From an uncultured Flavobacteriaceae bacterium (lineage in GTDB: Bacteria; Bacteroidota; Bacteroidia; Flavobacteriales; Flavobacteriaceae): DNA of 64,000 bases. Below are positions 1-64,000 of the stretch, one piece after another (position 1 is the first letter of the stretch; each line of letters opens with the position of its first letter). The translations under genes and the position numbers were made by a program. Below the pieces are notes generated by a model. That model was not told where the DNA came from. It did not search any database and saw nothing but the letters and a program-made list of their open reading frames with translations. The stretch is from NCBI GenBank assembly GCA_905181625.1, contig CAJIYJ010000007.1, forward strand, positions 310,001 to 374,000, given 5' to 3'.

Positions 1-1312
1 TTATTTCTTCAGAAATATCCCCCGCACCCATAACAACAAAAACATCAGAATTTGATTCTTTTATCAAACATGTTAACTCTGACTTATTAACTAAACTTTT
101 ACTATTAACATTAATTCGTTTTAAAAGTTCCATAGAATTAACTCCTTCAATAGCCTTTTCTCTTGCTGGATAAATGTCTAGCAATGCAACTTTGTCAAAT
201 TTTGATAAAATCTGAGCAAATTGATCCATAAAATCCCTTGTTCTGGTATACAAGTGAGGTTGAAAGATTGCCATTATATTTTTATCAGGATATAAGTATT
301 TTACTGATTCATAAATAGCTTTAATCTCATTTGGATGATGAGCGTAGTCATCAATTAATATTTTTGGAGACTTCAATATAAAACTAAACCTTCTTTTAAC
401 CCCTTTAAAGGTGTTTAAAGAATTCGCTATATCTATTTCATTAATTTGCATTGAACGCCCAATTGCAAAAGCAACTAATGCATTACATGCATTATGTCTT
501 CCAGGCATCCTAAACTTCACGCTAATACTTTTTACTTTGTCATAAATTATATCAAATGAGGAGAAATCTTCATCTTTTTTATAATTTATTATAGAGTATT
601 CGGCATTTTTATCAAACCCATAATTAATGCCATCAATTAGTATATCATGATGTTTAAACAATATACCGTTAGCCTTTAAATTACAAGCAAATTCATTGAA
701 AGATTTTTGTAATTCATAATTAGAGTTGTAAATATCTAGATGATCCATATCTACAGATGTTATACAAGCAATATCAGGTCTTAACGTTAAGAATGATCTG
801 TCAAATTCATCAGCTTCAACTAAAATCACATCACTACCATTTTGAATTAAATTACTATTGTAGTTTTCAGAAATTCCGCCAATAAACGAAGTGAAATTAA
901 TATTATTATCAAGTAAAATATGTGATAAAATTGTAGAAGTAGTTGTTTTCCCGTGAGTTCCAGCAATAGCTATACAGAACTTATCTCTTGAAATTTCACC
1001 TAATATCTCAGACCTTTTTAAAACATTAAAATCATTATCATAAAAATAATTTAACAAAGTATTATCTTTAGGAATAGCAGGCGTATAAATTATTAAAGTC
1101 TCTTTATTGTCTAAAAATTCTTTAGGAATTTTTAAAACACTTGAATCAAATTGAATATTTGCTCCAAACTCTGAAAGTTTTGAAGTTAATTCAGTTTTAG
1201 TTAAATCGTATCCTGCTACTTGTTTTCCAATATTAATGAAATACAAAGCTATTGAAGACATACCAATACCACCAATTCCAATAAAATATATTTTATTATA
1301 ATTAATATTCAT
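1..1312 (-). CDS. murC: UDP-N-acetylmuramate--L-alanine ligase MurC (3' end outside window)
   Basis: MurC adds L-alanine to UDP-MurNAc, the first peptide-forming step of cytoplasmic peptidoglycan precursor synthesis. I translated it from the ATG at 1312-1310; the frame stays open to the window edge, giving about 437 residues, so probably only the last few residues are missing. The N-terminal nucleotide-binding motif GIGGIGMSS is at residues 12-20 and the Mur ligase ATP loop AGTHGKTTT at about 117-125. Further matches include a DDYAHHP segment and a GAGDI segment near the visible end. The start lies inside the end of murG with an 11-base overlap, consistent with translational coupling in the dcw operon. 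ftsQ, ftsA and ftsZ would be expected beyond the edge, but that is inference. Confidence 0.96.
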   Translation of the reverse strand, partial: MNINYNKIYFIGIGGIGMSSIALYFINIGKQVAGYDLTKTELTSKLSEFGANIQFDSSVLKIPKEFLDNKETLIIYTPAIPKDNTLLNYFYDNDFNVLKRSEILGEISRDKFCIAIAGTHGKTTTSTILSHILLDNNINFTSFIGGISENYNSNLIQNGSDVILVEADEFDRSFLTLRPDIACITSVDMDHLDIYNSNYELQKSFNEFACNLKANGILFKHHDILIDGINYGFDKNAEYSIINYKKDEDFSSFDIIYDKVKSISVKFRMPGRHNACNALVAFAIGRSMQINEIDIANSLNTFKGVKRRFSFILKSPKILIDDYAHHPNEIKAIYESVKYLYPDKNIMAIFQPHLYTRTRDFMDQFAQILSKFDKVALLDIYPAREKAIEGVNSMELLKRINVNSKSLVNKSELTCLIKESNSDVFVVMGAGDISEEI

Positions 1313-2399
1313 TTCTTAATACTTTATCTATAAGTTTAACTATATCTATTGTTGCATCAGGCTTTTCTAATGACTTTATTGTCTTTGACAAATTCTTAAC
1401 ATGTTCATTATTTTCCAATAAATTTTTAAAAACAGTGAAAAAATCTTTTTCTAAATACTTTTCTTCAATCATTTCTGCAGCATTTTTGTTTTTAATAAAA
1501 AGTGCATTTTTAGTTTGATGATCTTCTGCCAAATTTGGAGATGGAATAAAAATTACAGGTTTTCCAACAATACATAATTCAGAAATAACACTAGCTCCTG
1601 ATCTTGAGACAATAATATCAGCGGCACAGTAGGCCGAATTCATATCTTTAATAAATGGTAATACATTAATTACACTAGAATTGTGTTTTTTGTAGTGATT
1701 ATAATAAATTTTTCCACATTGCCATATAACTTGAATTTTCATTAATTTAAAAAAATCAATATTATTTGAAATAAAATCATTTATCTTTTGAGCACCTAAA
1801 CTTCCTCCTAAAACCAATAAAGTTTTAATTGAAGTGCTCATTTTAAATAATTCTAAAGACTCCTTTTTAGATTTAGAAAAGTTCTTGATTTCTTTCCGAA
1901 CAGGATTTCCAGTTAAAATAATTTTATTTTTTGGAAAATATTGATCCATATTTGAATAAGCAACACAGATAGTATCAACTGTTTGTGATAATATTCTATT
2001 TGTCAGCCCGGGATACGAATTTTGTTCTTGGATTAAAGTTGGAATATTCAATTTTGATGCAACAAACAATAAAGGACCACTTGCAAACCCTCCGGTACCA
2101 ATCACAAAATCAGGTTTAAATTTATTTATAATCAAAAATGATTTTATTAAACTAAAAACAACTTTAATAGGAATTAATAAATTAGATAAATGTATTTTCC
2201 TCTTAAATCCACTAATCCAAAGTCCTTTAATCTTATACCCATTTTCTGGTATTTTTTGCATTTCCATTCTTTGACTAGATCCTACAAACAGAATTTCTGA
2301 AGAAGAGAAATTTTTACGTAATTCGTCTGCTATAGAAATAGCAGGGAAAATATGTCCCCCTGTTCCTCCTCCTGACAATAAAAACTTATTCTGTTTCAC
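1302..2399 (-). CDS. murG: UDP-N-acetylglucosamine--lipid I N-acetylglucosaminyltransferase MurG
   Basis: MurG transfers GlcNAc from UDP-GlcNAc to lipid I on the inner face of the membrane, making lipid II. The 365-residue length is normal for the family. The glycine-rich loop GGGTGGH is at residues 10-16, and the C-terminal donor-binding region has SRSGASVISE followed by a PSPNLAEDHQ segment, both typical of MurG (GT28). It overlaps ftsW upstream by 14 bases and murC downstream by 11 bases, so the three are surely co-transcribed. Nothing unusual is seen. Confidence 0.97.
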   Translation of the reverse strand: MKQNKFLLSGGGTGGHIFPAISIADELRKNFSSSEILFVGSSQRMEMQKIPENGYKIKGLWISGFKRKIHLSNLLIPIKVVFSLIKSFLIINKFKPDFVIGTGGFASGPLLFVASKLNIPTLIQEQNSYPGLTNRILSQTVDTICVAYSNMDQYFPKNKIILTGNPVRKEIKNFSKSKKESLELFKMSTSIKTLLVLGGSLGAQKINDFISNNIDFFKLMKIQVIWQCGKIYYNHYKKHNSSVINVLPFIKDMNSAYCAADIIVSRSGASVISELCIVGKPVIFIPSPNLAEDHQTKNALFIKNKNAAEMIEEKYLEKDFFTVFKNLLENNEHVKNLSKTIKSLEKPDATIDIVKLIDKVLRNEY

Positions 2400-3561
2400 T
2401 CAAGATATTTAAAGGATTACTCTGATCGAAATTTTCGTCATTTATTCTATTTACACTGACACTTAATAATATTCCCAGGGCTAAAAAAGTCATCCAAATT
2501 GAAGTTCCACCAGTACTGATTAACGGCAATGGTTGTCCAGTTACAGGGAAAAGCTGAACAGCTACACCCATATTTATAAAAGCTTGAAAAATAATAGGCA
2601 ATCCAACTCCTAAAGCCAACAACTGACCAAAAACTGTTTGAGACTTATAAGAAACTATTATGATCCTAAAAAGCAACAACGTGTAGAGTAACAGAATAGA
2701 AATGGCTCCTACCGTTCCATATTCTTCTGTAATTATGGCATATATAAAATCCGATGTGCTTTGTGGTAATAAGTTTTTCATAGCACTTTTACCAGCGCCA
2801 ACTCCAAATACAGAACCAGTTGCTATAGCTGATTTAGCTCTGATTATTTGATAATTTGATTCTGAGCTTCCTTCACCTAAAAAGTTGTCAATCCTATTTG
2901 TCCATGTATCAATTCTATTTGGCATCAAATCAGGATAGCTTTTAGCTACCAGAATAAACATTGACAAACAAAATACGCCAGAAAAAATAATGCCTAATAA
3001 ATATTTTAACGGATACCTTCCTATAAAAATCAAGGTTAATATCATCATAAAAATCATTGCTGCGGTTGAGAAATTTGAAGGAAGAATTAATAAAATAATT
3101 ATTAAAATTGGTGTCCAAAGAGGTAAAATTGACTGTTTAAAACTTGTTTGTTTGTTGTAATTTTTAGATAAATAAAAAGATGTATAAACCATCAGGATTA
3201 CAATAGCCATTGAAGAGGGTTGAAAAGACAATCCAACAACCGGAAGTTTAATCCACCTACTAGCATTAGCGCCTTCAATCACATTTCCTTGTAGAGCAGT
3301 AAAAAATAAAAGTAGAATAATAATGGGCAGACAAATAATTGACAAGCCTTTAAAGTATCTATATGGTATTAAATGAGTAGCGTACATTATTAACATTCCA
3401 ATAAAAACTATGGCTATATGCTTAATTATGTTAGATAAAATAAAATCATTGCCAAAATTTGAACTAGCACTATAAACTGGCAAAAATGAAAACAAGGCTA
3501 GCAATGAAACTATTGTCCATATAATTTTATCACCCCGAATTTTATCTAAAATTGATTTCAT
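2386..3561 (-). CDS. ftsW: SEDS-family lipid II polymerase FtsW
   Basis: A polytopic membrane protein of 391 residues with about ten hydrophobic segments. It belongs to the SEDS family (FtsW/RodA/SpoVE), which polymerises lipid II into glycan strands together with a class B penicillin-binding protein. Its place between murD and murG in the dcw cluster identifies it as the division paralogue FtsW rather than RodA. A C-terminal segment rich in Pro and Gly (GQPLPLISTGGTS) matches the conserved periplasmic loop of the family. The start codon shares one base with the murD stop, and the end overlaps murG by 14 bases. Confidence 0.95.
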   Translation of the reverse strand: MKSILDKIRGDKIIWTIVSLLALFSFLPVYSASSNFGNDFILSNIIKHIAIVFIGMLIMYATHLIPYRYFKGLSIICLPIIILLLFFTALQGNVIEGANASRWIKLPVVGLSFQPSSMAIVILMVYTSFYLSKNYNKQTSFKQSILPLWTPILIIILLILPSNFSTAAMIFMMILTLIFIGRYPLKYLLGIIFSGVFCLSMFILVAKSYPDLMPNRIDTWTNRIDNFLGEGSSESNYQIIRAKSAIATGSVFGVGAGKSAMKNLLPQSTSDFIYAIITEEYGTVGAISILLLYTLLLFRIIIVSYKSQTVFGQLLALGVGLPIIFQAFINMGVAVQLFPVTGQPLPLISTGGTSIWMTFLALGILLSVSVNRINDENFDQSNPLNILSETE

Positions 3562-4901
3562 TATAGTTTTCTAACTGCTTCTTTAAATTGATTTCCTCTA
3601 TCCTCATAGTTTTTGAATAAATCAAAACTTGAGCAAGCTGGAGAAAGTAAAACTGAATCACTTGGATTAGCTATTTTATAAGCCATCTTAACTGCCTCAA
3701 CCATGCTTGTAGTTTCAACAATTATTTCAGTAACAGATGAAAAAGTTTCTAGCAGCTTACTGTTTTCTAAACCCAAACAGATTATAGCTTTAACTTTCTC
3801 TCTTACTAAAGGCAATAATTCTTCATAATTGTTTCCTTTATCAATACCACCAGCTATCCAAACAGTTGAATTTTTCATAGAATCAAGAGCATAAAAAACA
3901 GCATTAACATTTGTTGCTTTTGAGTCATTAATATATTTGACTTTTTGTATTGTCAAAACGTATTCTAACCTATGACTAATAGATTGAAAATTTCCTAATG
4001 ATTCTCTTAGTTCTTCGTTAGAAATTTTAAGTAACTGAGCTACGGTTGTAGCTGCCATACTGTTTTGTACATTGTGATTTCCTTTAAGAGACAAACTTTC
4101 TATTGGTATCATAAATTTATTTTTATTTATTTCTGATTTAATTATATTTTTTTCAATGTATACTTGATTATTAAAATTTGTTTTTGAAAACGAAAATGGA
4201 ATTTTAATAGAATGTATTTTTCGTCTAATTAATTCACTAACTATTTTAACATCATCCGAATTATAAATTAGATAATCTGTATTTACTTGGTTTAAAACCA
4301 AATTGAACTTAGAGTTTATATAGTTCTCAAAATTATCTTTATAACGTTCTAAATGATCTGGGCTAAGGTTAGTGATAATAGCTATATGAGGTTTAAAAGT
4401 CAATACACCATCTAATTGAAAACTACTCAGTTCTAAAACAATGTATTCAAAGTCGGTATTAGCTATTAAAAAAGAAAAACTATTTCCAATATTCCCTGCA
4501 ACACCAACATTAAAACCAGAAGACTTAAGTATATGATAAATCAGGCTTGTTGTTGTTGTTTTTCCATTTGAGCCTGTAATTCCAATAATCTTTGCGTTTG
4601 TAAATCTTGACGCAAATTCAATTTCTGAAATAATAGGAATATTATTACGTCTAATTTCGTTTATTAAATTTGAGGAATCTGGAATACCAGGGCTTTTAAC
4701 TATCTCTGTAGCGCTTAACAATTTATCTAGACTGTGATCACCCTCTTCAAAATCTATATTATTTTCAGTTAGTATTTTTTTATATTTTTTATCTATCATT
4801 TTTTTTTCAGACAAGAACACTTTAATGCCTTTTTTATTAGCTAAATAAGCTGCTCCTATCCCACTTTCACCTCCGCCTAAGACAACTAAATTATCATTCA
4901 T
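3561..4901 (-). CDS. murD: UDP-N-acetylmuramoyl-L-alanine--D-glutamate ligase MurD
   Basis: MurD adds D-glutamate to UDP-MurNAc-L-Ala in the cytoplasm. The 446-residue protein has the N-terminal Rossmann-like motif LGGGESGIGAA, the ATP loop GITGSNGKTTTT at about residues 107-118, and the C-terminal Mur ligase domain with the HRLEYV and NDSKATN segments typical of MurD. It lies between mraY and ftsW in the canonical dcw order, two bases after mraY and sharing one base with ftsW. Confidence 0.97.
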   Translation of the reverse strand: MNDNLVVLGGGESGIGAAYLANKKGIKVFLSEKKMIDKKYKKILTENNIDFEEGDHSLDKLLSATEIVKSPGIPDSSNLINEIRRNNIPIISEIEFASRFTNAKIIGITGSNGKTTTTSLIYHILKSSGFNVGVAGNIGNSFSFLIANTDFEYIVLELSSFQLDGVLTFKPHIAIITNLSPDHLERYKDNFENYINSKFNLVLNQVNTDYLIYNSDDVKIVSELIRRKIHSIKIPFSFSKTNFNNQVYIEKNIIKSEINKNKFMIPIESLSLKGNHNVQNSMAATTVAQLLKISNEELRESLGNFQSISHRLEYVLTIQKVKYINDSKATNVNAVFYALDSMKNSTVWIAGGIDKGNNYEELLPLVREKVKAIICLGLENSKLLETFSSVTEIIVETTSMVEAVKMAYKIANPSDSVLLSPACSSFDLFKNYEDRGNQFKEAVRKL

Positions 4902-4903
4902 AA

Positions 4904-6103
4904 CTATCTGATTTTAAGAGTTATTAATGACAGAATCGCTAACAGAATTCCAATTATCCAAAACCTAACAACTATTTTACTTTCATGATATCCTTGTTTT
5001 TGAAAATGATGATGAAGTGGAGACATTAGAAAAATCCGTCTTCCTATTCCGTTCTTCTTTTTTGTATACTTAAAAAAGCCAACTTGAATTATGACAGATA
5101 ATGTTTCTATTAAAAATATCCCGCAAATTAATGGAAGAAGCAATTCTTTTCTCACGATAATTGCAATCACAGATATAATTCCTCCAATAGTCAAACTACC
5201 AGTGTCCCCCATAAAAATTTGAGCAGGGAAGGCATTATACCATAAAAATCCTATAAGGCCACCAATAAAAGCAGAAATAAAAATTACAATTTCACTGACT
5301 CGTGGTATGTACATAATATTTAAGTATTCAGAGAATATTATATTCCCTGAAACCCATGCAAAAATTGCTAACGTAAGAGTTATTATTACTGATGAACCTG
5401 CAGCTAAACCATCTATTCCATCGGATAAATTTGCTCCATTAGAGACTGAAGTGATAATTAAAATAACAAAAAAAATAAATGCAATTAAACTTAACGTTTC
5501 AGATTCATCTGAAATCCATGAAATAAAATAAGAATAATCCAATTCATTATCTTTTAGAAATGGTACGGTAGTCTTAGTTGACTTATATTCAATATTATTT
5601 ATTTGACTATTCAATGAAGACTGATCTTTAATAGTTACATCAGGATGGAAATAAAGCGTTAACCCCACAATTAAGCCTAATAAAGTTTGACCAATTATTT
5701 TAAACTTTCCTTTTAATCCATTTTTATTCTTTTTAAACACTTTTATATAATCGTCTAGGAAGCCTATGAGCCCAAGCCATAATGTTGTAAATAATAATAT
5801 TATTATATAGATATTATTAAACTTTGAAAATAATATTACTGGAACAATTGTTGCAATAATAATTATTAAACCTCCCATTGTTGGAGTCCCCTCTTTTTCT
5901 TTTTGGCCATCTAAACCCAAATCCCTTACCGTTTCCCCTATTTGTTTCTTTTTCAAGAAATTAATTATATTTTTTCCATATTTAACAGAAAGCATTAAAG
6001 AAAACACAAATGCTAAAGCAGATCTAAATGATAAATATTTAAATAAACTTGCGCCAGGAATTTGATACTCTAGTTCTAAATATTCAAATAAGAAATAAAA
6101 CAT
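4904..6103 (-). CDS. mraY: Phospho-N-acetylmuramoyl-pentapeptide transferase MraY
   Basis: MraY attaches phospho-MurNAc-pentapeptide to undecaprenyl phosphate, forming lipid I in the inner membrane. The 399-residue protein is strongly hydrophobic with about ten membrane spans. Conserved family motifs are present: GTPTMGG near residue 73, [17 protein letters not shown], and the C-terminal HHHFQKQG followed by ESKIVVRFW. It contains a roughly 60-residue hydrophilic insertion between membrane segments in the middle, a size I associate with Bacteroidetes MraY. It is four bases downstream of murE and two bases upstream of murD. Confidence 0.97.
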
Positions 6104-6107
6104 ATTG

Positions 6108-7562
6108 TTATTTAATTTTTAATGATTTTATCAAGGTTTCTTTATCATCAAATGCTTCTTTAACATTTCCTTTAACTTGATACTTTTCATGACCTTTTCC
6201 TGCAACTAAAATGACATCATTTTCTTTAGCGATTTGACAAGCAAATTCAATTGCCTTTCTACGGTCAATAATTTTCAAAACCTTACTCATGTCGTTTTCA
6301 TCAACACCTGTTTCCATTTGAACAATAATCGATTCTGGATCTTCGAATCTTGGATTATCAGATGTAAAAATAACCGTATCACTTAGGGAAGCAGCAATTT
6401 TCCCCATCAAAGGTCTTTTTGCTTTATCTCTATCTCCGCCACATCCAATCACAGTTATTAATTGTTCTTTTTTGTTTTTTAAATCATTTAGCGTTTCCAG
6501 TATTTTTTGAATTGAGTCTGGACTATGAGCGTAATCAATAACCCCTATATTATTTTTATAAGAAATTTTCTCAAACCTTCCGTCTACAGAAACAAGAGAA
6601 CTAATTTTGCTCAAAATTAGTTCATCAGAATAATTGAGTGCTCTTGATAAACTATATGTAGCTAAAATATTATAAGCATTAAATTCTCCAATTAATTTTG
6701 ACCAAACTTCAAATCCATTAATTAACAACTTCATTCCATTAAAATCTTTTTCTAAAATTTTTAAAGAAAAATCAGAACTAGATTTTAATGCGTATCTAAA
6801 AGTTTTTGCTTTTGTATTCTGAGTCATATACACTCCATTTTTATCATCTACATTAATTAGTGCTATAGAATCTCCAGACAGCGAATTGATGAATTTCTTT
6901 TTAACGTCTCTATATTCTTTAAAAGAATTGTGATAATCCAAATGATCATGAGAAAGATTTGTAAATACTCCAACATCAAAACATAAACCGTGTATTCTTT
7001 TTTGATCAATTGCATGTGAAGAAACTTCCATAAAGCAAAATTCAACTCCATCTTCTACCATTCTACTAAATATTTTATTTAAACTCAATGGATCTGGAGT
7101 TGTGTGAGTTGATTCTATAACGTTATTATTTATTAAAATCTTATTGGTGGAAATTAGCCCTACTTTACTGTTTAAAAGGAGAAAAAGCTGATACATTAAT
7201 GTTGTGGTGGTAGTCTTGCCATTTGTACCTGTTACACCTATTAATTTAAATTTTGATGTCGGATTATCATAATAATTTGATGAAATAATTGCTAAAGCAG
7301 CTCTACTGTCTCTTACAATCACATAAGTAACGTCTTTAGTTAATTTGGTCACTAAATCTTCACTCAAAATAATTTTTGCTCCATTTTCAATAGCATCTGA
7401 TATATACATGTTTCCATCAACTCTATTGCCTTTGATCGCAATGAATAAATCATTTTTAGAAATTTTATTAGAATTAAATTCTATCTTATTGAAATTAATT
7501 TCAGTAGATCCAGAAACTGAAACTATATTAACTCCGTAAAGAATATCTCTTAATAATTTCAT
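6108..7562 (-). CDS. murE: UDP-MurNAc-tripeptide synthetase MurE, probably meso-diaminopimelate adding
   Basis: MurE adds the third amino acid to the peptidoglycan stem peptide. The 484-residue protein has the ATP loop [12 protein letters not shown] at residues 109-120 and the DNPR motif at 403-406. In characterised MurE enzymes DNPR marks specificity for meso-diaminopimelate rather than lysine, so the organism should have DAP-type peptidoglycan (family knowledge applied to this residue pattern). The ATG overlaps the ftsI stop by four bases. No murF follows in the cluster; mraY comes next, so murF must lie elsewhere. Confidence 0.97.
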
Positions 7563-9538
7563 GATAATTCTAAAATAATTTTTTTGCTTGATGCGCCTTC
7601 AATTATCGTGTGCTTTTTAACTACCAACCCTGTTCCTTTAAATTCAACTGAAAAGCCTAAATTTTCTAAATAAGGTAAAATGTCAGAAAAGTTCTTTCCA
7701 TTTATTTCTAATTTTTTAGAAACATTAATATCATTCAATTCATTAAATAAAAAATCGTTTAACTTTTGATCATCTAATAAATTTGTTTCTTTATACTCAG
7801 GTGTTAAAGAATATAACTTATCAGCTATTTTTTTAAACACAGGTGCAGCAACAGTTGATCCATAGTAACCTAATTTCTTGTTTGGTCTATGAATAACAAC
7901 TATACATGAATACTTTGGTTTATCAGAGGGGAAATATCCAACAAAACTTGAAATATATTGTACATTATCAGTATTATAATCAACTTGGCCTGTTCCAGTT
8001 TTTCCAGCTATTTTATATTTTTTAGATCTAATATTATAAGCAGTTCCACCTTTATCATTAACTACATTTTCCAACATAACTCTTACTTTATTTAAAGTTT
8101 GTTCAGAGCAAATAGAGGGGTTTAATACAACTTTTTTCATTTCCATAGTTTGATTAGAAAATGTATTTACTTCACTCAAAAAAATAGGCTTTACCATCTC
8201 GCCATTATTTGCTACTGAATTATAAAAAGTTAAAATTTGAAGAGGGGTTAACAAAACCCCATAACCATATGCCATCCATGGCAATGATAAACCACTCCAG
8301 TCTTTATCTTTAGGATGAGGAATTTTAGGACTAGCTTCGCCAAGAATAGAAAGCCCAAGCTTGTTGTTTAAACCCATGTTATATAACCTATTGGAAAAAA
8401 CTTCTGGACTAATTGAATATCCATCATTAATAATTTTAACTATTCCTGTATTAGAAGAAAATTTAAAAACATCGTTAACAGAGATTTTACCATATCCTCC
8501 TTTTTTAGAGTCTCTAACGGTACTCCCATAGAATGAAAGTAAACCATTTTTAGTGTCTACAATTGTTGAGGTATCTACAATGCCATCTTCTAAGGCAGCT
8601 ATCATAGCCATTAGTTTAAAAGTAGATCCTGGCTCAAAATGTTCACCGACAGCATAATTTAATTTTTCATAATATTTACCATCTGTTGTTCTGCCTAAAT
8701 TTGAAATAGCTTTTATAGCTCCGGTTTCTGTTTCCATTACCACAACAGTACCGTGATCTGCTTCAAACTTCTCCAATTGACCTAAAAGCGAATGATGAGC
8801 AATATCTTGAAATCCTACATTAATGGTAGTTACTATGTCTGAACCTGACCTAGGTTCTACCCTATTCTCAGTATATATTGGCTTCCATTTTCCATTAGAA
8901 ATTTTCTGCATAAGCTGTGAGCCGTTTTTTCCTCTTAAAACTGAACCAAAAGCATGCTCAAGACCGACCCCTTTAAATTCATTTTTTTTATTTATTCTCT
9001 CATATCCAATAGTTCTTTCAGCAATTTTATTTAAAGGATACTCTCTAGAATTCTTTTTTTCAACTATTAATCCGCCCTTTACACCACCCAATTTAAATAA
9101 TGGCATTTTTTTTATTTCATTCAATTGATTTATAGAAATATTTCTAGCAATTAAATGATACCTTCTACTTTGATTCTTTGCAATATTAAAAGAGTTTAAA
9201 TAATATTCGTAAGGCTTATTAAGGGTTTGTGATAAAGCCTTAGAAAGTTGACTTATGTTTTTGTCAAAATTATTTTTTGATACTGTAACGGCATCAAAAA
9301 AAACATCATAGCTAGTAGATGAAGATGCTAACAAGCTGCCATCATAGGAGTATATATTCCCTCTTTTAGGTGTAATTTTAAAACTTTGTATAGTTTTTTC
9401 AATAGCTATTTTTCTATACTTATCACCTTCAATAAATTGGATATGAAAAATTTTATATCCAATGCCTAAACCTAAAACAACCAGTATACTAGCAACAAAA
9501 TAGAGCCTGTATAAGAATTGTTTTTGATTAGTTAGCAT
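7559..9538 (-). CDS. ftsI: Division-specific penicillin-binding protein (transpeptidase) FtsI/PBP3 with C-terminal PASTA domain
   Basis: A class B penicillin-binding protein that cross-links septal peptidoglycan with FtsW. A single N-terminal membrane anchor lies at about residues 11-30, followed by a dimerisation or pedestal domain and a transpeptidase domain. The catalytic motifs are clear: STFK at 305-308 (acyl-serine S305), SSN at 361-363 and KTG at 513-515. A PASTA-like domain occupies roughly 600-659, absent from E. coli FtsI but common in Bacteroidetes and Gram-positive homologues. It starts one base into the end of ftsL and overlaps murE by four bases. Confidence 0.96.
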   Translation of the reverse strand: MLTNQKQFLYRLYFVASILVVLGLGIGYKIFHIQFIEGDKYRKIAIEKTIQSFKITPKRGNIYSYDGSLLASSSTSYDVFFDAVTVSKNNFDKNISQLSKALSQTLNKPYEYYLNSFNIAKNQSRRYHLIARNISINQLNEIKKMPLFKLGGVKGGLIVEKKNSREYPLNKIAERTIGYERINKKNEFKGVGLEHAFGSVLRGKNGSQLMQKISNGKWKPIYTENRVEPRSGSDIVTTINVGFQDIAHHSLLGQLEKFEADHGTVVVMETETGAIKAISNLGRTTDGKYYEKLNYAVGEHFEPGSTFKLMAMIAALEDGIVDTSTIVDTKNGLLSFYGSTVRDSKKGGYGKISVNDVFKFSSNTGIVKIINDGYSISPEVFSNRLYNMGLNNKLGLSILGEASPKIPHPKDKDWSGLSLPWMAYGYGVLLTPLQILTFYNSVANNGEMVKPIFLSEVNTFSNQTMEMKKVVLNPSICSEQTLNKVRVMLENVVNDKGGTAYNIRSKKYKIAGKTGTGQVDYNTDNVQYISSFVGYFPSDKPKYSCIVVIHRPNKKLGYYGSTVAAPVFKKIADKLYSLTPEYKETNLLDDQKLNDFLFNELNDINVSKKLEINGKNFSDILPYLENLGFSVEFKGTGLVVKKHTIIEGASSKKIILELS

Positions 9539-9846
9539 TAGTTTATTATTATTATTTTGGGTGGACTGGTTGAGCTTTTAATTTTTTTGTCAATCATAAC
9601 AGAAGCTACATTAGATTCCATTTTTAATTTCATTACTTTTTTTCTATTATCAATGAATTCACTTTGTAAAACAGAAACTTCATTTTTTACATCACTAATT
9701 AATATTATTTTTTTATCAATTGAATGAGAAGAATAAATCATTACAATGCATAATAAAAAAAGGAATATTACGAACCTTAAATTTTTCTTGGAACCTTCTT
9801 CAACTAAAAAAGTTCCTAATAATATTTTTTTTAAATTATTACTCAT
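9538..9846 (-). CDS. ftsL: FtsL-like small bitopic division protein
   Basis: A 102-residue protein with a short charged cytoplasmic N-terminus, one membrane segment at about residues 24-42, and a periplasmic portion with heptad-like spacing compatible with a coiled coil. Sequence alone would not identify it, but size, topology and position between rsmH and ftsI match FtsL, which recruits FtsI/FtsW to the divisome with FtsB and FtsQ. It overlaps rsmH by four bases and ftsI by one base. Confidence 0.8.
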   Translation of the reverse strand: MSNNLKKILLGTFLVEEGSKKNLRFVIFLFLLCIVMIYSSHSIDKKIILISDVKNEVSVLQSEFIDNRKKVMKLKMESNVASVMIDKKIKSSTSPPKIIIIN

Positions 9847-10736
9847 AATCTTATTGCCGATCTTAACTTCGCACTTCTAGCTCTATTGTTTAATTTAACT
9901 TCCTGAATTGAAGGCACCTTGAACTTAAATGATTTTTTAAACGGTAAATTCAATTTTCCAAAATCATCTTTTACAGGTTCAGATTCAAAACAACCATTTT
10001 GAATGAATCTTTTCACTAATCTATCTTCTATAGAATGGTATGTAATTAAAACTATTTTGCCACCTTTTTTAACTACATCAGGCAGTTGAGATAACATCTC
10101 TTTTAAGGCATCTATTTCACTGTTAACTTCGATTCTTAAAGACTGATATATTTTAGCTAAAACTTTATTCTCATATCCTTTTGGTAAAAATGAACTCATC
10201 AAATCATTAAATTGTTTCGTTGTTTTAATTTGATTATCAGATCTAAAATCTACAATATGTTTAGCAATAGCTCTTGAATTTCTTAAATCTGCATAATCAT
10301 AAAAAATTTTAGCTAAGGAAGATTCTGGATAATTATTTAAAACATCTGATGCTTTTAATTCAGCATTTTTATTCATCCTCATATCTAAATTTGCATCATA
10401 CCTAATAGAAAAACCTCTTTCAGGTTGATCAAATTGAAAAGAAGAAACACCAAGATCTACTAAAACCCCATCTACTTCTTTGAATCCGTAATAATTTAAA
10501 TTTTGCTTTAAATGTTTGAAGTTCTGATTAATCAATAGCAACCTTTCGTCATCAATTTTATTATTTATGGCATCGACATCTTGATCAAAAGCCACCAATT
10601 TTCCTTTTTTACTTAAAAATTTTAAAATTCCACTGGAATGTCCTCCTCCTCCAAAGGTTAAGTCGACATAAATTCCACTTTCTTTAATACATAAATTTTC
10701 TAGAGACTCATCAAGCATTACTGGTTTATGATACAT
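9843..10736 (-). CDS. rsmH: 16S rRNA (cytosine(1402)-N(4))-methyltransferase RsmH (MraW)
   Basis: A SAM-dependent methyltransferase that modifies C1402 of 16S rRNA. The 297-residue protein has the characteristic start YHKPVMLDE, the SAM-binding segment DLTFGGGGHS at about residues 25-34, the DLGVSSFQFD motif and the late YHSIEDRLVKRF motif of the MraW family. It is the second gene of the dcw cluster; its start overlaps the mraZ end by 11 bases. Confidence 0.97.
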   Translation of the reverse strand: MYHKPVMLDESLENLCIKESGIYVDLTFGGGGHSSGILKFLSKKGKLVAFDQDVDAINNKIDDERLLLINQNFKHLKQNLNYYGFKEVDGVLVDLGVSSFQFDQPERGFSIRYDANLDMRMNKNAELKASDVLNNYPESSLAKIFYDYADLRNSRAIAKHIVDFRSDNQIKTTKQFNDLMSSFLPKGYENKVLAKIYQSLRIEVNSEIDALKEMLSQLPDVVKKGGKIVLITYHSIEDRLVKRFIQNGCFESEPVKDDFGKLNLPFKKSFKFKVPSIQEVKLNNRARSAKLRSAIRL

Positions 10737-11190
10737 CGCTATTTGAATTACCCATTACACTTTCTGACAATTTTCCAAAATCGAGTTTAGGATCATTTAT
10801 TATTTTTTCATATGATTGCTTATCCCATATTTCAATAATATTAATTGCAGATGTAAGCACTAACTCATTTTTTGAAAAATAAGATTTAAGTAAATCTTTT
10901 GGAATTAATATTCTGCCACTATTATCAAGTTCAACAATTCTTACCCCTGCCGTATACCGCCTAATGAAATCATTGTTTTTTTTTATAAATCTATTAAGCG
11001 TGTTTACTTTATCCATGGTAAGCTTCCATTCAACTATAGGATGAAGCTCTAAACATGGTTGAAAAACAGATCTTTTTAGAATAAAACTTTCATTTAAGTT
11101 AACGCCCAATTGCTTTTTTAATGCAACAGGAAGCATCAGACGTCCTTTGACATCTGCCTTACATTCATATGTTCCAATTAAATTAATCAA
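10726..11190 (-). CDS. mraZ: MraZ, transcriptional regulator of the dcw cluster (TTG start)
   Basis: MraZ is a nucleoid-associated regulator that binds direct repeats upstream of its own operon. The 154-residue protein has two SpoVT/AbrB-like halves: the first near residues 6-50 with ECKADVKGRLMLP, the second near 80-125 with VELDNSGRILIP, the usual duplicated D-x-x-G-R-hydrophobic-x-x-P pattern. The start is TTG at 11190-11188; the next in-frame Met lies inside the first conserved domain, so an ATG start would remove essential sequence. It heads the dcw operon and is preceded by a TAnnTTTG promoter and three GTGG-containing repeats. Confidence 0.96.
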   Translation of the reverse strand: MINLIGTYECKADVKGRLMLPVALKKQLGVNLNESFILKRSVFQPCLELHPIVEWKLTMDKVNTLNRFIKKNNDFIRRYTAGVRIVELDNSGRILIPKDLLKSYFSKNELVLTSAINIIEIWDKQSYEKIINDPKLDFGKLSESVMGNSNSDVS

Positions 11191-11211
11191 CTATTAAATT
11201 TTGGTTTAACT

Positions 11212-11219
11212 CAAATATA
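11212..11219 (-). promoter_or_regulatory. Promoter -7 element of the dcw operon
   Basis: On the minus strand the bases read TATATTTG, an exact match to the Bacteroidetes -7 consensus TAnnTTTG, about 22 bases before the mraZ start codon. The -33 region has no good TTTG match and is instead occupied by the MraZ-type repeats. Confidence 0.65.
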
Positions 11220-11227
11220 TTGAAATT

Positions 11228-11257
11228 TTACCACTTTTTACCACTTTTTACCACTTT
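11228..11257 (-). promoter_or_regulatory. Three tandem MraZ-type operator repeats
   Basis: Read on the minus strand this is AAAGTGGTAA repeated three times in direct orientation with a period of exactly 10 bp. E. coli MraZ is known to bind TGGGN direct repeats with 5-nt spacers (period 10), and mollicute MraZ boxes contain AAAGTG, so the arrangement fits a one-box-per-turn MraZ operator. It starts 38 bp upstream of the mraZ start and covers the -33 region of the promoter, which suggests repression by steric blocking. Confidence 0.75.
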
Positions 11258-11378
11258 GTTGATAATTTTATTCAAGAATATATATTTCATTATAAATATC
11301 TTATTGTCAATGGTTTAATAGCGTTAATTAACCTGAATATTATGCTTTTTAATAAAAAATTTATAAAAACTAATTACC

Positions 11379-11386
11379 TATATTTG
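11379..11386 (+). promoter_or_regulatory. Promoter -7 element of the hydrolase-engB unit
   Basis: TATATTTG matches the Bacteroidetes TAnnTTTG -7 consensus exactly and lies 20 bases before the hydrolase ATG. The intergenic region 11191-11406 therefore appears to hold two divergent promoters. Confidence 0.6.
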
Positions 11387-11406
11387 TAATTAAAATTTTT
11401 GTTTAC

Positions 11407-12174
11407 ATGAAATTTAAACAACAAATTGAAGGAGGTGGTTTCAAATATATAAAAGAGGGAGAGGGCAAGCCAATTATCATATTACACGGTCTTATGGGTG
11501 GTCTTGGAAATTTTGAAGGGTTTATATCTCATTTTCCAAAAACAGGTTACCAGGTCTTCATGCCTGAATTACCTATTTACACAGCATCTCTTTTAGACAC
11601 TAATGTTAAGTACTTTGCAAAATTTATAAATAATTTTATCAAGCACTTAAAACTAGATCAAGTTATTTTAGTCGGAAATTCTCTTGGAGGACATGTTGGT
11701 CTAATTCACTCCAAACTATTTCCAGAAAACACCAAAGGCTTAGTTCTAACTGGAAGTTCTGGTCTATATGAAAATGCCATGGGAGACACCTATCCCAAAA
11801 GAGGAGATTATGAGTTTATTAAAAAGAAAACAGAAGATGTTTTTTACTCACCTAAAGTAGCAACAAAAGAAGTGGTAGATGAGGTTTTTGAATCTGTTAA
11901 CAATAGAAGAAAAGTTATAAAAATACTAGCAATGGCTAAAAGTGCAATTAGACATAATATGGCTAATGATCTTCCAAAATTAAATATTCCCACAGCTTTA
12001 ATTTGGGGTGAAAACGACAAGGTAACTCCTCCACAAGTTGCCAATGAATTTCACAAACTTCTTCCTGATTCTACCCTTTACTGGGTGAAAAAATGTGGTC
12101 ATGCTCCCATGATGGAACATCCAGATGAATTTAACACTATCGTAGAAAAGTGGTTTTCTGAAAAGAATTTCTAA
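11407..12174 (+). CDS. Alpha/beta-fold hydrolase
   Basis: A 255-residue single-domain alpha/beta hydrolase. The oxyanion HG segment is at about 27-28, the nucleophile elbow GNSLGG has Ser92, the acid is probably Asp204 in WGENDKVTPP, and the base His232 in KCGHAPMMEHP. No signal peptide is seen, so it should be cytoplasmic. The substrate cannot be read from the sequence. It lies two bases before engB and diverges from the dcw operon, so it may be a housekeeping esterase or thioesterase; that is inference. Confidence 0.85.
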   Translation: MKFKQQIEGGGFKYIKEGEGKPIIILHGLMGGLGNFEGFISHFPKTGYQVFMPELPIYTASLLDTNVKYFAKFINNFIKHLKLDQVILVGNSLGGHVGLIHSKLFPENTKGLVLTGSSGLYENAMGDTYPKRGDYEFIKKKTEDVFYSPKVATKEVVDEVFESVNNRRKVIKILAMAKSAIRHNMANDLPKLNIPTALIWGENDKVTPPQVANEFHKLLPDSTLYWVKKCGHAPMMEHPDEFNTIVEKWFSEKNF

Positions 12175-12175
12175 G

Positions 12176-12775
12176 ATGAAAATCAAATCATCTGTTTTTA
12201 TAAAAAGTAGTTCTGAAACAAAAGATTGCCCATCTGGAAAATTCTCAGAATTTGCATTTATAGGAAGATCAAATGTTGGAAAATCTTCATTGATAAACAT
12301 GCTTACCCAAAATAAAAAACTAGCTAAGATTTCCGGAACGCCCGGAAAGACATTGTTAATTAATCATTTTTTAATTAATAAAAATTGGTTTCTAGTTGAC
12401 TTACCAGGTTATGGGTATGCAAAGACCTCAAAAAAAGAAAAAAGAAAAATTGAAAATATAATAGTAGATTATTTTACAAACAGAAATCCTATCACACTAA
12501 CTTTCGTTCTAATAGATATCCGACTAGACCCACAAAAAATTGACATTGAATTCATGAACTGGTTATTCAAAAATAATATACTTTTTAAAATAATTTTCAC
12601 TAAAACCGATAAGCTTAGAAAAACTGAAAAAGAAGAAAAACCTAATAAATACATCAATGAAATCAACAGTACAATTAAAACTTCTCCAGAGTACATAGTA
12701 AGTTCTTCTAAAGACAAAACTGGCAGAAAAGAAATACTACAGCAAATTCAAGATTTTAATTTGGAGGTAATTTAA
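12176..12775 (+). CDS. engB: Ribosome biogenesis GTP-binding protein EngB/YsxC (YihA)
   Basis: A small GTPase for late assembly of the large ribosomal subunit. The 199-residue protein has G1 GRSNVGKSS at residues 30-38, the G2-region Thr within SGTPGKTLLIN, G3 DLPGYG at 75-80, G4 TKTD at 142-145 and a G5-like SSSKDKTG near 175-182. Length and motif order match the EngB family. Its 3' end overlaps the convergent gldC by 20 bases. Confidence 0.95.
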   Translation: MKIKSSVFIKSSSETKDCPSGKFSEFAFIGRSNVGKSSLINMLTQNKKLAKISGTPGKTLLINHFLINKNWFLVDLPGYGYAKTSKKEKRKIENIIVDYFTNRNPITLTFVLIDIRLDPQKIDIEFMNWLFKNNILFKIIFTKTDKLRKTEKEEKPNKYINEINSTIKTSPEYIVSSSKDKTGRKEILQQIQDFNLEVI

Positions 12776-13091
12776 TTTTTAGGTTTTCTGCAAAATAATC
12801 GCAAAATTGCTTGAACGAGTCTGTCATTTTTTCATTTTGAGTAGCTCTTAAAAATGTATCACTCATGCTAACTAAAGTTTGATGAAAAAATACATTCATT
12901 TGATCTAACGGCATGTCTTTTGTCCAAAGATCTATTTTTAATGTTTCTTGAGATGCATGATTCCAAACTGATAGAAAAACTGCTTTGGATTCTTCATCAC
13001 TAACTCCTCCATCTGATGCTGACCAAGAGATTTTTTCAGGTATTTTATTTTCATCTAACTCGACATCAAAAGAGATTTGTGTTTTTTTCAT
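12756..13091 (-). CDS. gldC: Gliding motility protein GldC
   Basis: A 111-residue cytoplasmic protein without signal peptide. It matches my recollection of GldC: the start KKTQISFDVELDENKIPEKI, the central WSASDGG and the SDTFLRAT segment. In Flavobacterium johnsoniae gldC accompanies gldB, and loss of gldC weakens but does not abolish gliding. Here the ATG touches the gldB stop (one shared base), so the pair is co-translated. The biochemical role is not settled. Confidence 0.88.
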   Translation of the reverse strand: MKKTQISFDVELDENKIPEKISWSASDGGVSDEESKAVFLSVWNHASQETLKIDLWTKDMPLDQMNVFFHQTLVSMSDTFLRATQNEKMTDSFKQFCDYFAENLKIKLPPN

Positions 13092-14032
13092 TATTTTTTT
13101 GGTTTATATTTTGATTTTTTATAGATTTTATAATTATTTGTCTTAATCAATTCCTCAATACTAACTTTGTTGTATTTCATATAAGAACTAACTATATTAA
13201 AGCCAATCCACTTTCCAATACTACCTGGTGAATCCTTATCTATATCAAGATTAAATTTAGAATAAGGAGCAGAAGAAATAAATCTTAAACTCAAGTCTTG
13301 ACTAGTATTAAATAGATACTCCTTTTCACTAAAAAAAGCCCATATATTTTTTTCATTAACGCTAGCCCATTTAATTTTTTCCTCAGAAGAATGAAATAAT
13401 ATATAGTCTTGACCTTCAGGAAACAACAATCTGCTAATAAATAATATTTTTCCGTGGTATATCATTTCTGAAAGTAAAGTTCTATTGGGATCTTTTACGA
13501 TATAACTAGAAACAATACTTATAGCTAAATCAGTAGACAAAAATTCTTTACTCATTTTATGAGAAATGTAATTAGGCAATTCTGGATAATAATTTTTACC
13601 TAAATAAGAATCTAAAGAAATAAATAACAAAGAATCTGCATAAATAATTCTATCTGAATATTCAGATTGAGAATTTAAAGTAAAAACTTTTGGTGAAAAA
13701 AATTTAGGAAATAAACTTTTTGAATTATTAAAAATTAACTCTATTTCTTTAGCAATAGGTTTAAAATCTTTAAACACTTGCATGGTTTCGTTATATATTT
13801 CTAATTTAACTGAGTCCTTTAAAAACTGATTCCAAGTAGACATTGGATATTCTTTTGGAAAAAGAAACGGATACTTATTAATCAATTCAGGGAGAGACTG
13901 TTCGTTTGAATTGAAAAATTCTTTTTCAAAACGAATTATATCCAAACTAGCTTTTTTGTGTATTTGAGAGCAAGCAAGTGTATTTAATAAAAAAACAAAT
14001 AAAATAACTTTGTAAATTTTAAAATAACTCAT
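13091..14032 (-). CDS. gldB: Gliding motility lipoprotein GldB
   Basis: A 313-residue lipoprotein: the hydrophobic signal ends in the lipobox NTLAC with the acylated Cys at residue 21. The body resembles GldB, an envelope protein required for gliding and linked to the type IX secretion machinery in flavobacteria. The neighbourhood gldC-gldB with divergent nadE is the one I recall for Flavobacterium. No catalytic motif of a zinc protease is obvious. Together with the T9SS-tagged proteins at 43-54 kb it suggests that the organism has a working T9SS. Confidence 0.87.
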   Translation of the reverse strand: MSYFKIYKVILFVFLLNTLACSQIHKKASLDIIRFEKEFFNSNEQSLPELINKYPFLFPKEYPMSTWNQFLKDSVKLEIYNETMQVFKDFKPIAKEIELIFNNSKSLFPKFFSPKVFTLNSQSEYSDRIIYADSLLFISLDSYLGKNYYPELPNYISHKMSKEFLSTDLAISIVSSYIVKDPNRTLLSEMIYHGKILFISRLLFPEGQDYILFHSSEEKIKWASVNEKNIWAFFSEKEYLFNTSQDLSLRFISSAPYSKFNLDIDKDSPGSIGKWIGFNIVSSYMKYNKVSIEELIKTNNYKIYKKSKYKPKK

Positions 14033-14126
14033 AAAACCACTAATTTTACGTTTAAAATCATAAGATGATCAAAACTAGTACAAACTAAATCAATAATTCT
14101 AAATCATTTAAAATATATTTAAATTA

Positions 14127-14912
14127 ATGAACTCAACAAAAATTTCAGAAAATATTATTGACTGGTTAAAGAAATATATTAAAAATTCTAATACAAAAGG
14201 ATTTGTTATTGGAATTTCTGGCGGTATAGACTCCGCATTAACTTCTACACTTTGTGCTAAAACAGGTTTACCTATATTATGTTTAGATATGCCTATTTTT
14301 CAAAATACTAATGAACAAATCAGAGCAACAAATCACATTAAATGGTTGTCTTCAAGTTTTAAAAATGTTTCCTCAAAAACAATAGACTTAAGTAATGTAT
14401 TTGATTCATTCAGAAACTCAATTGATGGGTTAAATGAAAAAAATCACTTGCTGTCGCTAGCTAATTCTAGATCTAGATTAAGAATGACTACACTATATTA
14501 TTTCGCTAGTGTTAACAATTATTTAGTTGCTGGAACGGGAAATAAAGTAGAAGATTTTGGAGTGGGTTTTTACACCAAATATGGAGATGGAGGCGTAGAC
14601 ATCAGCCCAATTGCTGACCTCTATAAAACTGAAGTTTTTAAATTAGCAAAATATCTCAACATTAATAAAGAAATTATAGCTGCAGAACCTACTGATGGAC
14701 TTTGGGATGATGAAAGAACAGATGAACATCAAATTGGCGCATCATACAGCGAACTAGAATGGGCTATGAAACAAAAAGATTTAGGAAAAAATTCATTGGA
14801 TTTCAAAGGAAGAAAAAAAGAGGTTTTTGATATCTTAAGTAAACTAAATAAGCAAAATCTTCATAAGATGAACCCTATTCCAATTTATCTAATCCCTGAA
14901 GAATTAAGATAA
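14127..14912 (+). CDS. nadE: NH3-dependent NAD+ synthetase NadE
   Basis: NadE amidates deamido-NAD+ to NAD+ using ATP and ammonia in the cytoplasm. The 261-residue length matches the short ammonia-dependent class without a glutaminase domain. The PP-loop SGGIDSA is at residues 31-37, and the later GTGNKVEDFG and KYGDGGVDISPIADLYKTEV segments form the conserved NaAD/ATP site. It diverges from gldB and converges with dnaG, ending one base before it. Confidence 0.95.
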   Translation: MNSTKISENIIDWLKKYIKNSNTKGFVIGISGGIDSALTSTLCAKTGLPILCLDMPIFQNTNEQIRATNHIKWLSSSFKNVSSKTIDLSNVFDSFRNSIDGLNEKNHLLSLANSRSRLRMTTLYYFASVNNYLVAGTGNKVEDFGVGFYTKYGDGGVDISPIADLYKTEVFKLAKYLNINKEIIAAEPTDGLWDDERTDEHQIGASYSELEWAMKQKDLGKNSLDFKGRKKEVFDILSKLNKQNLHKMNPIPIYLIPEELR

Positions 14913-14913
14913 A

Positions 14914-16851
14914 TTAAATAACCCTGTTTAGTTTATTAGAAAGAAGTGATTTTAACTTATAATAATCATTAATTTCTTTAAGAATTTCAGAGTTATCTGT
15001 GTTATTTTGCTTGGTCTGAAACTGTAACTCCTTAACCTTTTCATTGATCAAGTAAGTTCTTAAACTAAGAATAGTTTCAGTAACAAGCTGGCCTACGACC
15101 TTATCTTTATCTTTTACTAAAATATCTTTACTTAACCAGTCATGTAATTGATATTGATCTTCACTCATTAATATAGAAGTCACTTGATTAGACAAGTCAA
15201 TATCCATGGTGTTTAAAAAAACATCTAATATTAATTTTTCATTTTCATGATATTCCTGAATAATTTTACTATAAATTATTTTGAAAGAATCATTAGTAAA
15301 TTCTATTTCGTCTTGTTGTAGGTCTAAAAAAATCTTTTTATGAACTAATGAGTTGACTATTGTTGGCTCTAACAAAATATTGCCTTTTTCATCATTTTTC
15401 AATATAAGCTCTTCAAACTGTTCCTCCCTATTCCCGTACAATAATAAAATTTCGATTATTTTTCGTTCTAGTTCAAATAGAATATCAATTTTCTGAAGCT
15501 TTAAAGTCTTTTCAATTTTAATGATTCTTTTTTTAGATAGAACGGGGATTTCATTTTTACTACGTTGGGCTAAAGAATTAAATAAAACTTCCTCGGAAAC
15601 ATCCATTATTCTAGAACAATGCTTTATATAAATTTCTTGTTTTATTCTATCAGGAATTATAGAAATACTATTTATTATTTCATTAATTGTTTTAGCTTTT
15701 AAAATAGGATCATTTTTACTTTTTTCTATTAAAATAGAGGCTTTAAACTGAATAAAATCCTGAGAATTTTGAGTTAAAAAGTCATTAACTTCTTCGTAGC
15801 TTCGATTTTGAGTATAACTATCAGGATCTTCTCCATCTGGAAAAGCACAAACATTAACATTGAGCCCTGCTGACAATATCAAATCAATTCCTCTTAAAGT
15901 AGCATTTACCCCTGCCTTATCTCCGTCGAACAACATAGTGATATTAGAGGTTAATCTCCTGATTAAAGTAACTTGATCTATTGTTAATGCTGTCCCTGAA
16001 GACGAAACTACATTTTTAATTCCCCTTTGATGAAGCTGAATTACATCAGTATAACCTTCTACGATATAACAATTATCTAGCTTTGCAATTTCTTGTTTAG
16101 CAAAATAAATTCCATAAAGAATTTTACTTTTATTATATATTAAGCTTTCAGGTGAATTTAAATATTTTGCTGTTTTAATCTCTGTGTTTAATATTCTTCC
16201 TCCAAATCCTAAGATCCTTCCAGACATACTGTGAATTGGAAAAACAACTCTTCCTCTAAACCTATCTATAGATTTAGAATTTTGAAAAATTGTTAAACCA
16301 GATTTTTCTAAAAAATCTTTATTATAACCTTTTTCTATAGCTGAATTTGAAAAGTAACCTATTTCATTTGGAGAAAAACCAAGATCAAACTTTTCAATTG
16401 TTTCCTTAACAAACCCCCTCTCTTTAAAATATGAAAGACCTATTGCTTTTCCCTGATTAGAGTTGTTTAATGTGGTCTTATAGAAATCTTTAGCATATTC
16501 CGAAACAATATATAAACTTTCCCTTTCACTAGCTTTTTCTTTATCCAGAGAATTTAATTGAGTTTCTTCAATTTCTATATTATATTTTCTAGCTAAATAT
16601 TTTATGGCTTCTGGATAAGTAAAATGCTCATGCTCCATTAAAAAAGCAACAGAATTACCTCCTTTTCCACTACTAAAATCTTTCCATATTTGCTTTACTG
16701 GAGAAACAACAAAACTTGGTGTTTTTTCATTTGAAAAAGGACTTAAACCTTTGAAATTTGATCCTGCTTTTTTTAACTGAACAAAATCTCCAACCACCTC
16801 TTCTACCAGAGATTGTTCGAAAACTTTGTCAATTGTTGTTTTAGATATCAA
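14914..16851 (-). CDS. dnaG: DNA primase DnaG lacking the zinc-ligand residues
   Basis: DnaG synthesises RNA primers at the replication fork with DnaB helicase. The 645-residue protein keeps the order N-terminal CHC2 domain (about 1-95), catalytic core and TOPRIM fold, with E265 in YIVEGYTDV and D309-G310-D311 in MLFDGD. The four usual zinc ligands of the CHC2 domain are replaced: by alignment with E. coli C40, H43, C61 and C64 I read S37, S40, D58 and S61, while the surrounding fold residues (PF-NEKTPSF, GKGGN) stay conserved. The C-terminal helicase-interaction part is divergent. It lies one base from convergent nadE. Confidence 0.96.
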   Translation of the reverse strand: MISKTTIDKVFEQSLVEEVVGDFVQLKKAGSNFKGLSPFSNEKTPSFVVSPVKQIWKDFSSGKGGNSVAFLMEHEHFTYPEAIKYLARKYNIEIEETQLNSLDKEKASERESLYIVSEYAKDFYKTTLNNSNQGKAIGLSYFKERGFVKETIEKFDLGFSPNEIGYFSNSAIEKGYNKDFLEKSGLTIFQNSKSIDRFRGRVVFPIHSMSGRILGFGGRILNTEIKTAKYLNSPESLIYNKSKILYGIYFAKQEIAKLDNCYIVEGYTDVIQLHQRGIKNVVSSSGTALTIDQVTLIRRLTSNITMLFDGDKAGVNATLRGIDLILSAGLNVNVCAFPDGEDPDSYTQNRSYEEVNDFLTQNSQDFIQFKASILIEKSKNDPILKAKTINEIINSISIIPDRIKQEIYIKHCSRIMDVSEEVLFNSLAQRSKNEIPVLSKKRIIKIEKTLKLQKIDILFELERKIIEILLLYGNREEQFEELILKNDEKGNILLEPTIVNSLVHKKIFLDLQQDEIEFTNDSFKIIYSKIIQEYHENEKLILDVFLNTMDIDLSNQVTSILMSEDQYQLHDWLSKDILVKDKDKVVGQLVTETILSLRTYLINEKVKELQFQTKQNNTDNSEILKEINDYYKLKSLLSNKLNRVI

Positions 16852-16924
16852 TTTGTTGATTTTATATAAACAATTTAAATAAAAAATAATGAATTAGGAA
16901 AACAATACGTATTAAATTGAAAGT

Positions 16925-17902
16925 CTAATACTCTCTCTCAATGACATAGTTTATAAGTTTAATAAGACTTTCCTTGTAAACACTTTCATCTAATTCTTTT
17001 AGGTCATTTAAAGCTGATTGATGAATCAAATTAAGTTTGTTATTAGCATACTCTAATCCCCCAACTGCCTTCACATAATCTATAACTTCTTTAATAACTT
17101 TAGTATTCTTGTTTTGATTTTTTATAGAATTAATTAACCATTTTTTTTTTGATTTCGATGAGTTATTAATAGCATAAATTACCGGAAGAGTTAATTTTTT
17201 TTCTTTTAAATCTACACCAACTGGCTTTCCTATTTTTTTGTCACCATAATCAAACAAATCATCTTTTAACTGAAAAGCTATTCCAACTTTTTCTCCCAAT
17301 TTTCTAAAAAATTCAATTTGATCTTTTGATCCATTAGAAGCAGCGGCTCCTAAGGCACAACATGAAGCGATAAGTGATGCTGTTTTTTTTGTTATAATTT
17401 TAAAATAGGTTTGCTCATCAATATCTAATCTTCTAGCTTTTTCTATCTGTAACAACTCCCCTTCACTCATATCTTTCACAGAACTAGATATGATCTTAAG
17501 AAGATCAAAATCATTATTATCAATACACAGTAACATTCCTTTAGACAATAAAAAGTCCCCAACTAAAACTGCAATTTTGTTTTTCCAAAGAGCATTCAAA
17601 GAGAAAAAACCTCTTCTCATGTTACTTGAATCAATAACGTCATCATGAATTAAAGTGGCCGTGTGTATTAGTTCAATTATCGAAGCTGCTCTATAAACTT
17701 TTTCAGAACTAACTTCACTAGAAATTAATTTAGAGCTTAAAAAAACAAACATAGGTCTCATTTGCTTGCCTTTTCTATTAACCACATAATGAGTGATTCT
17801 GTTAAGCAATGAAACGTTAGAAATCATTAGATTAGAAAACTTTTTTTCAAAAAGCTCCATCTCTTTTTTAATTGGTAATTTGATTAACTCTACCGTTTTC
17901 AT
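16925..17902 (-). CDS. Trans-polyprenyl diphosphate synthase (long-chain, IspB-like)
   Basis: A head-to-tail isoprenyl chain elongation enzyme that probably makes the side chain of menaquinone. I chose the ATG at 17902; the longer open frame begins with a TTG five codons upstream and adds no conserved sequence. The 325-residue protein has the first Asp-rich motif DDVID at residues 87-91 and the second DDLFD at 214-218. Bulky residues before the first motif would set chain length, but the exact product cannot be judged by eye. It follows rlmN by 31 bases on the same strand. Confidence 0.9.
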   Translation of the reverse strand: MKTVELIKLPIKKEMELFEKKFSNLMISNVSLLNRITHYVVNRKGKQMRPMFVFLSSKLISSEVSSEKVYRAASIIELIHTATLIHDDVIDSSNMRRGFFSLNALWKNKIAVLVGDFLLSKGMLLCIDNNDFDLLKIISSSVKDMSEGELLQIEKARRLDIDEQTYFKIITKKTASLIASCCALGAAASNGSKDQIEFFRKLGEKVGIAFQLKDDLFDYGDKKIGKPVGVDLKEKKLTLPVIYAINNSSKSKKKWLINSIKNQNKNTKVIKEVIDYVKAVGGLEYANNKLNLIHQSALNDLKELDESVYKESLIKLINYVIEREY

Positions 17903-17933
17903 ATAATAATTATACAATTCAAATAAATAATTT

Positions 17934-18977
17934 TTATTGCTTTAATTTATTAGCCAATTGTCCGCAAGCTGCATCAATATCTTTTCCTCTAGACTTTCTA
18001 ATAGTAACAGGAATTCTATTACTCTCAAGTTTTTCAATATACTTGTTAATTATACTATCATCAGCAGGAACGAAAAAATCATTGTCAGTTTTATTATACT
18101 CTATTATGTTTACTTTTGATGGAGAATATTTACAGAATTCAACTAAAGCATCTATATGTTTCGAATCATCATTAATTCCTTTCCAAACAATATATTCATA
18201 AGTTACTATTTTTTGAGTTTTGTCATTCCAATACTTAATAGCTTCTTGTAAATCAGTTAAGGGGAATTTTATTGAAAAAGGCATTATTTTATTTCGTGTC
18301 TCCTCAATAGCAGAATGTAAGGAAACCGCTAAATTAAATTTCACGTTTTCATCTGCCATCTTAATAATTATTTTAGAAATTCCAGATGTAGATACTGTTA
18401 TTCTTTTTGGAGACATCCCTAAACCTTCTTTACTAGTTATCTTTTCAATGCCCATCATTAAGTTTTTATAATTAAGTAATGGCTCCCCCATACCCATAAA
18501 AACTATATTAGAAATAGGCCTATTATAATAGAGCTTACTTTGTAGGTTTATAGTTGAGGCTTGATCGAAAATTTCATCAGGGTTAAGGTTTCTAATTCTT
18601 TTTAATTTAGAAGTGGCACAAAACTCACAATCTAAACTACATCCAACTTGACTTGAAATACAGGCAGTTGTCCTGTTTTTGACAGGAATTAAAACAGACT
18701 CAACTAAAAGATCATCAAAAAGTTTTACAGCATTTTTAATAGTACCATCATTGCTTTTTTGAATTTCATCTATTTTAATGTGGTTAATAACGAAGTCCTT
18801 TTTTAAAACCTCTCTTAAATCCAAAGATAGATTTGTCATTTCGTCAAAAGAAAAACAGGATTTATTCCATAACCAATTATAAACTTGATTACCTCTAAAG
18901 GCAGGATAATTATTAGTTTCAAAAAAAGAACATAACTCTCTTAGACTTAAAGAACGTATGTCTTTTTTAACTATCAT
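17934..18977 (-). CDS. rlmN: Dual-specificity 23S rRNA A2503 / tRNA A37 methyltransferase RlmN
   Basis: A radical SAM enzyme that places a C2 methyl group on A2503 of 23S rRNA and A37 of some tRNAs. The 347-residue protein has the cluster motif CSLDCEFC (Cys113, 117, 120) and the C-terminal catalytic Cys338 in AACGQLA. The MGMGEPLLNY segment is the family SAM-binding signature. It lies 10 bases after queA on the same strand, so the two RNA-modification genes are probably co-transcribed. Confidence 0.96.
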   Translation of the reverse strand: MIVKKDIRSLSLRELCSFFETNNYPAFRGNQVYNWLWNKSCFSFDEMTNLSLDLREVLKKDFVINHIKIDEIQKSNDGTIKNAVKLFDDLLVESVLIPVKNRTTACISSQVGCSLDCEFCATSKLKRIRNLNPDEIFDQASTINLQSKLYYNRPISNIVFMGMGEPLLNYKNLMMGIEKITSKEGLGMSPKRITVSTSGISKIIIKMADENVKFNLAVSLHSAIEETRNKIMPFSIKFPLTDLQEAIKYWNDKTQKIVTYEYIVWKGINDDSKHIDALVEFCKYSPSKVNIIEYNKTDNDFFVPADDSIINKYIEKLESNRIPVTIRKSRGKDIDAACGQLANKLKQ

Positions 18978-18987
18978 AAATAACTTT

Positions 18988-20037
18988 CTATATTATTAAC
19001 ATTGCATCACCATAAGAATAAAAATTATATTTTTCTTTAATAGCAATATTATAAGCTTCCTTAATAAAGTCAGGTCCAGCAAAAGCTGATGCCATCATCA
19101 ATAATGTTGATTTAGGAGTATGAAAGTTTGTAATCAAAGAGTCTGCAATTCTAAAATTGTAAGGAGGGAAAACAAATTTATGAGTCCAACCACTATACGG
19201 ATTTAAAGTATTAAAAGATGAAACTGATGATTCTAATCCTTTCATAGATGTAGTACCTATAGCACATATTCTTTTTTTATTTTTCTTAGTAGTATTAATA
19301 ATATCACAAGCCTTTTGATCAATAAAAAGTTCCTCAGAATCCATTTTGTGCTTAGATAAATCCTCTACTTCAACGGGGTTAAAAGTACCTAAACCTACAT
19401 GTAATGTCAATTCAGCAATATTAACACCCTTAATCTCTAACTTTTTAAGCAAATGTTTTGAAAAGTGCATTCCAGCACTTGGGGCAGCTACTGCTCCCTC
19501 ATGTTTTGCATATATAGTTTGAAATCTTTCTTTATCTAATTCTTCTTCTTCTCTTTGAATAAACTTAGGTAAAGGAGTTTGGCCTAGCTCAAAAAGTGCT
19601 TTACGAAACTCTTCATAAGATCCATCAAATAAAAACCTAAGTGTTCTTCCTCTTGATGTAGTGTTATCTATTACTTCAGCAACCAAGCTGTCATCTTCTG
19701 AAAAATAAAGCTTATTTCCAATTCTGATTTTTCTAGCAGGATCAACTAACACGTCCCAAAGTCTTTGCTCAGCACTTAACTCTCTTAAAAGAAAAACTTC
19801 AATTCTAGCGCCTGTTTTTTCTTTATTACCCATAAGTCTAGCAGGAAAAACTTTAGTGTTATTCATAACAAAAGTGTCTCCGTCGTCAAAATAATTGACA
19901 ACATCTTTAAAAACTTTATGCTCAATTGTTTCTTTTTTTCTGTCTAAAACCATTAATCTAGACTCATCCCTATGATCTGAAGGATATTCTGCCAAACGTT
20001 CGGTTGGTAAATCAAAGTGAAATTGCGATAGTTTCAT
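18988..20037 (-). CDS. queA: S-adenosylmethionine:tRNA ribosyltransferase-isomerase QueA
   Basis: QueA transfers the ribosyl part of SAM to 7-aminomethyl-7-deazaguanine in tRNA, making epoxyqueuosine. The 349-residue protein has the family start [14 protein letters not shown], the central AAPSAGMHF, and the LHVGLGTF and [12 protein letters not shown] segments. The gene has its own probable promoter just upstream and is followed by rlmN. Confidence 0.97.
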
Positions 20038-20057
20038 GTATATAAATTTAGAAGGTG

Positions 20058-20065
20058 CAAATATA
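20058..20065 (-). promoter_or_regulatory. Promoter -7 element of queA-rlmN
   Basis: The minus strand reads TATATTTG, exactly TAnnTTTG, about 21 bases before the queA start. A TTG lies 21 bases further upstream and could serve as the -33 element. This suggests queA-rlmN is expressed independently of the aromatic operon that ends at aroA. Confidence 0.6.
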
Positions 20066-20110
20066 CACTCCTGAAGCTAGCAAAGTCAAGTTTATTGGCA
20101 CTTAATTAAA

Positions 20111-21337
20111 TTAAATTTTTGAAATTATAAAATTCATTCCTTTTAAATGAGTCCAAAAATCAGGAAATGATTTTGAAACTACATCAGGATTATTAATACT
20201 TATTGGCTTACAAATCGCTAAAGGAGCAAATGCCATCGCCATTCTATGATCATTATAAGTTTCTATGGTAACATTTGATTTTATTTCGACAACCTTCTTT
20301 AGATGAAAACTATCTTTTGTAATGTCAACAACTCCCCCAAGTTTAGTTAATTCGATTTTCATAGCTTCAAGTCTATCTGTTTCTTTAATTTTTAAAGTAT
20401 TTAACCCATATAAGTCACATGACAATCCTAAACCAAAACAAGTTACAGCAATTGTTTGCGCAATATCTGGTGTATCAGATAAATTTAATTCCAAAGAGCC
20501 TAAAGAGTCTGATGAATTAATATTATTAATAGAAATAATATCATTTTCAAATACAGTTTCAACTCCAAGTTTACTATAAATGTCAATTAATTTTTTATCT
20601 CCTTGAATTGAATTAATATTATAACTACCGATTTTTAATTTTGATCCTTTAGACAATGCTACAATACTATAAAAATATGAAAGTGAGCTCCAATCGGATT
20701 CAACTTTCTGAATACTTTTATTAATTGATTTAGTTGATTGAATTAAAATTTTATTTCCAACAAACTCACATCTAACTCCTACTCTATTTAAAATACTTGA
20801 AGTCATTTCAATGTATGGTTTAGAAGTAACAGATCCTTCTAAATTAATGATTAATCCTTTTTTTAAGGAAGAAGCAATAAGCATTAGAGCAGTAATGTAC
20901 TGACTACTAACTTCAGAACTCAAAGAAATTTCACCACCTTCAAGTGTTTTACCACTAATGTCTAAAGGAGGATATCCTGATTTATTTAAATATTTAATAT
21001 CGGCACCTAATTCATTTAACGCCTCAACTAAAATTTTTATTGGCCTATTCCGCATTCTTTGTGACCCAGTAATTTGAAAAGAATTATTGTTTTTAATTGA
21101 TAAATAAGCCGTCAAGAACCGCATGGCAGTTCCAGCATGATGTACATCAATAAAATTAGATTCTTTGTTTAAAAAACTCTCTAAAACTTTAGTGTCATCT
21201 GAATTAGAGATGTTTTCGATATTAATATTCTTAAATATATGTTTTAGAATAAGTAATCTATTAGATTCACTTTTTGAACCCGAAATATTAAAGGAATGAC
21301 TAATTCGAGAATTGGTGTGTTCAACTAAAAAATTCAT
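20111..21337 (-). CDS. aroA: 3-phosphoshikimate 1-carboxyvinyltransferase (EPSP synthase) AroA
   Basis: AroA joins PEP to shikimate-3-phosphate in the shikimate pathway. The 408-residue protein has the substrate-binding GSKSESNRLL at about 20-29, a HAGTAMRFLTAY segment (the family usually has N or D in place of H), a SSEVSSQYITALML region and the C-terminal KETDRLEAMK and NDHRMAMAFA. It ends the tight minus-strand aromatic operon, two bases after the mazG-like gene, so it should fall under the upstream Phe/Tyr attenuator. Confidence 0.96.
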   Translation of the reverse strand: MNFLVEHTNSRISHSFNISGSKSESNRLLILKHIFKNINIENISNSDDTKVLESFLNKESNFIDVHHAGTAMRFLTAYLSIKNNNSFQITGSQRMRNRPIKILVEALNELGADIKYLNKSGYPPLDISGKTLEGGEISLSSEVSSQYITALMLIASSLKKGLIINLEGSVTSKPYIEMTSSILNRVGVRCEFVGNKILIQSTKSINKSIQKVESDWSSLSYFYSIVALSKGSKLKIGSYNINSIQGDKKLIDIYSKLGVETVFENDIISINNINSSDSLGSLELNLSDTPDIAQTIAVTCFGLGLSCDLYGLNTLKIKETDRLEAMKIELTKLGGVVDITKDSFHLKKVVEIKSNVTIETYNDHRMAMAFAPLAICKPISINNPDVVSKSFPDFWTHLKGMNFIISKI

Positions 21338-21339
21338 TC

Positions 21340-21669
21340 TTATTTTTTTAGTTTTGGATTATTCTTATGTCTAAGATGGTCTCTCTTTGTTTTAAGTTTT
21401 ATTTTTTCGTCAAAAGCTTTTTCTAAATCTAAACCAGTTTGATTAGCTAAGCACAATACAACAAATATAACATCGGAAAGTTCTTCTGCAAGGTCTTTCT
21501 TTTTGTCAGATTCCTTTTCTGACTGCTCACCATATCTTCTCGCTATAATTCGAGCAACTTCTCCAACTTCTTCAGAAAGTTGAGCCATATTTGTTAATGG
21601 GTCAAAATAACGAACACCATGTTCCTTAATCCAAACATCCACCTCCTTTTGTAATTTTTTTAGTCCCAT
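21340..21669 (-). CDS. MazG-like nucleotide pyrophosphohydrolase
   Basis: A small all-alpha NTP pyrophosphohydrolase of 109 residues. I place the start at the ATG 21669-21667; a longer frame begins from a TTG inside dtd. The metal-binding acidic pattern of the MazG/iMazG fold is visible: SEEVGEVAR followed by EELSDVIF. Family members hydrolyse non-canonical or toxic NTPs; the substrate here is unknown. It lies between dtd and aroA. Confidence 0.86.
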   Translation of the reverse strand: MGLKKLQKEVDVWIKEHGVRYFDPLTNMAQLSEEVGEVARIIARRYGEQSEKESDKKKDLAEELSDVIFVVLCLANQTGLDLEKAFDEKIKLKTKRDHLRHKNNPKLKK

Positions 21670-21676
21670 CGCACTC

Positions 21677-22129
21677 TTATTCTTTGTTTTTTGAATCAAT
21701 AAAGATAGTCACAGGTCCATCATTTTCAATTTTAACTAACATATCTGCGCCAAAAATTCCTGAGAATGGTTTTTTATTAATTTTATTTTCAATTGAAATT
21801 AAAAAATCTTTATAAATCTTATTGGCAAAATCACTTTTAGAAGCCTTAATATATGAGGGCCTGTTTCCTTTTTTTGTAGAGGCATGAAGAGTAAATTGAC
21901 TAATTACTATTATATCTCCTTTAACGTCTATAAGAGAATTATTCATAACCTTATTTTTATCGTTAAAAATCCTTAATTGAGATATTTTAGATGTCAACCA
22001 CTCAATATCAATTGAATTATCTTCATTTTCAATTCCTAATAAAATCACTAAACCACTATTAATTGAAGAAACAGTTAAGCTATCAACTTCAACACTCGCT
22101 TTTTTTACTCTTTGAATTAATACTCTCAT
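21677..22129 (-). CDS. dtd: D-aminoacyl-tRNA deacylase Dtd
   Basis: Dtd removes D-amino acids (classically D-Tyr) and also glycine mis-attached to tRNA. The 150-residue protein has the catalytic SQFTLHA at residues 77-83 and the NDGPVT loop at 136-141, which carries the cross-subunit Gly-Pro motif. It abuts rsgA with no gap and lies inside a Phe/Tyr biosynthetic operon. Confidence 0.95.
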   Translation of the reverse strand: MRVLIQRVKKASVEVDSLTVSSINSGLVILLGIENEDNSIDIEWLTSKISQLRIFNDKNKVMNNSLIDVKGDIIVISQFTLHASTKKGNRPSYIKASKSDFANKIYKDFLISIENKINKKPFSGIFGADMLVKIENDGPVTIFIDSKNKE

Positions 22130-23071
22130 TTATTCCCAATAATCTGTCCTATAGTTACTTTCATCATTTACTAGTAAACTTAAATAACTTTTATATCTAG
22201 ATACAGAAATAGTGCCATTTTCAACTGCATTTTTTATAGCGCAGTTGGGCTCTTTTTGATGAAGACAATTATTAAATTTACAATTTGATTTATATAAATT
22301 AAATTCCAAGAAAAAATCTCCTAATTCATTTTTTTCAATATCGATTAGACCAAACCCTTTGATTCCAGGACTATCTATAATAGAAGCACCAAAATTTAAA
22401 TCAAACATTTCTGCAAATGTTGTAGTATGCTGACCCTGTTCATTTATTTTAGATATTTCTTTCGTTTTTAGTAATAAACTTGGATCTAATGCATTTACAA
22501 GACTTGTTTTTCCAACTCCACTGTGGCCAGTGAAAATTGAAATTTTATTTGACATAATATCTTTAACAGCCTGAATATTAAGTTCTTTTAAAGCAGAAAT
22601 CTTTAATGACTTATACCCCACTTGATCATAAACATCTTTTAAACGTTCTACTTCTTTTATATCATTTTCTGAATAAGCATCTACTTTATTAAACAAAATT
22701 ACAGTTTCAATTCCAAAAGACTTAGTAGCAACTAAAACTCTATCAATAAATACTGATGAAGTAACGGGACTATTTGGTGTTACAATTAAAAAACAGCAGT
22801 CGATGTTAGAAGCTATTATATGAGATTGTTTAGAGAGATTAACAGATTTTCTGATTATATAATTTTCTCTTTTTTCAATTTCATAAATAACCCCTTTCAA
22901 CTCTTCTCTGTTAGTTACTTCAAAGTTTACAATATCTCCAACGGCAATTGGATTAGTGCTTTTAATTCCCAAAGACCTAAATTTTCCTTTCATATTACAT
23001 TTATAAATCTCCATAGATTCCGTATGAACAGAATACCAATTTCCAGTTGATTTATAAACTCGTCCTCTCAT
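22130..23071 (-). CDS. rsgA: Ribosome small subunit-dependent GTPase RsgA
   Basis: A circularly permuted GTPase acting in late 30S assembly. In the 313-residue protein an OB fold occupies about 1-70, then come G4 NKVD at 128-131, G1 GHSGVGKTS at 182-190, G3 DSPGIKGFG, and a C-terminal zinc finger with Cys, Cys, His and Cys in CKFNNCLH...NC. This is the permuted G4-G1-G3 order of RsgA/YjeQ. It lies four bases after the DAHP synthase gene. Confidence 0.96.
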   Translation of the reverse strand: MRGRVYKSTGNWYSVHTESMEIYKCNMKGKFRSLGIKSTNPIAVGDIVNFEVTNREELKGVIYEIEKRENYIIRKSVNLSKQSHIIASNIDCCFLIVTPNSPVTSSVFIDRVLVATKSFGIETVILFNKVDAYSENDIKEVERLKDVYDQVGYKSLKISALKELNIQAVKDIMSNKISIFTGHSGVGKTSLVNALDPSLLLKTKEISKINEQGQHTTTFAEMFDLNFGASIIDSPGIKGFGLIDIEKNELGDFFLEFNLYKSNCKFNNCLHQKEPNCAIKNAVENGTISVSRYKSYLSLLVNDESNYRTDYWE

Positions 23072-23075
23072 ATAA

Positions 23076-24161
23076 TTATTTACTGTTTATAACTTTTTCT
23101 TGATGATTAATCGACTCTTGATGTACAGCTTTAAACATTCTTAATACAAACTCTTCACTCAAACCTTTCTGTTCTCCCTCTAAAATCATTTTTCCTAAAA
23201 TCTCATTCCATCTTTTAGTTTGTAAAACTGCAACATTTTTTTTCTTTTTAAGCTCTCCAATCTTAATAGCAACCTTCATCCTTTTACCAAGAGTATCTAA
23301 TAATCCGTGATCAATGACATCTATCTGGGTTCTAAGTGTATTTAATTTGTTATTATAATCAACCTCTTCATTAGTGACTTTTCTTATTTTCAAATCTTGC
23401 ATCATTTTAACAAGCGTTTTTGGAGTGATTTGCTGTGCAGCATCGCTCCATGCATTATCAGGATCTGTATGGGTTTCTATCATTAATCCATCAAAGTTTA
23501 AATCTAAAGCTGTCTGAGAAATATCTTGAAGAATATCTCTTCTACCTGCAATATGAGAAGGATCACAAATCAATGGCAAGTCTGGAAATCTATTTTGTAG
23601 TTCAATTGGCAATTGCCACTCTGGATTATTCCTGTAAGTAGTTTTTTCATATGTTGAAAATCCTCTATGAATAACTCCAAGTTTCTTGATATTGGCAGAA
23701 TACAATCTTTCTACTCCTCCAAGCCATAAAGATAAATCTGGGTTTACAGGATTTTTAACCAATACAATTTTGTCTGTTCCGTTTAAAGCATCGGCAATCT
23801 CTTGCACAATAAAAGGACTTACTGTTGATCTAGCTCCAATCCATAAAATATCAATATCATACTCTAATGCCAATTTAACATGACTTGCATTAGCTACTTC
23901 TGTAGCGATTAGTAGTCCAGTTTCCTTTTTTACTTTTTTAAGCCATTTTAATCCAATCGCTCCAACTCCTTCAAACATACCAGGCCTTGTTCTTGGCTTC
24001 CAAATCCCTGCTCTAAAAACTGACACATCAGTCTTTTTTAAATCATGAGCAATCTTCAACACTTGATCTTCTGTTTCAGCACTACAAGGTCCAGCAATCA
24101 CTAATGGATGATTTAGCTTAAAGTCTTTAAGCCAATTTCTCATTTCTTTTTTATTTTCCAT
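23076..24161 (-). CDS. Bifunctional 3-deoxy-7-phosphoheptulonate synthase / chorismate mutase
   Basis: It catalyses the first shikimate step (DAHP synthesis) and, through a C-terminal AroQ-type domain, chorismate to prephenate. Residues about 1-255 form a DAHP/KDO8P synthase barrel with VIAGPCSAE at 17-25, FRAGIWKPRTRPG and the later DPSHIAGRR. Residues about 268-361 form a helical chorismate mutase with the LRTQIDVID and R-x-x-x-A-x-K-I-G-E-L-K pattern. The ATG overlaps tyrA by 11 bases. Fusion allows feedback by prephenate in characterised relatives. Confidence 0.95.
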   Translation of the reverse strand: MENKKEMRNWLKDFKLNHPLVIAGPCSAETEDQVLKIAHDLKKTDVSVFRAGIWKPRTRPGMFEGVGAIGLKWLKKVKKETGLLIATEVANASHVKLALEYDIDILWIGARSTVSPFIVQEIADALNGTDKIVLVKNPVNPDLSLWLGGVERLYSANIKKLGVIHRGFSTYEKTTYRNNPEWQLPIELQNRFPDLPLICDPSHIAGRRDILQDISQTALDLNFDGLMIETHTDPDNAWSDAAQQITPKTLVKMMQDLKIRKVTNEEVDYNNKLNTLRTQIDVIDHGLLDTLGKRMKVAIKIGELKKKKNVAVLQTKRWNEILGKMILEGEQKGLSEEFVLRMFKAVHQESINHQEKVINSK

Positions 24162-25011
24162 TTTCTAATTTATTACTTAATATTTCTTTAATTCTATTTG
24201 TATCATTTAATATTGATGAAAGTTTTTGTTCATCATTATTTTGAATTATTTTCTTTAAATCATTTAAATTTGAAACATATTCTTCAATGGCTATAATTAA
24301 ATTATTTTTGTTTTGTAAAAAAATAGGGGTCCATGTTTCTGGTAGACTTTTTGCTAACCTTACAGTTGACTCAAAACCACTACCCGCAAGATCAAAAATA
24401 TTTTTTTCATTTTTTTCTTTTTCAATAACCGTCTTTCCAAGCATAAAAGAACTAATATGAGATAAATGAGAAACATATGCTATATGAACATCATGAGATT
24501 TTGGATCCATATAAATAATCTTCATGTTTAATTTGTCAAAAAGATATAATGCGAATTCTCTCAATTTAAGATCTGTTTTTTCAAATTCACACAAAATATT
24601 TGTCTTACCTAAATACAATCCTTTATGGGCAGCTTTTGGACCAGAAAATTCGGTTCCAGCCATTGGGTGAGCCGCTAAAAAATTAGATCTTTTAGGATGG
24701 TTTTTTAACACTTCACATATAGTTTCCTTAGTTGAACCAACATCAAAAACCAAAGCGTCATCATTTATTTTATCTAGCACCATTGGAGTTACGATTAAAG
24801 AATGACTTACTGGAATTGCGATTAAGACTAGGTCCATTTTAAAAAGATCGTTGTAGGAAATAGCTTGATCAATTAGCCCTAATTCTAACGCATTACTAAG
24901 ATTTAAATCAGAACTATCAATACCATAAATTATAGAATTTGAAATAACTGATTTCACGTCTAAAGCAAAAGATCCTCCCATTAAACCTAAACCTATTATT
25001 GCTATATTCAT
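24151..25011 (-). CDS. tyrA: Prephenate dehydrogenase TyrA
   Basis: It oxidatively decarboxylates prephenate to 4-hydroxyphenylpyruvate, the tyrosine precursor. The 286-residue protein has a Rossmann NAD(P) loop GLGLMGGS at residues 7-14 and HPMAGTEFSGP, the conserved TyrA active-site stretch. No chorismate mutase or ACT domain is attached; mutase activity comes from the neighbouring DAHP synthase fusion. It overlaps the aminotransferase by four bases. Confidence 0.95.
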   Translation of the reverse strand: MNIAIIGLGLMGGSFALDVKSVISNSIIYGIDSSDLNLSNALELGLIDQAISYNDLFKMDLVLIAIPVSHSLIVTPMVLDKINDDALVFDVGSTKETICEVLKNHPKRSNFLAAHPMAGTEFSGPKAAHKGLYLGKTNILCEFEKTDLKLREFALYLFDKLNMKIIYMDPKSHDVHIAYVSHLSHISSFMLGKTVIEKEKNEKNIFDLAGSGFESTVRLAKSLPETWTPIFLQNKNNLIIAIEEYVSNLNDLKKIIQNNDEQKLSSILNDTNRIKEILSNKLENGK

Positions 25012-26159
25012 TTTTTACACCTTTTAATTGCTTCAATAATTTTATCTTCTTCTATACATAATGAAAACCTTATGTAGCCTTCTCCTTTAGAGCCGAAAAT
25101 TGTTCCAGGAGCTATAAATATTTTTTTTTCTTTTAAAATTTGATCAATAAATTTTTCTGAACTTTTAATTCCAACAGGAAGTTTTGCCCAAACAAACAAG
25201 CCTTTTGAACTTCTATCAAACTCACATTCTATAGAACTAGCTAATTCCCAAATAAGCTCTCTTCTTTTGACGTATTTAAGGTTTAACGATTTAAACCATG
25301 TTTCCTTTAGACTTAAAGCTTTAATAGCTCCTTTTTGAATGCCATAAAACATTCCAGAATCCATATTGCTTTTCACTTTTAAAACTTTAGATATATTATC
25401 TTTTGAACCAATTAACATTCCCACTCTCCATCCCGATAAATTAAAGGATTTACTGAGCGAGTTTAATTCCATAGCAAATTCCATAGAATCATTAACTGAC
25501 AATAGACTTACAAAATCATTGTTTAAAATAAAGCTATATGGATTGTCATTAATTAATAATATTTTATTTTTTTTTGCAAATACAATTAATTCTTCAAATT
25601 GCTGTAGACTTGCTGAAGCTCCAGTTGGCATGTGAGGATAATTAATCCACATGATTTTTACTTTTGAAAGATCTTGATTTTCTAATTTTTTTAAATCTGG
25701 AAACCAGTTATTTTTTTTTGATAAATTATAAAATATAGGCTTTGCTTCCACTAGTTTAGTCACTGATAAATAAGTAGGATATCCAGGATTTGGAATTAAG
25801 ACCTCATCTCCAGCATTTAAAAAAGCTAAGGAAATATGCATGATTCCCTCTTTAGATCCCATTAAAGGTAAAACTTCATTGTCTGGATTACAATCGACTT
25901 TAAAAAATCTAAAATAAAAATCTGAGATTGCTTTACGAAGTTCTTTAAGTCCTTGATAACTTTGATATTTGTGAGCAAACTGATCGTTTAAACTTAAAGA
26001 CAATGCTTCAATTACTTTTTTGGAAGGAAATAAATCTGGTGATCCAATTCCCATGTTAATAATATTTTCACCTGAACTAATTAATTCCGAAACTTCTCTA
26101 AGTTTTTTTGAAAAATAATATTCCTCGACAGTATTTAGTCTATTAGCCTGCTCTATCAT
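25008..26159 (-). CDS. Class I/II PLP aminotransferase, probably aromatic
   Basis: A fold-type I aminotransferase of 383 residues. The PLP lysine lies in NSLSKSFNLSGWRVG, and a NPGYPTYLSV segment and C-terminal RFSLCI are typical. Its place between pheA and tyrA in overlapping frames points to the last transamination of phenylpyruvate and hydroxyphenylpyruvate. Substrate preference cannot be read with certainty; relatives also include LL-diaminopimelate and broad-range enzymes. Confidence 0.9.
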   Translation of the reverse strand: MIEQANRLNTVEEYYFSKKLREVSELISSGENIINMGIGSPDLFPSKKVIEALSLSLNDQFAHKYQSYQGLKELRKAISDFYFRFFKVDCNPDNEVLPLMGSKEGIMHISLAFLNAGDEVLIPNPGYPTYLSVTKLVEAKPIFYNLSKKNNWFPDLKKLENQDLSKVKIMWINYPHMPTGASASLQQFEELIVFAKKNKILLINDNPYSFILNNDFVSLLSVNDSMEFAMELNSLSKSFNLSGWRVGMLIGSKDNISKVLKVKSNMDSGMFYGIQKGAIKALSLKETWFKSLNLKYVKRRELIWELASSIECEFDRSSKGLFVWAKLPVGIKSSEKFIDQILKEKKIFIAPGTIFGSKGEGYIRFSLCIEEDKIIEAIKRCKK

Positions 26160-26977
26160 TTTATTTTATTTTTATAAACTCCTAAAATTTTTATCAGTTC
26201 AGCTTTCTTCTCAATATGTTTCAAAGATTTATTTAAATCACTAACTGATTTGAATGTGATATCAATAAAAAAAGAATATTTCCATGGAATTTCAATTATT
26301 GGTAAAGATTGTATTTTGGTTAAGTTTAAATCAAATTCATTTAAGGTATTTAGAACCGAAGCTAAACTTCCTGTTTCATGACTTAAAGAAAATTTAATAG
26401 ATGCTTTATTCAATTCTAAATCTTTTGATAATGGATTTTTTGAAATAACTACAAATCTTGTTTCATTATTCTTAATTGTTTGAATATTTTTTGAAAGTAT
26501 CTCTAAGCCATAAAGCTCTGAAGCATATACACTTGCTATGGCTCCTGTGTTTTTAATTTTATTTTCAGATATTCTCTTAGCAACTTCTGCTGTGTCTTTA
26601 TCTTCAACCAAAGTTATGTTATAAAAATTTTTAAAAAAATCTTTACACTGTAATAAAGCCATTGGGTGAGAAGCAACCACCTTTAGATCATCTATACTAG
26701 AGCCTGGCAAGGCCATAAGCTGATGATTTATATTTATAAAATATTCACCAACAATATTTAAATTTAAACCGTCAATTAATGCATAATTTGGTATTATAGA
26801 GCCTGCAATTGAATTTTCGATCGCCATAATTCCTAATTCACATATTTCGTTTGAAACAGAGTTTGCAACTTCATCAAAAGACAAAAATTCAATAATTTTA
26901 ACAGAATCATTAAAGTACTCTTTAGCCACTTGGTAGTGATAAGATCCTTTTATTCCTTGAATTGCTACTTTCTTCAT
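26156..26977 (-). CDS. pheA: Prephenate dehydratase PheA with ACT domain
   Basis: It converts prephenate to phenylpyruvate. Residues about 1-180 are the periplasmic-binding-like dehydratase domain with GIKGSYHYQVA near the start, MAIENSIAGS and the NETRF motif; about 190-273 form an ACT domain with ETGSLASVLNTL, the likely phenylalanine sensor. The usual ESRP motif of the ACT domain reads QSLP, which I recall as normal for Bacteroidetes. It is the first structural gene after the Phe/Tyr leader, its ATG lying 8 bases after the terminator T-tract. Confidence 0.95.
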   Translation of the reverse strand: MKKVAIQGIKGSYHYQVAKEYFNDSVKIIEFLSFDEVANSVSNEICELGIMAIENSIAGSIIPNYALIDGLNLNIVGEYFININHQLMALPGSSIDDLKVVASHPMALLQCKDFFKNFYNITLVEDKDTAEVAKRISENKIKNTGAIASVYASELYGLEILSKNIQTIKNNETRFVVISKNPLSKDLELNKASIKFSLSHETGSLASVLNTLNEFDLNLTKIQSLPIIEIPWKYSFFIDITFKSVSDLNKSLKHIEKKAELIKILGVYKNKIK

Positions 26978-26985
26978 ATTTAATC

Positions 26986-27018
26986 AAAAAAAAAGGTCCT
27001 GATTTAATCAGGACCTTT
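26986..27018 (-). terminator. Intrinsic terminator of the pheA attenuator
   Basis: On the minus strand AAAGGTCCTGA (27018-27008) pairs with TCAGGACCTTT (27002-26992) around a 5-nt loop, and the stem runs directly into nine T residues (26994-26986). The stem is 11 bp and GC-rich for this genome. It lies between the leader peptide stop and the pheA ATG, so premature termination here would prevent expression of the whole aromatic operon. It also terminates transcripts arriving from metY-metX. Confidence 0.9.
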
Positions 27019-27059
27019 AATTATATATTTTAATAGTATCTTATATATACAAAAGTCCT
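27010..27059 (-). promoter_or_regulatory. Antiterminator pairing of the pheA leader
   Basis: On the minus strand AGGACTTTT (27059-27051), within the last leader codons, can pair over nine consecutive positions with AAAGGTCCT (27018-27010), with one G-U wobble. The second partner is the 5' arm of the terminator stem, so the two structures are mutually exclusive. The first partner begins 11 bases after the last codon of the Phe/Tyr run, placing it free when a ribosome stalls in the run and covered when the ribosome reaches the stop codon. Confidence 0.8.
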
Positions 27060-27121
27060 TTTTCAGCTTCAAAATAGAAGTAGAAGTAAAATTTTTGACG
27101 ATAATAAGATAAATTTATCAT
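27041..27121 (-). CDS. Phe/Tyr leader peptide of the aromatic amino acid operon
   Basis: A 26-codon frame with ATG at 27121-27119 and TAA at 27043-27041. The peptide has 4 Phe and 6 Tyr, including an uninterrupted alternating run F-Y-F-Y-F-Y-F at residues 11-17 and Y-Y at 6-7. It is preceded by a Bacteroidetes-type promoter and followed by an antiterminator/terminator pair and then pheA. This is the layout of ribosome-mediated attenuation as known for pheA and trp leaders in proteobacteria: low charged tRNA-Phe or tRNA-Tyr stalls the ribosome and prevents termination. It is too short for ordinary gene calling. Confidence 0.88.
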   Translation of the reverse strand: MINLSYYRQKFYFYFYFEAEKGLLYI

Positions 27122-27138
27122 TATTGTAATAAAAAAAG

Positions 27139-27169
27139 TAAAAGTAGTATTAGTTATTGATAAAACAAA
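27139..27169 (-). promoter_or_regulatory. Promoter of the pheA leader transcript
   Basis: On the minus strand TTTG (27169-27166) is followed after 19 bases by TACTTTTA (27146-27139), matching the Bacteroidetes -33/-7 pattern TTTG-N19-TAnnTTTG with one mismatch. It would start transcription a short distance before the leader ATG. Confidence 0.55.
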
Positions 27170-27186
27170 AATCAATTAAAAAAAAA

Positions 27187-28188
27187 TTAAATTTTTTGGA
27201 GAGTCCTCAACAATGAAGCCTTCTCTTTTATAAATATGTCCGACAACAGATCCTTTAACTGATCAAATTCAATTAAAAAGGCATCATGGCCATGAATAGA
27301 CTTTATAGGCCTATAAAAAACATTGTCTTTTACTCTACAGGCTTTATAAAAAGTGTTTCTACTATGATAATCTGTAAAAAATAAATCTGAATCAACAGAA
27401 ACAATATATATATTACCCTTAATTCTTGTAATAATATCAGATAAATTTATTTCATCAGCTCTAGTTATGTCGATTGAAGAAAGTAAATGATTCATTAGTT
27501 TATAAGCATATAACTGAAATCGATTTTGCAGTTTTTCTCCATGATGAAGAAGCCAACTTTCAACATTAAAAACATTTAAAATTTCATTTTTTGATCTATT
27601 AAATTTTAAATCAAAAGATTTAGGAGATCTATAACACAACATAGCATGTATTCTAGCATCATGAATCGGTCTTGATGAATTATTTAAGATTTGATGTTGT
27701 AATCTTGTGTTAGCGATAAGCCAATCAGAAGACTTCCAATCACATGCTATAGGGATATAATTTTGGGCTAAACCAGGAGCTAGAGCAGCCATTTCCCAAA
27801 CTAAGCCTCCTCCAATAGAACCTCCAATTATTGCAAATAATGATTCTATTTTTAGTTTATGCAATCCTATTAAAAAAATTTTGGCAATATCACGTAAAAT
27901 TAGATCCTTATAATTTTCAATTAAATTCCCATCATATCCATTTCCTGGAAAATTAAAAGCTACAACTGAGTATTTCTGTGTGTCAATTAATTTTTCTTCT
28001 CCAATTATTGGATTCCACCAACCACCTTCTCCAACTACATTTGAATTACCTGTTAAGGCGTGGTTAACCAACACAATTGGCGCATCTCCCATAGGTAATC
28101 CGAAAGTTTGGTAAGAAAGCTCCATATCAAAGTTTGTTCCATTAAATGAAACATAATTAAAAATATTGAGCTTATTTAAATCTGTCAT
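27187..28188 (-). CDS. metX: Homoserine O-acetyltransferase MetX
   Basis: An alpha/beta-hydrolase-fold acyltransferase that activates homoserine for methionine synthesis. The 333-residue protein is slightly short for the family. Family marks are NHALTGNSN, the GGWWNPIIGE segment, the nucleophile elbow GGSIGGG, an acid in VDSDLFF and the C-terminal His in IHGHDAFLIEFD. Acetyl rather than succinyl specificity is assumed from pairing with an O-acetylhomoserine sulfhydrylase 9 bases upstream. Its transcript should be controlled by the SAM-II riboswitch ahead of metY. Confidence 0.93.
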   Translation of the reverse strand: MTDLNKLNIFNYVSFNGTNFDMELSYQTFGLPMGDAPIVLVNHALTGNSNVVGEGGWWNPIIGEEKLIDTQKYSVVAFNFPGNGYDGNLIENYKDLILRDIAKIFLIGLHKLKIESLFAIIGGSIGGGLVWEMAALAPGLAQNYIPIACDWKSSDWLIANTRLQHQILNNSSRPIHDARIHAMLCYRSPKSFDLKFNRSKNEILNVFNVESWLLHHGEKLQNRFQLYAYKLMNHLLSSIDITRADEINLSDIITRIKGNIYIVSVDSDLFFTDYHSRNTFYKACRVKDNVFYRPIKSIHGHDAFLIEFDQLKDLLSDIFIKEKASLLRTLQKI

Positions 28189-28197
28189 ATAAATAAT

Positions 28198-29490
28198 TTA
28201 TACTAAAACTTTTGAATCAATTTTTGAAAAAGCTAACTCTAAATCTTTTTTTAAGTCTCCTATGTCTTCCAATCCAACAGAAAGCCTAATCAAGTCACTT
28301 GTAACTCCTGTAGAAGCTTGGTCTTCAGACCCTAGTTGTTGATGAGTTGTGCTGGCTGGATGAATGATTAAAGATTTAGTATCTCCAATATTTGCTAATA
28401 GAGAGAAAATAGTCGTTTTATCAGCAACTGTTTTAGCAGATTCATAACCTCCTTTAACTCCAAAAGTAATAAGTCCACTTTGTCCTTTTGGAAGGTATTT
28501 TTTTGCCAGAGTTTTGTACTTACTTGAATTTAGTCCTGGATAATTCACCCATTCTACTTCGTTTCTGTTTTCTAACCATTCAGCTAATTCTAGTGCATTT
28601 TCACTATGCTTTTTAATTCTAATTTCTAAAGTCTCTAATCCTTGGATAATTTGAAATGCATTAAACGGACTCAAAGCACCCCCTAAATCTCTAAGACCTT
28701 CTATTCTAACTTTAGCAATAAATGCTGCAGCACCAATCGCATCATGATATACAAGTCCGTGATAACCAGCAGAAGGTTCTGTAAATTCGGGAAATTTTCC
28801 GCTAGACCAATCGAAAGTACCTGCATCAATTATAGCTCCTCCTAGAGCTGTTCCATTTCCGTTAATATATTTAGTTAAAGAATGAATAACAATATTTGCT
28901 CCATGTTCAATTGGATTTAGTAGAGCTGGAGATGCTACAGTGTTATCAACAATAAACGGAACCTTTGATGCCTTAGCATGGTTTGAAATTTCTTTCAAAT
29001 CCAATACATCTAATTTTGGATTCCCTAAAGACTCTACAAAAAAGACTCTAGTATTTTCTTGAACGGCGTCAGCAAAATTCTGTGGATCATCCGGATCTAC
29101 AAAGGTAGTAGTAATACCTAATCTTGGAAGGGTTACATTTAGCAAGTTAAATGTTCCTCCATATAAACTACTAGAAGCTACAATATGATCTCCTGCTCTT
29201 AATAAAACTAGTAAAGCCGTAGAAACTGCAGCTGTTCCAGATGCAGTCACAACAGATCCAATCCCTCCTTCAAGGGCTGCTAATCTTTGTTCCAAAACAT
29301 CATTTGTCGGATTGTTTAATCTTGTGTAAATATACCCTGGCTCAGCTAGTGCAAATAAATTTGCAGCATGATCAGAATCATTAAAAACATAAGATGTTGA
29401 TTGGTAAATAGGAACAGCTCTTGTTCCTTGTGTTAAGCTTGTGTCATGCCCTGCATGTAAAGCTTTAGTTGATAATTTTTGTTCACTCAT
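28198..29490 (-). CDS. metY: O-acetylhomoserine sulfhydrylase (aminocarboxypropyltransferase) MetY
   Basis: A PLP enzyme of the Cys/Met metabolism family that makes homocysteine from O-acetylhomoserine and sulfide. The 430-residue protein has TKALHAGHD near the start, YTRLNNPTNDVLE, and the PLP Lys207 in HSLTKYINGNGT. The insert region typical of MetY, longer than cystathionine gamma-synthase, is present. It is the first gene after a SAM-II riboswitch and is followed by metX. Confidence 0.95.
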   Translation of the reverse strand: MSEQKLSTKALHAGHDTSLTQGTRAVPIYQSTSYVFNDSDHAANLFALAEPGYIYTRLNNPTNDVLEQRLAALEGGIGSVVTASGTAAVSTALLVLLRAGDHIVASSSLYGGTFNLLNVTLPRLGITTTFVDPDDPQNFADAVQENTRVFFVESLGNPKLDVLDLKEISNHAKASKVPFIVDNTVASPALLNPIEHGANIVIHSLTKYINGNGTALGGAIIDAGTFDWSSGKFPEFTEPSAGYHGLVYHDAIGAAAFIAKVRIEGLRDLGGALSPFNAFQIIQGLETLEIRIKKHSENALELAEWLENRNEVEWVNYPGLNSSKYKTLAKKYLPKGQSGLITFGVKGGYESAKTVADKTTIFSLLANIGDTKSLIIHPASTTHQQLGSEDQASTGVTSDLIRLSVGLEDIGDLKKDLELAFSKIDSKVLV

Positions 29491-29535
29491 TTTTATATAT
29501 TTAATTAATTAATAATTAAATTTATAATTAGATGT

Positions 29536-29543
29536 GATTTGAC
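29536..29543 (-). promoter_or_regulatory. Candidate anti-aptamer segment of the SAM-II leader
   Basis: The minus strand reads GTCAAATC, the exact reverse complement of the conserved GATTTGAC inside the aptamer (29606-29599). Pairing of the two would dismantle the ligand-binding core, so this may be the switching partner. No T-tract terminator is visible between here and the metY ATG. Confidence 0.45.
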
Positions 29544-29564
29544 GGTTAAAATGGTGTGAAGCAT

Positions 29565-29614
29565 ACGCTTTAGCACTTTTTTAAAGAGGTTGCAATCAGT
29601 CAAATCGATCCTCT
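29565..29614 (-). promoter_or_regulatory. SAM-II riboswitch aptamer
   Basis: On the minus strand the leader of metY contains GAGG, then GATTTGAC-TGATTGCAA, then CCTC closing a P1 stem, then TTTAAAAAAG and GCTAAAGC. This order (P1 5' strand, GATTTG, TTGCA, P1 3' strand, A-rich linker, GCTAAA) is the conserved pattern I recall for the SAM-II (metA/SAM_alpha) H-type pseudoknot. The position in front of metY-metX fits repression by SAM. It begins about 18 bases after the promoter -7 element. Confidence 0.82.
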
Positions 29615-29631
29615 AACAATAAATTAGACTA

Positions 29632-29639
29632 CAAATATA
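29632..29639 (-). promoter_or_regulatory. Promoter -7 element of metY-metX
   Basis: The minus strand reads TATATTTG, an exact TAnnTTTG match, just upstream of the SAM-II aptamer and about 140 bases before the metY ATG. The -33 region is a low-complexity A/T repeat (29641-29660) with no clear TTTG. Confidence 0.6.
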
Positions 29640-29667
29640 TATATATTTATTTATTTATTTAAAAAAA

Positions 29668-30678
29668 TTATCTAAAATTTACTGATATCCCAGCAGAAAG
29701 AGTATTGTACTCTTGGAAAGTAAAATCTACAAAGGCACTAAAAATTAAAAATTTGAACTTAGCTCCTATTGTGGTTTGAAATCCTGAAACGTTAAAGTTC
29801 ATATCAATTGGGTCTTTCAAAGACCTAGTGACTGGGATGTTTGATTCGGTTTTATACTCTAAATCATATTGACCTAGCATATTAAATGAAGAATTTCCTC
29901 CACTTAAACCAAAACCAGTGTAAAAATTAACAACCATAAGGTCTAAAGAAGCAAGTAGCAACAAATTATAATTATTAAGACTAAATTGGGCTACTTGTCC
30001 AGAACCATTAATAGAGCTAAAAGACTGAATATCATAATCTATTTTCATTTTAGAAAATGAAGCTAAAGCTGAAACATTTAATGGAAGCTTATCAATAGGA
30101 CCAAAATATTGTAATAGATTATGCTTAATACCAATTCCTTTTAACGACATATCAATTCCTTTTCTATGATATTCTGGGCTGTACCTGATAATTATTTCAG
30201 TATCAAAAGGAATTCCTATCCCTAATTGTAGAACTGGAGCAGGAACAGCTCCAAGAGGCAACTTACTTCTAATTCCCCTAGGAGCTTTAATAGTAGTCTT
30301 CATTTCTGGTAAAATTCCATTCGAAGGTATTGTTATTATTAAATCTTCTTGTCTATTAGATCCTATAATTGTAGGCAAGTCATCTACCTTTGATGTTATG
30401 TATTCTAAATTTGAGATTGAAAAAACTTGATCAGCTGAAGGTACAAAGGAAGCATTTAACCTCAAACTTAAATCAACACCTAGCTTCTTATGAACTTTAG
30501 CAGAGTTAAACCAACCTCCATTTGAACTATAAATCGCTCCTTTCATTAAAGGAGACATGTAGCCTTGAAATAATTTTTTTGAATCACTTTCAACAGCCAA
30601 TAATATGGATTCAAATCCAGATTGAGACCAACAAAAAAATGGAAAAATTAAAAAAAATAATAATGATTTGAAATTCAA
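29668..30678 (-). CDS. Exported protein, probable outer-membrane beta-barrel (function unknown)
   Basis: A 336-residue protein with an N-terminal signal peptide ending near FFCWSQ. The body alternates hydrophobic and polar residues in many short strands, ends in an aromatic-containing strand (ISVNFR), and contains no enzyme motif, all compatible with an outer-membrane beta-barrel. It resembles a Bacteroidetes family of unknown function (possibly DUF6588, from memory and uncertain). It lies 92 bases after the TonB-dependent receptor gene on the same strand, so an operon link is possible. Confidence 0.6.
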   Translation of the reverse strand: MNFKSLLFFLIFPFFCWSQSGFESILLAVESDSKKLFQGYMSPLMKGAIYSSNGGWFNSAKVHKKLGVDLSLRLNASFVPSADQVFSISNLEYITSKVDDLPTIIGSNRQEDLIITIPSNGILPEMKTTIKAPRGIRSKLPLGAVPAPVLQLGIGIPFDTEIIIRYSPEYHRKGIDMSLKGIGIKHNLLQYFGPIDKLPLNVSALASFSKMKIDYDIQSFSSINGSGQVAQFSLNNYNLLLLASLDLMVVNFYTGFGLSGGNSSFNMLGQYDLEYKTESNIPVTRSLKDPIDMNFNVSGFQTTIGAKFKFLIFSAFVDFTFQEYNTLSAGISVNFR

Positions 30679-30770
30679 TTAAAGTGATTTTTATTTATCA
30701 ATAAAGATAAAACCCTTTAAAGAAAGAAAAAATTAAAAATTAAATAGATGTTAACGTTTTTTAAACCATT

Positions 30771-33494
30771 TTAACTTCCGCCACCATAAGAGGTTAAATC
30801 GTACTTTAATCTAAAAACTGTATATCTGGGTTGAATTAAATAAGATCTAGTTTGGCTATACAGCTGATTAAAGCTATCTCTATTTACAGATGTATCATTG
30901 AACAGGTTAGTAACTCCTAATCCAAATTCCCATTTAGAACCTTTTTTATTATAAGATAGATCTGCTTCCAAAAATCTATATTTATTTAAAGTCACCTCTT
31001 CATTTCTGTAATAGTTATAAGTATAGTTTGCAGTAAAGACAAATCCTTTTCCAAAATAAGCATCTACTCTAGCGTAGGGAGAGTCAGTAAAGAAATAATT
31101 TTTTGATCTACCAGTATCATACTCCCTTTTATTATAACTATAACCTATTTCAAGATTAGGCTTATTTCTAAAATTAGTTGCAAGACTTGCTTTATAGCTT
31201 TGAGTGAAATTGATTGAAGTTATTGGATTACCATTTATTATATTATTAAAATCACTATAATTAAAATTCATATTAAATCCAGCTTTAAAATTTTTAAATC
31301 TTTTATCTATTCTACCTGAAGCTGAATATGATTCTCTAGGAAAATTTGAATTAACTGCAGATCTAACACTACTAATTCCACTTATTAATGTTTTGTTTTG
31401 AATTGAATTACTTCTTTTAGAATAACTAAATCTCGCAAATACATTAGTAAAAGTAAAAATATTAATACTTTGATAATTTAAATTATAACTATAAAATTTC
31501 GCCGCTTCAAGATTAGGATTTCCTTGAAAAAAAGAATTATAATTATTGAAAACATACCCTAAAGCTAAATTATTTACATCAGTGAATTGTGTTGTAGTTC
31601 TGTAGGTAAATCTTAAACTCTCAGAATCTTTAAATTTCATAAAAATTCTCATATCCGGTCTTATATCAGAATACGAATCAGAAGCCAAGTTTCCTAATTG
31701 AGTGTTTTCAGTTTTATAGGAATGTATAGTAATTCCCGGGTCAAAAGTAAAAATTCCAGTGATAAATCTGTAGTGCATAGACAAATAACTGTCAGTAAAT
31801 TTGAAATCCACATCATTTCCTAAAACAGGATCATCAAATTTTTTATTTGAATTATTATCTAAAATTTGGAAAATACTTGAATTAAATTTTTGGCTCACAT
31901 CAGTAACCCCAAACGTAAAATTAAGGTTTGACTTAGGAGTTAAAATATAGTAATAATCTAATTTTCCTTCAATTTTGTTAGTATTTGTCTTTCTTACTTG
32001 ATTAATGTTAAATTTTGATTGATCCGTGTCTAGAGAAATTATATCTCTAAAAGGTTGCAACTCCTTAATCGCTCTATAAAAAGGGTCTTCATCTTGAGAT
32101 AAATGCTGCGCTTCAAAAGAAAAAATATGATTTTCATTCAATGTATAATAAGCTTTTAATTCTTGGTTAATTGAACTAGGCTTATCAGATCTTAAAAGGT
32201 TTATTTCATCAGTTTCAATAGGTTGTATTGTAGGACCGCTACTTGAGTCCATGTATGATGAAGATATTAAGTCAGTATTTTCTTCATTATCTGCTGATTT
32301 AATCAGCAAATTGTATTCTGTTTGTAGCCTTTCGTTAGGTTTAAATTCTGCGGTAAACTTATAAAGTTGTTGACTATTATCTTGAACCACATAATCGCTA
32401 GTTTCTTCAATAGTACTAGTAACTGTGTAATTTCTTTTAACTTTTTCTTCAACAATATTTTTAGTTTTTGCCATAATAGCAAAACCACTTATTTCCCACG
32501 AATCATTAGGAGAATGACTAAAATTATAGGCACCTAATTGTGCATCGATAGATTTTGCTTGATTATTTTGAAGATTTCCAATTCCAGAACCATCTGATGA
32601 AATATTTATAGAAGTTCCGTTTTGAGCATTTAAATTACCAAACCCTCCACCAAATTTATAAAAGTCTCTTCTTGAAAGCACCGGCTCTCCTATATTATTA
32701 GTGTTACCCAAAACACTCATGCTTAAATCTTTTGCATAATAAAATATTTTTGGGGCAGCCAGAACTCTATCTGCATTTCCTGTTCCAGCTAAAATTTCAC
32801 CAAACCAAAATTTATCCTTACCACTTTTAAGTTTAATGTTAATAGCTATATTATCTTCATTATTTGTAACATTTCTAAGCTGACCAACTTCAGTAAAATT
32901 TCTTAGTACTTCAATTTTTCCTACTGCATTAGCAGGTAAATTCTGAGTAGCCAATTTAGAATCACCATCAAAAAAATCTTTTCCTTCAACAGTAATTTTA
33001 GTTATCTCTTTACCCTCTACCTCAATACTTCCATCCTCATTTATTTCTATTCCAGGTAAATTCTTTAAGACATCACCTAATTTTTTTTCAGTACCTGTAT
33101 TGAAAGAATCTGCATTATATACTATTGTATCTCCTTTTATAGTCACAGGCATTTCATAAACTATTTCAACTTCATCTAATGCTTCAGCTTGTTCTTCTAA
33201 AATTATATTTTTTTCAAAAGCTTCACTAATATTTAACTCAAACTCAACCTGTTGAAAACCTATAAAAGAAACTTTGATTTGATAATCTGTATTTTTCTTT
33301 AAAGAAACTCTATAAAACCCCGTATCACTTGAGATTCCAAATCCGTCTAAAATCTTTGATTCTTTCTCAATAGCAATAACATTAGCCCCCATGATAGTGT
33401 TACCCATAGAATCAGTAACAACTCCTTCAAACCTTACTTGAGAGTACACAACAGAATTAAAAAGTATAACTATAAGTAAAAGTATTTTTTTCAT
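30771..33494 (-). CDS. TonB-dependent receptor-like outer-membrane protein with carboxypeptidase-regulatory-like domain
   Basis: A 907-residue outer-membrane protein. The signal peptide ends near VVYSQ; residues about 20-105 are a CarboxypepD_reg-like (CNA-B/transthyretin-like) domain, about 110-220 a plug domain (GDVLKNLPGIEINEDGSIEVEG), and the rest a beta-barrel of the outer-membrane beta-barrel family common in Bacteroidetes. It is probably involved in uptake or export of an unknown substrate. It follows a GLPGLI protein gene by 30 bases, a pairing often seen in this phylum. Confidence 0.88.
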   Translation of the reverse strand: MKKILLLIVILFNSVVYSQVRFEGVVTDSMGNTIMGANVIAIEKESKILDGFGISSDTGFYRVSLKKNTDYQIKVSFIGFQQVEFELNISEAFEKNIILEEQAEALDEVEIVYEMPVTIKGDTIVYNADSFNTGTEKKLGDVLKNLPGIEINEDGSIEVEGKEITKITVEGKDFFDGDSKLATQNLPANAVGKIEVLRNFTEVGQLRNVTNNEDNIAINIKLKSGKDKFWFGEILAGTGNADRVLAAPKIFYYAKDLSMSVLGNTNNIGEPVLSRRDFYKFGGGFGNLNAQNGTSINISSDGSGIGNLQNNQAKSIDAQLGAYNFSHSPNDSWEISGFAIMAKTKNIVEEKVKRNYTVTSTIEETSDYVVQDNSQQLYKFTAEFKPNERLQTEYNLLIKSADNEENTDLISSSYMDSSSGPTIQPIETDEINLLRSDKPSSINQELKAYYTLNENHIFSFEAQHLSQDEDPFYRAIKELQPFRDIISLDTDQSKFNINQVRKTNTNKIEGKLDYYYILTPKSNLNFTFGVTDVSQKFNSSIFQILDNNSNKKFDDPVLGNDVDFKFTDSYLSMHYRFITGIFTFDPGITIHSYKTENTQLGNLASDSYSDIRPDMRIFMKFKDSESLRFTYRTTTQFTDVNNLALGYVFNNYNSFFQGNPNLEAAKFYSYNLNYQSINIFTFTNVFARFSYSKRSNSIQNKTLISGISSVRSAVNSNFPRESYSASGRIDKRFKNFKAGFNMNFNYSDFNNIINGNPITSINFTQSYKASLATNFRNKPNLEIGYSYNKREYDTGRSKNYFFTDSPYARVDAYFGKGFVFTANYTYNYYRNEEVTLNKYRFLEADLSYNKKGSKWEFGLGVTNLFNDTSVNRDSFNQLYSQTRSYLIQPRYTVFRLKYDLTSYGGGS

Positions 33495-33524
33495 TAAAAT
33501 TGATTTTTATTAATAAATAATTGT

Positions 33525-34367
33525 TTAGTTTCTAATTACCCTAGTTGATCTTCCTCCTCTTCCTCCTTGATACATTTCTTGCATTTCTTTAGCTTTATCC
33601 TCTGAAATTTGTTCAAATTCACTTTTGGTAACAACTTTTCCTTTTTTGGGTACCTTAATTTTAATTTTTTCTTTAGGGTTTAAAATTACTTTAGTACAAA
33701 GAATTGTAGTTCTATCGTCATTAATTTCTAAAATTAGTCCTGGAAGACCACCGTACATGGAAGGTCCAGTAGATACCGGTATTTCAGGTGTAAACCATGC
33801 GCTCATCACTACTTCTCTCATTTTTGGAGCTTCTGGTTCCTTATCTTCTTCCTCACTAGAGTTTGAAGAAGGACGACGTCCAAAATTAAATGCTCTTTCT
33901 TCCACTTCTTTTGTTATGGTAGCTTTATAAGCATTATATATACCTATTTGCTTGGTTTCTCCTGTCATAACCCACTTTCTAGGAATAATACTGTCTTTTA
34001 CTAAAAATACTTTTCCAAAAAGTTCCTTTTTATTAGTATAAATTTTAGACTGCAAATCTTTATGCAAAGAACCTCCTTCAGGCCCAGTAACAAACTGCAT
34101 CCAATTAAACCCTCTTCCACTACCTTGACCTGCTTCTAACACTTCTTCTTCTTCAAAAAAAGATGAATTACTATTAAACTCTAAAGTATAATTTTTTTCA
34201 AGTGCTTTTTTCATCATACCCTTTATACGCTCAGCTCTATCTGGTGGCATATTTTTAGTAAAATCTGTATTTACATTAGATTTAGACATATAATAAGCTC
34301 TTCCCTGAAAATCTTGTGAAAAACCATTAATGCTAATAATTAAAAAAAGTGTTAAAAATTTTTTCAT
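33525..34367 (-). CDS. GLPGLI family exported protein
   Basis: A 280-residue protein with a signal peptide ending near SINGFSQ. The family-defining motif GLPGLI appears in MYGGLPGLILEINDD, preceded by a W-F-T-P-E-I-P segment. An acidic low-complexity stretch (SSNSSEEEDKEPE) and a Gly/Arg-rich C-terminus (GGRGGRSTR) are notable. GLPGLI proteins are widespread in Bacteroidetes, are often encoded beside TonB-dependent receptors as here, and have no firmly established function. Confidence 0.88.
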   Translation of the reverse strand: MKKFLTLFLIISINGFSQDFQGRAYYMSKSNVNTDFTKNMPPDRAERIKGMMKKALEKNYTLEFNSNSSFFEEEEVLEAGQGSGRGFNWMQFVTGPEGGSLHKDLQSKIYTNKKELFGKVFLVKDSIIPRKWVMTGETKQIGIYNAYKATITKEVEERAFNFGRRPSSNSSEEEDKEPEAPKMREVVMSAWFTPEIPVSTGPSMYGGLPGLILEINDDRTTILCTKVILNPKEKIKIKVPKKGKVVTKSEFEQISEDKAKEMQEMYQGGRGGRSTRVIRN

Positions 34368-34396
34368 AATTTATGTTTTATTATAAGCGCAATATT

Positions 34397-34414
34397 ATTC
34401 ATTTTATAATGAAT
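34397..34414 (-). promoter_or_regulatory. Inverted repeat in the GLPGLI/receptor promoter region
   Basis: ATTCATT-TTAT-AATGAAT forms 7-bp inverted arms. On the minus strand it sits between a TTG and a TAATATTG (one mismatch to TAnnTTTG) spaced 20 bases apart, the position expected for a repressor operator within a promoter. Confidence 0.4.
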
Positions 34415-34498
34415 AGACAATTGAGAGAGAAAAAAGTTTAATTTGATTTATTTTTTAAAAATATATTCTAAATTAGGGGTCATTGTAAAAATTAAAAT

Positions 34499-35113
34499 AT
34501 GCATATAGCTATTGCTGGTAACATTGGAGCGGGTAAAACAACGTTAACAAAACTTCTTTCGAAACACTATAAATTTGAAGGTCATTATGAAGATGTAGTG
34601 AAAAATCCTTATTTAGACGATTTTTACGATGAAATGGAAAGATGGTCATTTAATCTTCAAATCTATTTTTTAAACAGTCGATTTCGACAAATAATGGACT
34701 TTATTAAAAATGGAAAAAAAATAATTCAAGACAGAACAATCTATGAAGATGCTTTTATTTTTGCTCCAAATTTAAAAGCAATGGGACTTATGACTAACAG
34801 AGATTTCGAAAACTACAAATCTATTTTTGATCTCATGGAATCCTTTGTAAAAGCTCCAGATCTTTTGATTTATTTAAGAAGTGGCATACCCAATTTAGTC
34901 GACCAAATACATAAAAGAGGAAGAGATTACGAAAACTCTATTAGTATTGACTATTTAAGTCGACTTAATGAAAGATATGAAGCTTGGACACAAACTTATA
35001 ATAAAGGAAAAATACTCGTAATTGATGTAGATGATTTGGACTTTGTTAAAAATAAAGAAGACCTCAAACTAATTATCAGTAAAGTTGATAATAGTTTAAA
35101 AGGTCTTAATTAA
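34499..35113 (+). CDS. Deoxynucleoside kinase (dNK/dGK family)
   Basis: It phosphorylates deoxynucleosides for salvage. The 204-residue protein has the P-loop GNIGAGKT at residues 7-14, EDV at about 36-38, the substrate-site region WSFNLQIYFLNSR, DRTIYEDA (the DRS/ERS motif of the family) and a lid with KRGRDYE. Which deoxynucleoside is preferred cannot be judged. It is a lone plus-strand gene between the GLPGLI operon and convergent hppA. Confidence 0.9.
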   Translation: MHIAIAGNIGAGKTTLTKLLSKHYKFEGHYEDVVKNPYLDDFYDEMERWSFNLQIYFLNSRFRQIMDFIKNGKKIIQDRTIYEDAFIFAPNLKAMGLMTNRDFENYKSIFDLMESFVKAPDLLIYLRSGIPNLVDQIHKRGRDYENSISIDYLSRLNERYEAWTQTYNKGKILVIDVDDLDFVKNKEDLKLIISKVDNSLKGLN

Positions 35114-35127
35114 TAATTCTTTTAAAT

Positions 35128-37503
35128 TTATTTTTTTTCAATCTGACCCATAGCTGCTATTCCTATATTATCAGCTTGCTTCATAACTTCTTCTTTAGTT
35201 CCAGTAATAACTTTAGATGTTTTTACTCCATTTTCTTGATATGTACGAGTCATAGTCCAAACATCATTCTCTGATTCAATCATTACTTCCGTCTTGATTT
35301 CGTGATCAGCAGAAGCATGATTTGGTTCTAAAGAGTGACCTCCTAAAATTGGAGCAATAACCAAACCTATTAAACAAGTAAGCTTAATCAATATATTCAT
35401 TGAAGGACCAGATGTGTCTTTAAAAGGATCTCCTACAGTATCTCCAGTTACAGCAGCTTTATGTGCTTCAGAACCTTTATAGGTCATCACTCCGTTAATT
35501 TCAACACCAGCTTCAAAAGATTTTTTAGCATTATCCCATGCACCTCCTGCGTTATTTTGGAAGATTGCCCAAAGAACCCCACTCACAGTAACACCAGCCA
35601 TATAACCACCTAGCATTTCGGCAACTAACATGTTGTTATCTTGGTAAACTAATTTACCTACTAAAACAACTAGTATTGGGAAGCCAATTGTTAATATACC
35701 TGGTAACATCATTTCCTTTAAAGATGCTTTAGTAGAGATATCAACACATTTATCATATTCTGGTTTTCCAGTACCTTCCATAATCCCTGGAATTTCTTTA
35801 AACTGTCTAACTACTTCATTCACCATTTCCATGGCAGCTTTACCAACAGCATTCATAGCTAAGGCAGAGAATACAACCGGAATCATACCTCCAACAAATA
35901 GCATTGCTAAAACAGGTGCTTTAAAGATGTTAATTCCGTCAATTCCTGTAAATGTTACATAAGCAGCGAATAAAGCTAATGAAGTTAATGCAGCAGAAGC
36001 AATGGCAAAACCTTTACCAGTTGCAGCAGTTGTATTACCAACAGCATCTAAAATATCCGTTCTTTCTCTTACAATTGGATCTTGTTCACTCATTTCAGCA
36101 ATCCCTCCAGCATTATCAGCAATTGGCCCAAAAGCATCAATTGCTAGTTGCATAGCTGTTGTTGCCATCATTGCAGAAGCAGCAAGTGCAACTCCGTAAA
36201 ATCCAGCCAAAGCATATGAAGACCATATTGCTGCAGCAAATAATAATACAGAAGAGAACGTAGAAATCATTCCAGTTGCTAATCCAGCAATAATATTTGT
36301 TCCTGCACCTGTACTTGATTGTTGTACGATTTTTAAAACTGGTTTCGAACCTAATCCTGTATAGTATTCAGTAAATGCTGAAATTCCAGCACCAACAACT
36401 AAACCAACTAAACAAGCATAAAACACTCTTATTGAAGAAATATCTTGAAGACCTTCACCAAAGAAATCCATTTGCATAGTTTCTGGCAACATCCAAGTAA
36501 CTAAGCCATAACATGCAGCAGCAACCATTGCTATCGAGGCCCAGTTCCCAATGTTTAAGGCTTTTTGAACGTCCTTTTCTTTTGCATCGTTTGATGAAAT
36601 TTTAACTAATAAAGTTCCTATAAGAGATATGATAATTCCAGCTCCTGCGATAGACATTGGTAATAATATTGGTCCAATTCCGCCAAAGGCATCTTGAATT
36701 ACACCACCCATATCTTTAATAACATAGTTACCTAAAACCATGGCAGCTAAAACAGTAGCAACATAAGAACCAAACAAATCTGCTCCCATGCCTGCAACAT
36801 CACCAACATTATCCCCAACATTATCTGCAATTGTAGCAGGATTTCTTGGGTCATCTTCAGGAATATCAGCTTGTACTTTACCAGCTAAATCAGCACCAAC
36901 ATCTGCAGCTTTAGTATAAATACCACCACCAACTCTTGCAAATAAAGCAATAGATTCAGCTCCTAAAGAGAAACCGGCTAACGCTTCTAAAACAATAGTC
37001 ATCTGATCGGTATTTGTCCATTCACTACCCATAAAATATTCATAGAATATAATGAAGAACATAGTTAAACCTAATACAGCTAATCCAGCAACTCCAAGTC
37101 CCATAACAGTTCCTCCTCCAAAGGATACTTTAAGTGCATTTGGCAAACTAGTTTTTGCAGCTTGAGTTGTTCTAACATTTGTTTTGGTTGCAATTTTCAT
37201 CCCCATATTTCCAGCAAAGGCAGAAAATATAGCGCCTATTATAAATGCCACTACAATTAAATAAGTACTGTCCATATAAAAAGCAATTGCAGCTAATACA
37301 ATACTTGCTCCAAATACAAAAATTGTTAGTAATCGATATTCAGCATTTAAAAATGCTAAAGCACCTTCATAGATGTGATCAGAAATTTCTTTCATTTTTC
37401 CATCTCCAGCGTCTTGTTTCATTACCCAGGATTTTTTTACTAGCATGTATGCTAGACCTAACAAAGCCATTGCAATTGGCATCCAAATCATCATTGATTC
37501 CAT
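35128..37503 (-). CDS. hppA: Membrane-bound ion-translocating pyrophosphatase HppA, K+-dependent type
   Basis: It couples PPi hydrolysis to H+ and/or Na+ export across the inner membrane. The 791-residue protein has about sixteen membrane segments, the substrate motifs [19 protein letters not shown] and [21 protein letters not shown], and DNAGGIAEM. The residue after GNTT is Ala ([10 protein letters not shown]), the mark of the K+-dependent subfamily; a Lys there would mean K+-independence. A polar C-terminal extension of about 65 residues follows the last membrane segment. H+ versus Na+ specificity is not decided here. Confidence 0.95.
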
Positions 37504-37537
37504 ATGTTGTTTTTTTAGTATTTTTTAATTTAGCTGG

Positions 37538-37545
37538 CAAAAGTA
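37538..37545 (-). promoter_or_regulatory. Promoter -7 element of hppA
   Basis: The minus strand reads TACTTTTG, matching TAnnTTTG exactly, 35 bases before the hppA ATG; a T-rich -33 region lies about 20 bases further upstream. Confidence 0.5.
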
Positions 37546-37600
37546 ACGAAATCAGTTTTAATTAAAAAACTTTATAGATTCATAGCTTAAACCAGGATTC

Positions 37601-38581
37601 TTATTTTCTGTATAGAACTTTTTTTACAGCCTTTATAACATCCTGACTATTAGGAATCCATTCAGCAAGTAAAACAGGTGAATAGGGAGCTGGGGTATCA
37701 GCAGTATTAATTTTTTCAATTGGAGCATCCAAGTAATCGAAAATTTGATTTTGAATTTGGTAAGTGATTTCAGTTGAAATATTTCCATAAGGCCATGACT
37801 CTTCAAGAATTACTAATCTGTTTGTTTTTTTAACAGATTCAATAATTGTGTCTATATCAAGAGGACGAATTGTTCTTAAATCAATAAGCTCAACTTCAAC
37901 TCCATCTTTTTTTAATAGGTCAATAGCTTTGACCGCTTCTTTTAATATTTTTCCAAAAGATACTATCGTCACATCTTTGCCGATTATTTTTACCTCAGCC
38001 TTACCAATAGGTATTAAGTATTCTTCTTCAGGAACCTCACCCTTGTCACCATACATTTGCTCAGATTCCATGAAAATCACAGGGTCATTATCTCTAATCG
38101 CTGATTTCAATAATCCTTTCGCATCATATGGATTGGAGGGAACAATCACTTTTAAGCCAGGACAGTTAGCGTACCAACTTTCAAAAGCTTGAGAATGAGT
38201 TGCGCCTAATTGACCTGCAGAACCAGTAGGCCCTCTAAAAACTATAGGACAAGGGAATTGACCACCAGACATTTGTCTTATTTTAGCTGCATTATTTATT
38301 ATCTGATCAATACCAACAAGTGCAAAGTTAAAAGTCATAAATTCAATTACAGGTCTATTACCTGTCATTGTTGATCCAACTCCTATTCCTGAAAAACCTA
38401 ACTCAGAAATAGGTGTATCTATAACTCTTTTATCTCCAAATTCATCTAGCATTCCTTTAGATGCTTTATAAGCTCCATTATATTCTGCCACTTCTTCACC
38501 CATTAAAAAAATAGTCTCGTCCAACCTCATTTCTTCAGACATAGCTTCACATATAGCTTCTCTAAATTGAATAATTCTCAT
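37601..38581 (-). CDS. pdhB: Pyruvate dehydrogenase E1 component, beta subunit
   Basis: The beta chain of the alpha2beta2 pyruvate (2-oxoacid) dehydrogenase E1, which decarboxylates pyruvate with thiamine diphosphate. The 326-residue protein has an N-terminal transketolase pyrimidine-binding domain (FLMGEEVAEYNGAYKASKG, DTPISELGFSGIGVG, PIVFRGPTG) and a C-terminal transketolase domain (EVELIDLRTIRPLD). The E1 alpha gene is not adjacent. It diverges from etfB across a 145-bp region carrying a long palindrome. Confidence 0.92.
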   Translation of the reverse strand: MRIIQFREAICEAMSEEMRLDETIFLMGEEVAEYNGAYKASKGMLDEFGDKRVIDTPISELGFSGIGVGSTMTGNRPVIEFMTFNFALVGIDQIINNAAKIRQMSGGQFPCPIVFRGPTGSAGQLGATHSQAFESWYANCPGLKVIVPSNPYDAKGLLKSAIRDNDPVIFMESEQMYGDKGEVPEEEYLIPIGKAEVKIIGKDVTIVSFGKILKEAVKAIDLLKKDGVEVELIDLRTIRPLDIDTIIESVKKTNRLVILEESWPYGNISTEITYQIQNQIFDYLDAPIEKINTADTPAPYSPVLLAEWIPNSQDVIKAVKKVLYRK

Positions 38582-38658
38582 AAATATAATTTTGTTGAAA
38601 TAAATTTTTTGTAAAAATATATAAATATTTATAGACTTATGAGAATTTTAATTCAAAA

Positions 38659-38684
38659 TAATTACTATGCATGCATAGTAATTA
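38659..38684. promoter_or_regulatory. 26-bp perfect palindrome, candidate operator
   Basis: TAATTACTATGCA and its exact reverse complement TGCATAGTAATTA stand back to back. The element lies in the divergent pdhB/etfB intergenic region and ends 13 bases before the etfB -7 element, covering its -33 region. It is likely the site of a dimeric transcription factor; a cruciform or transcript hairpin is possible, but no T-tract follows. Confidence 0.6.
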
Positions 38685-38697
38685 GTCAATTTTATTT

Positions 38698-38705
38698 TAT
38701 ATTTG
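38698..38705 (+). promoter_or_regulatory. Promoter -7 element of etfB-etfA
   Basis: TATATTTG matches TAnnTTTG exactly, 21 bases before the etfB ATG and directly downstream of the 26-bp palindrome. Confidence 0.6.
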
Positions 38706-38726
38706 TTTAAATAATTTTAATTAAAT

Positions 38727-39473
38727 ATGAAAGTATTAGTTTGTATAAGTCACGTTCCGGACACAACATCAAAAATTAACTTTACTGATGGAGACACTGT
38801 TTTTGACAGCCAAGGGGTTCAGTTTGTTATTAATCCAAATGATGAATTTGGGCTAACAAGAGCGATGTGGTTTAAAGAAAAGCAAAATGCGACGATTGAC
38901 GTAATTAATGTTGGCAGCTCAAACACAGAACCTACTTTAAGAAAAGCTTTAGCTATTGGTGCTGATAAAGCTATAAGAATAGATTCTGAACCAATCGACG
39001 GTATGTTTGTCTCTAAAGAGATTGCAGAGTATATAAAGTCTAATCATTATGATTTAATTATTGCTGGAAGAGAGTCTATTGACTATAACGGCGGAATGGT
39101 CCCTGGATTAATTGCTGGATTATTACAAATTAACTTTGTTACAAACTGCACTAAATTAGAAATAGAAGGAACCAAAGCAACATTTGAAAGAGAAATTGAT
39201 GGAGGGAAAGAAATTTTAAGCTGTGATCTTCCTCTAATTATAGGAGGTCAAAAAGGCTTAGTAGAAGAAAGTGACCTCAGGATACCTAATATGAGAGGGA
39301 TTATGCAAGCAAGGCAAAAGCCTTTAGAAGTTATCCCACCCTCTACTTCAAGTTCAAAAACTAAATCAATAAAGTTCTATAAACCAGCTCCAAGAGAAGA
39401 GGTTAAATTGGTTTCACCTGATAACCTAGATCAACTAATCGACTTGCTTCACAACGAAGCTAAAGTCCTATAA
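38727..39473 (+). CDS. etfB: Electron transfer flavoprotein beta subunit
   Basis: It forms with EtfA the FAD- and AMP-containing shuttle that takes electrons from acyl-CoA dehydrogenases. The 248-residue protein has the family start MKVLVCISHVPDTTSKI, an AGRESIDYNGGMVPG segment and VEESDLRIPNMRGIMQAR, the EtfB recognition-loop and signature region. etfA follows 10 bases later. Confidence 0.95.
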   Translation: MKVLVCISHVPDTTSKINFTDGDTVFDSQGVQFVINPNDEFGLTRAMWFKEKQNATIDVINVGSSNTEPTLRKALAIGADKAIRIDSEPIDGMFVSKEIAEYIKSNHYDLIIAGRESIDYNGGMVPGLIAGLLQINFVTNCTKLEIEGTKATFEREIDGGKEILSCDLPLIIGGQKGLVEESDLRIPNMRGIMQARQKPLEVIPPSTSSSKTKSIKFYKPAPREEVKLVSPDNLDQLIDLLHNEAKVL

Positions 39474-39483
39474 AATCATACAA

Positions 39484-40437
39484 ATGTCTGTACTAGCTTA
39501 CGTAGAATCCTTTAAAGGAAAAATCAAAAAAAATGCTCTTGAAATAGTTTCTTATTCCAGAGAATTAGCAATAAAACTAGATACGAATTTAGTTACTATT
39601 GTATTAAATGTTGATGACACAAGTGAACTTAATAAGCACGGAGCATCTAAAGTTTTAAAAGTTACCAATTCTGAACTGGAAAGTTTTGACGCCAAGTTAT
39701 ATGCAAATGTTATTGCTCAAGCGGCTAAAGCTAATAACTCAAATTATATCGTCCTAAGCAGCAGCCTAGACACAAGATACTTGGCTCCACTATTGTCGAT
39801 AGAACTAGAAGCAGGTTATATAAGTAATGTTGTTGAACTCCCAAGTTCATTAAACCCCTTTACCATAAAAAGAACTTCTTTTACAAATAAAGCATTTTGC
39901 GACTCAACTATTGATTCTGATATTAAAATTATTGGGTTATCAAGTAATGCTTTTGGGATTTCTGAAAACAACACTGAAGGCTTATTAGAAGACTTCAATC
40001 CAACTTTAAGTGAAAAGAAAATAACTATAAATTCTACCGAAAAAGTGTCAGGAAAAATATCTATTGCTGACGCTGACATAGTAGTTTCTGCTGGAAGAGG
40101 GTTAAAAGGTCCTGAAAACTGGAATATTATAGAAGAACTAGCTGAAACATTAGGGGCTGCTACAGCATGCTCAAAACCAGTTTCTGACATGGGTTGGAGA
40201 CCACACAGTGAACACGTTGGTCAAACTGGAAAGCCAGTAGCGACTAACTTATATATTGCCATTGGTATTTCTGGAGCTATTCAACATTTAGCAGGAATTA
40301 ATTCATCAAAAATAAAAGTTGTTATTAATAATGATCCGGAAGCTCCATTTTTTAAAGCGGCAGATTACGGAGTTGTTGGAGACGCTTTTGATGTTGTTCC
40401 AAGGTTAACTGAAAAACTCAAAGCATTTAAAGCCTAA
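39484..40437 (+). CDS. etfA: Electron transfer flavoprotein alpha subunit
   Basis: It is the FAD-binding partner of EtfB. The 317-residue protein has a variable N-terminal domain and the conserved C-terminal FAD domain: AGRGLKGPENW, TRPVSD-like KPVSDMGWRP, GQTGKPV, GISGAIQHLAG and NNDPEAPFFKAADYGVVGD. It is co-transcribed with etfB. Confidence 0.95.
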   Translation: MSVLAYVESFKGKIKKNALEIVSYSRELAIKLDTNLVTIVLNVDDTSELNKHGASKVLKVTNSELESFDAKLYANVIAQAAKANNSNYIVLSSSLDTRYLAPLLSIELEAGYISNVVELPSSLNPFTIKRTSFTNKAFCDSTIDSDIKIIGLSSNAFGISENNTEGLLEDFNPTLSEKKITINSTEKVSGKISIADADIVVSAGRGLKGPENWNIIEELAETLGAATACSKPVSDMGWRPHSEHVGQTGKPVATNLYIAIGISGAIQHLAGINSSKIKVVINNDPEAPFFKAADYGVVGDAFDVVPRLTEKLKAFKA

Positions 40438-40487
40438 ACTCTTGTTTTTTTTATTATTTTAGAAAGATATTATATCTCCTAAATTAT

Positions 40488-41075
40488 ATGAGTTTAATTC
40501 GCCTTACAATTAACCGTATTTCTTATAGTCAAACTCATAATGGAGCATATGCTCTTCTATTGAATGAAAAAAATGGTGAAAGAAAATTGCCAGTTGTTAT
40601 TGGTGGTTTTGAAGCACAGTCAATTGCTGTTGCGCTAGAAAAAGAAATAAAACCTCCAAGACCATTAACTCATGATTTGTTTAAAAATTTTTCTGATTGT
40701 TTTGAAATCAAAATAAAGCAAGTCATAATCCACAAAATAGTAGATGGAGTGTTTTTCTCAAGCTTAATTTGTGTAAGAGATAAGATCGAAGAAATAATAG
40801 ATTCCAGAACATCTGATGCGATTGCATTAGCAATAAGGTTTAATTCTCCAATTTTCACCTATGAAAATGTATTAGATAAGGCGGGTATTATAATCAAAGC
40901 TGAAGAAACTGAAAAAATCAAAAAAGAGGTTTCAAATAAAAATCCAAAAACAAAAAAAATAGATTACTCTAAACTTTCTTTGATTCAATTAGAAAAAGCA
41001 GTTGCTATTGCCGTTAAAAATGAAGATTATGAATTAGCTGCTTTTTTAAGAGATGAAATAAATAGAAAAAAATAA
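40488..41075 (+). CDS. Bifunctional nuclease (DUF151) family protein with UVR motif
   Basis: A 195-residue protein. Residues about 5-135 match the BFN/DUF151 domain (LPVVIGGFEAQSIA, DSRTSDAIALAIR), known from plant and thermophile proteins with RNase/DNase activity. The last 35 residues form a UVR-type helical hairpin (LEKAVAIAVKNEDYELAAFLRDEI) as found in UvrB and UvrC. The cellular role in Bacteroidetes is not established. It lies four bases before the nucleoside transporter gene. Confidence 0.88.
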   Translation: MSLIRLTINRISYSQTHNGAYALLLNEKNGERKLPVVIGGFEAQSIAVALEKEIKPPRPLTHDLFKNFSDCFEIKIKQVIIHKIVDGVFFSSLICVRDKIEEIIDSRTSDAIALAIRFNSPIFTYENVLDKAGIIIKAEETEKIKKEVSNKNPKTKKIDYSKLSLIQLEKAVAIAVKNEDYELAAFLRDEINRKK

Positions 41076-41079
41076 TAAA

Positions 41080-42459
41080 ATGACATTACTTTCTCAATTA
41101 TACCTGAGCATTTTTTCTTTACCATTAGTTGAACAGAACAGAGAATTAATTGCCAGTCAAGGTTTTTCAATTGAAAGTATTTTAAGAGGAATTATAGGAA
41201 TGGTTTTTTTAGTTTTTGTAGCATATCTATTTAGTAGTAATCGAAAAGCAATAAATTGGAAAACCACCCTAATTGGATTGGCTACACAGTTGATTTTAGC
41301 AATACTTGTTCTTAAAGTTGAATTTGTTCAGAAAATATTTGAATTTTTCGGAAAAATATTTGTTAAAACTTTAGATTTCACAATGGAAGGAAGTAAATTT
41401 CTTCTTGGCGACATGGTTAATGTTGAAAGTTTTGGTTATGTGTTTTTATTTCAAGTTCTTCCAACTATAATATTCTTTTCAGCACTTACATCAGTATTAT
41501 TTTACTTAGGAATTATTCAAAAAGTTGTAAAAATCTTAGCACTGAGCTTAAGTAAACTTTTAAATATTTCAGGGGCTGAAAGCTTAAGTGTTGCAGGAAA
41601 TATTTTTCTTGGTCAAACTGAAGCTCCATTAATGATAAAGGCTTATTTAGATAAAATGACTAAATCTGAAATTCTTCTTGTTATGATTGGAGGAATGGCT
41701 ACGGTAGCTGGAGGAGTTTTAGCCGCATATATCGGATTTTTAGGAGGTGAAGATGAAGTTCTAAAACTTTTTTACGCTAAACATTTACTAACTGCATCTG
41801 TAATGGCGGCACCTGGCGCAATAGTAATTGCAAAAATATTACTTCCTCAAACAGATTCAGTTAATACAGATGTCTCAGTTTCCCAGGATAAAATTGGCAC
41901 AAACTTATTAGATGCGATAGCAAATGGAACCACTGAAGGTTTAAAATTAGCAGCAAATGTTGGAGCAATGCTATTGGTGTTTATAGCTTTTATAGCCATG
42001 ATTAATTTTGGTTTCGAAAAAGCCGGATCTATTTCTGGATTAAATTATTGGATAAATGAAAATACAGCCTACACATTTCTTTCAATAGAATTTATTCTAG
42101 GTTATGCATTTTCACCAATAATGTGGATAATTGGAGTTGCAAAACAAGACATGGCTTTAATGGGTCAGCTCTTAGGAATCAAATTAGCTGCCAGTGAATT
42201 TATAGGCTATATGCAATTAGCTGAGCTTAAAGATATTTCAAATGAAGTGCATTTACAATACGAAAAATCAATTATTATGGCTACATACATGTTGTGTGGA
42301 TTTGCCAATTTTGCTTCGATTGGAATTCAAATTGGCGGAATTGGATCTTTAGCTCCTAGCCAAAGAACTAACTTGTCAAAATTTGGAATGATTGCAGTTC
42401 TAGGAGGAACTTTAGCATCATTATTATCTGCAACTATCGCAGGAATGATTATTGGTTAA
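41080..42459 (+). CDS. Concentrative nucleoside transporter, NupC/CNT family
   Basis: An inner-membrane symporter for nucleosides driven by Na+ or H+. The 459-residue protein has the CNT core with GQTEAPLMIKAYL, GGMATVAGGVLAAYIGF and the C-terminal CGFANFASIGIQIGGIG signatures. Two hydrophobic segments precede the core. It lies beside the frameshifted thyA and together with the deoxynucleoside kinase suggests nucleoside salvage. Confidence 0.93.
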   Translation: MTLLSQLYLSIFSLPLVEQNRELIASQGFSIESILRGIIGMVFLVFVAYLFSSNRKAINWKTTLIGLATQLILAILVLKVEFVQKIFEFFGKIFVKTLDFTMEGSKFLLGDMVNVESFGYVFLFQVLPTIIFFSALTSVLFYLGIIQKVVKILALSLSKLLNISGAESLSVAGNIFLGQTEAPLMIKAYLDKMTKSEILLVMIGGMATVAGGVLAAYIGFLGGEDEVLKLFYAKHLLTASVMAAPGAIVIAKILLPQTDSVNTDVSVSQDKIGTNLLDAIANGTTEGLKLAANVGAMLLVFIAFIAMINFGFEKAGSISGLNYWINENTAYTFLSIEFILGYAFSPIMWIIGVAKQDMALMGQLLGIKLAASEFIGYMQLAELKDISNEVHLQYEKSIIMATYMLCGFANFASIGIQIGGIGSLAPSQRTNLSKFGMIAVLGGTLASLLSATIAGMIIG

Positions 42460-42533
42460 TATTTTTTTAATAAGTTAAAGAATATTTTTATGTTCAATTT
42501 TAGTTAATTTATATTTTTGAATTTTATAATTAG

Positions 42534-43360
42534 ATGAAACAATATTTAGACTTAGTAAAGCATGTTCTTGAAAATGGCAACGAAAAATCTGACAGAACAG
42601 GCACTGGCACTAAAAGTGTATTTGGATATCAAATGCGTTTTGATCTTTCAAAAGGATTTCCAATGGTAACAACAAAAAAACTTCACTTAAAATCTATAAT
42701 TTATGAATTGTTGTGGTTTTTAAAAGGTGACACCAATATCGATTATCTCAAAAAAAATGGAGTTAAAATATGGGACGCATGGGCAGCTAAGCTAACGGAG
42801 ATTTAGGCCCAGTTTACGGACACCAATGGAGGAATTGGAATAGTGACGGAATTGATCAAATAAAAGAAGTAATCTCAACTCTAAAAAACAGTCCTAATAG
42901 CAGAAGAATGCTAGTGACAGCTTGGAATCCTGGTGTTTTACCTGATACTGGCATAAGTTTTGAAGAAAACGTGAAACAAGGTAAAGCTGCATTACCACCG
43001 TGTCATGCTTTTTTTCAATTTTATGTTCATGACAATAAATTATCTTGTCAACTCTATCAAAGAAGTGCAGATATATTTTTAGGGGTTCCATTTAACATTG
43101 CGTCTTACGCTTTACTTACAGAAATGGTAGCACATGTCTGTGGCTATAAAGCTGGAGACTTTGTACATACATTCGGAGACGCTCACATTTACAATAATCA
43201 TTTAGACCAATTAAGCCTTCAATCATCTAGAGAACCTAAAACTCTTCCAAAACTAAAAATCAACAAAAGCATTACAAATATTTTGGATTTTGATTTTGAT
43301 GATTTTGAAATACTTAATTATGACCCACATCCTCACATAAAAGGAAAAGTTGCTGTTTAG
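42534..43360 (+). pseudogene. thyA: Thymidylate synthase ThyA, interrupted by a one-base deletion
   Basis: ThyA methylates dUMP to dTMP using methylene-tetrahydrofolate. The frame from ATG 42534 runs through [22 protein letters not shown] and KIWDAWA and hits TAG at 42804-42806. From 42791 the +2 frame continues the protein with [15 protein letters not shown], the active-site Cys in [12 protein letters not shown], the [13 protein letters not shown] segment and the normal C-terminus. One base is missing between about 42785 and 42795; restoring it gives about 275 residues, a normal length. Every other conserved motif is intact. This may be a sequencing or assembly error rather than true loss. 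Confidence 0.9.
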
Positions 43361-43410
43361 ATTTATTTTAATTAAAATTTCATAAATTTATAACCATAAA
43401 TTAAAAATAA

Positions 43411-46400
43411 ATGTTAAAAAATCGTAAGTATATTCTATTAATATTTTCCTCTTTAATGATGCTATTTTTGTTCAATTTCGAGACAATTTCTACATCAATT
43501 ACAAGATCTATTCATAAAGAAAATTTAAAAAAAAGTCGTTCAAGTAAAACTTACGGAATATCAAGAACTGAAAGGAAAAACCTACAACTTCCTCCAAATC
43601 AGTATAATGAACAAATTCGGATGCTTTCTATGGATCCAATAAAAGGCATGGTACTTACAGAAGAATTATATAAACTTCAAGATAAATTAAGAGCAGCCAG
43701 AAATTCTGAACAACTAATAAATACCGTTCCAGGTCAATCGATAGCTTCCAGTTGGAATGAAAGAGGACCAAATAATGTTGGAGGAAGAACAAAAGCTATG
43801 ATGTTTGACCCAAACGATAATACAGGAGAAACAGTTTTTGCAGGAGGAGTCAGTGGCGGATTATTTAAAAACACTAAAATTTCAGATGAAAATTCAGAAT
43901 GGGAACTTATAACCGAAAGTATTCCAGAAAATATTTCTGTATCTGCCATTACTTATGATCCAAATAATCTAAATATTTTTTATGTAGGAACAGGAGAATC
44001 GTACACAAATTCACTGCCAGGAAATGGTTTATGGAAATCCTCTGATGGCGGCGCTACTTGGAATAAAATTTTTGGTGGCTTTGGAGCTTCAAGTGAGGTA
44101 ATCTTTATAAATGATGTTGTTGTAAGAGATAACGCAGGAAGTTCTGAAGTTTATGTAGCAGCAGGCTTTTCCTTTTTAGAAAATTCTTGGCTTGGAGATA
44201 AAGACTATGGTTTATATAAATCGACTGACGGTACTAATTTTACTCGAATAAAAACCGTAATACCAGGGACAGGTTCAGGCCGTTGGTATCAGCCAATGGA
44301 TTTAGAAATTTCTCCATCAACAAATAAAGTGTGGTACTCTACAACGGGAAGAGGACAAGGAGTAGGAGGAGGCACAATGTTAGTTGGCAACGCGGATGTG
44401 TCAGCTTTTGAAGTGAAGTATGAAAATTTATCTGATGGCAGTGCTAGTAGAAGAATGGAGATGGAAATCACAAAAGATGGAACTATCTATGCTTTTGCTG
44501 CTACAAGCGCTCCTATTAAAATAATAAAATCTAGTGATGAGTTTGCTACAGAAGCCACTACACTTACCCTTCCAAATCCAGTTGATACTGGTCAACCGGA
44601 TAATGATTTTACCAGAAATCAATCATTTTATGATTTATTAATTGAATCAGATCCTAATAATCCTGAAAACATATATACAGGTGGAATAGATTTATATAGG
44701 TCTACCAACGCCGCAGTTACTGTTGGAGAGACCAATCCATGGTCTCAAATTTCTAAATGGTCTAACAACAATGAATTAAGAGATTTAGAGGTTAGCTATG
44801 CTCATGCAGATCAACATGGATTAGTGTTTTCAGAAAAGAATTCCAAGGTGAAATTATTTGGAAATGATGGAGGTATTTTTTATAGCTTAACAGCCGATGA
44901 CGGTTCAGAGTCAATGGATTCCAGAAATAAAAATTATAATGTTACTCAAAACTACACTATTGGAGTAGCACCAACAGAAATGTTTAAAGATTTAACAAAA
45001 GTTGTCCCTGGCTATGACATTGCCGATGGATATGCTTGGTTTCCTATAACTATATCCGGATTGACAGATGTTGTCATTAGCGGACTTCAAGACAATGGTA
45101 GTCAACTAATCGTAAATAACTCTAACACAGTAAGTGCTTCAAGTATGGTTAAAGGTGGTGATGGTGCTGCCTCTATGTTTTCTCAAAACCTAGATAAAAA
45201 ATATTTTGTTGCTAATTACACTTTTAACAACTCTATTAGTGCTTATGATTTTGAGTCAGAAAATTGGTGGACTATTAATAACGAAGGCGAACGAAATGGC
45301 GACTTCATTAATGTAAATGCTTTAGACTCTAACAAAGGTTACCTTTATGCAAACTATACTAATAGCAATTATCAAATTGCTCTTTTTTCAGGTTGGGATG
45401 ACTTTAAAGGAAATGTAGTAAAAACATTATTAAAAGATGATTTACTTGACTCAAATATAACGGCTTTAACAGTTTCTCCACATGAAAAAAACAATTCAAA
45501 TTTAATGGTTGGACTAGCTAATGGGAAAGTTTTAAAAGCAGTTGTTAAAAGTCCTTCAGATATCACATGGTCTGAAATATCTGGCTCCGGTTTTTCCGGC
45601 AGTGTTTCTGATATTGAATTTGGTAAAACTGAAAATGATATTCTAATTACTTTTCATAATTACGGAGTTAAAAGTGTTTTTTATTCAGCTGATGGAGGTT
45701 CGCAATGGATAGATAAAGAAGGTAATCTGCCTAATATACCCATTAGATGTATTTTACAAAATCCACTAATTGCTGACGAAGTAATTGTAGGGACTGAACT
45801 AGGAGTCTGGTATTCAAAAAACTTTCTGTCAGGTTCTCCAACATGGGCTCAAGCAAATAATGGAATGACAGAAGTTAGAGTTACAGACTTAGACATGAGA
45901 GATGATTTTAAAGTTTTTGCAGCTACTTATGGAAGAGGCGTGTTTTCCTCTGAGTTCTCCTCTGAAGACCCTTTACTCTACTTAAAAACACCTTCTCCTT
46001 CATCAATAGATGTTAAACAAGGGAAAACCGGCACCTTTAAAGTAAAATATAAAGTATATGGTGGATATAATAAAGAAACTGAATTCGATATTTCAGGATA
46101 TCCTGATGGTACAACTATTACTTATTCTCCCTCTAAAAAAAGCACTTTGAGTTCAAATGGAGAAATATCATTCGAACTAACAATCCCTATTACAGCAGTA
46201 GTTAAAACATATCCTTTATTAATTACAGCTACTGCTACTGACAGTACAATTAATACGGTTGGAATTGATTTAAATGTCATATTAAATGATGAAGCAGATA
46301 CCACAGCTCCAACTATAGAAATAAGTAGTACAACTAGTGGTGTCACTAATGGAAGTACCACAAGTGATTCTAGTATCGCCTTGGCTTTTACAATCAGTGA

Positions 46401-48114
46401 ATCTGTTTCTAATTTTACAAAGGAAGATGTAACTGTTACCAACGGAACACTTAGTTCGTTTATTTCAGTAAGTGAAACTAGTTACACAGCTACTTTTACC
46501 CCAACTGAATCAGGAGCTTGTACTATAGATGTTGCAGCGGAAACTTTTACAGATGCTGCTTCTAATAATAATACTGCAGCCACTCAATTTAGTTGGACTT
46601 ACCTTGACAATATAGCGCCGACAGTTACTAATGTTTCTTCCTCTGCTGAAGATGGAACTTACGGGAAATTGGCTGAAATTCCAGTGATTGTGACTTTTAG
46701 TGAGCCAGTAACAGTAACGGGCACACCTCAAATCACTCTTGAAACTGGTGATTCGGATGCCGTAGTGAATTACTCTAGTGGAACAGGAACAACTGCTTTA
46801 ACTTTTAATTATACAGTAGCAGCTGGTCATGTATCTGCAGATTTAGATTATGAAACAACTTCATCTCTTGCTTTAAACTCAGGAAGTATTAAAGACACTG
46901 CCCTAAATGTGGCTACGCTAACTTTAGCTAGTCCGGGAGCTGCCGGCTCTCTAGGAGCTAATAAAGCATTAATTATAGATTCCACTATACTTACTATCTC
47001 TATAACAAGCACAACTAGCGGCGTTACAGATGGAAGTAGCACTAGTGACTCTTCAATCGAGTTGACCTTTACAGCTAGTGATTCCACATCTGATTTTACT
47101 AAAGAAGATATCACTGTTACTAATGGGACTCTTAGCTCTTTCACTGGAAATGGAACTAGTTACAACGCTACTTTCACACCAACTGCAACGGGAGCTTGTA
47201 CTATAGATGTTGCAGCCGCTACTTTTACAGACGTTGACTCCAATGATAATAGTGCTGCCTCTCAATTTAACTGGACTTATGATAATGTTGGACCAACAGT
47301 TACTAACGTAACTTCCACCATTCCAGATGGGGCTTACGGAAAACCATGTGAATTTCAGATTAATGTTGCTTTTAGTGAAGTGATTAATGTAACGGGCACA
47401 CCTCAAATCACTCTTGAAACAGGAAGCACGGATGGAGTGGGGAATTATGAAAGTGGAACAGGAACCAATACCTTAACTTTTTATTATATAGTAGCTGATG
47501 GTCATACGTCTAGTGATTTAGATTACGTAGACTCAAGCTCTTTAGCGCTAAATTCTGGAACTATTAAAGATGCTGCATCCAACGATGCAACTCTTACTTT
47601 AGCTAGTCCAGGAGCTGCCGGTTCTCTAGGAGCTAATAAAGCATTAGTAGTAGATACTACACCACCAACAATTACTATAACAAGTACAACTAGTGGCGTT
47701 TCAGATAATAGTATGACAAACGACACCACAATTGCACTATCCTTTACAATTAGTGAAAATGCGAATAAGTTTACAAAAGAAGATGTTACTGTTTCTAATG
47801 GGACTCTTAGTTCTTTTACTGGAACCGGAACTAGCTACAGAGCAATTTTCACTCCCAACGGCCAAGGAGACTGTACTATAGATGTTGCAGCCGATGCTTT
47901 TAGTGATGGTGTTGAATGTGGGAATTGGAATATTGCTGCTTCTCAGTTTAACTGGAATTATGATATGGATGGAGATGGAATTAAGTTCGGAATAGACAAT
48001 TGTCCTACTGTAGCTAATGCGGATCAAAAGGATTACGATAAAGATGATTTAGGAGATGCCTGCGATCCCAATCCTATTCCGTTGGACACGTTCTCTTTTA
48101 GAGCATACAGATGA
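43411..48114 (+). CDS. Giant exported beta-propeller protein with Ig-like repeats and TSP3 repeat (copy 1; C-terminal T9SS signal split off)
   Basis: A 1567-residue surface or secreted protein. A hydrophobic export signal lies at about residues 6-26. Residues about 110-850 form sortilin/BNR-type beta-propeller repeats with Asp-box sequences such as SSDGGATW and SADGGSQW. About 870-960 is a beta-sandwich linker, then five Ig-like units in A-B-A-B-A order, then a thrombospondin type 3 calcium-binding repeat (DGDGIKFGIDNC, DLGDACDPNP). The frame then shifts by an extra T in TTCTCTTTTAGAG near 48097 and stops at 48112. The matching region of copy 2 continues into a T9SS sorting domain, so copy 1 as read would not be sorted by T9SS. 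Confidence 0.88.
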   Translation: MLKNRKYILLIFSSLMMLFLFNFETISTSITRSIHKENLKKSRSSKTYGISRTERKNLQLPPNQYNEQIRMLSMDPIKGMVLTEELYKLQDKLRAARNSEQLINTVPGQSIASSWNERGPNNVGGRTKAMMFDPNDNTGETVFAGGVSGGLFKNTKISDENSEWELITESIPENISVSAITYDPNNLNIFYVGTGESYTNSLPGNGLWKSSDGGATWNKIFGGFGASSEVIFINDVVVRDNAGSSEVYVAAGFSFLENSWLGDKDYGLYKSTDGTNFTRIKTVIPGTGSGRWYQPMDLEISPSTNKVWYSTTGRGQGVGGGTMLVGNADVSAFEVKYENLSDGSASRRMEMEITKDGTIYAFAATSAPIKIIKSSDEFATEATTLTLPNPVDTGQPDNDFTRNQSFYDLLIESDPNNPENIYTGGIDLYRSTNAAVTVGETNPWSQISKWSNNNELRDLEVSYAHADQHGLVFSEKNSKVKLFGNDGGIFYSLTADDGSESMDSRNKNYNVTQNYTIGVAPTEMFKDLTKVVPGYDIADGYAWFPITISGLTDVVISGLQDNGSQLIVNNSNTVSASSMVKGGDGAASMFSQNLDKKYFVANYTFNNSISAYDFESENWWTINNEGERNGDFINVNALDSNKGYLYANYTNSNYQIALFSGWDDFKGNVVKTLLKDDLLDSNITALTVSPHEKNNSNLMVGLANGKVLKAVVKSPSDITWSEISGSGFSGSVSDIEFGKTENDILITFHNYGVKSVFYSADGGSQWIDKEGNLPNIPIRCILQNPLIADEVIVGTELGVWYSKNFLSGSPTWAQANNGMTEVRVTDLDMRDDFKVFAATYGRGVFSSEFSSEDPLLYLKTPSPSSIDVKQGKTGTFKVKYKVYGGYNKETEFDISGYPDGTTITYSPSKKSTLSSNGEISFELTIPITAVVKTYPLLITATATDSTINTVGIDLNVILNDEADTTAPTIEISSTTSGVTNGSTTSDSSIALAFTISESVSNFTKEDVTVTNGTLSSFISVSETSYTATFTPTESGACTIDVAAETFTDAASNNNTAATQFSWTYLDNIAPTVTNVSSSAEDGTYGKLAEIPVIVTFSEPVTVTGTPQITLETGDSDAVVNYSSGTGTTALTFNYTVAAGHVSADLDYETTSSLALNSGSIKDTALNVATLTLASPGAAGSLGANKALIIDSTILTISITSTTSGVTDGSSTSDSSIELTFTASDSTSDFTKEDITVTNGTLSSFTGNGTSYNATFTPTATGACTIDVAAATFTDVDSNDNSAASQFNWTYDNVGPTVTNVTSTIPDGAYGKPCEFQINVAFSEVINVTGTPQITLETGSTDGVGNYESGTGTNTLTFYYIVADGHTSSDLDYVDSSSLALNSGTIKDAASNDATLTLASPGAAGSLGANKALVVDTTPPTITITSTTSGVSDNSMTNDTTIALSFTISENANKFTKEDVTVSNGTLSSFTGTGTSYRAIFTPNGQGDCTIDVAADAFSDGVECGNWNIAASQFNWNYDMDGDGIKFGIDNCPTVANADQKDYDKDDLGDACDPNPIPLDTFSFRAYR
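46297..47964 (+). repeat. Alternating A-B-A-B-A Ig-like domain repeat array
   Basis: Five adhesin-type Ig-like units are encoded in phase: A1 46297-46611, B1 46612-46980, A2 46981-47289, B2 47290-47655, A3 47656-47964. A units share TKEDVTVTNGTLSSF and CTIDVAA; B units share VTGTPQITLETG and ASPGAAGSLGANKAL. The ends of B1 and B2 are almost identical in DNA (about 50 bases with two differences). Copy 2 of the module lacks the array entirely. Confidence 0.9.
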
Positions 48115-48295
48115 GACTTGTAGGAGCTCGGATAATGGTTCAGTCAAATTAACTATTAAAGGTGATTTCAGCCTCCCTTTCACAGTAGCTGTTACTGGTG
48201 GTCCAACTGGATTTACTCACACCCCAGAACCAATATCAGGATCTGATTGGTCTTTAGGAAGTTTAAAAGCTGCTAATTACAAAGTGTGCTTAACT
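48098..48295 (+). repeat. Identical repeat block 1, first copy
   Basis: These 198 bases are identical by eye to 53136-53333, an offset of 5038 bases. The extra T that shifts the copy 1 frame lies directly at the left edge of this block. Confidence 0.92.
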
Positions 48296-48808
48296 TCGGA
48301 TTCTTTTCCTACCTTAATCAGTGTTATCAACGTGAACAGTTAAGAGCCTGAAGACCTTAGTGTTCTATCTACGATAAATAGAGAAGATAAATTAGCTTCA
48401 TTGAAACTTGCAGGGGGAACTAAATACAAGGTTGTATTAAATGGTAATTTAATTACTACTTATGATAATGCAATTGACCTAGTATTAAGCCCAGGAATAA
48501 ATACTATAAAAGTCACAACTAATTTAGAATGTCAAGGAGTTTATGAAGAAACAATATTTGTTTCTGAAGACATTCTACTTAGTCCAAACCCAGCTAACTC
48601 AACATCAAAATTATGGGTTGGTGGTAATGATGAAGATGTTAATATAACGCTATTTGATATTACAGGAAGAGTCATTTGGACTAAAAATGATAAAGTGCCC
48701 TATTCAAGGTCTGTGAATGTATCTTTCTCAAGTATTAAATCTGGACTTTATATTCTAAAAGTGAACTCAGAAACAATTAATAAAACAATTAAAGTAATAA
48801 GAGAATGA
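48098..48808 (+). pseudogene. Detached C-terminal region of copy 1 with T9SS type A sorting domain
   Basis: This stretch continues copy 1 in the +1 frame. It encodes the domain seen in copy 2 at its residues about 1182-1416 but is broken by the entry frameshift near 48097, a locally shifted stretch at about 48310-48330 (one base lost, one gained) and a TAA at 48341-48343. After the stop the frame is open to 48808 and ends with the T9SS type A sorting domain (LLSPNPANSTSKLWV, DITGRVIW, SGLYILKVN). Apart from the broken 66-base interval it is identical to copy 2 with one substitution. It may be decay, conversion or an assembly fault. Confidence 0.8.
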
Positions 48809-48865
48809 AAAAAATAATAATACTAAGCTTTTTTGTTTTTTCAATAGCACTAGCCTCTTGTTCAG
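48362..48865 (+). repeat. Identical repeat block 2, first copy
   Basis: These 504 bases match 53400-53903 at the same 5038-base offset with one substitution (G at 48373, A at 53411). The block covers the T9SS sorting domain and runs into the signal peptide of the following lipoprotein gene. Confidence 0.92.
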
Positions 48866-49479
48866 ATAGTCAATATGAATACAGAGTTCCACAGGATCCA
48901 GAAGCAACTATACTTTTAAAACCTGATAACAACACAGAATGTTTAGAAGTTGAGGCTGTTAAATTTGAATGGAGTAAATCTGTTAATACAGATATCTATA
49001 CAATAGTGGTTACTAATTTGCTTTCTAAAGAAATAATCACACAAACATCAACCTCTCCAACAAAAGAAATTACTCTTGTAAAAGGAAAACCGTATTCTTG
49101 GCAAGTCACATCAAGTAATAGCATGGTTTCAAAAAAAGCTAAAAGTGAAATTTGGAAATTTTACTTATCTGGTGAAGCATTATTTAATCACGCACCATTT
49201 CCAGCGGAAATTTTGGCCCCGCTCTATGATGCTTCAGTCTCTAAAGGGGCCATAGAACTATCTTGGTCTTATTCTGATGTTGACTCCGCTGACACTCATA
49301 CTTTTGATATTTACTTAGATCAAACTGATGCCTCTACATTAAACACTGCTGACTATTCTTCTACGAAAAAATCAGTTACTTTAAGTAGTTTAGGCACTTA
49401 CTATTGGAGAATTATCACAAAAGATAATTACGGAAACAATTCAGATTCTGGAATTTTTAAATTTACTGTTACAGAATAA
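48805..49479 (+). CDS. FN3-like exported lipoprotein (copy 1)
   Basis: A 224-residue lipoprotein: the signal ends in the lipobox ALASC with Cys19. Two beta-sandwich domains of fibronectin type III character follow, roughly 35-115 (VEAVKFEWSKS...YSWQV) and 125-224 (APFPAEILAP...HTFDIYLD...YYWRI). There are no catalytic motifs. The ATG overlaps the stop of the preceding reading frame by four bases (ATGA), suggesting translational coupling to the T9SS protein. A paralogue occupies the same position after copy 2. It could anchor or chaperone its partner at the cell surface; that is inference. Confidence 0.8.
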   Translation: MKKIIILSFFVFSIALASCSDSQYEYRVPQDPEATILLKPDNNTECLEVEAVKFEWSKSVNTDIYTIVVTNLLSKEIITQTSTSPTKEITLVKGKPYSWQVTSSNSMVSKKAKSEIWKFYLSGEALFNHAPFPAEILAPLYDASVSKGAIELSWSYSDVDSADTHTFDIYLDQTDASTLNTADYSSTKKSVTLSSLGTYYWRIITKDNYGNNSDSGIFKFTVTE

Positions 49480-49513
49480 ATTTTATTTTTAGGAGTCTTT
49501 AAGAAGAGATATT

Positions 49514-49551
49514 ACTTATTAGTATAAAGATACTAATAAGTATGTTTTTTT
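49514..49551 (+). terminator. Intrinsic terminator after module copy 1
   Basis: ACTTATTAGTAT and ATACTAATAAGT form a perfect 12-bp stem with an AAAG loop (49514-49541), followed by ATG and seven T residues. It separates the first module from the second, which has its own promoter. Confidence 0.85.
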
Positions 49552-49568
49552 AGATACATCTAATCTAT

Positions 49569-49576
49569 TATATTTG
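49569..49576 (+). promoter_or_regulatory. Promoter -7 element of module copy 2
   Basis: TATATTTG matches TAnnTTTG exactly, 19 bases before the ATG of the copy 2 beta-propeller gene and just after the copy 1 terminator. Confidence 0.6.
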
Positions 49577-49595
49577 CGGAAATCAGAATTAAAAG

Positions 49596-52500
49596 ATGTT
49601 CAAAACTTCAAATAAAAAAAAATTAATAGTACTAATTTCTTCCGTTTTAGGCTTGTTAGTGTATCTTAATTACAACACTTATTCTACAACAATTAAGAGA
49701 ATTATTCATACAGAAAATTTAGAAAATAGTCCTTTTAAAGAAACTTACAATTTATCTAAGATTGAAAGAAAAAAAATAGACCTTCCCCCAAATAAGTATT
49801 CTGAAAAAATGTGGGAACTTTCAATGAATCCAATTGAGGGTAGACCAAATATTGAGAAATTATTTGAACTTCAATATAATCTTAAAAAGAACAGAATCGA
49901 GTCGGCTAAATCAAATTCCGTTCCTGGAGAGTCTGATGAAATGAAATGGATCTCAAGAGGTCCAGGTAATGTTGGAGGTAGAACTAAAGGGATGATGTTC
50001 GATCCTAATGATAGTTCCGATGAAACAGTCTTTGCTGGAGGAGTAAGTGGTGGATTATTTAAAAATACTAGTATTTCTGATCAAAACTCAGAATGGGTAC
50101 ATATTACTGATGGGATTCCAAGCAACATTCCCGTGTCATCTATAACATACGATCCGAACGACACTAAAGTTATTTATGTTGGAACTGGAGAATCTTACAC
50201 AGGAGCAGAAGCGATAGGAAATGGGCTTTGGAAATCATCGGATAGTGGTGTAACATGGTCAAATATTTTTGGTGGAAAATCTGATTCTGAACTAGTATAC
50301 GTTAGTGAAGGGAATTCTATAAAAGTTACCAATATTGAAAATGTTGGTCCATTTAACTACGTAGCTGCAGCCTTTGGTCCGTCGCTTACTAAAGACCCTA
50401 TTACAGCTGACTTAATACTAGCGGATGATGGTGATGCATCAGGAGATGATTCTGATGGAATTGGAGGTACTAATTCTGATGCCTGTCAAGGTCTTACATC
50501 AGCTAATGCTGCAAGTATGAATGGTAAAATTGCTTTAATAGAGAGAGGGGATTGTTCGTTTATTAGTAAAGTTAAAGTAGCACAAGATGCAGGAGCTAAA
50601 GCTGTAATAGTGATTAACAGAAATGATGGATCAAATGCAGATTGGACCCAAGCAGCAATAGTTATGGGTGGAACTGAAGGTGCCGGTGATATTACAATTC
50701 CTTCAGTGATGGTTTCAACTAACGATGGAACTAAGATCAAAAATAATTTAAAAAATGGAACAGTTACCGTTTCTCTTTCTCAACAAAATCTTACTAATAA
50801 AGGAACTACAGTTATTCCTGGAGTTTTTTATATAAATGATGTTGTTGTAAGAGATAATGATGGTGATTCTGAGATATTTATTGCCGCTGGAGTCTCTAGT
50901 CACAGAGATGCTGCTAGTCATATTTTTGGTGTAGATGATTATGGAATTTGGAAATCTCTAGACCAAGGTACAACATGGATTAAAGTTCCAGTATATTTAG
51001 AGGGATCCACTACTCTTTATCAGCCTATGGATTTAGAATTAGATCCTAGTACTAATAAGCTATGGTTTTCTACTACAAACAATTTCAAAGGTACAGGTGG
51101 AGGAACTATATTTGCCTCCAACTCTGGTGTTACAGGTTTTATAAAAAAATACACTATTGAAGGAGCTAGAAGAACTGAACTAGAGATAGCTTCAAATGGC
51201 ACAATTTACGCACTAGCTGCTGAAAATCCTGTTACAATTATAAAATCAACAGATCGATTTAACTCAGCTCCCACTGTAGTTACATTACCTAGTGATGCTG
51301 ATGGGAATATAACAGCAGACGATTTTACTAGAGGCCAATCATTTTACGATTTATTAATTGAGTCGGATCCAAACAATCCTAATGCTATTTTTGCTGGAGG
51401 AATTGACTTGTTTAAATCAACTACTGGTGCAGAAAATGGATCTGGAGCAAATCCTTGGAACCAGTTATCTCATTGGTATGCTGGATTTGGACAGGCTTAC
51501 GCACACGCTGATCAACATGGAGTTGCATTCGGAAATTCTGATTCTTCAAAAAAAGTGTTTGGAAACGATGGAGGAGTTTATTTTAGTAAAACTCAATCTG
51601 ATGGAAGTGAACTGATATCTTCCAGAGTAAAAAACTACGTAACCAGTCAGTTCTATACAGTCGGAGTTGCCCCATCTGAAATGTTTAAAGATTCAACAGA
51701 GCAAGTTTCTGGAAACGATTTATCGACTAGGTTACAAAGTACATTAACAATAAACGGGATAACAGATGTGTTCTTAGCAGGTGCTCAAGATAATGGAACT
51801 CAATTATTATCTAATAAAAATAATTCTATTAGTAGAGGACATGATGTTTCTGGAGGAGATGGAGCTGCTTCTATGTTTTCTCAAAACTTAAACAAAAGAT
51901 ATTTTGTAACAAACTATGTGTACAATCAATATGTAGACGTATATAGCTTTGACACTAATCAACTTTTTCAAATTAACAGTGAAAGCACATCTAATGGAGA
52001 TTTCATAACAGTTCAAGCTTTAGATTCAAAACTCGGTGTAATTTATTCTAATTATACTAACTCAGGTAATTATGAAATTGCTGCATATTATGGTTGGGAT
52101 GACTTTAAACAAGCAGACAGAAATACTAACGCACCAAAAATTATTTTAACAAGTGCTCAAATGCTTGCAAATGTATCTGCATTGACTGTTTCACCATTTG
52201 GAACGGACACTTCCACTCTTATGGTAGGGCTTGAAAACGGAAGTGTATTTAGAGTTGAAAACGCTAATTCAAACGCTGCTAAATGGACTAATATTTCAGG
52301 AAATGAATTTCTGGGAAGTGTTTCAGATATTGAATTTGGAATTAATGAAAATGAGATATTTGTAACGTTCCATAATTATGCGGTTAAAAATATATTCTAT
52401 TCTTCAGACGGAGGAAAAACTTGGTCAAACAAAGAAGGTGATCTTCCTGATTTACCCGTAAGAAGTGTTTTACAAAATCCTATCGTTCTAAATGAAGTGA

Positions 52501-53846
52501 TTATAGGTACAGATCTAGGTATTTGGTACACTAAAAATTTCAAAGATGAATCTCCAACTTGGATTCAAGGATTTAATGGAATGAGTGATGTAAGAATAAC
52601 TGACTTAGATTTAAGAGATGATTATGCTGTATTTGCTGCAACCTATGGAAGGGGAATATATTCTTCCTATTTTTCATCAGATGGACCTATGCTCCAACTA
52701 AATTCACCAGAATCTAGCATAAAAATAGCTCAAGGTGAAGAAGGTTCTTTTAAAGTTAAATACAAAGTTTTTTCAGCATACAACGCTGAAACTGAATTCT
52801 CAATTACTGGTTTACCTGTTGATACTTCAATAGAATATATTCCTTCTAAAAAAATTGAAATAAATGAAAGTGGCGAAATTTCATTTAAAATAACTTTAGA
52901 CGAAAACGCTGTAGCCAAAACTTATCCACTACAAATAATTGCAACTGCAGCAGGACAATCAATAGATCCTGTTGGAATAAGCCTCGAAGTTCTTTCAAAT
53001 GATTACGATAATGATGGAATTAAAAATGCTGAAGACAACTGCCCTAATACTGCAAATGCTGATCAAAAAGATTTTGATGGAGACGGGTTTGGCGATGTTT
53101 GTGACCCTAACCCTATTCCTAGTGATACATTTAGCTTAGAGCATACAGATGAGACTTGTAGGAGCTCGGATAATGGTTCAGTCAAATTAACTATTAAAGG
53201 TGATTTCAGCCTCCCTTTCACAGTAGCTGTTACTGGTGGTCCAACTGGATTTACTCACACCCCAGAACCAATATCAGGATCTGATTGGTCTTTAGGAAGT
53301 TTAAAAGCTGCTAATTACAAAGTGTGCTTAACTACTGATGCATTTCCAAACTTAAATCAATGTTTCAACGTTACCATTGAAGAGCCAGTTGATCTAAGCG
53401 TTCTATCTACAATAAATAGAGAAGATAAATTAGCTTCATTGAAACTTGCAGGGGGAACTAAATACAAGGTTGTATTAAATGGTAATTTAATTACTACTTA
53501 TGATAATGCAATTGACCTAGTATTAAGCCCAGGAATAAATACTATAAAAGTCACAACTAATTTAGAATGTCAAGGAGTTTATGAAGAAACAATATTTGTT
53601 TCTGAAGACATTCTACTTAGTCCAAACCCAGCTAACTCAACATCAAAATTATGGGTTGGTGGTAATGATGAAGATGTTAATATAACGCTATTTGATATTA
53701 CAGGAAGAGTCATTTGGACTAAAAATGATAAAGTGCCCTATTCAAGGTCTGTGAATGTATCTTTCTCAAGTATTAAATCTGGACTTTATATTCTAAAAGT
53801 GAACTCAGAAACAATTAATAAAACAATTAAAGTAATAAGAGAATGA
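49596..53846 (+). CDS. Giant T9SS-exported beta-propeller protein with inserted PA domain and TSP3 repeat (copy 2, intact)
   Basis: A 1416-residue surface or secreted protein. The export signal is at about residues 9-26; beta-propeller repeats span about 110-1040 with Asp-boxes SSDSGVTW, SLDQGTTW and SSDGGKTW. A protease-associated (PA) domain is inserted at about 250-400 (NGKIALIERGDCSFISKVKVAQDAGAKA), absent from copy 1. A thrombospondin type 3 repeat (DYDNDGIKNAEDNCP, DGDGFGDVCDPNP) precedes the C-terminal region and the T9SS type A sorting domain. The substrate or ligand is unknown; the propeller resembles sortilin/BNR glycosidase-like folds, but no active site is assigned. Its stop overlaps the lipoprotein start by four bases. 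Confidence 0.9.
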   Translation: MFKTSNKKKLIVLISSVLGLLVYLNYNTYSTTIKRIIHTENLENSPFKETYNLSKIERKKIDLPPNKYSEKMWELSMNPIEGRPNIEKLFELQYNLKKNRIESAKSNSVPGESDEMKWISRGPGNVGGRTKGMMFDPNDSSDETVFAGGVSGGLFKNTSISDQNSEWVHITDGIPSNIPVSSITYDPNDTKVIYVGTGESYTGAEAIGNGLWKSSDSGVTWSNIFGGKSDSELVYVSEGNSIKVTNIENVGPFNYVAAAFGPSLTKDPITADLILADDGDASGDDSDGIGGTNSDACQGLTSANAASMNGKIALIERGDCSFISKVKVAQDAGAKAVIVINRNDGSNADWTQAAIVMGGTEGAGDITIPSVMVSTNDGTKIKNNLKNGTVTVSLSQQNLTNKGTTVIPGVFYINDVVVRDNDGDSEIFIAAGVSSHRDAASHIFGVDDYGIWKSLDQGTTWIKVPVYLEGSTTLYQPMDLELDPSTNKLWFSTTNNFKGTGGGTIFASNSGVTGFIKKYTIEGARRTELEIASNGTIYALAAENPVTIIKSTDRFNSAPTVVTLPSDADGNITADDFTRGQSFYDLLIESDPNNPNAIFAGGIDLFKSTTGAENGSGANPWNQLSHWYAGFGQAYAHADQHGVAFGNSDSSKKVFGNDGGVYFSKTQSDGSELISSRVKNYVTSQFYTVGVAPSEMFKDSTEQVSGNDLSTRLQSTLTINGITDVFLAGAQDNGTQLLSNKNNSISRGHDVSGGDGAASMFSQNLNKRYFVTNYVYNQYVDVYSFDTNQLFQINSESTSNGDFITVQALDSKLGVIYSNYTNSGNYEIAAYYGWDDFKQADRNTNAPKIILTSAQMLANVSALTVSPFGTDTSTLMVGLENGSVFRVENANSNAAKWTNISGNEFLGSVSDIEFGINENEIFVTFHNYAVKNIFYSSDGGKTWSNKEGDLPDLPVRSVLQNPIVLNEVIIGTDLGIWYTKNFKDESPTWIQGFNGMSDVRITDLDLRDDYAVFAATYGRGIYSSYFSSDGPMLQLNSPESSIKIAQGEEGSFKVKYKVFSAYNAETEFSITGLPVDTSIEYIPSKKIEINESGEISFKITLDENAVAKTYPLQIIATAAGQSIDPVGISLEVLSNDYDNDGIKNAEDNCPNTANADQKDFDGDGFGDVCDPNPIPSDTFSLEHTDETCRSSDNGSVKLTIKGDFSLPFTVAVTGGPTGFTHTPEPISGSDWSLGSLKAANYKVCLTTDAFPNLNQCFNVTIEEPVDLSVLSTINREDKLASLKLAGGTKYKVVLNGNLITTYDNAIDLVLSPGINTIKVTTNLECQGVYEETIFVSEDILLSPNPANSTSKLWVGGNDEDVNITLFDITGRVIWTKNDKVPYSRSVNVSFSSIKSGLYILKVNSETINKTIKVIRE
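53136..53333 (+). repeat. Identical repeat block 1, second copy
   Basis: Partner of 48098-48295 with no differences seen; here the reading frame is intact through the block. Confidence 0.92.
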
Positions 53847-53903
53847 AAAAAATAATAATACTAAGCTTTTTTGTTTTTTCAATAGCACTAGCCTCTTGTT
53901 CAG
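53400..53903 (+). repeat. Identical repeat block 2, second copy
   Basis: Partner of 48362-48865, one substitution (A at 53411). Identity ends within the lipoprotein coding region, shortly after the lipobox Cys codon. Confidence 0.92.
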
Positions 53904-54544
53904 GTAGTGCAGACGGAGGGAATAATGGCGGTGGAGACACACCAGGTCCAACAGGACCAGTAGCACCAAAAGCAGCAACACTATCTAAACCTGCAAATAA
54001 TTCAGAATGTTTAGAGGTTGAAGCCGTTAAATTTGAATGGAATAAATCAGATGACACTACTTCTTATACTTTAACAATTAAAAATCTACTTAACTCTGAA
54101 TTTATTTCTCAAACTACTACTTCAACAAGTGCAGAAGTTACTCTAAGTAAAGGGAATCCATACTCATGGTATATCATTTCTACTAATACTGGTACAGCAA
54201 CTGCAACTAGTAATAAGTGGAAATTTTATTTGTCTGGAGAGGCTCAAAAAAACCATGCCCCATTCCCTGCTGACATTTTAGCTCCAAAACCAGGTGTGAC
54301 AGTCAACGCAGGAGCAATACAGTTTTCATGGTCATTTTCAGACATTGACACTAGTGACACCCACACTTTTGACATTTATTTAGACACAAAAGATGGGTCA
54401 TCAGTGTATGCTTCTAATTATACAGCAACAAAAAGAACAATTAATTTAAGTGATCCTGGAACTTATTATTGGAAAATTGTAACGAAAGATAATCATGGGA
54501 GTACTTCAGATTCTGGGGTTTCTACTTTTATAGTAATAGAATAA
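53843..54544 (+). CDS. FN3-like exported lipoprotein (copy 2)
   Basis: A 233-residue paralogue of the lipoprotein at 48805-49479. The signal and lipobox (ALASC, Cys19) are identical in DNA; then comes a Gly/Pro-rich spacer (GGNNGGGDTPGPTGP) that copy 1 lacks, followed by two FN3-like beta-sandwich domains (VEAVKFEWNKS and HTFDIYLDTKD segments). The ATG overlaps the upstream stop by four bases. It is surface-exposed or periplasmic by prediction; function unknown. Confidence 0.8.
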   Translation: MKKIIILSFFVFSIALASCSGSADGGNNGGGDTPGPTGPVAPKAATLSKPANNSECLEVEAVKFEWNKSDDTTSYTLTIKNLLNSEFISQTTTSTSAEVTLSKGNPYSWYIISTNTGTATATSNKWKFYLSGEAQKNHAPFPADILAPKPGVTVNAGAIQFSWSFSDIDTSDTHTFDIYLDTKDGSSVYASNYTATKRTINLSDPGTYYWKIVTKDNHGSTSDSGVSTFIVIE

Positions 54545-54550
54545 AATTTA

Positions 54551-55570
54551 TTAAAAAAAACTCAAAAGGTAATCTATCTCTTCTTTTTTGTTATAAAAAT
54601 TAAGACTGACTCTTATTCCATCTCCCCTTTGAGAGCATAGAATCTTGTTTTCAATTAACTTCTTAAACAAAAGTTCATCTCCTTTTAAGTTAAATATATT
54701 GGAGTGACTGACTCTTTTAACTGTCTGATTATCCAACAACCCTTTATCAATAAATTTCTGTTTAGCATAAACAGAAAGTTCTTTTATGGATTTTTCGATA
54801 TTATTTAAGCCATACTTAGATAATTTATTTAATGAAAACAATAGACTCCCAAAATTAAAGGTGTCATAATGACCTGGTTCTAAAATCTGATTAACAAAAA
54901 CACTCTTATGATTTGTAAAAAAATCTTTAGGGGTATTATTTCTTGTTAACACAAACCCATTACCATAACCGCCTAATAGCCATTTGTATCCACTTGAAAT
55001 TAAAACATCAATTTTAGAATTATTAAAATTAAATTCACTTGTACCACAATACTGAGTTCCATCTGTAATAATTAAAAGGCTAGGAAATAAAATTTTAATT
55101 TTTTTAATAAATTCTAAATCTAACAAAGTTCCATTTATATACTGAACAATTGAAAGTACTAGCACATTTGGTTTATATTTTTCAATTCCATTTAAAATTT
55201 GTTTCTCAAGGTCAAAAGAATTTTCAATAAAAAAGTGCTTAAATCCTGACATTTGAACCTGATTGATTATTGAGGGGTAATCATTCTTAACTAATAAAAA
55301 AGTGTGATTTAAATCAATAAGGTTTAACAATGATTTAAAACCCAAAGAAAAGTTTTGTGTCAAGTAAACAGAATGATTATCAGCATTGAAAAAACGACCT
55401 AACTCAACTTTTAACTCATCAAGTAAATTTTCATGGTTTAGACTAAACTGGCTACCTTGTTGAAGGAATTTTAAATCATGATTTTTTCTCCAGGATAAAA
55501 GCTCATCATATAACAGACCTGATCTAGCAGTGTCTAAATAAGTGAAATTTTTAAGAGCGGGAAAATTCAT
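54551..55570 (-). CDS. Class V aminotransferase-fold PLP protein (cysteine desulfurase-like)
   Basis: A 339-residue fold-type I PLP protein. The start FTYLDTARSGL and the PLP lysine K196 in ISSGYKWLLGGYGNG, with D170 in IITDGTQ, match the aminotransferase class V family. The catalytic Cys loop that defines true cysteine desulfurases is not evident, so a kynureninase-like or isopenicillin epimerase-like activity is equally possible. It converges on the lipoprotein gene and diverges from folA. Confidence 0.82.
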   Translation of the reverse strand: MNFPALKNFTYLDTARSGLLYDELLSWRKNHDLKFLQQGSQFSLNHENLLDELKVELGRFFNADNHSVYLTQNFSLGFKSLLNLIDLNHTFLLVKNDYPSIINQVQMSGFKHFFIENSFDLEKQILNGIEKYKPNVLVLSIVQYINGTLLDLEFIKKIKILFPSLLIITDGTQYCGTSEFNFNNSKIDVLISSGYKWLLGGYGNGFVLTRNNTPKDFFTNHKSVFVNQILEPGHYDTFNFGSLLFSLNKLSKYGLNNIEKSIKELSVYAKQKFIDKGLLDNQTVKRVSHSNIFNLKGDELLFKKLIENKILCSQRGDGIRVSLNFYNKKEEIDYLLSFF

Positions 55571-55644
55571 TTTTTAAAAAATACTAGATTAATTAATTTG
55601 TTTTAAAAATACTATTTTTACCAATAAATATTTTCAAACTAGTT

Positions 55645-56544
55645 ATGCTGTTTAAAGGTAAAAGTAATCCCAATATAGATGAAGAACAAATCAAGCTTGT
55701 AGAAAATGCTCAAAAAAGAGTGAAACAAAAAAAAAGATTGTTTTACCATTTCTCCATAATGTTATTTGGAATTGCCGTTCTATTAATTACTAATATTCTA
55801 TTTGGGATTAAAAATGATATTAAGCCTTTTAACTACCCTTGGTCTTATTGGATTAGTATATTCTGGTTTTTAATTCTAGTAGCTCATATTTATAATGTCT
55901 ACATAACTAGTCGCTTTATGGGAAAAGAATGGGAAAAAGAAGAGGTAAAAAAATTAGTTCTAAAACAAGAACTTGAAATTTCAAAAATAAAAATTGAAGT
56001 TGAAAAAGAAGCTAGAATTAAAGCAGAATCACAGTTATTTAATCAAAATAACCGTAAAAATTTAATCACCATAATAGCAGCTGCTAGCGAAAACAATGTA
56101 ATAGGGAAAAACAATAAGCTTATTTGGTACCTTTCAGACGACTTAAAACACTTTAAAAATCAAACTAAGGGCCATTCAGTAATAATGGGTAGAAAAACAT
56201 TTGAATCAATGCCTAAAGCTTTGCCTAATAGAACTAATATCATTATAACTAGAAAAACTGATTATATGGTTAAAGATGCCATTGTAGTAAATTCACTAAA
56301 TCAAGCCCTAGAAAAAGCGGCAGACGATAATCAACCATTTATTATTGGAGGAGGTGAAATTTATAAACTAGCTATTAAAATAGCTGACAGAATAGAGTTG
56401 ACAAGGGTTCATACGGGAATAGAAGGTGACACCTATTTTCCAGAAATAGATCATAATCTTTGGGAGGAAGTTTCCAGAGAGAAAAGATTAAAAGATGAAA
56501 AGCACGACTACGACTTCTCCTTTATTAGATACAATAAAAAATAA
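55645..56544 (+). CDS. folA: Fusion of a 2TM membrane domain with dihydrofolate reductase
   Basis: A 299-residue protein. Residues about 1-92 form a 2TM domain (membrane spans about 31-54 and 67-88, Trp/Tyr-rich loop PFNYPWSYW). About 93-135 is a charged helix likely to be a coiled coil. Residues 139-297 form a complete dihydrofolate reductase (TIIAAASENNVIGKNN, the DDL acid near 166, VIMGRKTFESMP, IIGGGEIYKLAI, YDFSFIRY). DHFR regenerates tetrahydrofolate consumed by ThyA. In flavobacteria I know, the 2TM protein and DHFR are neighbours but separate, so the fusion tethers DHFR to the inner membrane. Confidence 0.92.
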   Translation: MLFKGKSNPNIDEEQIKLVENAQKRVKQKKRLFYHFSIMLFGIAVLLITNILFGIKNDIKPFNYPWSYWISIFWFLILVAHIYNVYITSRFMGKEWEKEEVKKLVLKQELEISKIKIEVEKEARIKAESQLFNQNNRKNLITIIAAASENNVIGKNNKLIWYLSDDLKHFKNQTKGHSVIMGRKTFESMPKALPNRTNIIITRKTDYMVKDAIVVNSLNQALEKAADDNQPFIIGGGEIYKLAIKIADRIELTRVHTGIEGDTYFPEIDHNLWEEVSREKRLKDEKHDYDFSFIRYNKK

Positions 56545-56548
56545 TTAA

Positions 56549-57430
56549 ATGAAATCATATGTATTTCCTGGTCAGGGTTCACAATTCTCTGGAATGTGTC
56601 TTGACCTTTATCAAAAATACCGTGAACTTAAAGAAATATTTGAAAAAGCTGAAGAAGTTTTAAAATTCAATATTTCTAAAATAATGTTCAACGGAAGCCC
56701 TGAAGAGTTAACTCAAACTAAAGTAACTCAGCCAGCTATTTTTATTCATTCTATGGCTATTTTAAGCGTCCTTAAAGATTCTTTTAAACCAGATCAAGTT
56801 GCTGGCCATTCTCTTGGAGAATTTTCTGCTCTTGTAGCTGCTGGAGTTTTAAGTTTTGAAGATGGACTAAGACTTGTTTCGACTAGAGCAAAGGCAATGC
56901 AAAAATCATGTGAAAACACTAATGGAACCATGGCAGCTATTTTAGGTTTAGAAAATGATTTAATTGAAAATATTTGCACAAAAACAAATGGAATTGTTGT
57001 TGCTGCAAACTACAATTGCCCTGGTCAAGTGGTTATTTCAGGGGAAGTAAAAGCTGTTGAAGAAGCTTGTTCTAAGCTGTCAGACGCAGGCGCCAGAAGA
57101 ACTCTAATTCTCCCTGTTAGTGGAGCATTTCACTCTCCTTTAATGGAAGATGCTAAAGCAGAATTATCAATTGCAATAAATAACTCTAATTTCAATGAAC
57201 CAATCTGCCCTATATATCAAAATGTAAATGGAATTGGAGAAACTTCATTAGTTAAAATAAAAGAAAATTTAATTTCACAATTGACTTCACCCGTTAAATG
57301 GACGCATAGTGTTAATCAAATGATTAAAGATGGTGCAACAGATTTTACTGAAATTGGTCCAGGAAAAGTTCTGCAAGGTTTAATAAAAAAAATTGACAGG
57401 AGTTCGACAACTAGCTGTCCTGATCTTTAA
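56549..57430 (+). CDS. fabD: Malonyl-CoA:acyl carrier protein transacylase FabD
   Basis: It loads malonyl groups onto ACP for fatty acid synthesis. The 293-residue protein has FPGQGSQ at residues 6-12, the nucleophile Ser88 in GHSLGEFSAL, and the His of GAFHSPLM. It starts four bases after folA and overlaps convergent degT-like gene by 20 bases at the 3' ends. Confidence 0.95.
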   Translation: MKSYVFPGQGSQFSGMCLDLYQKYRELKEIFEKAEEVLKFNISKIMFNGSPEELTQTKVTQPAIFIHSMAILSVLKDSFKPDQVAGHSLGEFSALVAAGVLSFEDGLRLVSTRAKAMQKSCENTNGTMAAILGLENDLIENICTKTNGIVVAANYNCPGQVVISGEVKAVEEACSKLSDAGARRTLILPVSGAFHSPLMEDAKAELSIAINNSNFNEPICPIYQNVNGIGETSLVKIKENLISQLTSPVKWTHSVNQMIKDGATDFTEIGPGKVLQGLIKKIDRSSTTSCPDL

Positions 57431-58553
57431 AAAACTTATTTATTTTTTCACAAATAAAATCAATTTGATCTTCTTCCAATTCAGAATGCATTGGCAATGA
57501 TATTACTTGTTCACTCATTAAATTAGAAGTTTTAAAATCATTTTCATTATACCTTATATCGATATAAGCTTTTTGTCTATGTAATGGAATTGGGTAGTAA
57601 ATTCCAAAAGGAATCTTTAGCTCTGACAAATAATCTGCTAAAGCATCCCTCATTCCATTAATAACTCTTAAAGTGTATTGATGAAAGACATGAGATTGAC
57701 AATTTCCTTTCACAATTGGTGTTATTAAATATTGATTACTTTCAAATCTTTTTGAGTAAAATAAAGAAGCCTGTTTTCTTCTTTCATTATAAAAATCTAA
57801 AAGGGGGAGTTTAGTGTTTAAAACAGCGGCTTGTATACTGTCTAGTCTTGAATTCACTCCAACAACATCGTGATGATACCTTTTATACATTCCGTGGTTT
57901 ACAATACCACGAATAGTATGTGCTAAATCATCATCATTGGTAAAAATAGCGCCACCATCTCCAAAGCACCCAAGATTTTTTGAAGGAAAAAAGGAAGTTG
58001 TTCCTATATCTCCTATAGCTCCAGATTTAACTTTAGTATTATTTAAAAATTCATATGTTGAACCAATTCCTTGCGCATTATCTTCAATTAAGAAGAGTTT
58101 ATGAGTTTTAGCTATACTCATTAACTTTTCCATGTTAGCTACTTGACCAAACAAATGAACAGGTATTATGGCTTTAGTTTTTGAAGTTATTGCTTTAACA
58201 ACCTTATCACAATCAATATTAAAAGTATCGATATCAACATCAACTAAAACTGGTGTCAAACTTAATAAAGCGATTACTTCAACAGTTGCAGCAAAAGTAA
58301 AATCAGATGTGATTATTTCATCTCCAGGTTTTAGCTCTAAACTCATTAATGCAATTTGTAGAGCATCGGTACCATTTGCACAAGGTATAACATGCTTAAC
58401 GTTTAAATAAGATTCTAAATTACTTTGAAACTCTGAAACTGAAGGACCATTAATGAATGTTCCGTTCTTCATTACCTCTAAAACTGAATTATCCACTTTA
58501 TCTTTTATAAACTCATATTGAGTCTGTAAATCCACCATTTGGATTTTTTTCAT
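57411..58553 (-). CDS. DegT/DnrJ/EryC1/StrS family sugar aminotransferase
   Basis: A PLP-dependent nucleotide-sugar aminotransferase of 380 residues. Lys192 in TSFFPSKNLGCFGDGGAI binds PLP; EDNAQGIG (the Asp/Gln region) and the late HQYTLRV segment are typical. Members make 3- or 4-amino sugars for LPS O-antigen, capsule or glycoprotein glycans. It sits alone between fabD and waaA, so which sugar is aminated is not indicated. It diverges from waaA. Confidence 0.92.
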   Translation of the reverse strand: MKKIQMVDLQTQYEFIKDKVDNSVLEVMKNGTFINGPSVSEFQSNLESYLNVKHVIPCANGTDALQIALMSLELKPGDEIITSDFTFAATVEVIALLSLTPVLVDVDIDTFNIDCDKVVKAITSKTKAIIPVHLFGQVANMEKLMSIAKTHKLFLIEDNAQGIGSTYEFLNNTKVKSGAIGDIGTTSFFPSKNLGCFGDGGAIFTNDDDLAHTIRGIVNHGMYKRYHHDVVGVNSRLDSIQAAVLNTKLPLLDFYNERRKQASLFYSKRFESNQYLITPIVKGNCQSHVFHQYTLRVINGMRDALADYLSELKIPFGIYYPIPLHRQKAYIDIRYNENDFKTSNLMSEQVISLPMHSELEEDQIDFICEKINKFFKDQDS

Positions 58554-58640
58554 ATAATGATTTTTTGTAAAAATAATAAAATCCAGAGTTTAAAATTAAA
58601 TATCTTTACAAAATACTACTTTAGTAGAGTATTAAATCAT

Positions 58641-59882
58641 ATGAATATCGTTTATAATTTATTGATGATTAAAGTAGAGATAATGTTATCTATACTTAAA
58701 TTCTTTAATATAAAAATTAAACAATTCTTTAATGAAAGGAAAAATGTTATTCAAATACTTGAAAAAGAAATTTCTGAAAACGAAAAATACATTTGGATTC
58801 ATGTAGCTTCTTTAGGTGAATATGAGCAAGGACTCCCTGTTTTTAAGCACATTAAGTCTTTATATAAAAATCATAAAATTGTACTTTCCTTTTTCTCTTC
58901 TTCTGGATATAACGCTAGGAAAAATAATCAAATTAGTGATATAACTGTTTATCTTCCACTAGACACAAATAAAAATGTAAATAAGTTTTTAGATATAATC
59001 AATCCAGAGATGGCTTTCTTTGTTAAATACGAATTTTGGCCAAATTATTTAAAATCTTTATATAAAAGAAATACGCCTACATACTTAATTTCAGGTGTAT
59101 TTAGAGAAAGTCATTGGTTTTTTAAATTTTATGGATTCTGGATGAGAAAAGTGCTACGTTCATTTACTCATTTTTTTGTTCAGAATAATAGTTCTAAAGA
59201 AATACTTTGCAAATTTAATATCAATAATTGTTCAGTAATGGGTGATTCTAGGTATGATAGAGTTATGGAGTTATTAAATGAAAATAATGAAGTTCCATTT
59301 TTAAAAGATTTTAAAAATAATAAAATCTGTATAGTAGCAGGTAGCACCTGGAAAGAAGATAATGATTTAATAATAAAATTTATAAATTCTTGTGCATCAA
59401 CTAACACTTGCTGGATCATAGCTCCTCACCAAATTAATTTAAAATATATAAAGGAACTTCAAAATAAAATTGAATTAAATTCAATATTATTATCGGAATT
59501 AAACTTTGAGAATTTTAAAAATATTAATTTAATTATTGTTGATAGCATAGGTCAACTCACTAAGTTATATTCTTATGCAGACATTTCATATGTTGGAGGG
59601 GGAATGGGCACTTCTGGATTACACAATACCTTAGAACCTGCAGTTCATAAAATACCAATAATAATTGGAAAAAATTTTAAAAATTTCCCAGAAGTATCTG
59701 AATTAATCAATTTAAATGGAATTAAAACTGTCAATAATTTCGATTCTTTTGAAACTGAAATCATTGAATTAATTCAGTCCAATGATAAAAGAAATAAAAT
59801 GGGTGAAATTAATTTTGAATATATAAAACGTAATCTTGGAGCATCAGATAAAGTAATCTCCTATTTAAATGAAATAAAATGA
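58641..59882 (+). CDS. waaA: 3-deoxy-D-manno-octulosonic acid (Kdo) transferase WaaA
   Basis: It adds Kdo to lipid A precursor at the inner membrane. I chose ATG 58641 (protein begins MNIVYNLL), giving 413 residues; the longer frame back to 58539 runs into the divergent aminotransferase gene and adds non-family sequence. An N-terminal hydrophobic anchor precedes IWIHVASLGEYEQGLPV, the family acidic base segment. Late motifs are YVGGGMGTSGLHNTLEPA and GKNFKNFPE, characteristic of GT30. Together with lpxB nearby this supports lipopolysaccharide synthesis. Confidence 0.93.
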   Translation: MNIVYNLLMIKVEIMLSILKFFNIKIKQFFNERKNVIQILEKEISENEKYIWIHVASLGEYEQGLPVFKHIKSLYKNHKIVLSFFSSSGYNARKNNQISDITVYLPLDTNKNVNKFLDIINPEMAFFVKYEFWPNYLKSLYKRNTPTYLISGVFRESHWFFKFYGFWMRKVLRSFTHFFVQNNSSKEILCKFNINNCSVMGDSRYDRVMELLNENNEVPFLKDFKNNKICIVAGSTWKEDNDLIIKFINSCASTNTCWIIAPHQINLKYIKELQNKIELNSILLSELNFENFKNINLIIVDSIGQLTKLYSYADISYVGGGMGTSGLHNTLEPAVHKIPIIIGKNFKNFPEVSELINLNGIKTVNNFDSFETEIIELIQSNDKRNKMGEINFEYIKRNLGASDKVISYLNEIK

Positions 59883-60586
59883 AAAAAACACTCTTATTAT
59901 TGATTTTTACTCAATTATCAATTAGCATTAATGCGCAAAGTTTTGTTGGTGCATGGGAAAGGTATCATAATTCGGAAAAAGGTGAAGAACTAAAGAGTAT
60001 AGTTATTTTTTCAGATGGCTATCAAGCAATTAGTACTTACAATGCAAAAACCGGAAAGTTTATTTACTCAAATGGAGGTACATGGAAATTAATTGGTAAT
60101 AGCATTACAGAAAAAGTTGAATTTGATACTGATAATCCTGAACGTGTAGGCTCAGAAGTCACTTTTAAAGTTGAAATTACTGATTCTAGCATGAGAATTG
60201 TTGGAAGTGAAATGGAATTTCAAAGAGTTGATAATGGAAAGCCAGGTGAACTTAATGGTGCATGGCTTATGTCAGGAAGAATAAGAGATGGCGAAAAACA
60301 ATTGAGAGATACAGATAGACCAAGAAAAACAATGAAAATTTTATCTGGAACTCGATTTCAGTGGATTGCTTACAATACAGAGACAAAGAAATTCATGGGG
60401 ACTGGTGGCGGCACCTATACAACTACAGATGGAAAGTACTCTGAGAATATAGAATTCTTCTCTAAAGATGGCTCAAAAGCAGGGCTTAGTTTGGAATTTA
60501 ATTATGAACTCATAAATAATGAATGGCGTCACAAAGGGCTTAGCAGTAAAGGAGATACAATTAATGAAACATGGACTCTAAGGTAA
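59879..60586 (+). CDS. Exported protein with two lipocalin-like repeats (function unknown)
   Basis: A 235-residue protein with a signal peptide ending near ISINAQ. Two halves share the pattern GAW...GGTW/GGTY...beta strands: FVGAWERYHN with SNGGTWKLIGN, and LNGAWLMSGR with GTGGGTYTTTDG. This looks like an internal duplication of a small beta-barrel of lipocalin type. No catalytic residues are recognisable. The ATG overlaps the waaA stop by four bases, so it is co-translated with an LPS gene, but a role in LPS is only a guess. Confidence 0.65.
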   Translation: MKKTLLLLIFTQLSISINAQSFVGAWERYHNSEKGEELKSIVIFSDGYQAISTYNAKTGKFIYSNGGTWKLIGNSITEKVEFDTDNPERVGSEVTFKVEITDSSMRIVGSEMEFQRVDNGKPGELNGAWLMSGRIRDGEKQLRDTDRPRKTMKILSGTRFQWIAYNTETKKFMGTGGGTYTTTDGKYSENIEFFSKDGSKAGLSLEFNYELINNEWRHKGLSSKGDTINETWTLR

Positions 60587-60631
60587 ATTCTTATGGTCTA
60601 ATCTTTTCAGTACTTTTAATAAAATTTAAAA

Positions 60632-61402
60632 ATGTCTAAAAAACCTCTAATATTAGTAACGAACGATGATGGAATTACAGCGCCAGGAATAAGAGCTTTA
60701 ATATCTGTCATGAATGAATTAGGAGACGTCATAGTAGTAGCGCCTGACAGTCCTCAGTCCGCTATGGGCCACGCAATAACTATCAATTCTACATTACATT
60801 GTGATTCAATAAAAATAGATGAAGGACCACAAATTGAATATTCCTGTTCGGGCACACCTGCTGACTGTATTAAAATGGGAATTAATGAAATTTTAAAAAG
60901 GAAACCCGATATCTGTGTTTCTGGAGTAAATCATGGATCAAATTCGTCAATTAATGTCATTTATTCAGGAACAATGAGTGCTGCCTTAGAGGCCAGTATT
61001 GAGGGGATTCCTGCCATAGGATTTTCATTATTAGATTATAGATGGAATGCTGATTTTGATGTAATAAAACCATTTATAAAAAAAATAACTAAAGCAGCCA
61101 TTAAGGAAGGGATTCCCAAAGGAAATGCTTTAAATGTTAATTTTCCAAAATTAAAAGAAAGCGAAATAAAAGGAATTAAAATCTGTAGACAAGCAAAAGC
61201 ACATTGGGTTGAAAAATTTGATAAAAGAAAAAGTCCACAAGGAAAAGAATACTATTGGTTGACAGGTGAGTTTATAAATCAAGATGAAGGAGAAGACTCA
61301 GACGAATGGGCTTTGAAAAATGGGTATATCTCACTAGTTCCTGTTAAATTTGATATGACAGATTATTCTAATATTAAAAAGTTAAATAATTGGAAAATAT
61401 AA
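60632..61402 (+). CDS. surE: 5'/3'-nucleotidase SurE
   Basis: A metal-dependent phosphatase acting on nucleoside 5'- and 3'-monophosphates. The 256-residue protein has the metal-binding TNDDGITAPGI at residues 9-19, APDSPQSAMGHAIT, SGTPADCIKMG and GVNHGSNSSINVIYSGTMSAALE, the full set of family motifs. It is followed 7 bases later by lpxB. Confidence 0.95.
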   Translation: MSKKPLILVTNDDGITAPGIRALISVMNELGDVIVVAPDSPQSAMGHAITINSTLHCDSIKIDEGPQIEYSCSGTPADCIKMGINEILKRKPDICVSGVNHGSNSSINVIYSGTMSAALEASIEGIPAIGFSLLDYRWNADFDVIKPFIKKITKAAIKEGIPKGNALNVNFPKLKESEIKGIKICRQAKAHWVEKFDKRKSPQGKEYYWLTGEFINQDEGEDSDEWALKNGYISLVPVKFDMTDYSNIKKLNNWKI

Positions 61403-61409
61403 ATTAAAC

Positions 61410-62528
61410 ATGAAGTATTATATAATAGCTGGCGAAGCGTCTGGTGACTTACATGGTTCCAATTTGATTAGCGAAATAATCAAAGTTGATTCAGAAGCAA
61501 AAATTAGAGGATGGGGAGGAAATAAAATGGAAAAAGCTGGTGCTAATATTGTAAAACATTATAGCGATTTAGCATTCATGGGGTTTTACGAGGTAATTAT
61601 TAACTTAAAAAGCATTCTAAATAACATTAAATTTTGCAAAGAAGATATATTAAAGTTCAACCCTGATAAGATTATATTTATTGATTATCCTGGTTTCAAT
61701 CTAAGAATTGCTAAATGGGCCAAATCAAAAAAAAACAACTTTAAAACATACTATTATATAGCTCCCCAAATCTGGGCCTGGAATGAGAAGAGAATTCATG
61801 AAATAAAAAAAAATATTGATCATTTATATGTAATTCTTCCCTTTGAAAAAGAATTTTTTGAAAATAAACATAATTATAAAGTCAATTATTTAGGTCATCC
61901 TTTGTTAGATAGTATAAGTGATTTTAAAAAAAATGTAAAAGAAAACTTTATTAAAAAAAATAATTTAAACAATAGTAAACCTATTATTGCAATCCTTCCA
62001 GGAAGCAGAAAACAAGAGATAAAAAAAATATTATCTGTGATGATTGAAGTTGTTGATGACTTTAAGGATTATCAATTTGTTATAGCGGCGGCCCCTAATA
62101 TAAGTTCAGAATTTTTTAATAAATCAATTAAAAATAAAAATGTTAAAATTATAAGCAATAAGACCTATCAAATTTTATCAATATCTAAGGCAGCAATAGT
62201 AACAAGTGGAACTGCAACTCTAGAAACCGCAATTTTAAAAGTCCCACAAGTTGTGTGTTATAAGACTAGTTTTTTTAGTTATTTTTTAGCAAAAATATTT
62301 GTAAATATAAAATTCATATCATTGGTTAATTTAATAATGAATGAAGAAATTGTTAAGGAATTAATTCAAAGTGATTGCTGTAAAAAAAGTATAAGTAATG
62401 AATTAAAAAATATATTAGATAATAATAAAAGAAAAAATCTATTGCTTAAATATGATGAATTAATTAGTAAATTAGGGACTGCTGGTTCAAGTAAAAGAGT
62501 TGCGAATGATATTATTTTAAATAAATAA
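61410..62528 (+). CDS. lpxB: Lipid-A-disaccharide synthase LpxB
   Basis: It condenses UDP-2,3-diacylglucosamine with lipid X to form the lipid A disaccharide. The 372-residue protein has AGEASGDLHGSNL near residue 7, a GWGGNKMEKAGA segment, YYIAPQIWAWNEKR and PGSRKQEI, all GT19 signatures. It is in a plus-strand run with waaA and surE. Confidence 0.96.
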   Translation: MKYYIIAGEASGDLHGSNLISEIIKVDSEAKIRGWGGNKMEKAGANIVKHYSDLAFMGFYEVIINLKSILNNIKFCKEDILKFNPDKIIFIDYPGFNLRIAKWAKSKKNNFKTYYYIAPQIWAWNEKRIHEIKKNIDHLYVILPFEKEFFENKHNYKVNYLGHPLLDSISDFKKNVKENFIKKNNLNNSKPIIAILPGSRKQEIKKILSVMIEVVDDFKDYQFVIAAAPNISSEFFNKSIKNKNVKIISNKTYQILSISKAAIVTSGTATLETAILKVPQVVCYKTSFFSYFLAKIFVNIKFISLVNLIMNEEIVKELIQSDCCKKSISNELKNILDNNKRKNLLLKYDELISKLGTAGSSKRVANDIILNK

Positions 62529-62531
62529 GAT

Positions 62532-62984
62532 TTGAGAATTGATGGTATAGATAAAAAAATTCTTTTTGAATTAATAAATAATTCAAGAATGCCAATTTTA
62601 GAAATTTCTAGAAAAATTGGTATTTCGGGTGCTGCTATACATCAAAGGTTAAGAAAACTTGAGAGATCTGATCTAATTTCAGGACATCATTTAAAATTAA
62701 ATCCTAAAGCTCTTGGCTACTTAACCTTAGCATTTATTGGAGTATATTTTGACAAAGCTGAAAAAAATAAAGAAGCTATAAAGGCAATGAAAAAAATACC
62801 TGAGATACTTGAATGTCATTACACAACTGGGAATTGGAGTGTCTTAATAAAGGTGTTGTGCAAAGACAATGAACATCTTATGTCATTATTAAATAAACAA
62901 ATTCAATCAATTGAAGGTGTTTCAAGAACAGAAACGTTTATATCATTAGAACAGCAAATCGATAGACAGATTACCATTAATTAG
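62532..62984 (+). CDS. Lrp/AsnC family transcriptional regulator (TTG start)
   Basis: A 150-residue regulator. Residues about 3-60 form a winged helix-turn-helix (DGIDKKILFELINNSRMPILEISRKIGISGAAIHQRLRKLE), the rest a RAM/ACT-like domain (ECHYTTGNWSVLIKV). The start is TTG at 62532, three bases after the lpxB stop; the next Met lies within the DNA-binding domain. Lrp-type proteins respond to amino acids. Its targets are unknown. Confidence 0.9.
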   Translation: MRIDGIDKKILFELINNSRMPILEISRKIGISGAAIHQRLRKLERSDLISGHHLKLNPKALGYLTLAFIGVYFDKAEKNKEAIKAMKKIPEILECHYTTGNWSVLIKVLCKDNEHLMSLLNKQIQSIEGVSRTETFISLEQQIDRQITIN

Positions 62985-63243
62985 ACCATTTAGATCTTAA
63001 TAAAAAATAAAGAATTATAAGAGTCAGTACAATTGTAACTGCATTACCAATAATCATTGGCAAGCTATTTATAATTAACCCATAAACTAGCCATAACAAT
63101 ACACCACAAAAAAATATTAAATACATTGTCAATGACATGCCAGAAACAGATTTTGTTTGCCAAACTTTATAAACTTGAGGAATAAAAGCCACTGTCGTTA
63201 AAATAGCTGCTATAAATCCTATCAATTCAATATTAAAACTCAT
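62977..63243 (-). CDS. SemiSWEET-family transporter (MtN3/PQ-loop)
   Basis: An 88-residue membrane protein with three transmembrane helices and the PQ motif in FIPQVYKVWQTKS, the defining mark of bacterial SemiSWEETs, which dimerise into sugar uniporters. I use ATG 63243; a TTG three codons upstream is also open. It lies two bases after leuS on the minus strand and overlaps the Lrp gene end by eight bases. Substrate unknown. Confidence 0.85.
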   Translation of the reverse strand: MSFNIELIGFIAAILTTVAFIPQVYKVWQTKSVSGMSLTMYLIFFCGVLLWLVYGLIINSLPMIIGNAVTIVLTLIILYFLLRSKWSN

Positions 63244-63245
63244 AA

Positions 63246-64000
63246 TTAGCAAACTATATTAATGATTTTTCCTGGAACAATAATGATTTTTTTTATTTCA
63301 CGACCATCTAAAAAATTATTAGTTCTTTGATCGCTAATAACGTTTTGTTTTATTTGATCAATAACCAATGAAGATTCTTGAATTAATTTAAACTTAAGCT
63401 TCCCGTTAAACGAAACAGGGTACTCAATATTATCTTCTTTTATATAATCTGAATTATACTCTGGATATTTGACAAAAGAAATTGTTTCCTTATGGCCTAG
63501 TTTACTCCAAATTTCTTCACAAATATGTGGAGCAAATGGAGATAATAAAACGGTTAAAGATTCTAAAACTGATCTATTATTACATTTTATTGCACTCAAA
63601 CTATTAACACAAATCATAAACGCGCTAACTGACGTGTTAAAAGAAAAGTTCTCAATATCTTTATTAACTTTCTTTATAGTTTTATGTAAAATTTTCAAGC
63701 TTTCACTAGATGGTTTATCAATAACTACATTGAAATTTTCATTTTCATGAAATAAATTCCAAAACTTTTTTAGAAACGAAAAAGTCCCAGTTATTCCTGC
63801 TGTATTCCAAGGTTTAGCCTGATCAATAGGACCTAAAAACATTTCATATAATCTTAAAGTATCAGCCCCATACTTTTCACATATTTCATCAGGGCTTACT
63901 ACATTGTATTTAGATTTAGACATTTTTTCTACCTCTCTTTTGACAAAAAACTTATCGTTCTCAAATTCAAATTTTGCTTCTTTAAACTGTGGCTGCCATT
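63246..64000 (-). CDS. leuS: Leucyl-tRNA synthetase LeuS, C-terminal part (5' end outside window)
   Basis: It charges tRNA-Leu. The frame is open from the window edge (W-Q-P-Q-F...) through VEKMSKSKYN, the class I KMSKS loop, into the anticodon-binding domain (CEEIWSKLGH, VQ-like NGKLKFK) and ends with VPGKIINIV, the usual LeuS C-terminus. About 251 of some 900 or more residues are visible. The Met inside the KMSKS loop is not a start. Confidence 0.95.
   Translation of the reverse strand, partial: WQPQFKEAKFEFENDKFFVKREVEKMSKSKYNVVSPDEICEKYGADTLRLYEMFLGPIDQAKPWNTAGITGTFSFLKKFWNLFHENENFNVVIDKPSSESLKILHKTIKKVNKDIENFSFNTSVSAFMICVNSLSAIKCNNRSVLESLTVLLSPFAPHICEEIWSKLGHKETISFVKYPEYNSDYIKEDNIEYPVSFNGKLKFKLIQESSLVIDQIKQNVISDQRTNNFLDGREIKKIIIVPGKIINIVC

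Follow-up and report, generated by a model that had tools for sequence, protein, structure and literature searches.

DnaG primases without the zinc ligand set: a recurrent and probably zinc-free form of the primase N-terminal domain in flavobacteria and unrelated bacteria

Classic bacterial DnaG primases, such as that of E. coli, carry an N-terminal CHC2 zinc-binding domain (ZBD). In metazoan TWINKLE, a primase-like N terminus has lost its zinc ligands. Animal TWINKLE is without primase activity (PMC3610141, in part), and in B. subtilis the ZBD of DnaG is needed for template binding (PMC5429622, in part). TtDnaG2 of Thermoanaerobacter tengcongensis, a second primase beside the conventional one, initiates with loose specificity, which its authors ascribe to sequestered ZBD sites; zinc ligands are not discussed in the portion of that paper used here (PMC5634424). 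Paired forms with and without zinc ligands (C+/C−) are described for ribosomal proteins such as S4, L31, L32 and L36, with both forms of S4 present in some genomes (PMC3087516, in part).

Here we describe a DnaG encoded in a 64,000-nucleotide stretch of DNA (the window) from an uncultured Flavobacteriaceae bacterium (GenBank assembly GCA_905181625.1, contig CAJIYJ010000007.1, positions 310,001 to 374,000). Domain order, predicted fold, Toprim residues and profile matches are those of DnaG with a CHC2 domain (E. coli; G. stearothermophilus, 1D0Q; A. aeolicus, 2AU3). In contrast to these primases, S-x-[C/D]-[S/T] replaces the Cys-His-Cys-Cys (CHCC) ligand set and the knuckle glycine is replaced by serine. 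The pattern is reminiscent of the C+/C− ribosomal proteins, in that two forms exist, ligands are lost together, the distribution is patchy and the same groups are involved. However, DnaG is a replication enzyme and exhibits signs of switching in place, rather than mainly the spread of paralogues, and the two forms were not seen together in the window's assembly. As in metazoan TWINKLE, which is DnaG-like, the zinc domain is altered; the loss of catalytic residues known from TWINKLE is not seen, the acids being intact in the only DnaG found. Unlike with TtDnaG2, no conventional primase was found beside it in the assembly. No report of a ligand-less DnaG was found in the titles and abstract openings of open-access literature, in part among the best 12–15 of 18–573 matches, and the domain is best read as a recurrent variant for which no earlier report was found in that literature.

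The window protein scored 412.3 bits on the TIGR01391 dnaG profile (cut-off 283.6), placing it among bacterial DnaG proteins, and its N-terminal domain scored 94.1 bits on PF01807, the CHC2 zinc-binding domain (cut-off 24.9), over query residues 2–96, i.e., DnaG residues 3–97 (Table 1). The domain is retained despite the loss of its ligands, as the preliminary description had proposed. The translated stretch ...FKGLS37PFS40NEKTPSFVVSPVKQIWK57D58FSS61GKGGN... preserves the flanking PF-NEKTPSF and GKGGN segments on which that description had remarked, and S37, S40, D58 and S61 align with the Cys, His, Cys and Cys of the Aquifex primase 2AU3, such that its claim of four lost ligand positions is borne out and the ligand set of PF01807 is absent. 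No cysteine occurs in residues 1–97. The two histidines there, H74 and H76, lie in columns that are not conserved across S-type domains (His in 70/185 and 43/185 rows), so no alternative four-ligand site is visible; a second zinc site within the domain, which would have spoken against the preliminary description, was rejected. The Toprim catalytic Glu and DxD are all present (E265, D309 and D311) and invariant across an alignment of 37 sequences (numbered E264, D308 and D310 there, as the alignment starts at residue 2); the modeled Toprim domain matched 4EDG with Z 37.4. PF01807 matched once in the window's assembly (1.86 Mb, 90.6% complete), at the window DnaG itself, which speaks against a compensating second primase. 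Toward the C terminus (14914–15588), a weak DnaB_bind match was obtained (22 bits, cut-off 20.6), and no Pfam domain matched the approximately 220 C-terminal residues beyond it, so the helicase-binding end is divergent. Elsewhere, the window contains a tandem pair of very large genes for secreted-like proteins, with a small lipoprotein-like gene after each (43411–54544). Apart from its start residue, the ORF at 48401–48808 is identical to the C-terminal end of the second large protein (49596–53846). The first large ORF lacks this tail; one copy of the pair therefore looks interrupted.

Table 1. Features of the window DnaG and of a control protein, in window coordinates
Feature	Position	Strand	Remarks
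dnaG (DNA primase, 645 aa)	14914..16851	minus	TTG start; from translation and profile matches
N-terminal domain, residues 1–97	16561..16851	minus	CHC2 zinc-binding domain elsewhere; without the ligand set here
RNA polymerase (Toprim) domain, residues 105–436	15544..16539	minus	Pfam: DNAG_N, Toprim
S37, position of zinc ligand 1 (Cys)	16741..16743	minus	Ser in 265/265 S-types
S40, position of zinc ligand 2 (His)	16732..16734	minus	S-types: T, S, N, K, A, V, H, G or Q
K57, adjoins ligand 3	16681..16683	minus	Putative match to C. difficile Lys/His
D58, position of zinc ligand 3 (Cys)	16678..16680	minus	S-types: Cys 142/265, Asp 123/265, no other
S60, knuckle Gly of Zn forms	16672..16674	minus	G in 165/172 CHCC, S in 262/265 S-types
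S61, position of zinc ligand 4 (Cys)	16669..16671	minus	S 212, T 52, A 1 among 265 S-types
RsgA GTPase (within-window control)	22130..23071	minus	Pfam RsgA_GTPase; C-x4-C-x-H-x5-C intact

DnaG N-terminal domains were collected in surveys of GTDB genomes. Some of these were centered on the window; others covered two more families of its class, the class to which a Bradyrhizobium belongs and the order that includes a Hydrocarboniphaga metagenome-assembled genome (MAG). The window-centered survey comprised 30 loci and 60 chosen regions from 390 matching genomes, and a second sample of the window's order comprised 30 loci (15 already included) and 40 chosen regions of 144 matching genomes. The two further families contributed 30 plus 20 each (from 60 and 57 matching genomes), the alphaproteobacteria 70 in total (30 loci and approximately every third listed row below, of 282) and the Hydrocarboniphaga order 30 plus 20 of 81 matches; the alpha- and gammaproteobacterial query genomes, themselves S-type, were each counted once. 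Further S-types came from a DNA pattern for the S state that was run on named genomes and viral contigs; because this pattern demands the S state, its rows (L251–L330, 80 of at least 116 stretches, and L147–L150) indicate where the form occurs, not how often. Two fragments without the domain (L144 and L262) were dropped, as were rows repeating an earlier aligned region (445 to 439); some group counts keep a few repeats, e.g., 2 of the 14 S rows of family f3, from genomes already counted. With repeats removed, 437 distinct domains fell into 172 CHCC and 265 S-x-[C/D]-[S/T] (S-type, one with Ala) domains, proportions that are not prevalences since the surveys used S-type queries and favored top-scoring rows. 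Leaving aside the 83 pattern-selected S-types, 172 CHCC and 182 S-type domains remain of 354. All four ligands were kept in 172 of the 437 domains, one in 147 and none in 118; no domain with two or three was encountered among the 437 sampled. Two forms without intermediates, as in C+/C− zinc-switch proteins, are what these sampled DnaG domains exhibit. Position 60 switches together with the ligands.

S-type domains were found in 39/39 sampled genomes of the window's family, its own included, which argues against chance loss in the window DnaG. The preliminary description had taken the loss to be lineage-wide; this held for the family but not across the order, in which families f63, f66 and f68 were CHCC (2/2, 7/7 and 1/1). 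Within the same order, family f70 yielded seven CHCC domains, one fragment without the domain and one S-type within a 1154-aa frame resembling phage primases, and family f2 retained the His (SHD[S/T], 5/5). Families f3 (14 S and 42 CHCC rows) and f8 (25 S and 28 CHCC rows) hold both states. Nor was the loss limited to flavobacteria: S-types also occur in other Bacteroidota families, in Chlorobiaceae (Chlorobium phaeovibrioides, C. ferrooxidans), in Alphaproteobacteria (SAR11, i.e., Pelagibacteraceae; Bradyrhizobium, Methylobacterium, Microvirga, Xanthobacter, Ancylobacter, Hyphomonas and Robiginitomaculum) and in one gammaproteobacterial order, with the Hydrocarboniphaga MAG. The 70 alphaproteobacteria sampled divide into 26 S and 44 CHCC, and the 50 members of the Hydrocarboniphaga order into 43 S and 7 CHCC. 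One genome of the window's family (G174) encodes, in addition to an ordinary dnaG, a second DnaG-like protein (L145, C16:161900-164400) that resembles phage primases, with a 1089-aa frame and SNCS at the ligand positions. Twelve phage records were chosen by hand from two overlapping match sets (164 and 170). S-type primases were present in the records for Flavobacterium (three, of which two are near-identical), Cellulophaga (one) and Caulobacter (one) phages (L444–L447, L449), and CHCC primases in one record each for the hosts Porphyromonas, Thermus, Leptospira, Pseudoalteromonas, Synechococcus and Helicobacter and in one unassigned faecal phage. These states look host-matched, but we make no claim of this.

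By these comparisons, the N-terminal domain of the window DnaG is probably one of a discrete set of zinc-free primase domains that arise recurrently (S-P-F-x ... [C/D]-F-S-[S/T]-G), and it would still serve as a working recognition domain. A cause compatible with this reading is zinc economy, the lineage-wide exchange of zinc ribbons for zinc-free forms as seen in ribosomal proteins. We regard it as possible, though with more doubt than confidence; of the single pressures that we can name for the switch, the likeliest is nonetheless that zinc ribbons are generally being thinned out in these lineages. Bacteroidetes and Alphaproteobacteria are among the most zinc-free groups: of the eight zinc-type ribosomal proteins, only L32 is mixed and the others are zinc-free (PMC3087516, in part). 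Consistent with zinc economy, the CxxC pairs of alphaproteobacterial L32 were kept in 7/8 genomes with CHCC DnaG and in 1/8 with S-type DnaG (Fisher p 0.01), with the reservations that the 16 genomes are not phylogenetically independent and that one of the eight S-type L32 calls was read from a 34-aa fragment. Counted by genome, the two L32 forms (L506–L535) track the DnaG zinc state in 14/16. The association fails in f8, where L32 is without CxxC pairs in 7/7 CHCC and 6/7 S-type genomes, and Chlorobi have S-type DnaG yet retain zinc-type L31, L32 and L36 (PMC3087516, in part). The window genome retains intact zinc motifs in LigA (C4), PriA (three CxxC pairs) and RsgA. The RsgA stretch is one that we take to be a zinc site; with these three motifs intact, genome-wide zinc loss was rejected, which also tells against zinc economy. 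The family profile for the Top1 zinc ribbon had no match in the window genome and was also silent in 6/14 controls, including Bacteroides ihuae, so we base no conclusion on it. The link between DnaG state and zinc-free ribosomal proteins is suggestive.

A different account of the distribution dispenses with repeated switching: the S-type form would have had a single origin, and the gene or the domain would then have been passed on horizontally. Trees were constructed from the catalytic domain alone, with the ligand-bearing domain excluded; they were built quickly, leave many forks open and contain several long branches, and the direction of change cannot be read from them. We take CHCC as the ancestral state because it is present in Aquifex and in the CHCC primases of E. 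coli and Bacillus. On the tree of 110 Bacteroidota rows, eight label changes were required, one of them a phage-like paralogue, and at least four were forced by well-supported branches. Ten state changes, at least three of them forced, were obtained on a tree of 90 rows (alphaproteobacteria, outgroup and ten pattern-selected rows; eleven outgroup rows are also in the Bacteroidota tree), and two, at least one forced, among 50 gammaproteobacterial rows. This scatter of S-types among Zn forms speaks against a single origin, as do the residues of the domain itself. At ZBD columns unaffected by the switch, the nearest relative of alphaproteobacterial S-types outside their own S set was a Zn form of their own lineage in 26/26 cases. 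The same was true of 37/43 gammaproteobacterial S-types (the other 6 were nearest to alphaproteobacterial Zn forms) and of 4/5 in the group labeled p, so that alphaproteobacterial, most gammaproteobacterial and most other S domains keep own-lineage residues. Flavobacterial S-types were nearest to their own Zn form in 51/72 cases and to f3 or f8 S-types in 14/72. In favor of spread, all f3 S-types were nearest to a flavobacterial S-type (14/14, own Zn form 0/14), as were 10/25 in f8 (own Zn form 14/25). A single origin appears unlikely to us. The catalytic-domain trees and the lineage-specific residues together indicate repeated in-place switching to nearly the same residues. In-place convergence is clear between phyla and classes, and domain transfer may account for some switches inside Bacteroidia (f3, f8).

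The S-type domain might instead be vestigial, with template recognition lost and initiation either unspecific or set by the helicase. For T7 primase, a 1994 EMBO J paper reportedly found that template recognition depends on the zinc motif, which would favor this possibility. Divergence of the ZBD relative to the RPD was, for S and Zn forms in five groups (without the gammaproteobacterial order), 0.60/0.59, 0.35/0.75, 0.75/0.74, 0.67/0.84 and 0.60/0.84. Measured against the catalytic domain, divergence of the S-type domain is thus close to that of the Zn form in two groups and slower in three; the domain is under strong constraint, about equal to that on the Zn form or stronger. This constraint, the restriction of the replacements to a few residues and the retention of the NEKTPSF segment make a vestigial domain improbable. 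Positions 37, 40, 60 and 61 differ between the states in all six group comparisons, and changes at positions 34, 48, 60 and 69 accompany those of the ligands. Unidirectional shifts of at least 0.4 were seen in 6/80 non-ligand ZBD columns, as compared to 0/302 RPD columns, and compensation by the catalytic domain was rejected on this count. The AlphaFold2 model built with 37 sequences (pLDDT 93.1) matched the zinc-binding domain 1D0Q over 98 residues (Z 16.6, rmsd 1.5 Å). The predicted fold is the same as that of the Zn form, which denotes compatibility rather than stability, since the predictor favors family folds whatever the ligands. More improbable still is metal binding through other residues or between subunits: D58 and the conserved E42 are potential oxygen ligands by sequence, but 120/185 S-type domains have no Cys at all, Cys or His exceeds 15% of rows in five columns but in none of these across all groups, and Ser and Thr are poor zinc ligands.

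With respect to template recognition, a Lys beside the zinc ribbon of C. difficile DnaG, His in other primases, tunes the initiation trinucleotide (PMC5204125, in part), and K57 of the window DnaG is its likely counterpart. Lys dominates at residue 57 in Bacteroidia and His is mostly found in alphaproteobacteria, in both zinc states. A tie between zinc state and template specificity was rejected, since residue 57 tracks lineage and not zinc state in Bacteroidia and alphaproteobacteria, as though zinc had no bearing on the recognition surface. Phe occurs at this position in 36/265 S-types and 0/172 CHCC domains; in the gammaproteobacterial order (L461–L499) it is found in many S-types and is absent from the 7 CHCC domains.

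Returning to the zinc-free recognition domain that we regard as probable, the two ribbon loops formerly pinned by zinc would now be held by hydrogen bonds among S37, S60/S61 and the Cys or Asp at 58, with the changes at positions 34, 48 and 69 helping to hold them. The domain would still offer its template-recognition surface, i.e., the NEKTPSF strand, residue 57 and the GKGGN loop, to the catalytic domain, such that primer initiation would work without zinc. We infer that the domain is zinc-free and recognizes the template. Zinc may be dispensable in this domain, because unrelated bacteria made nearly the same swap.

In a broader reading, which we put forward tentatively and at slightly less than even credence, the zinc of primase would be a replaceable scaffold. 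The same "serine ribbon" (C→S, G→S, C→S/T, with C kept or changed to D) would have evolved separately in Bacteroidota/Chlorobiota, in Alphaproteobacteria and in Gammaproteobacteria, and genome replication in SAR11, rhizobia, flavobacteria and some phages would be zinc-free, as one arm of a wider zinc-free nucleic-acid machinery. Since f3 and f8 each hold zinc and putatively zinc-free versions with neighboring conserved segments kept, the role of zinc in structure, in sequence recognition and in redox or metal sensing is directly separable in these families. The finding also bears on inhibitors aimed at the primase zinc domain.
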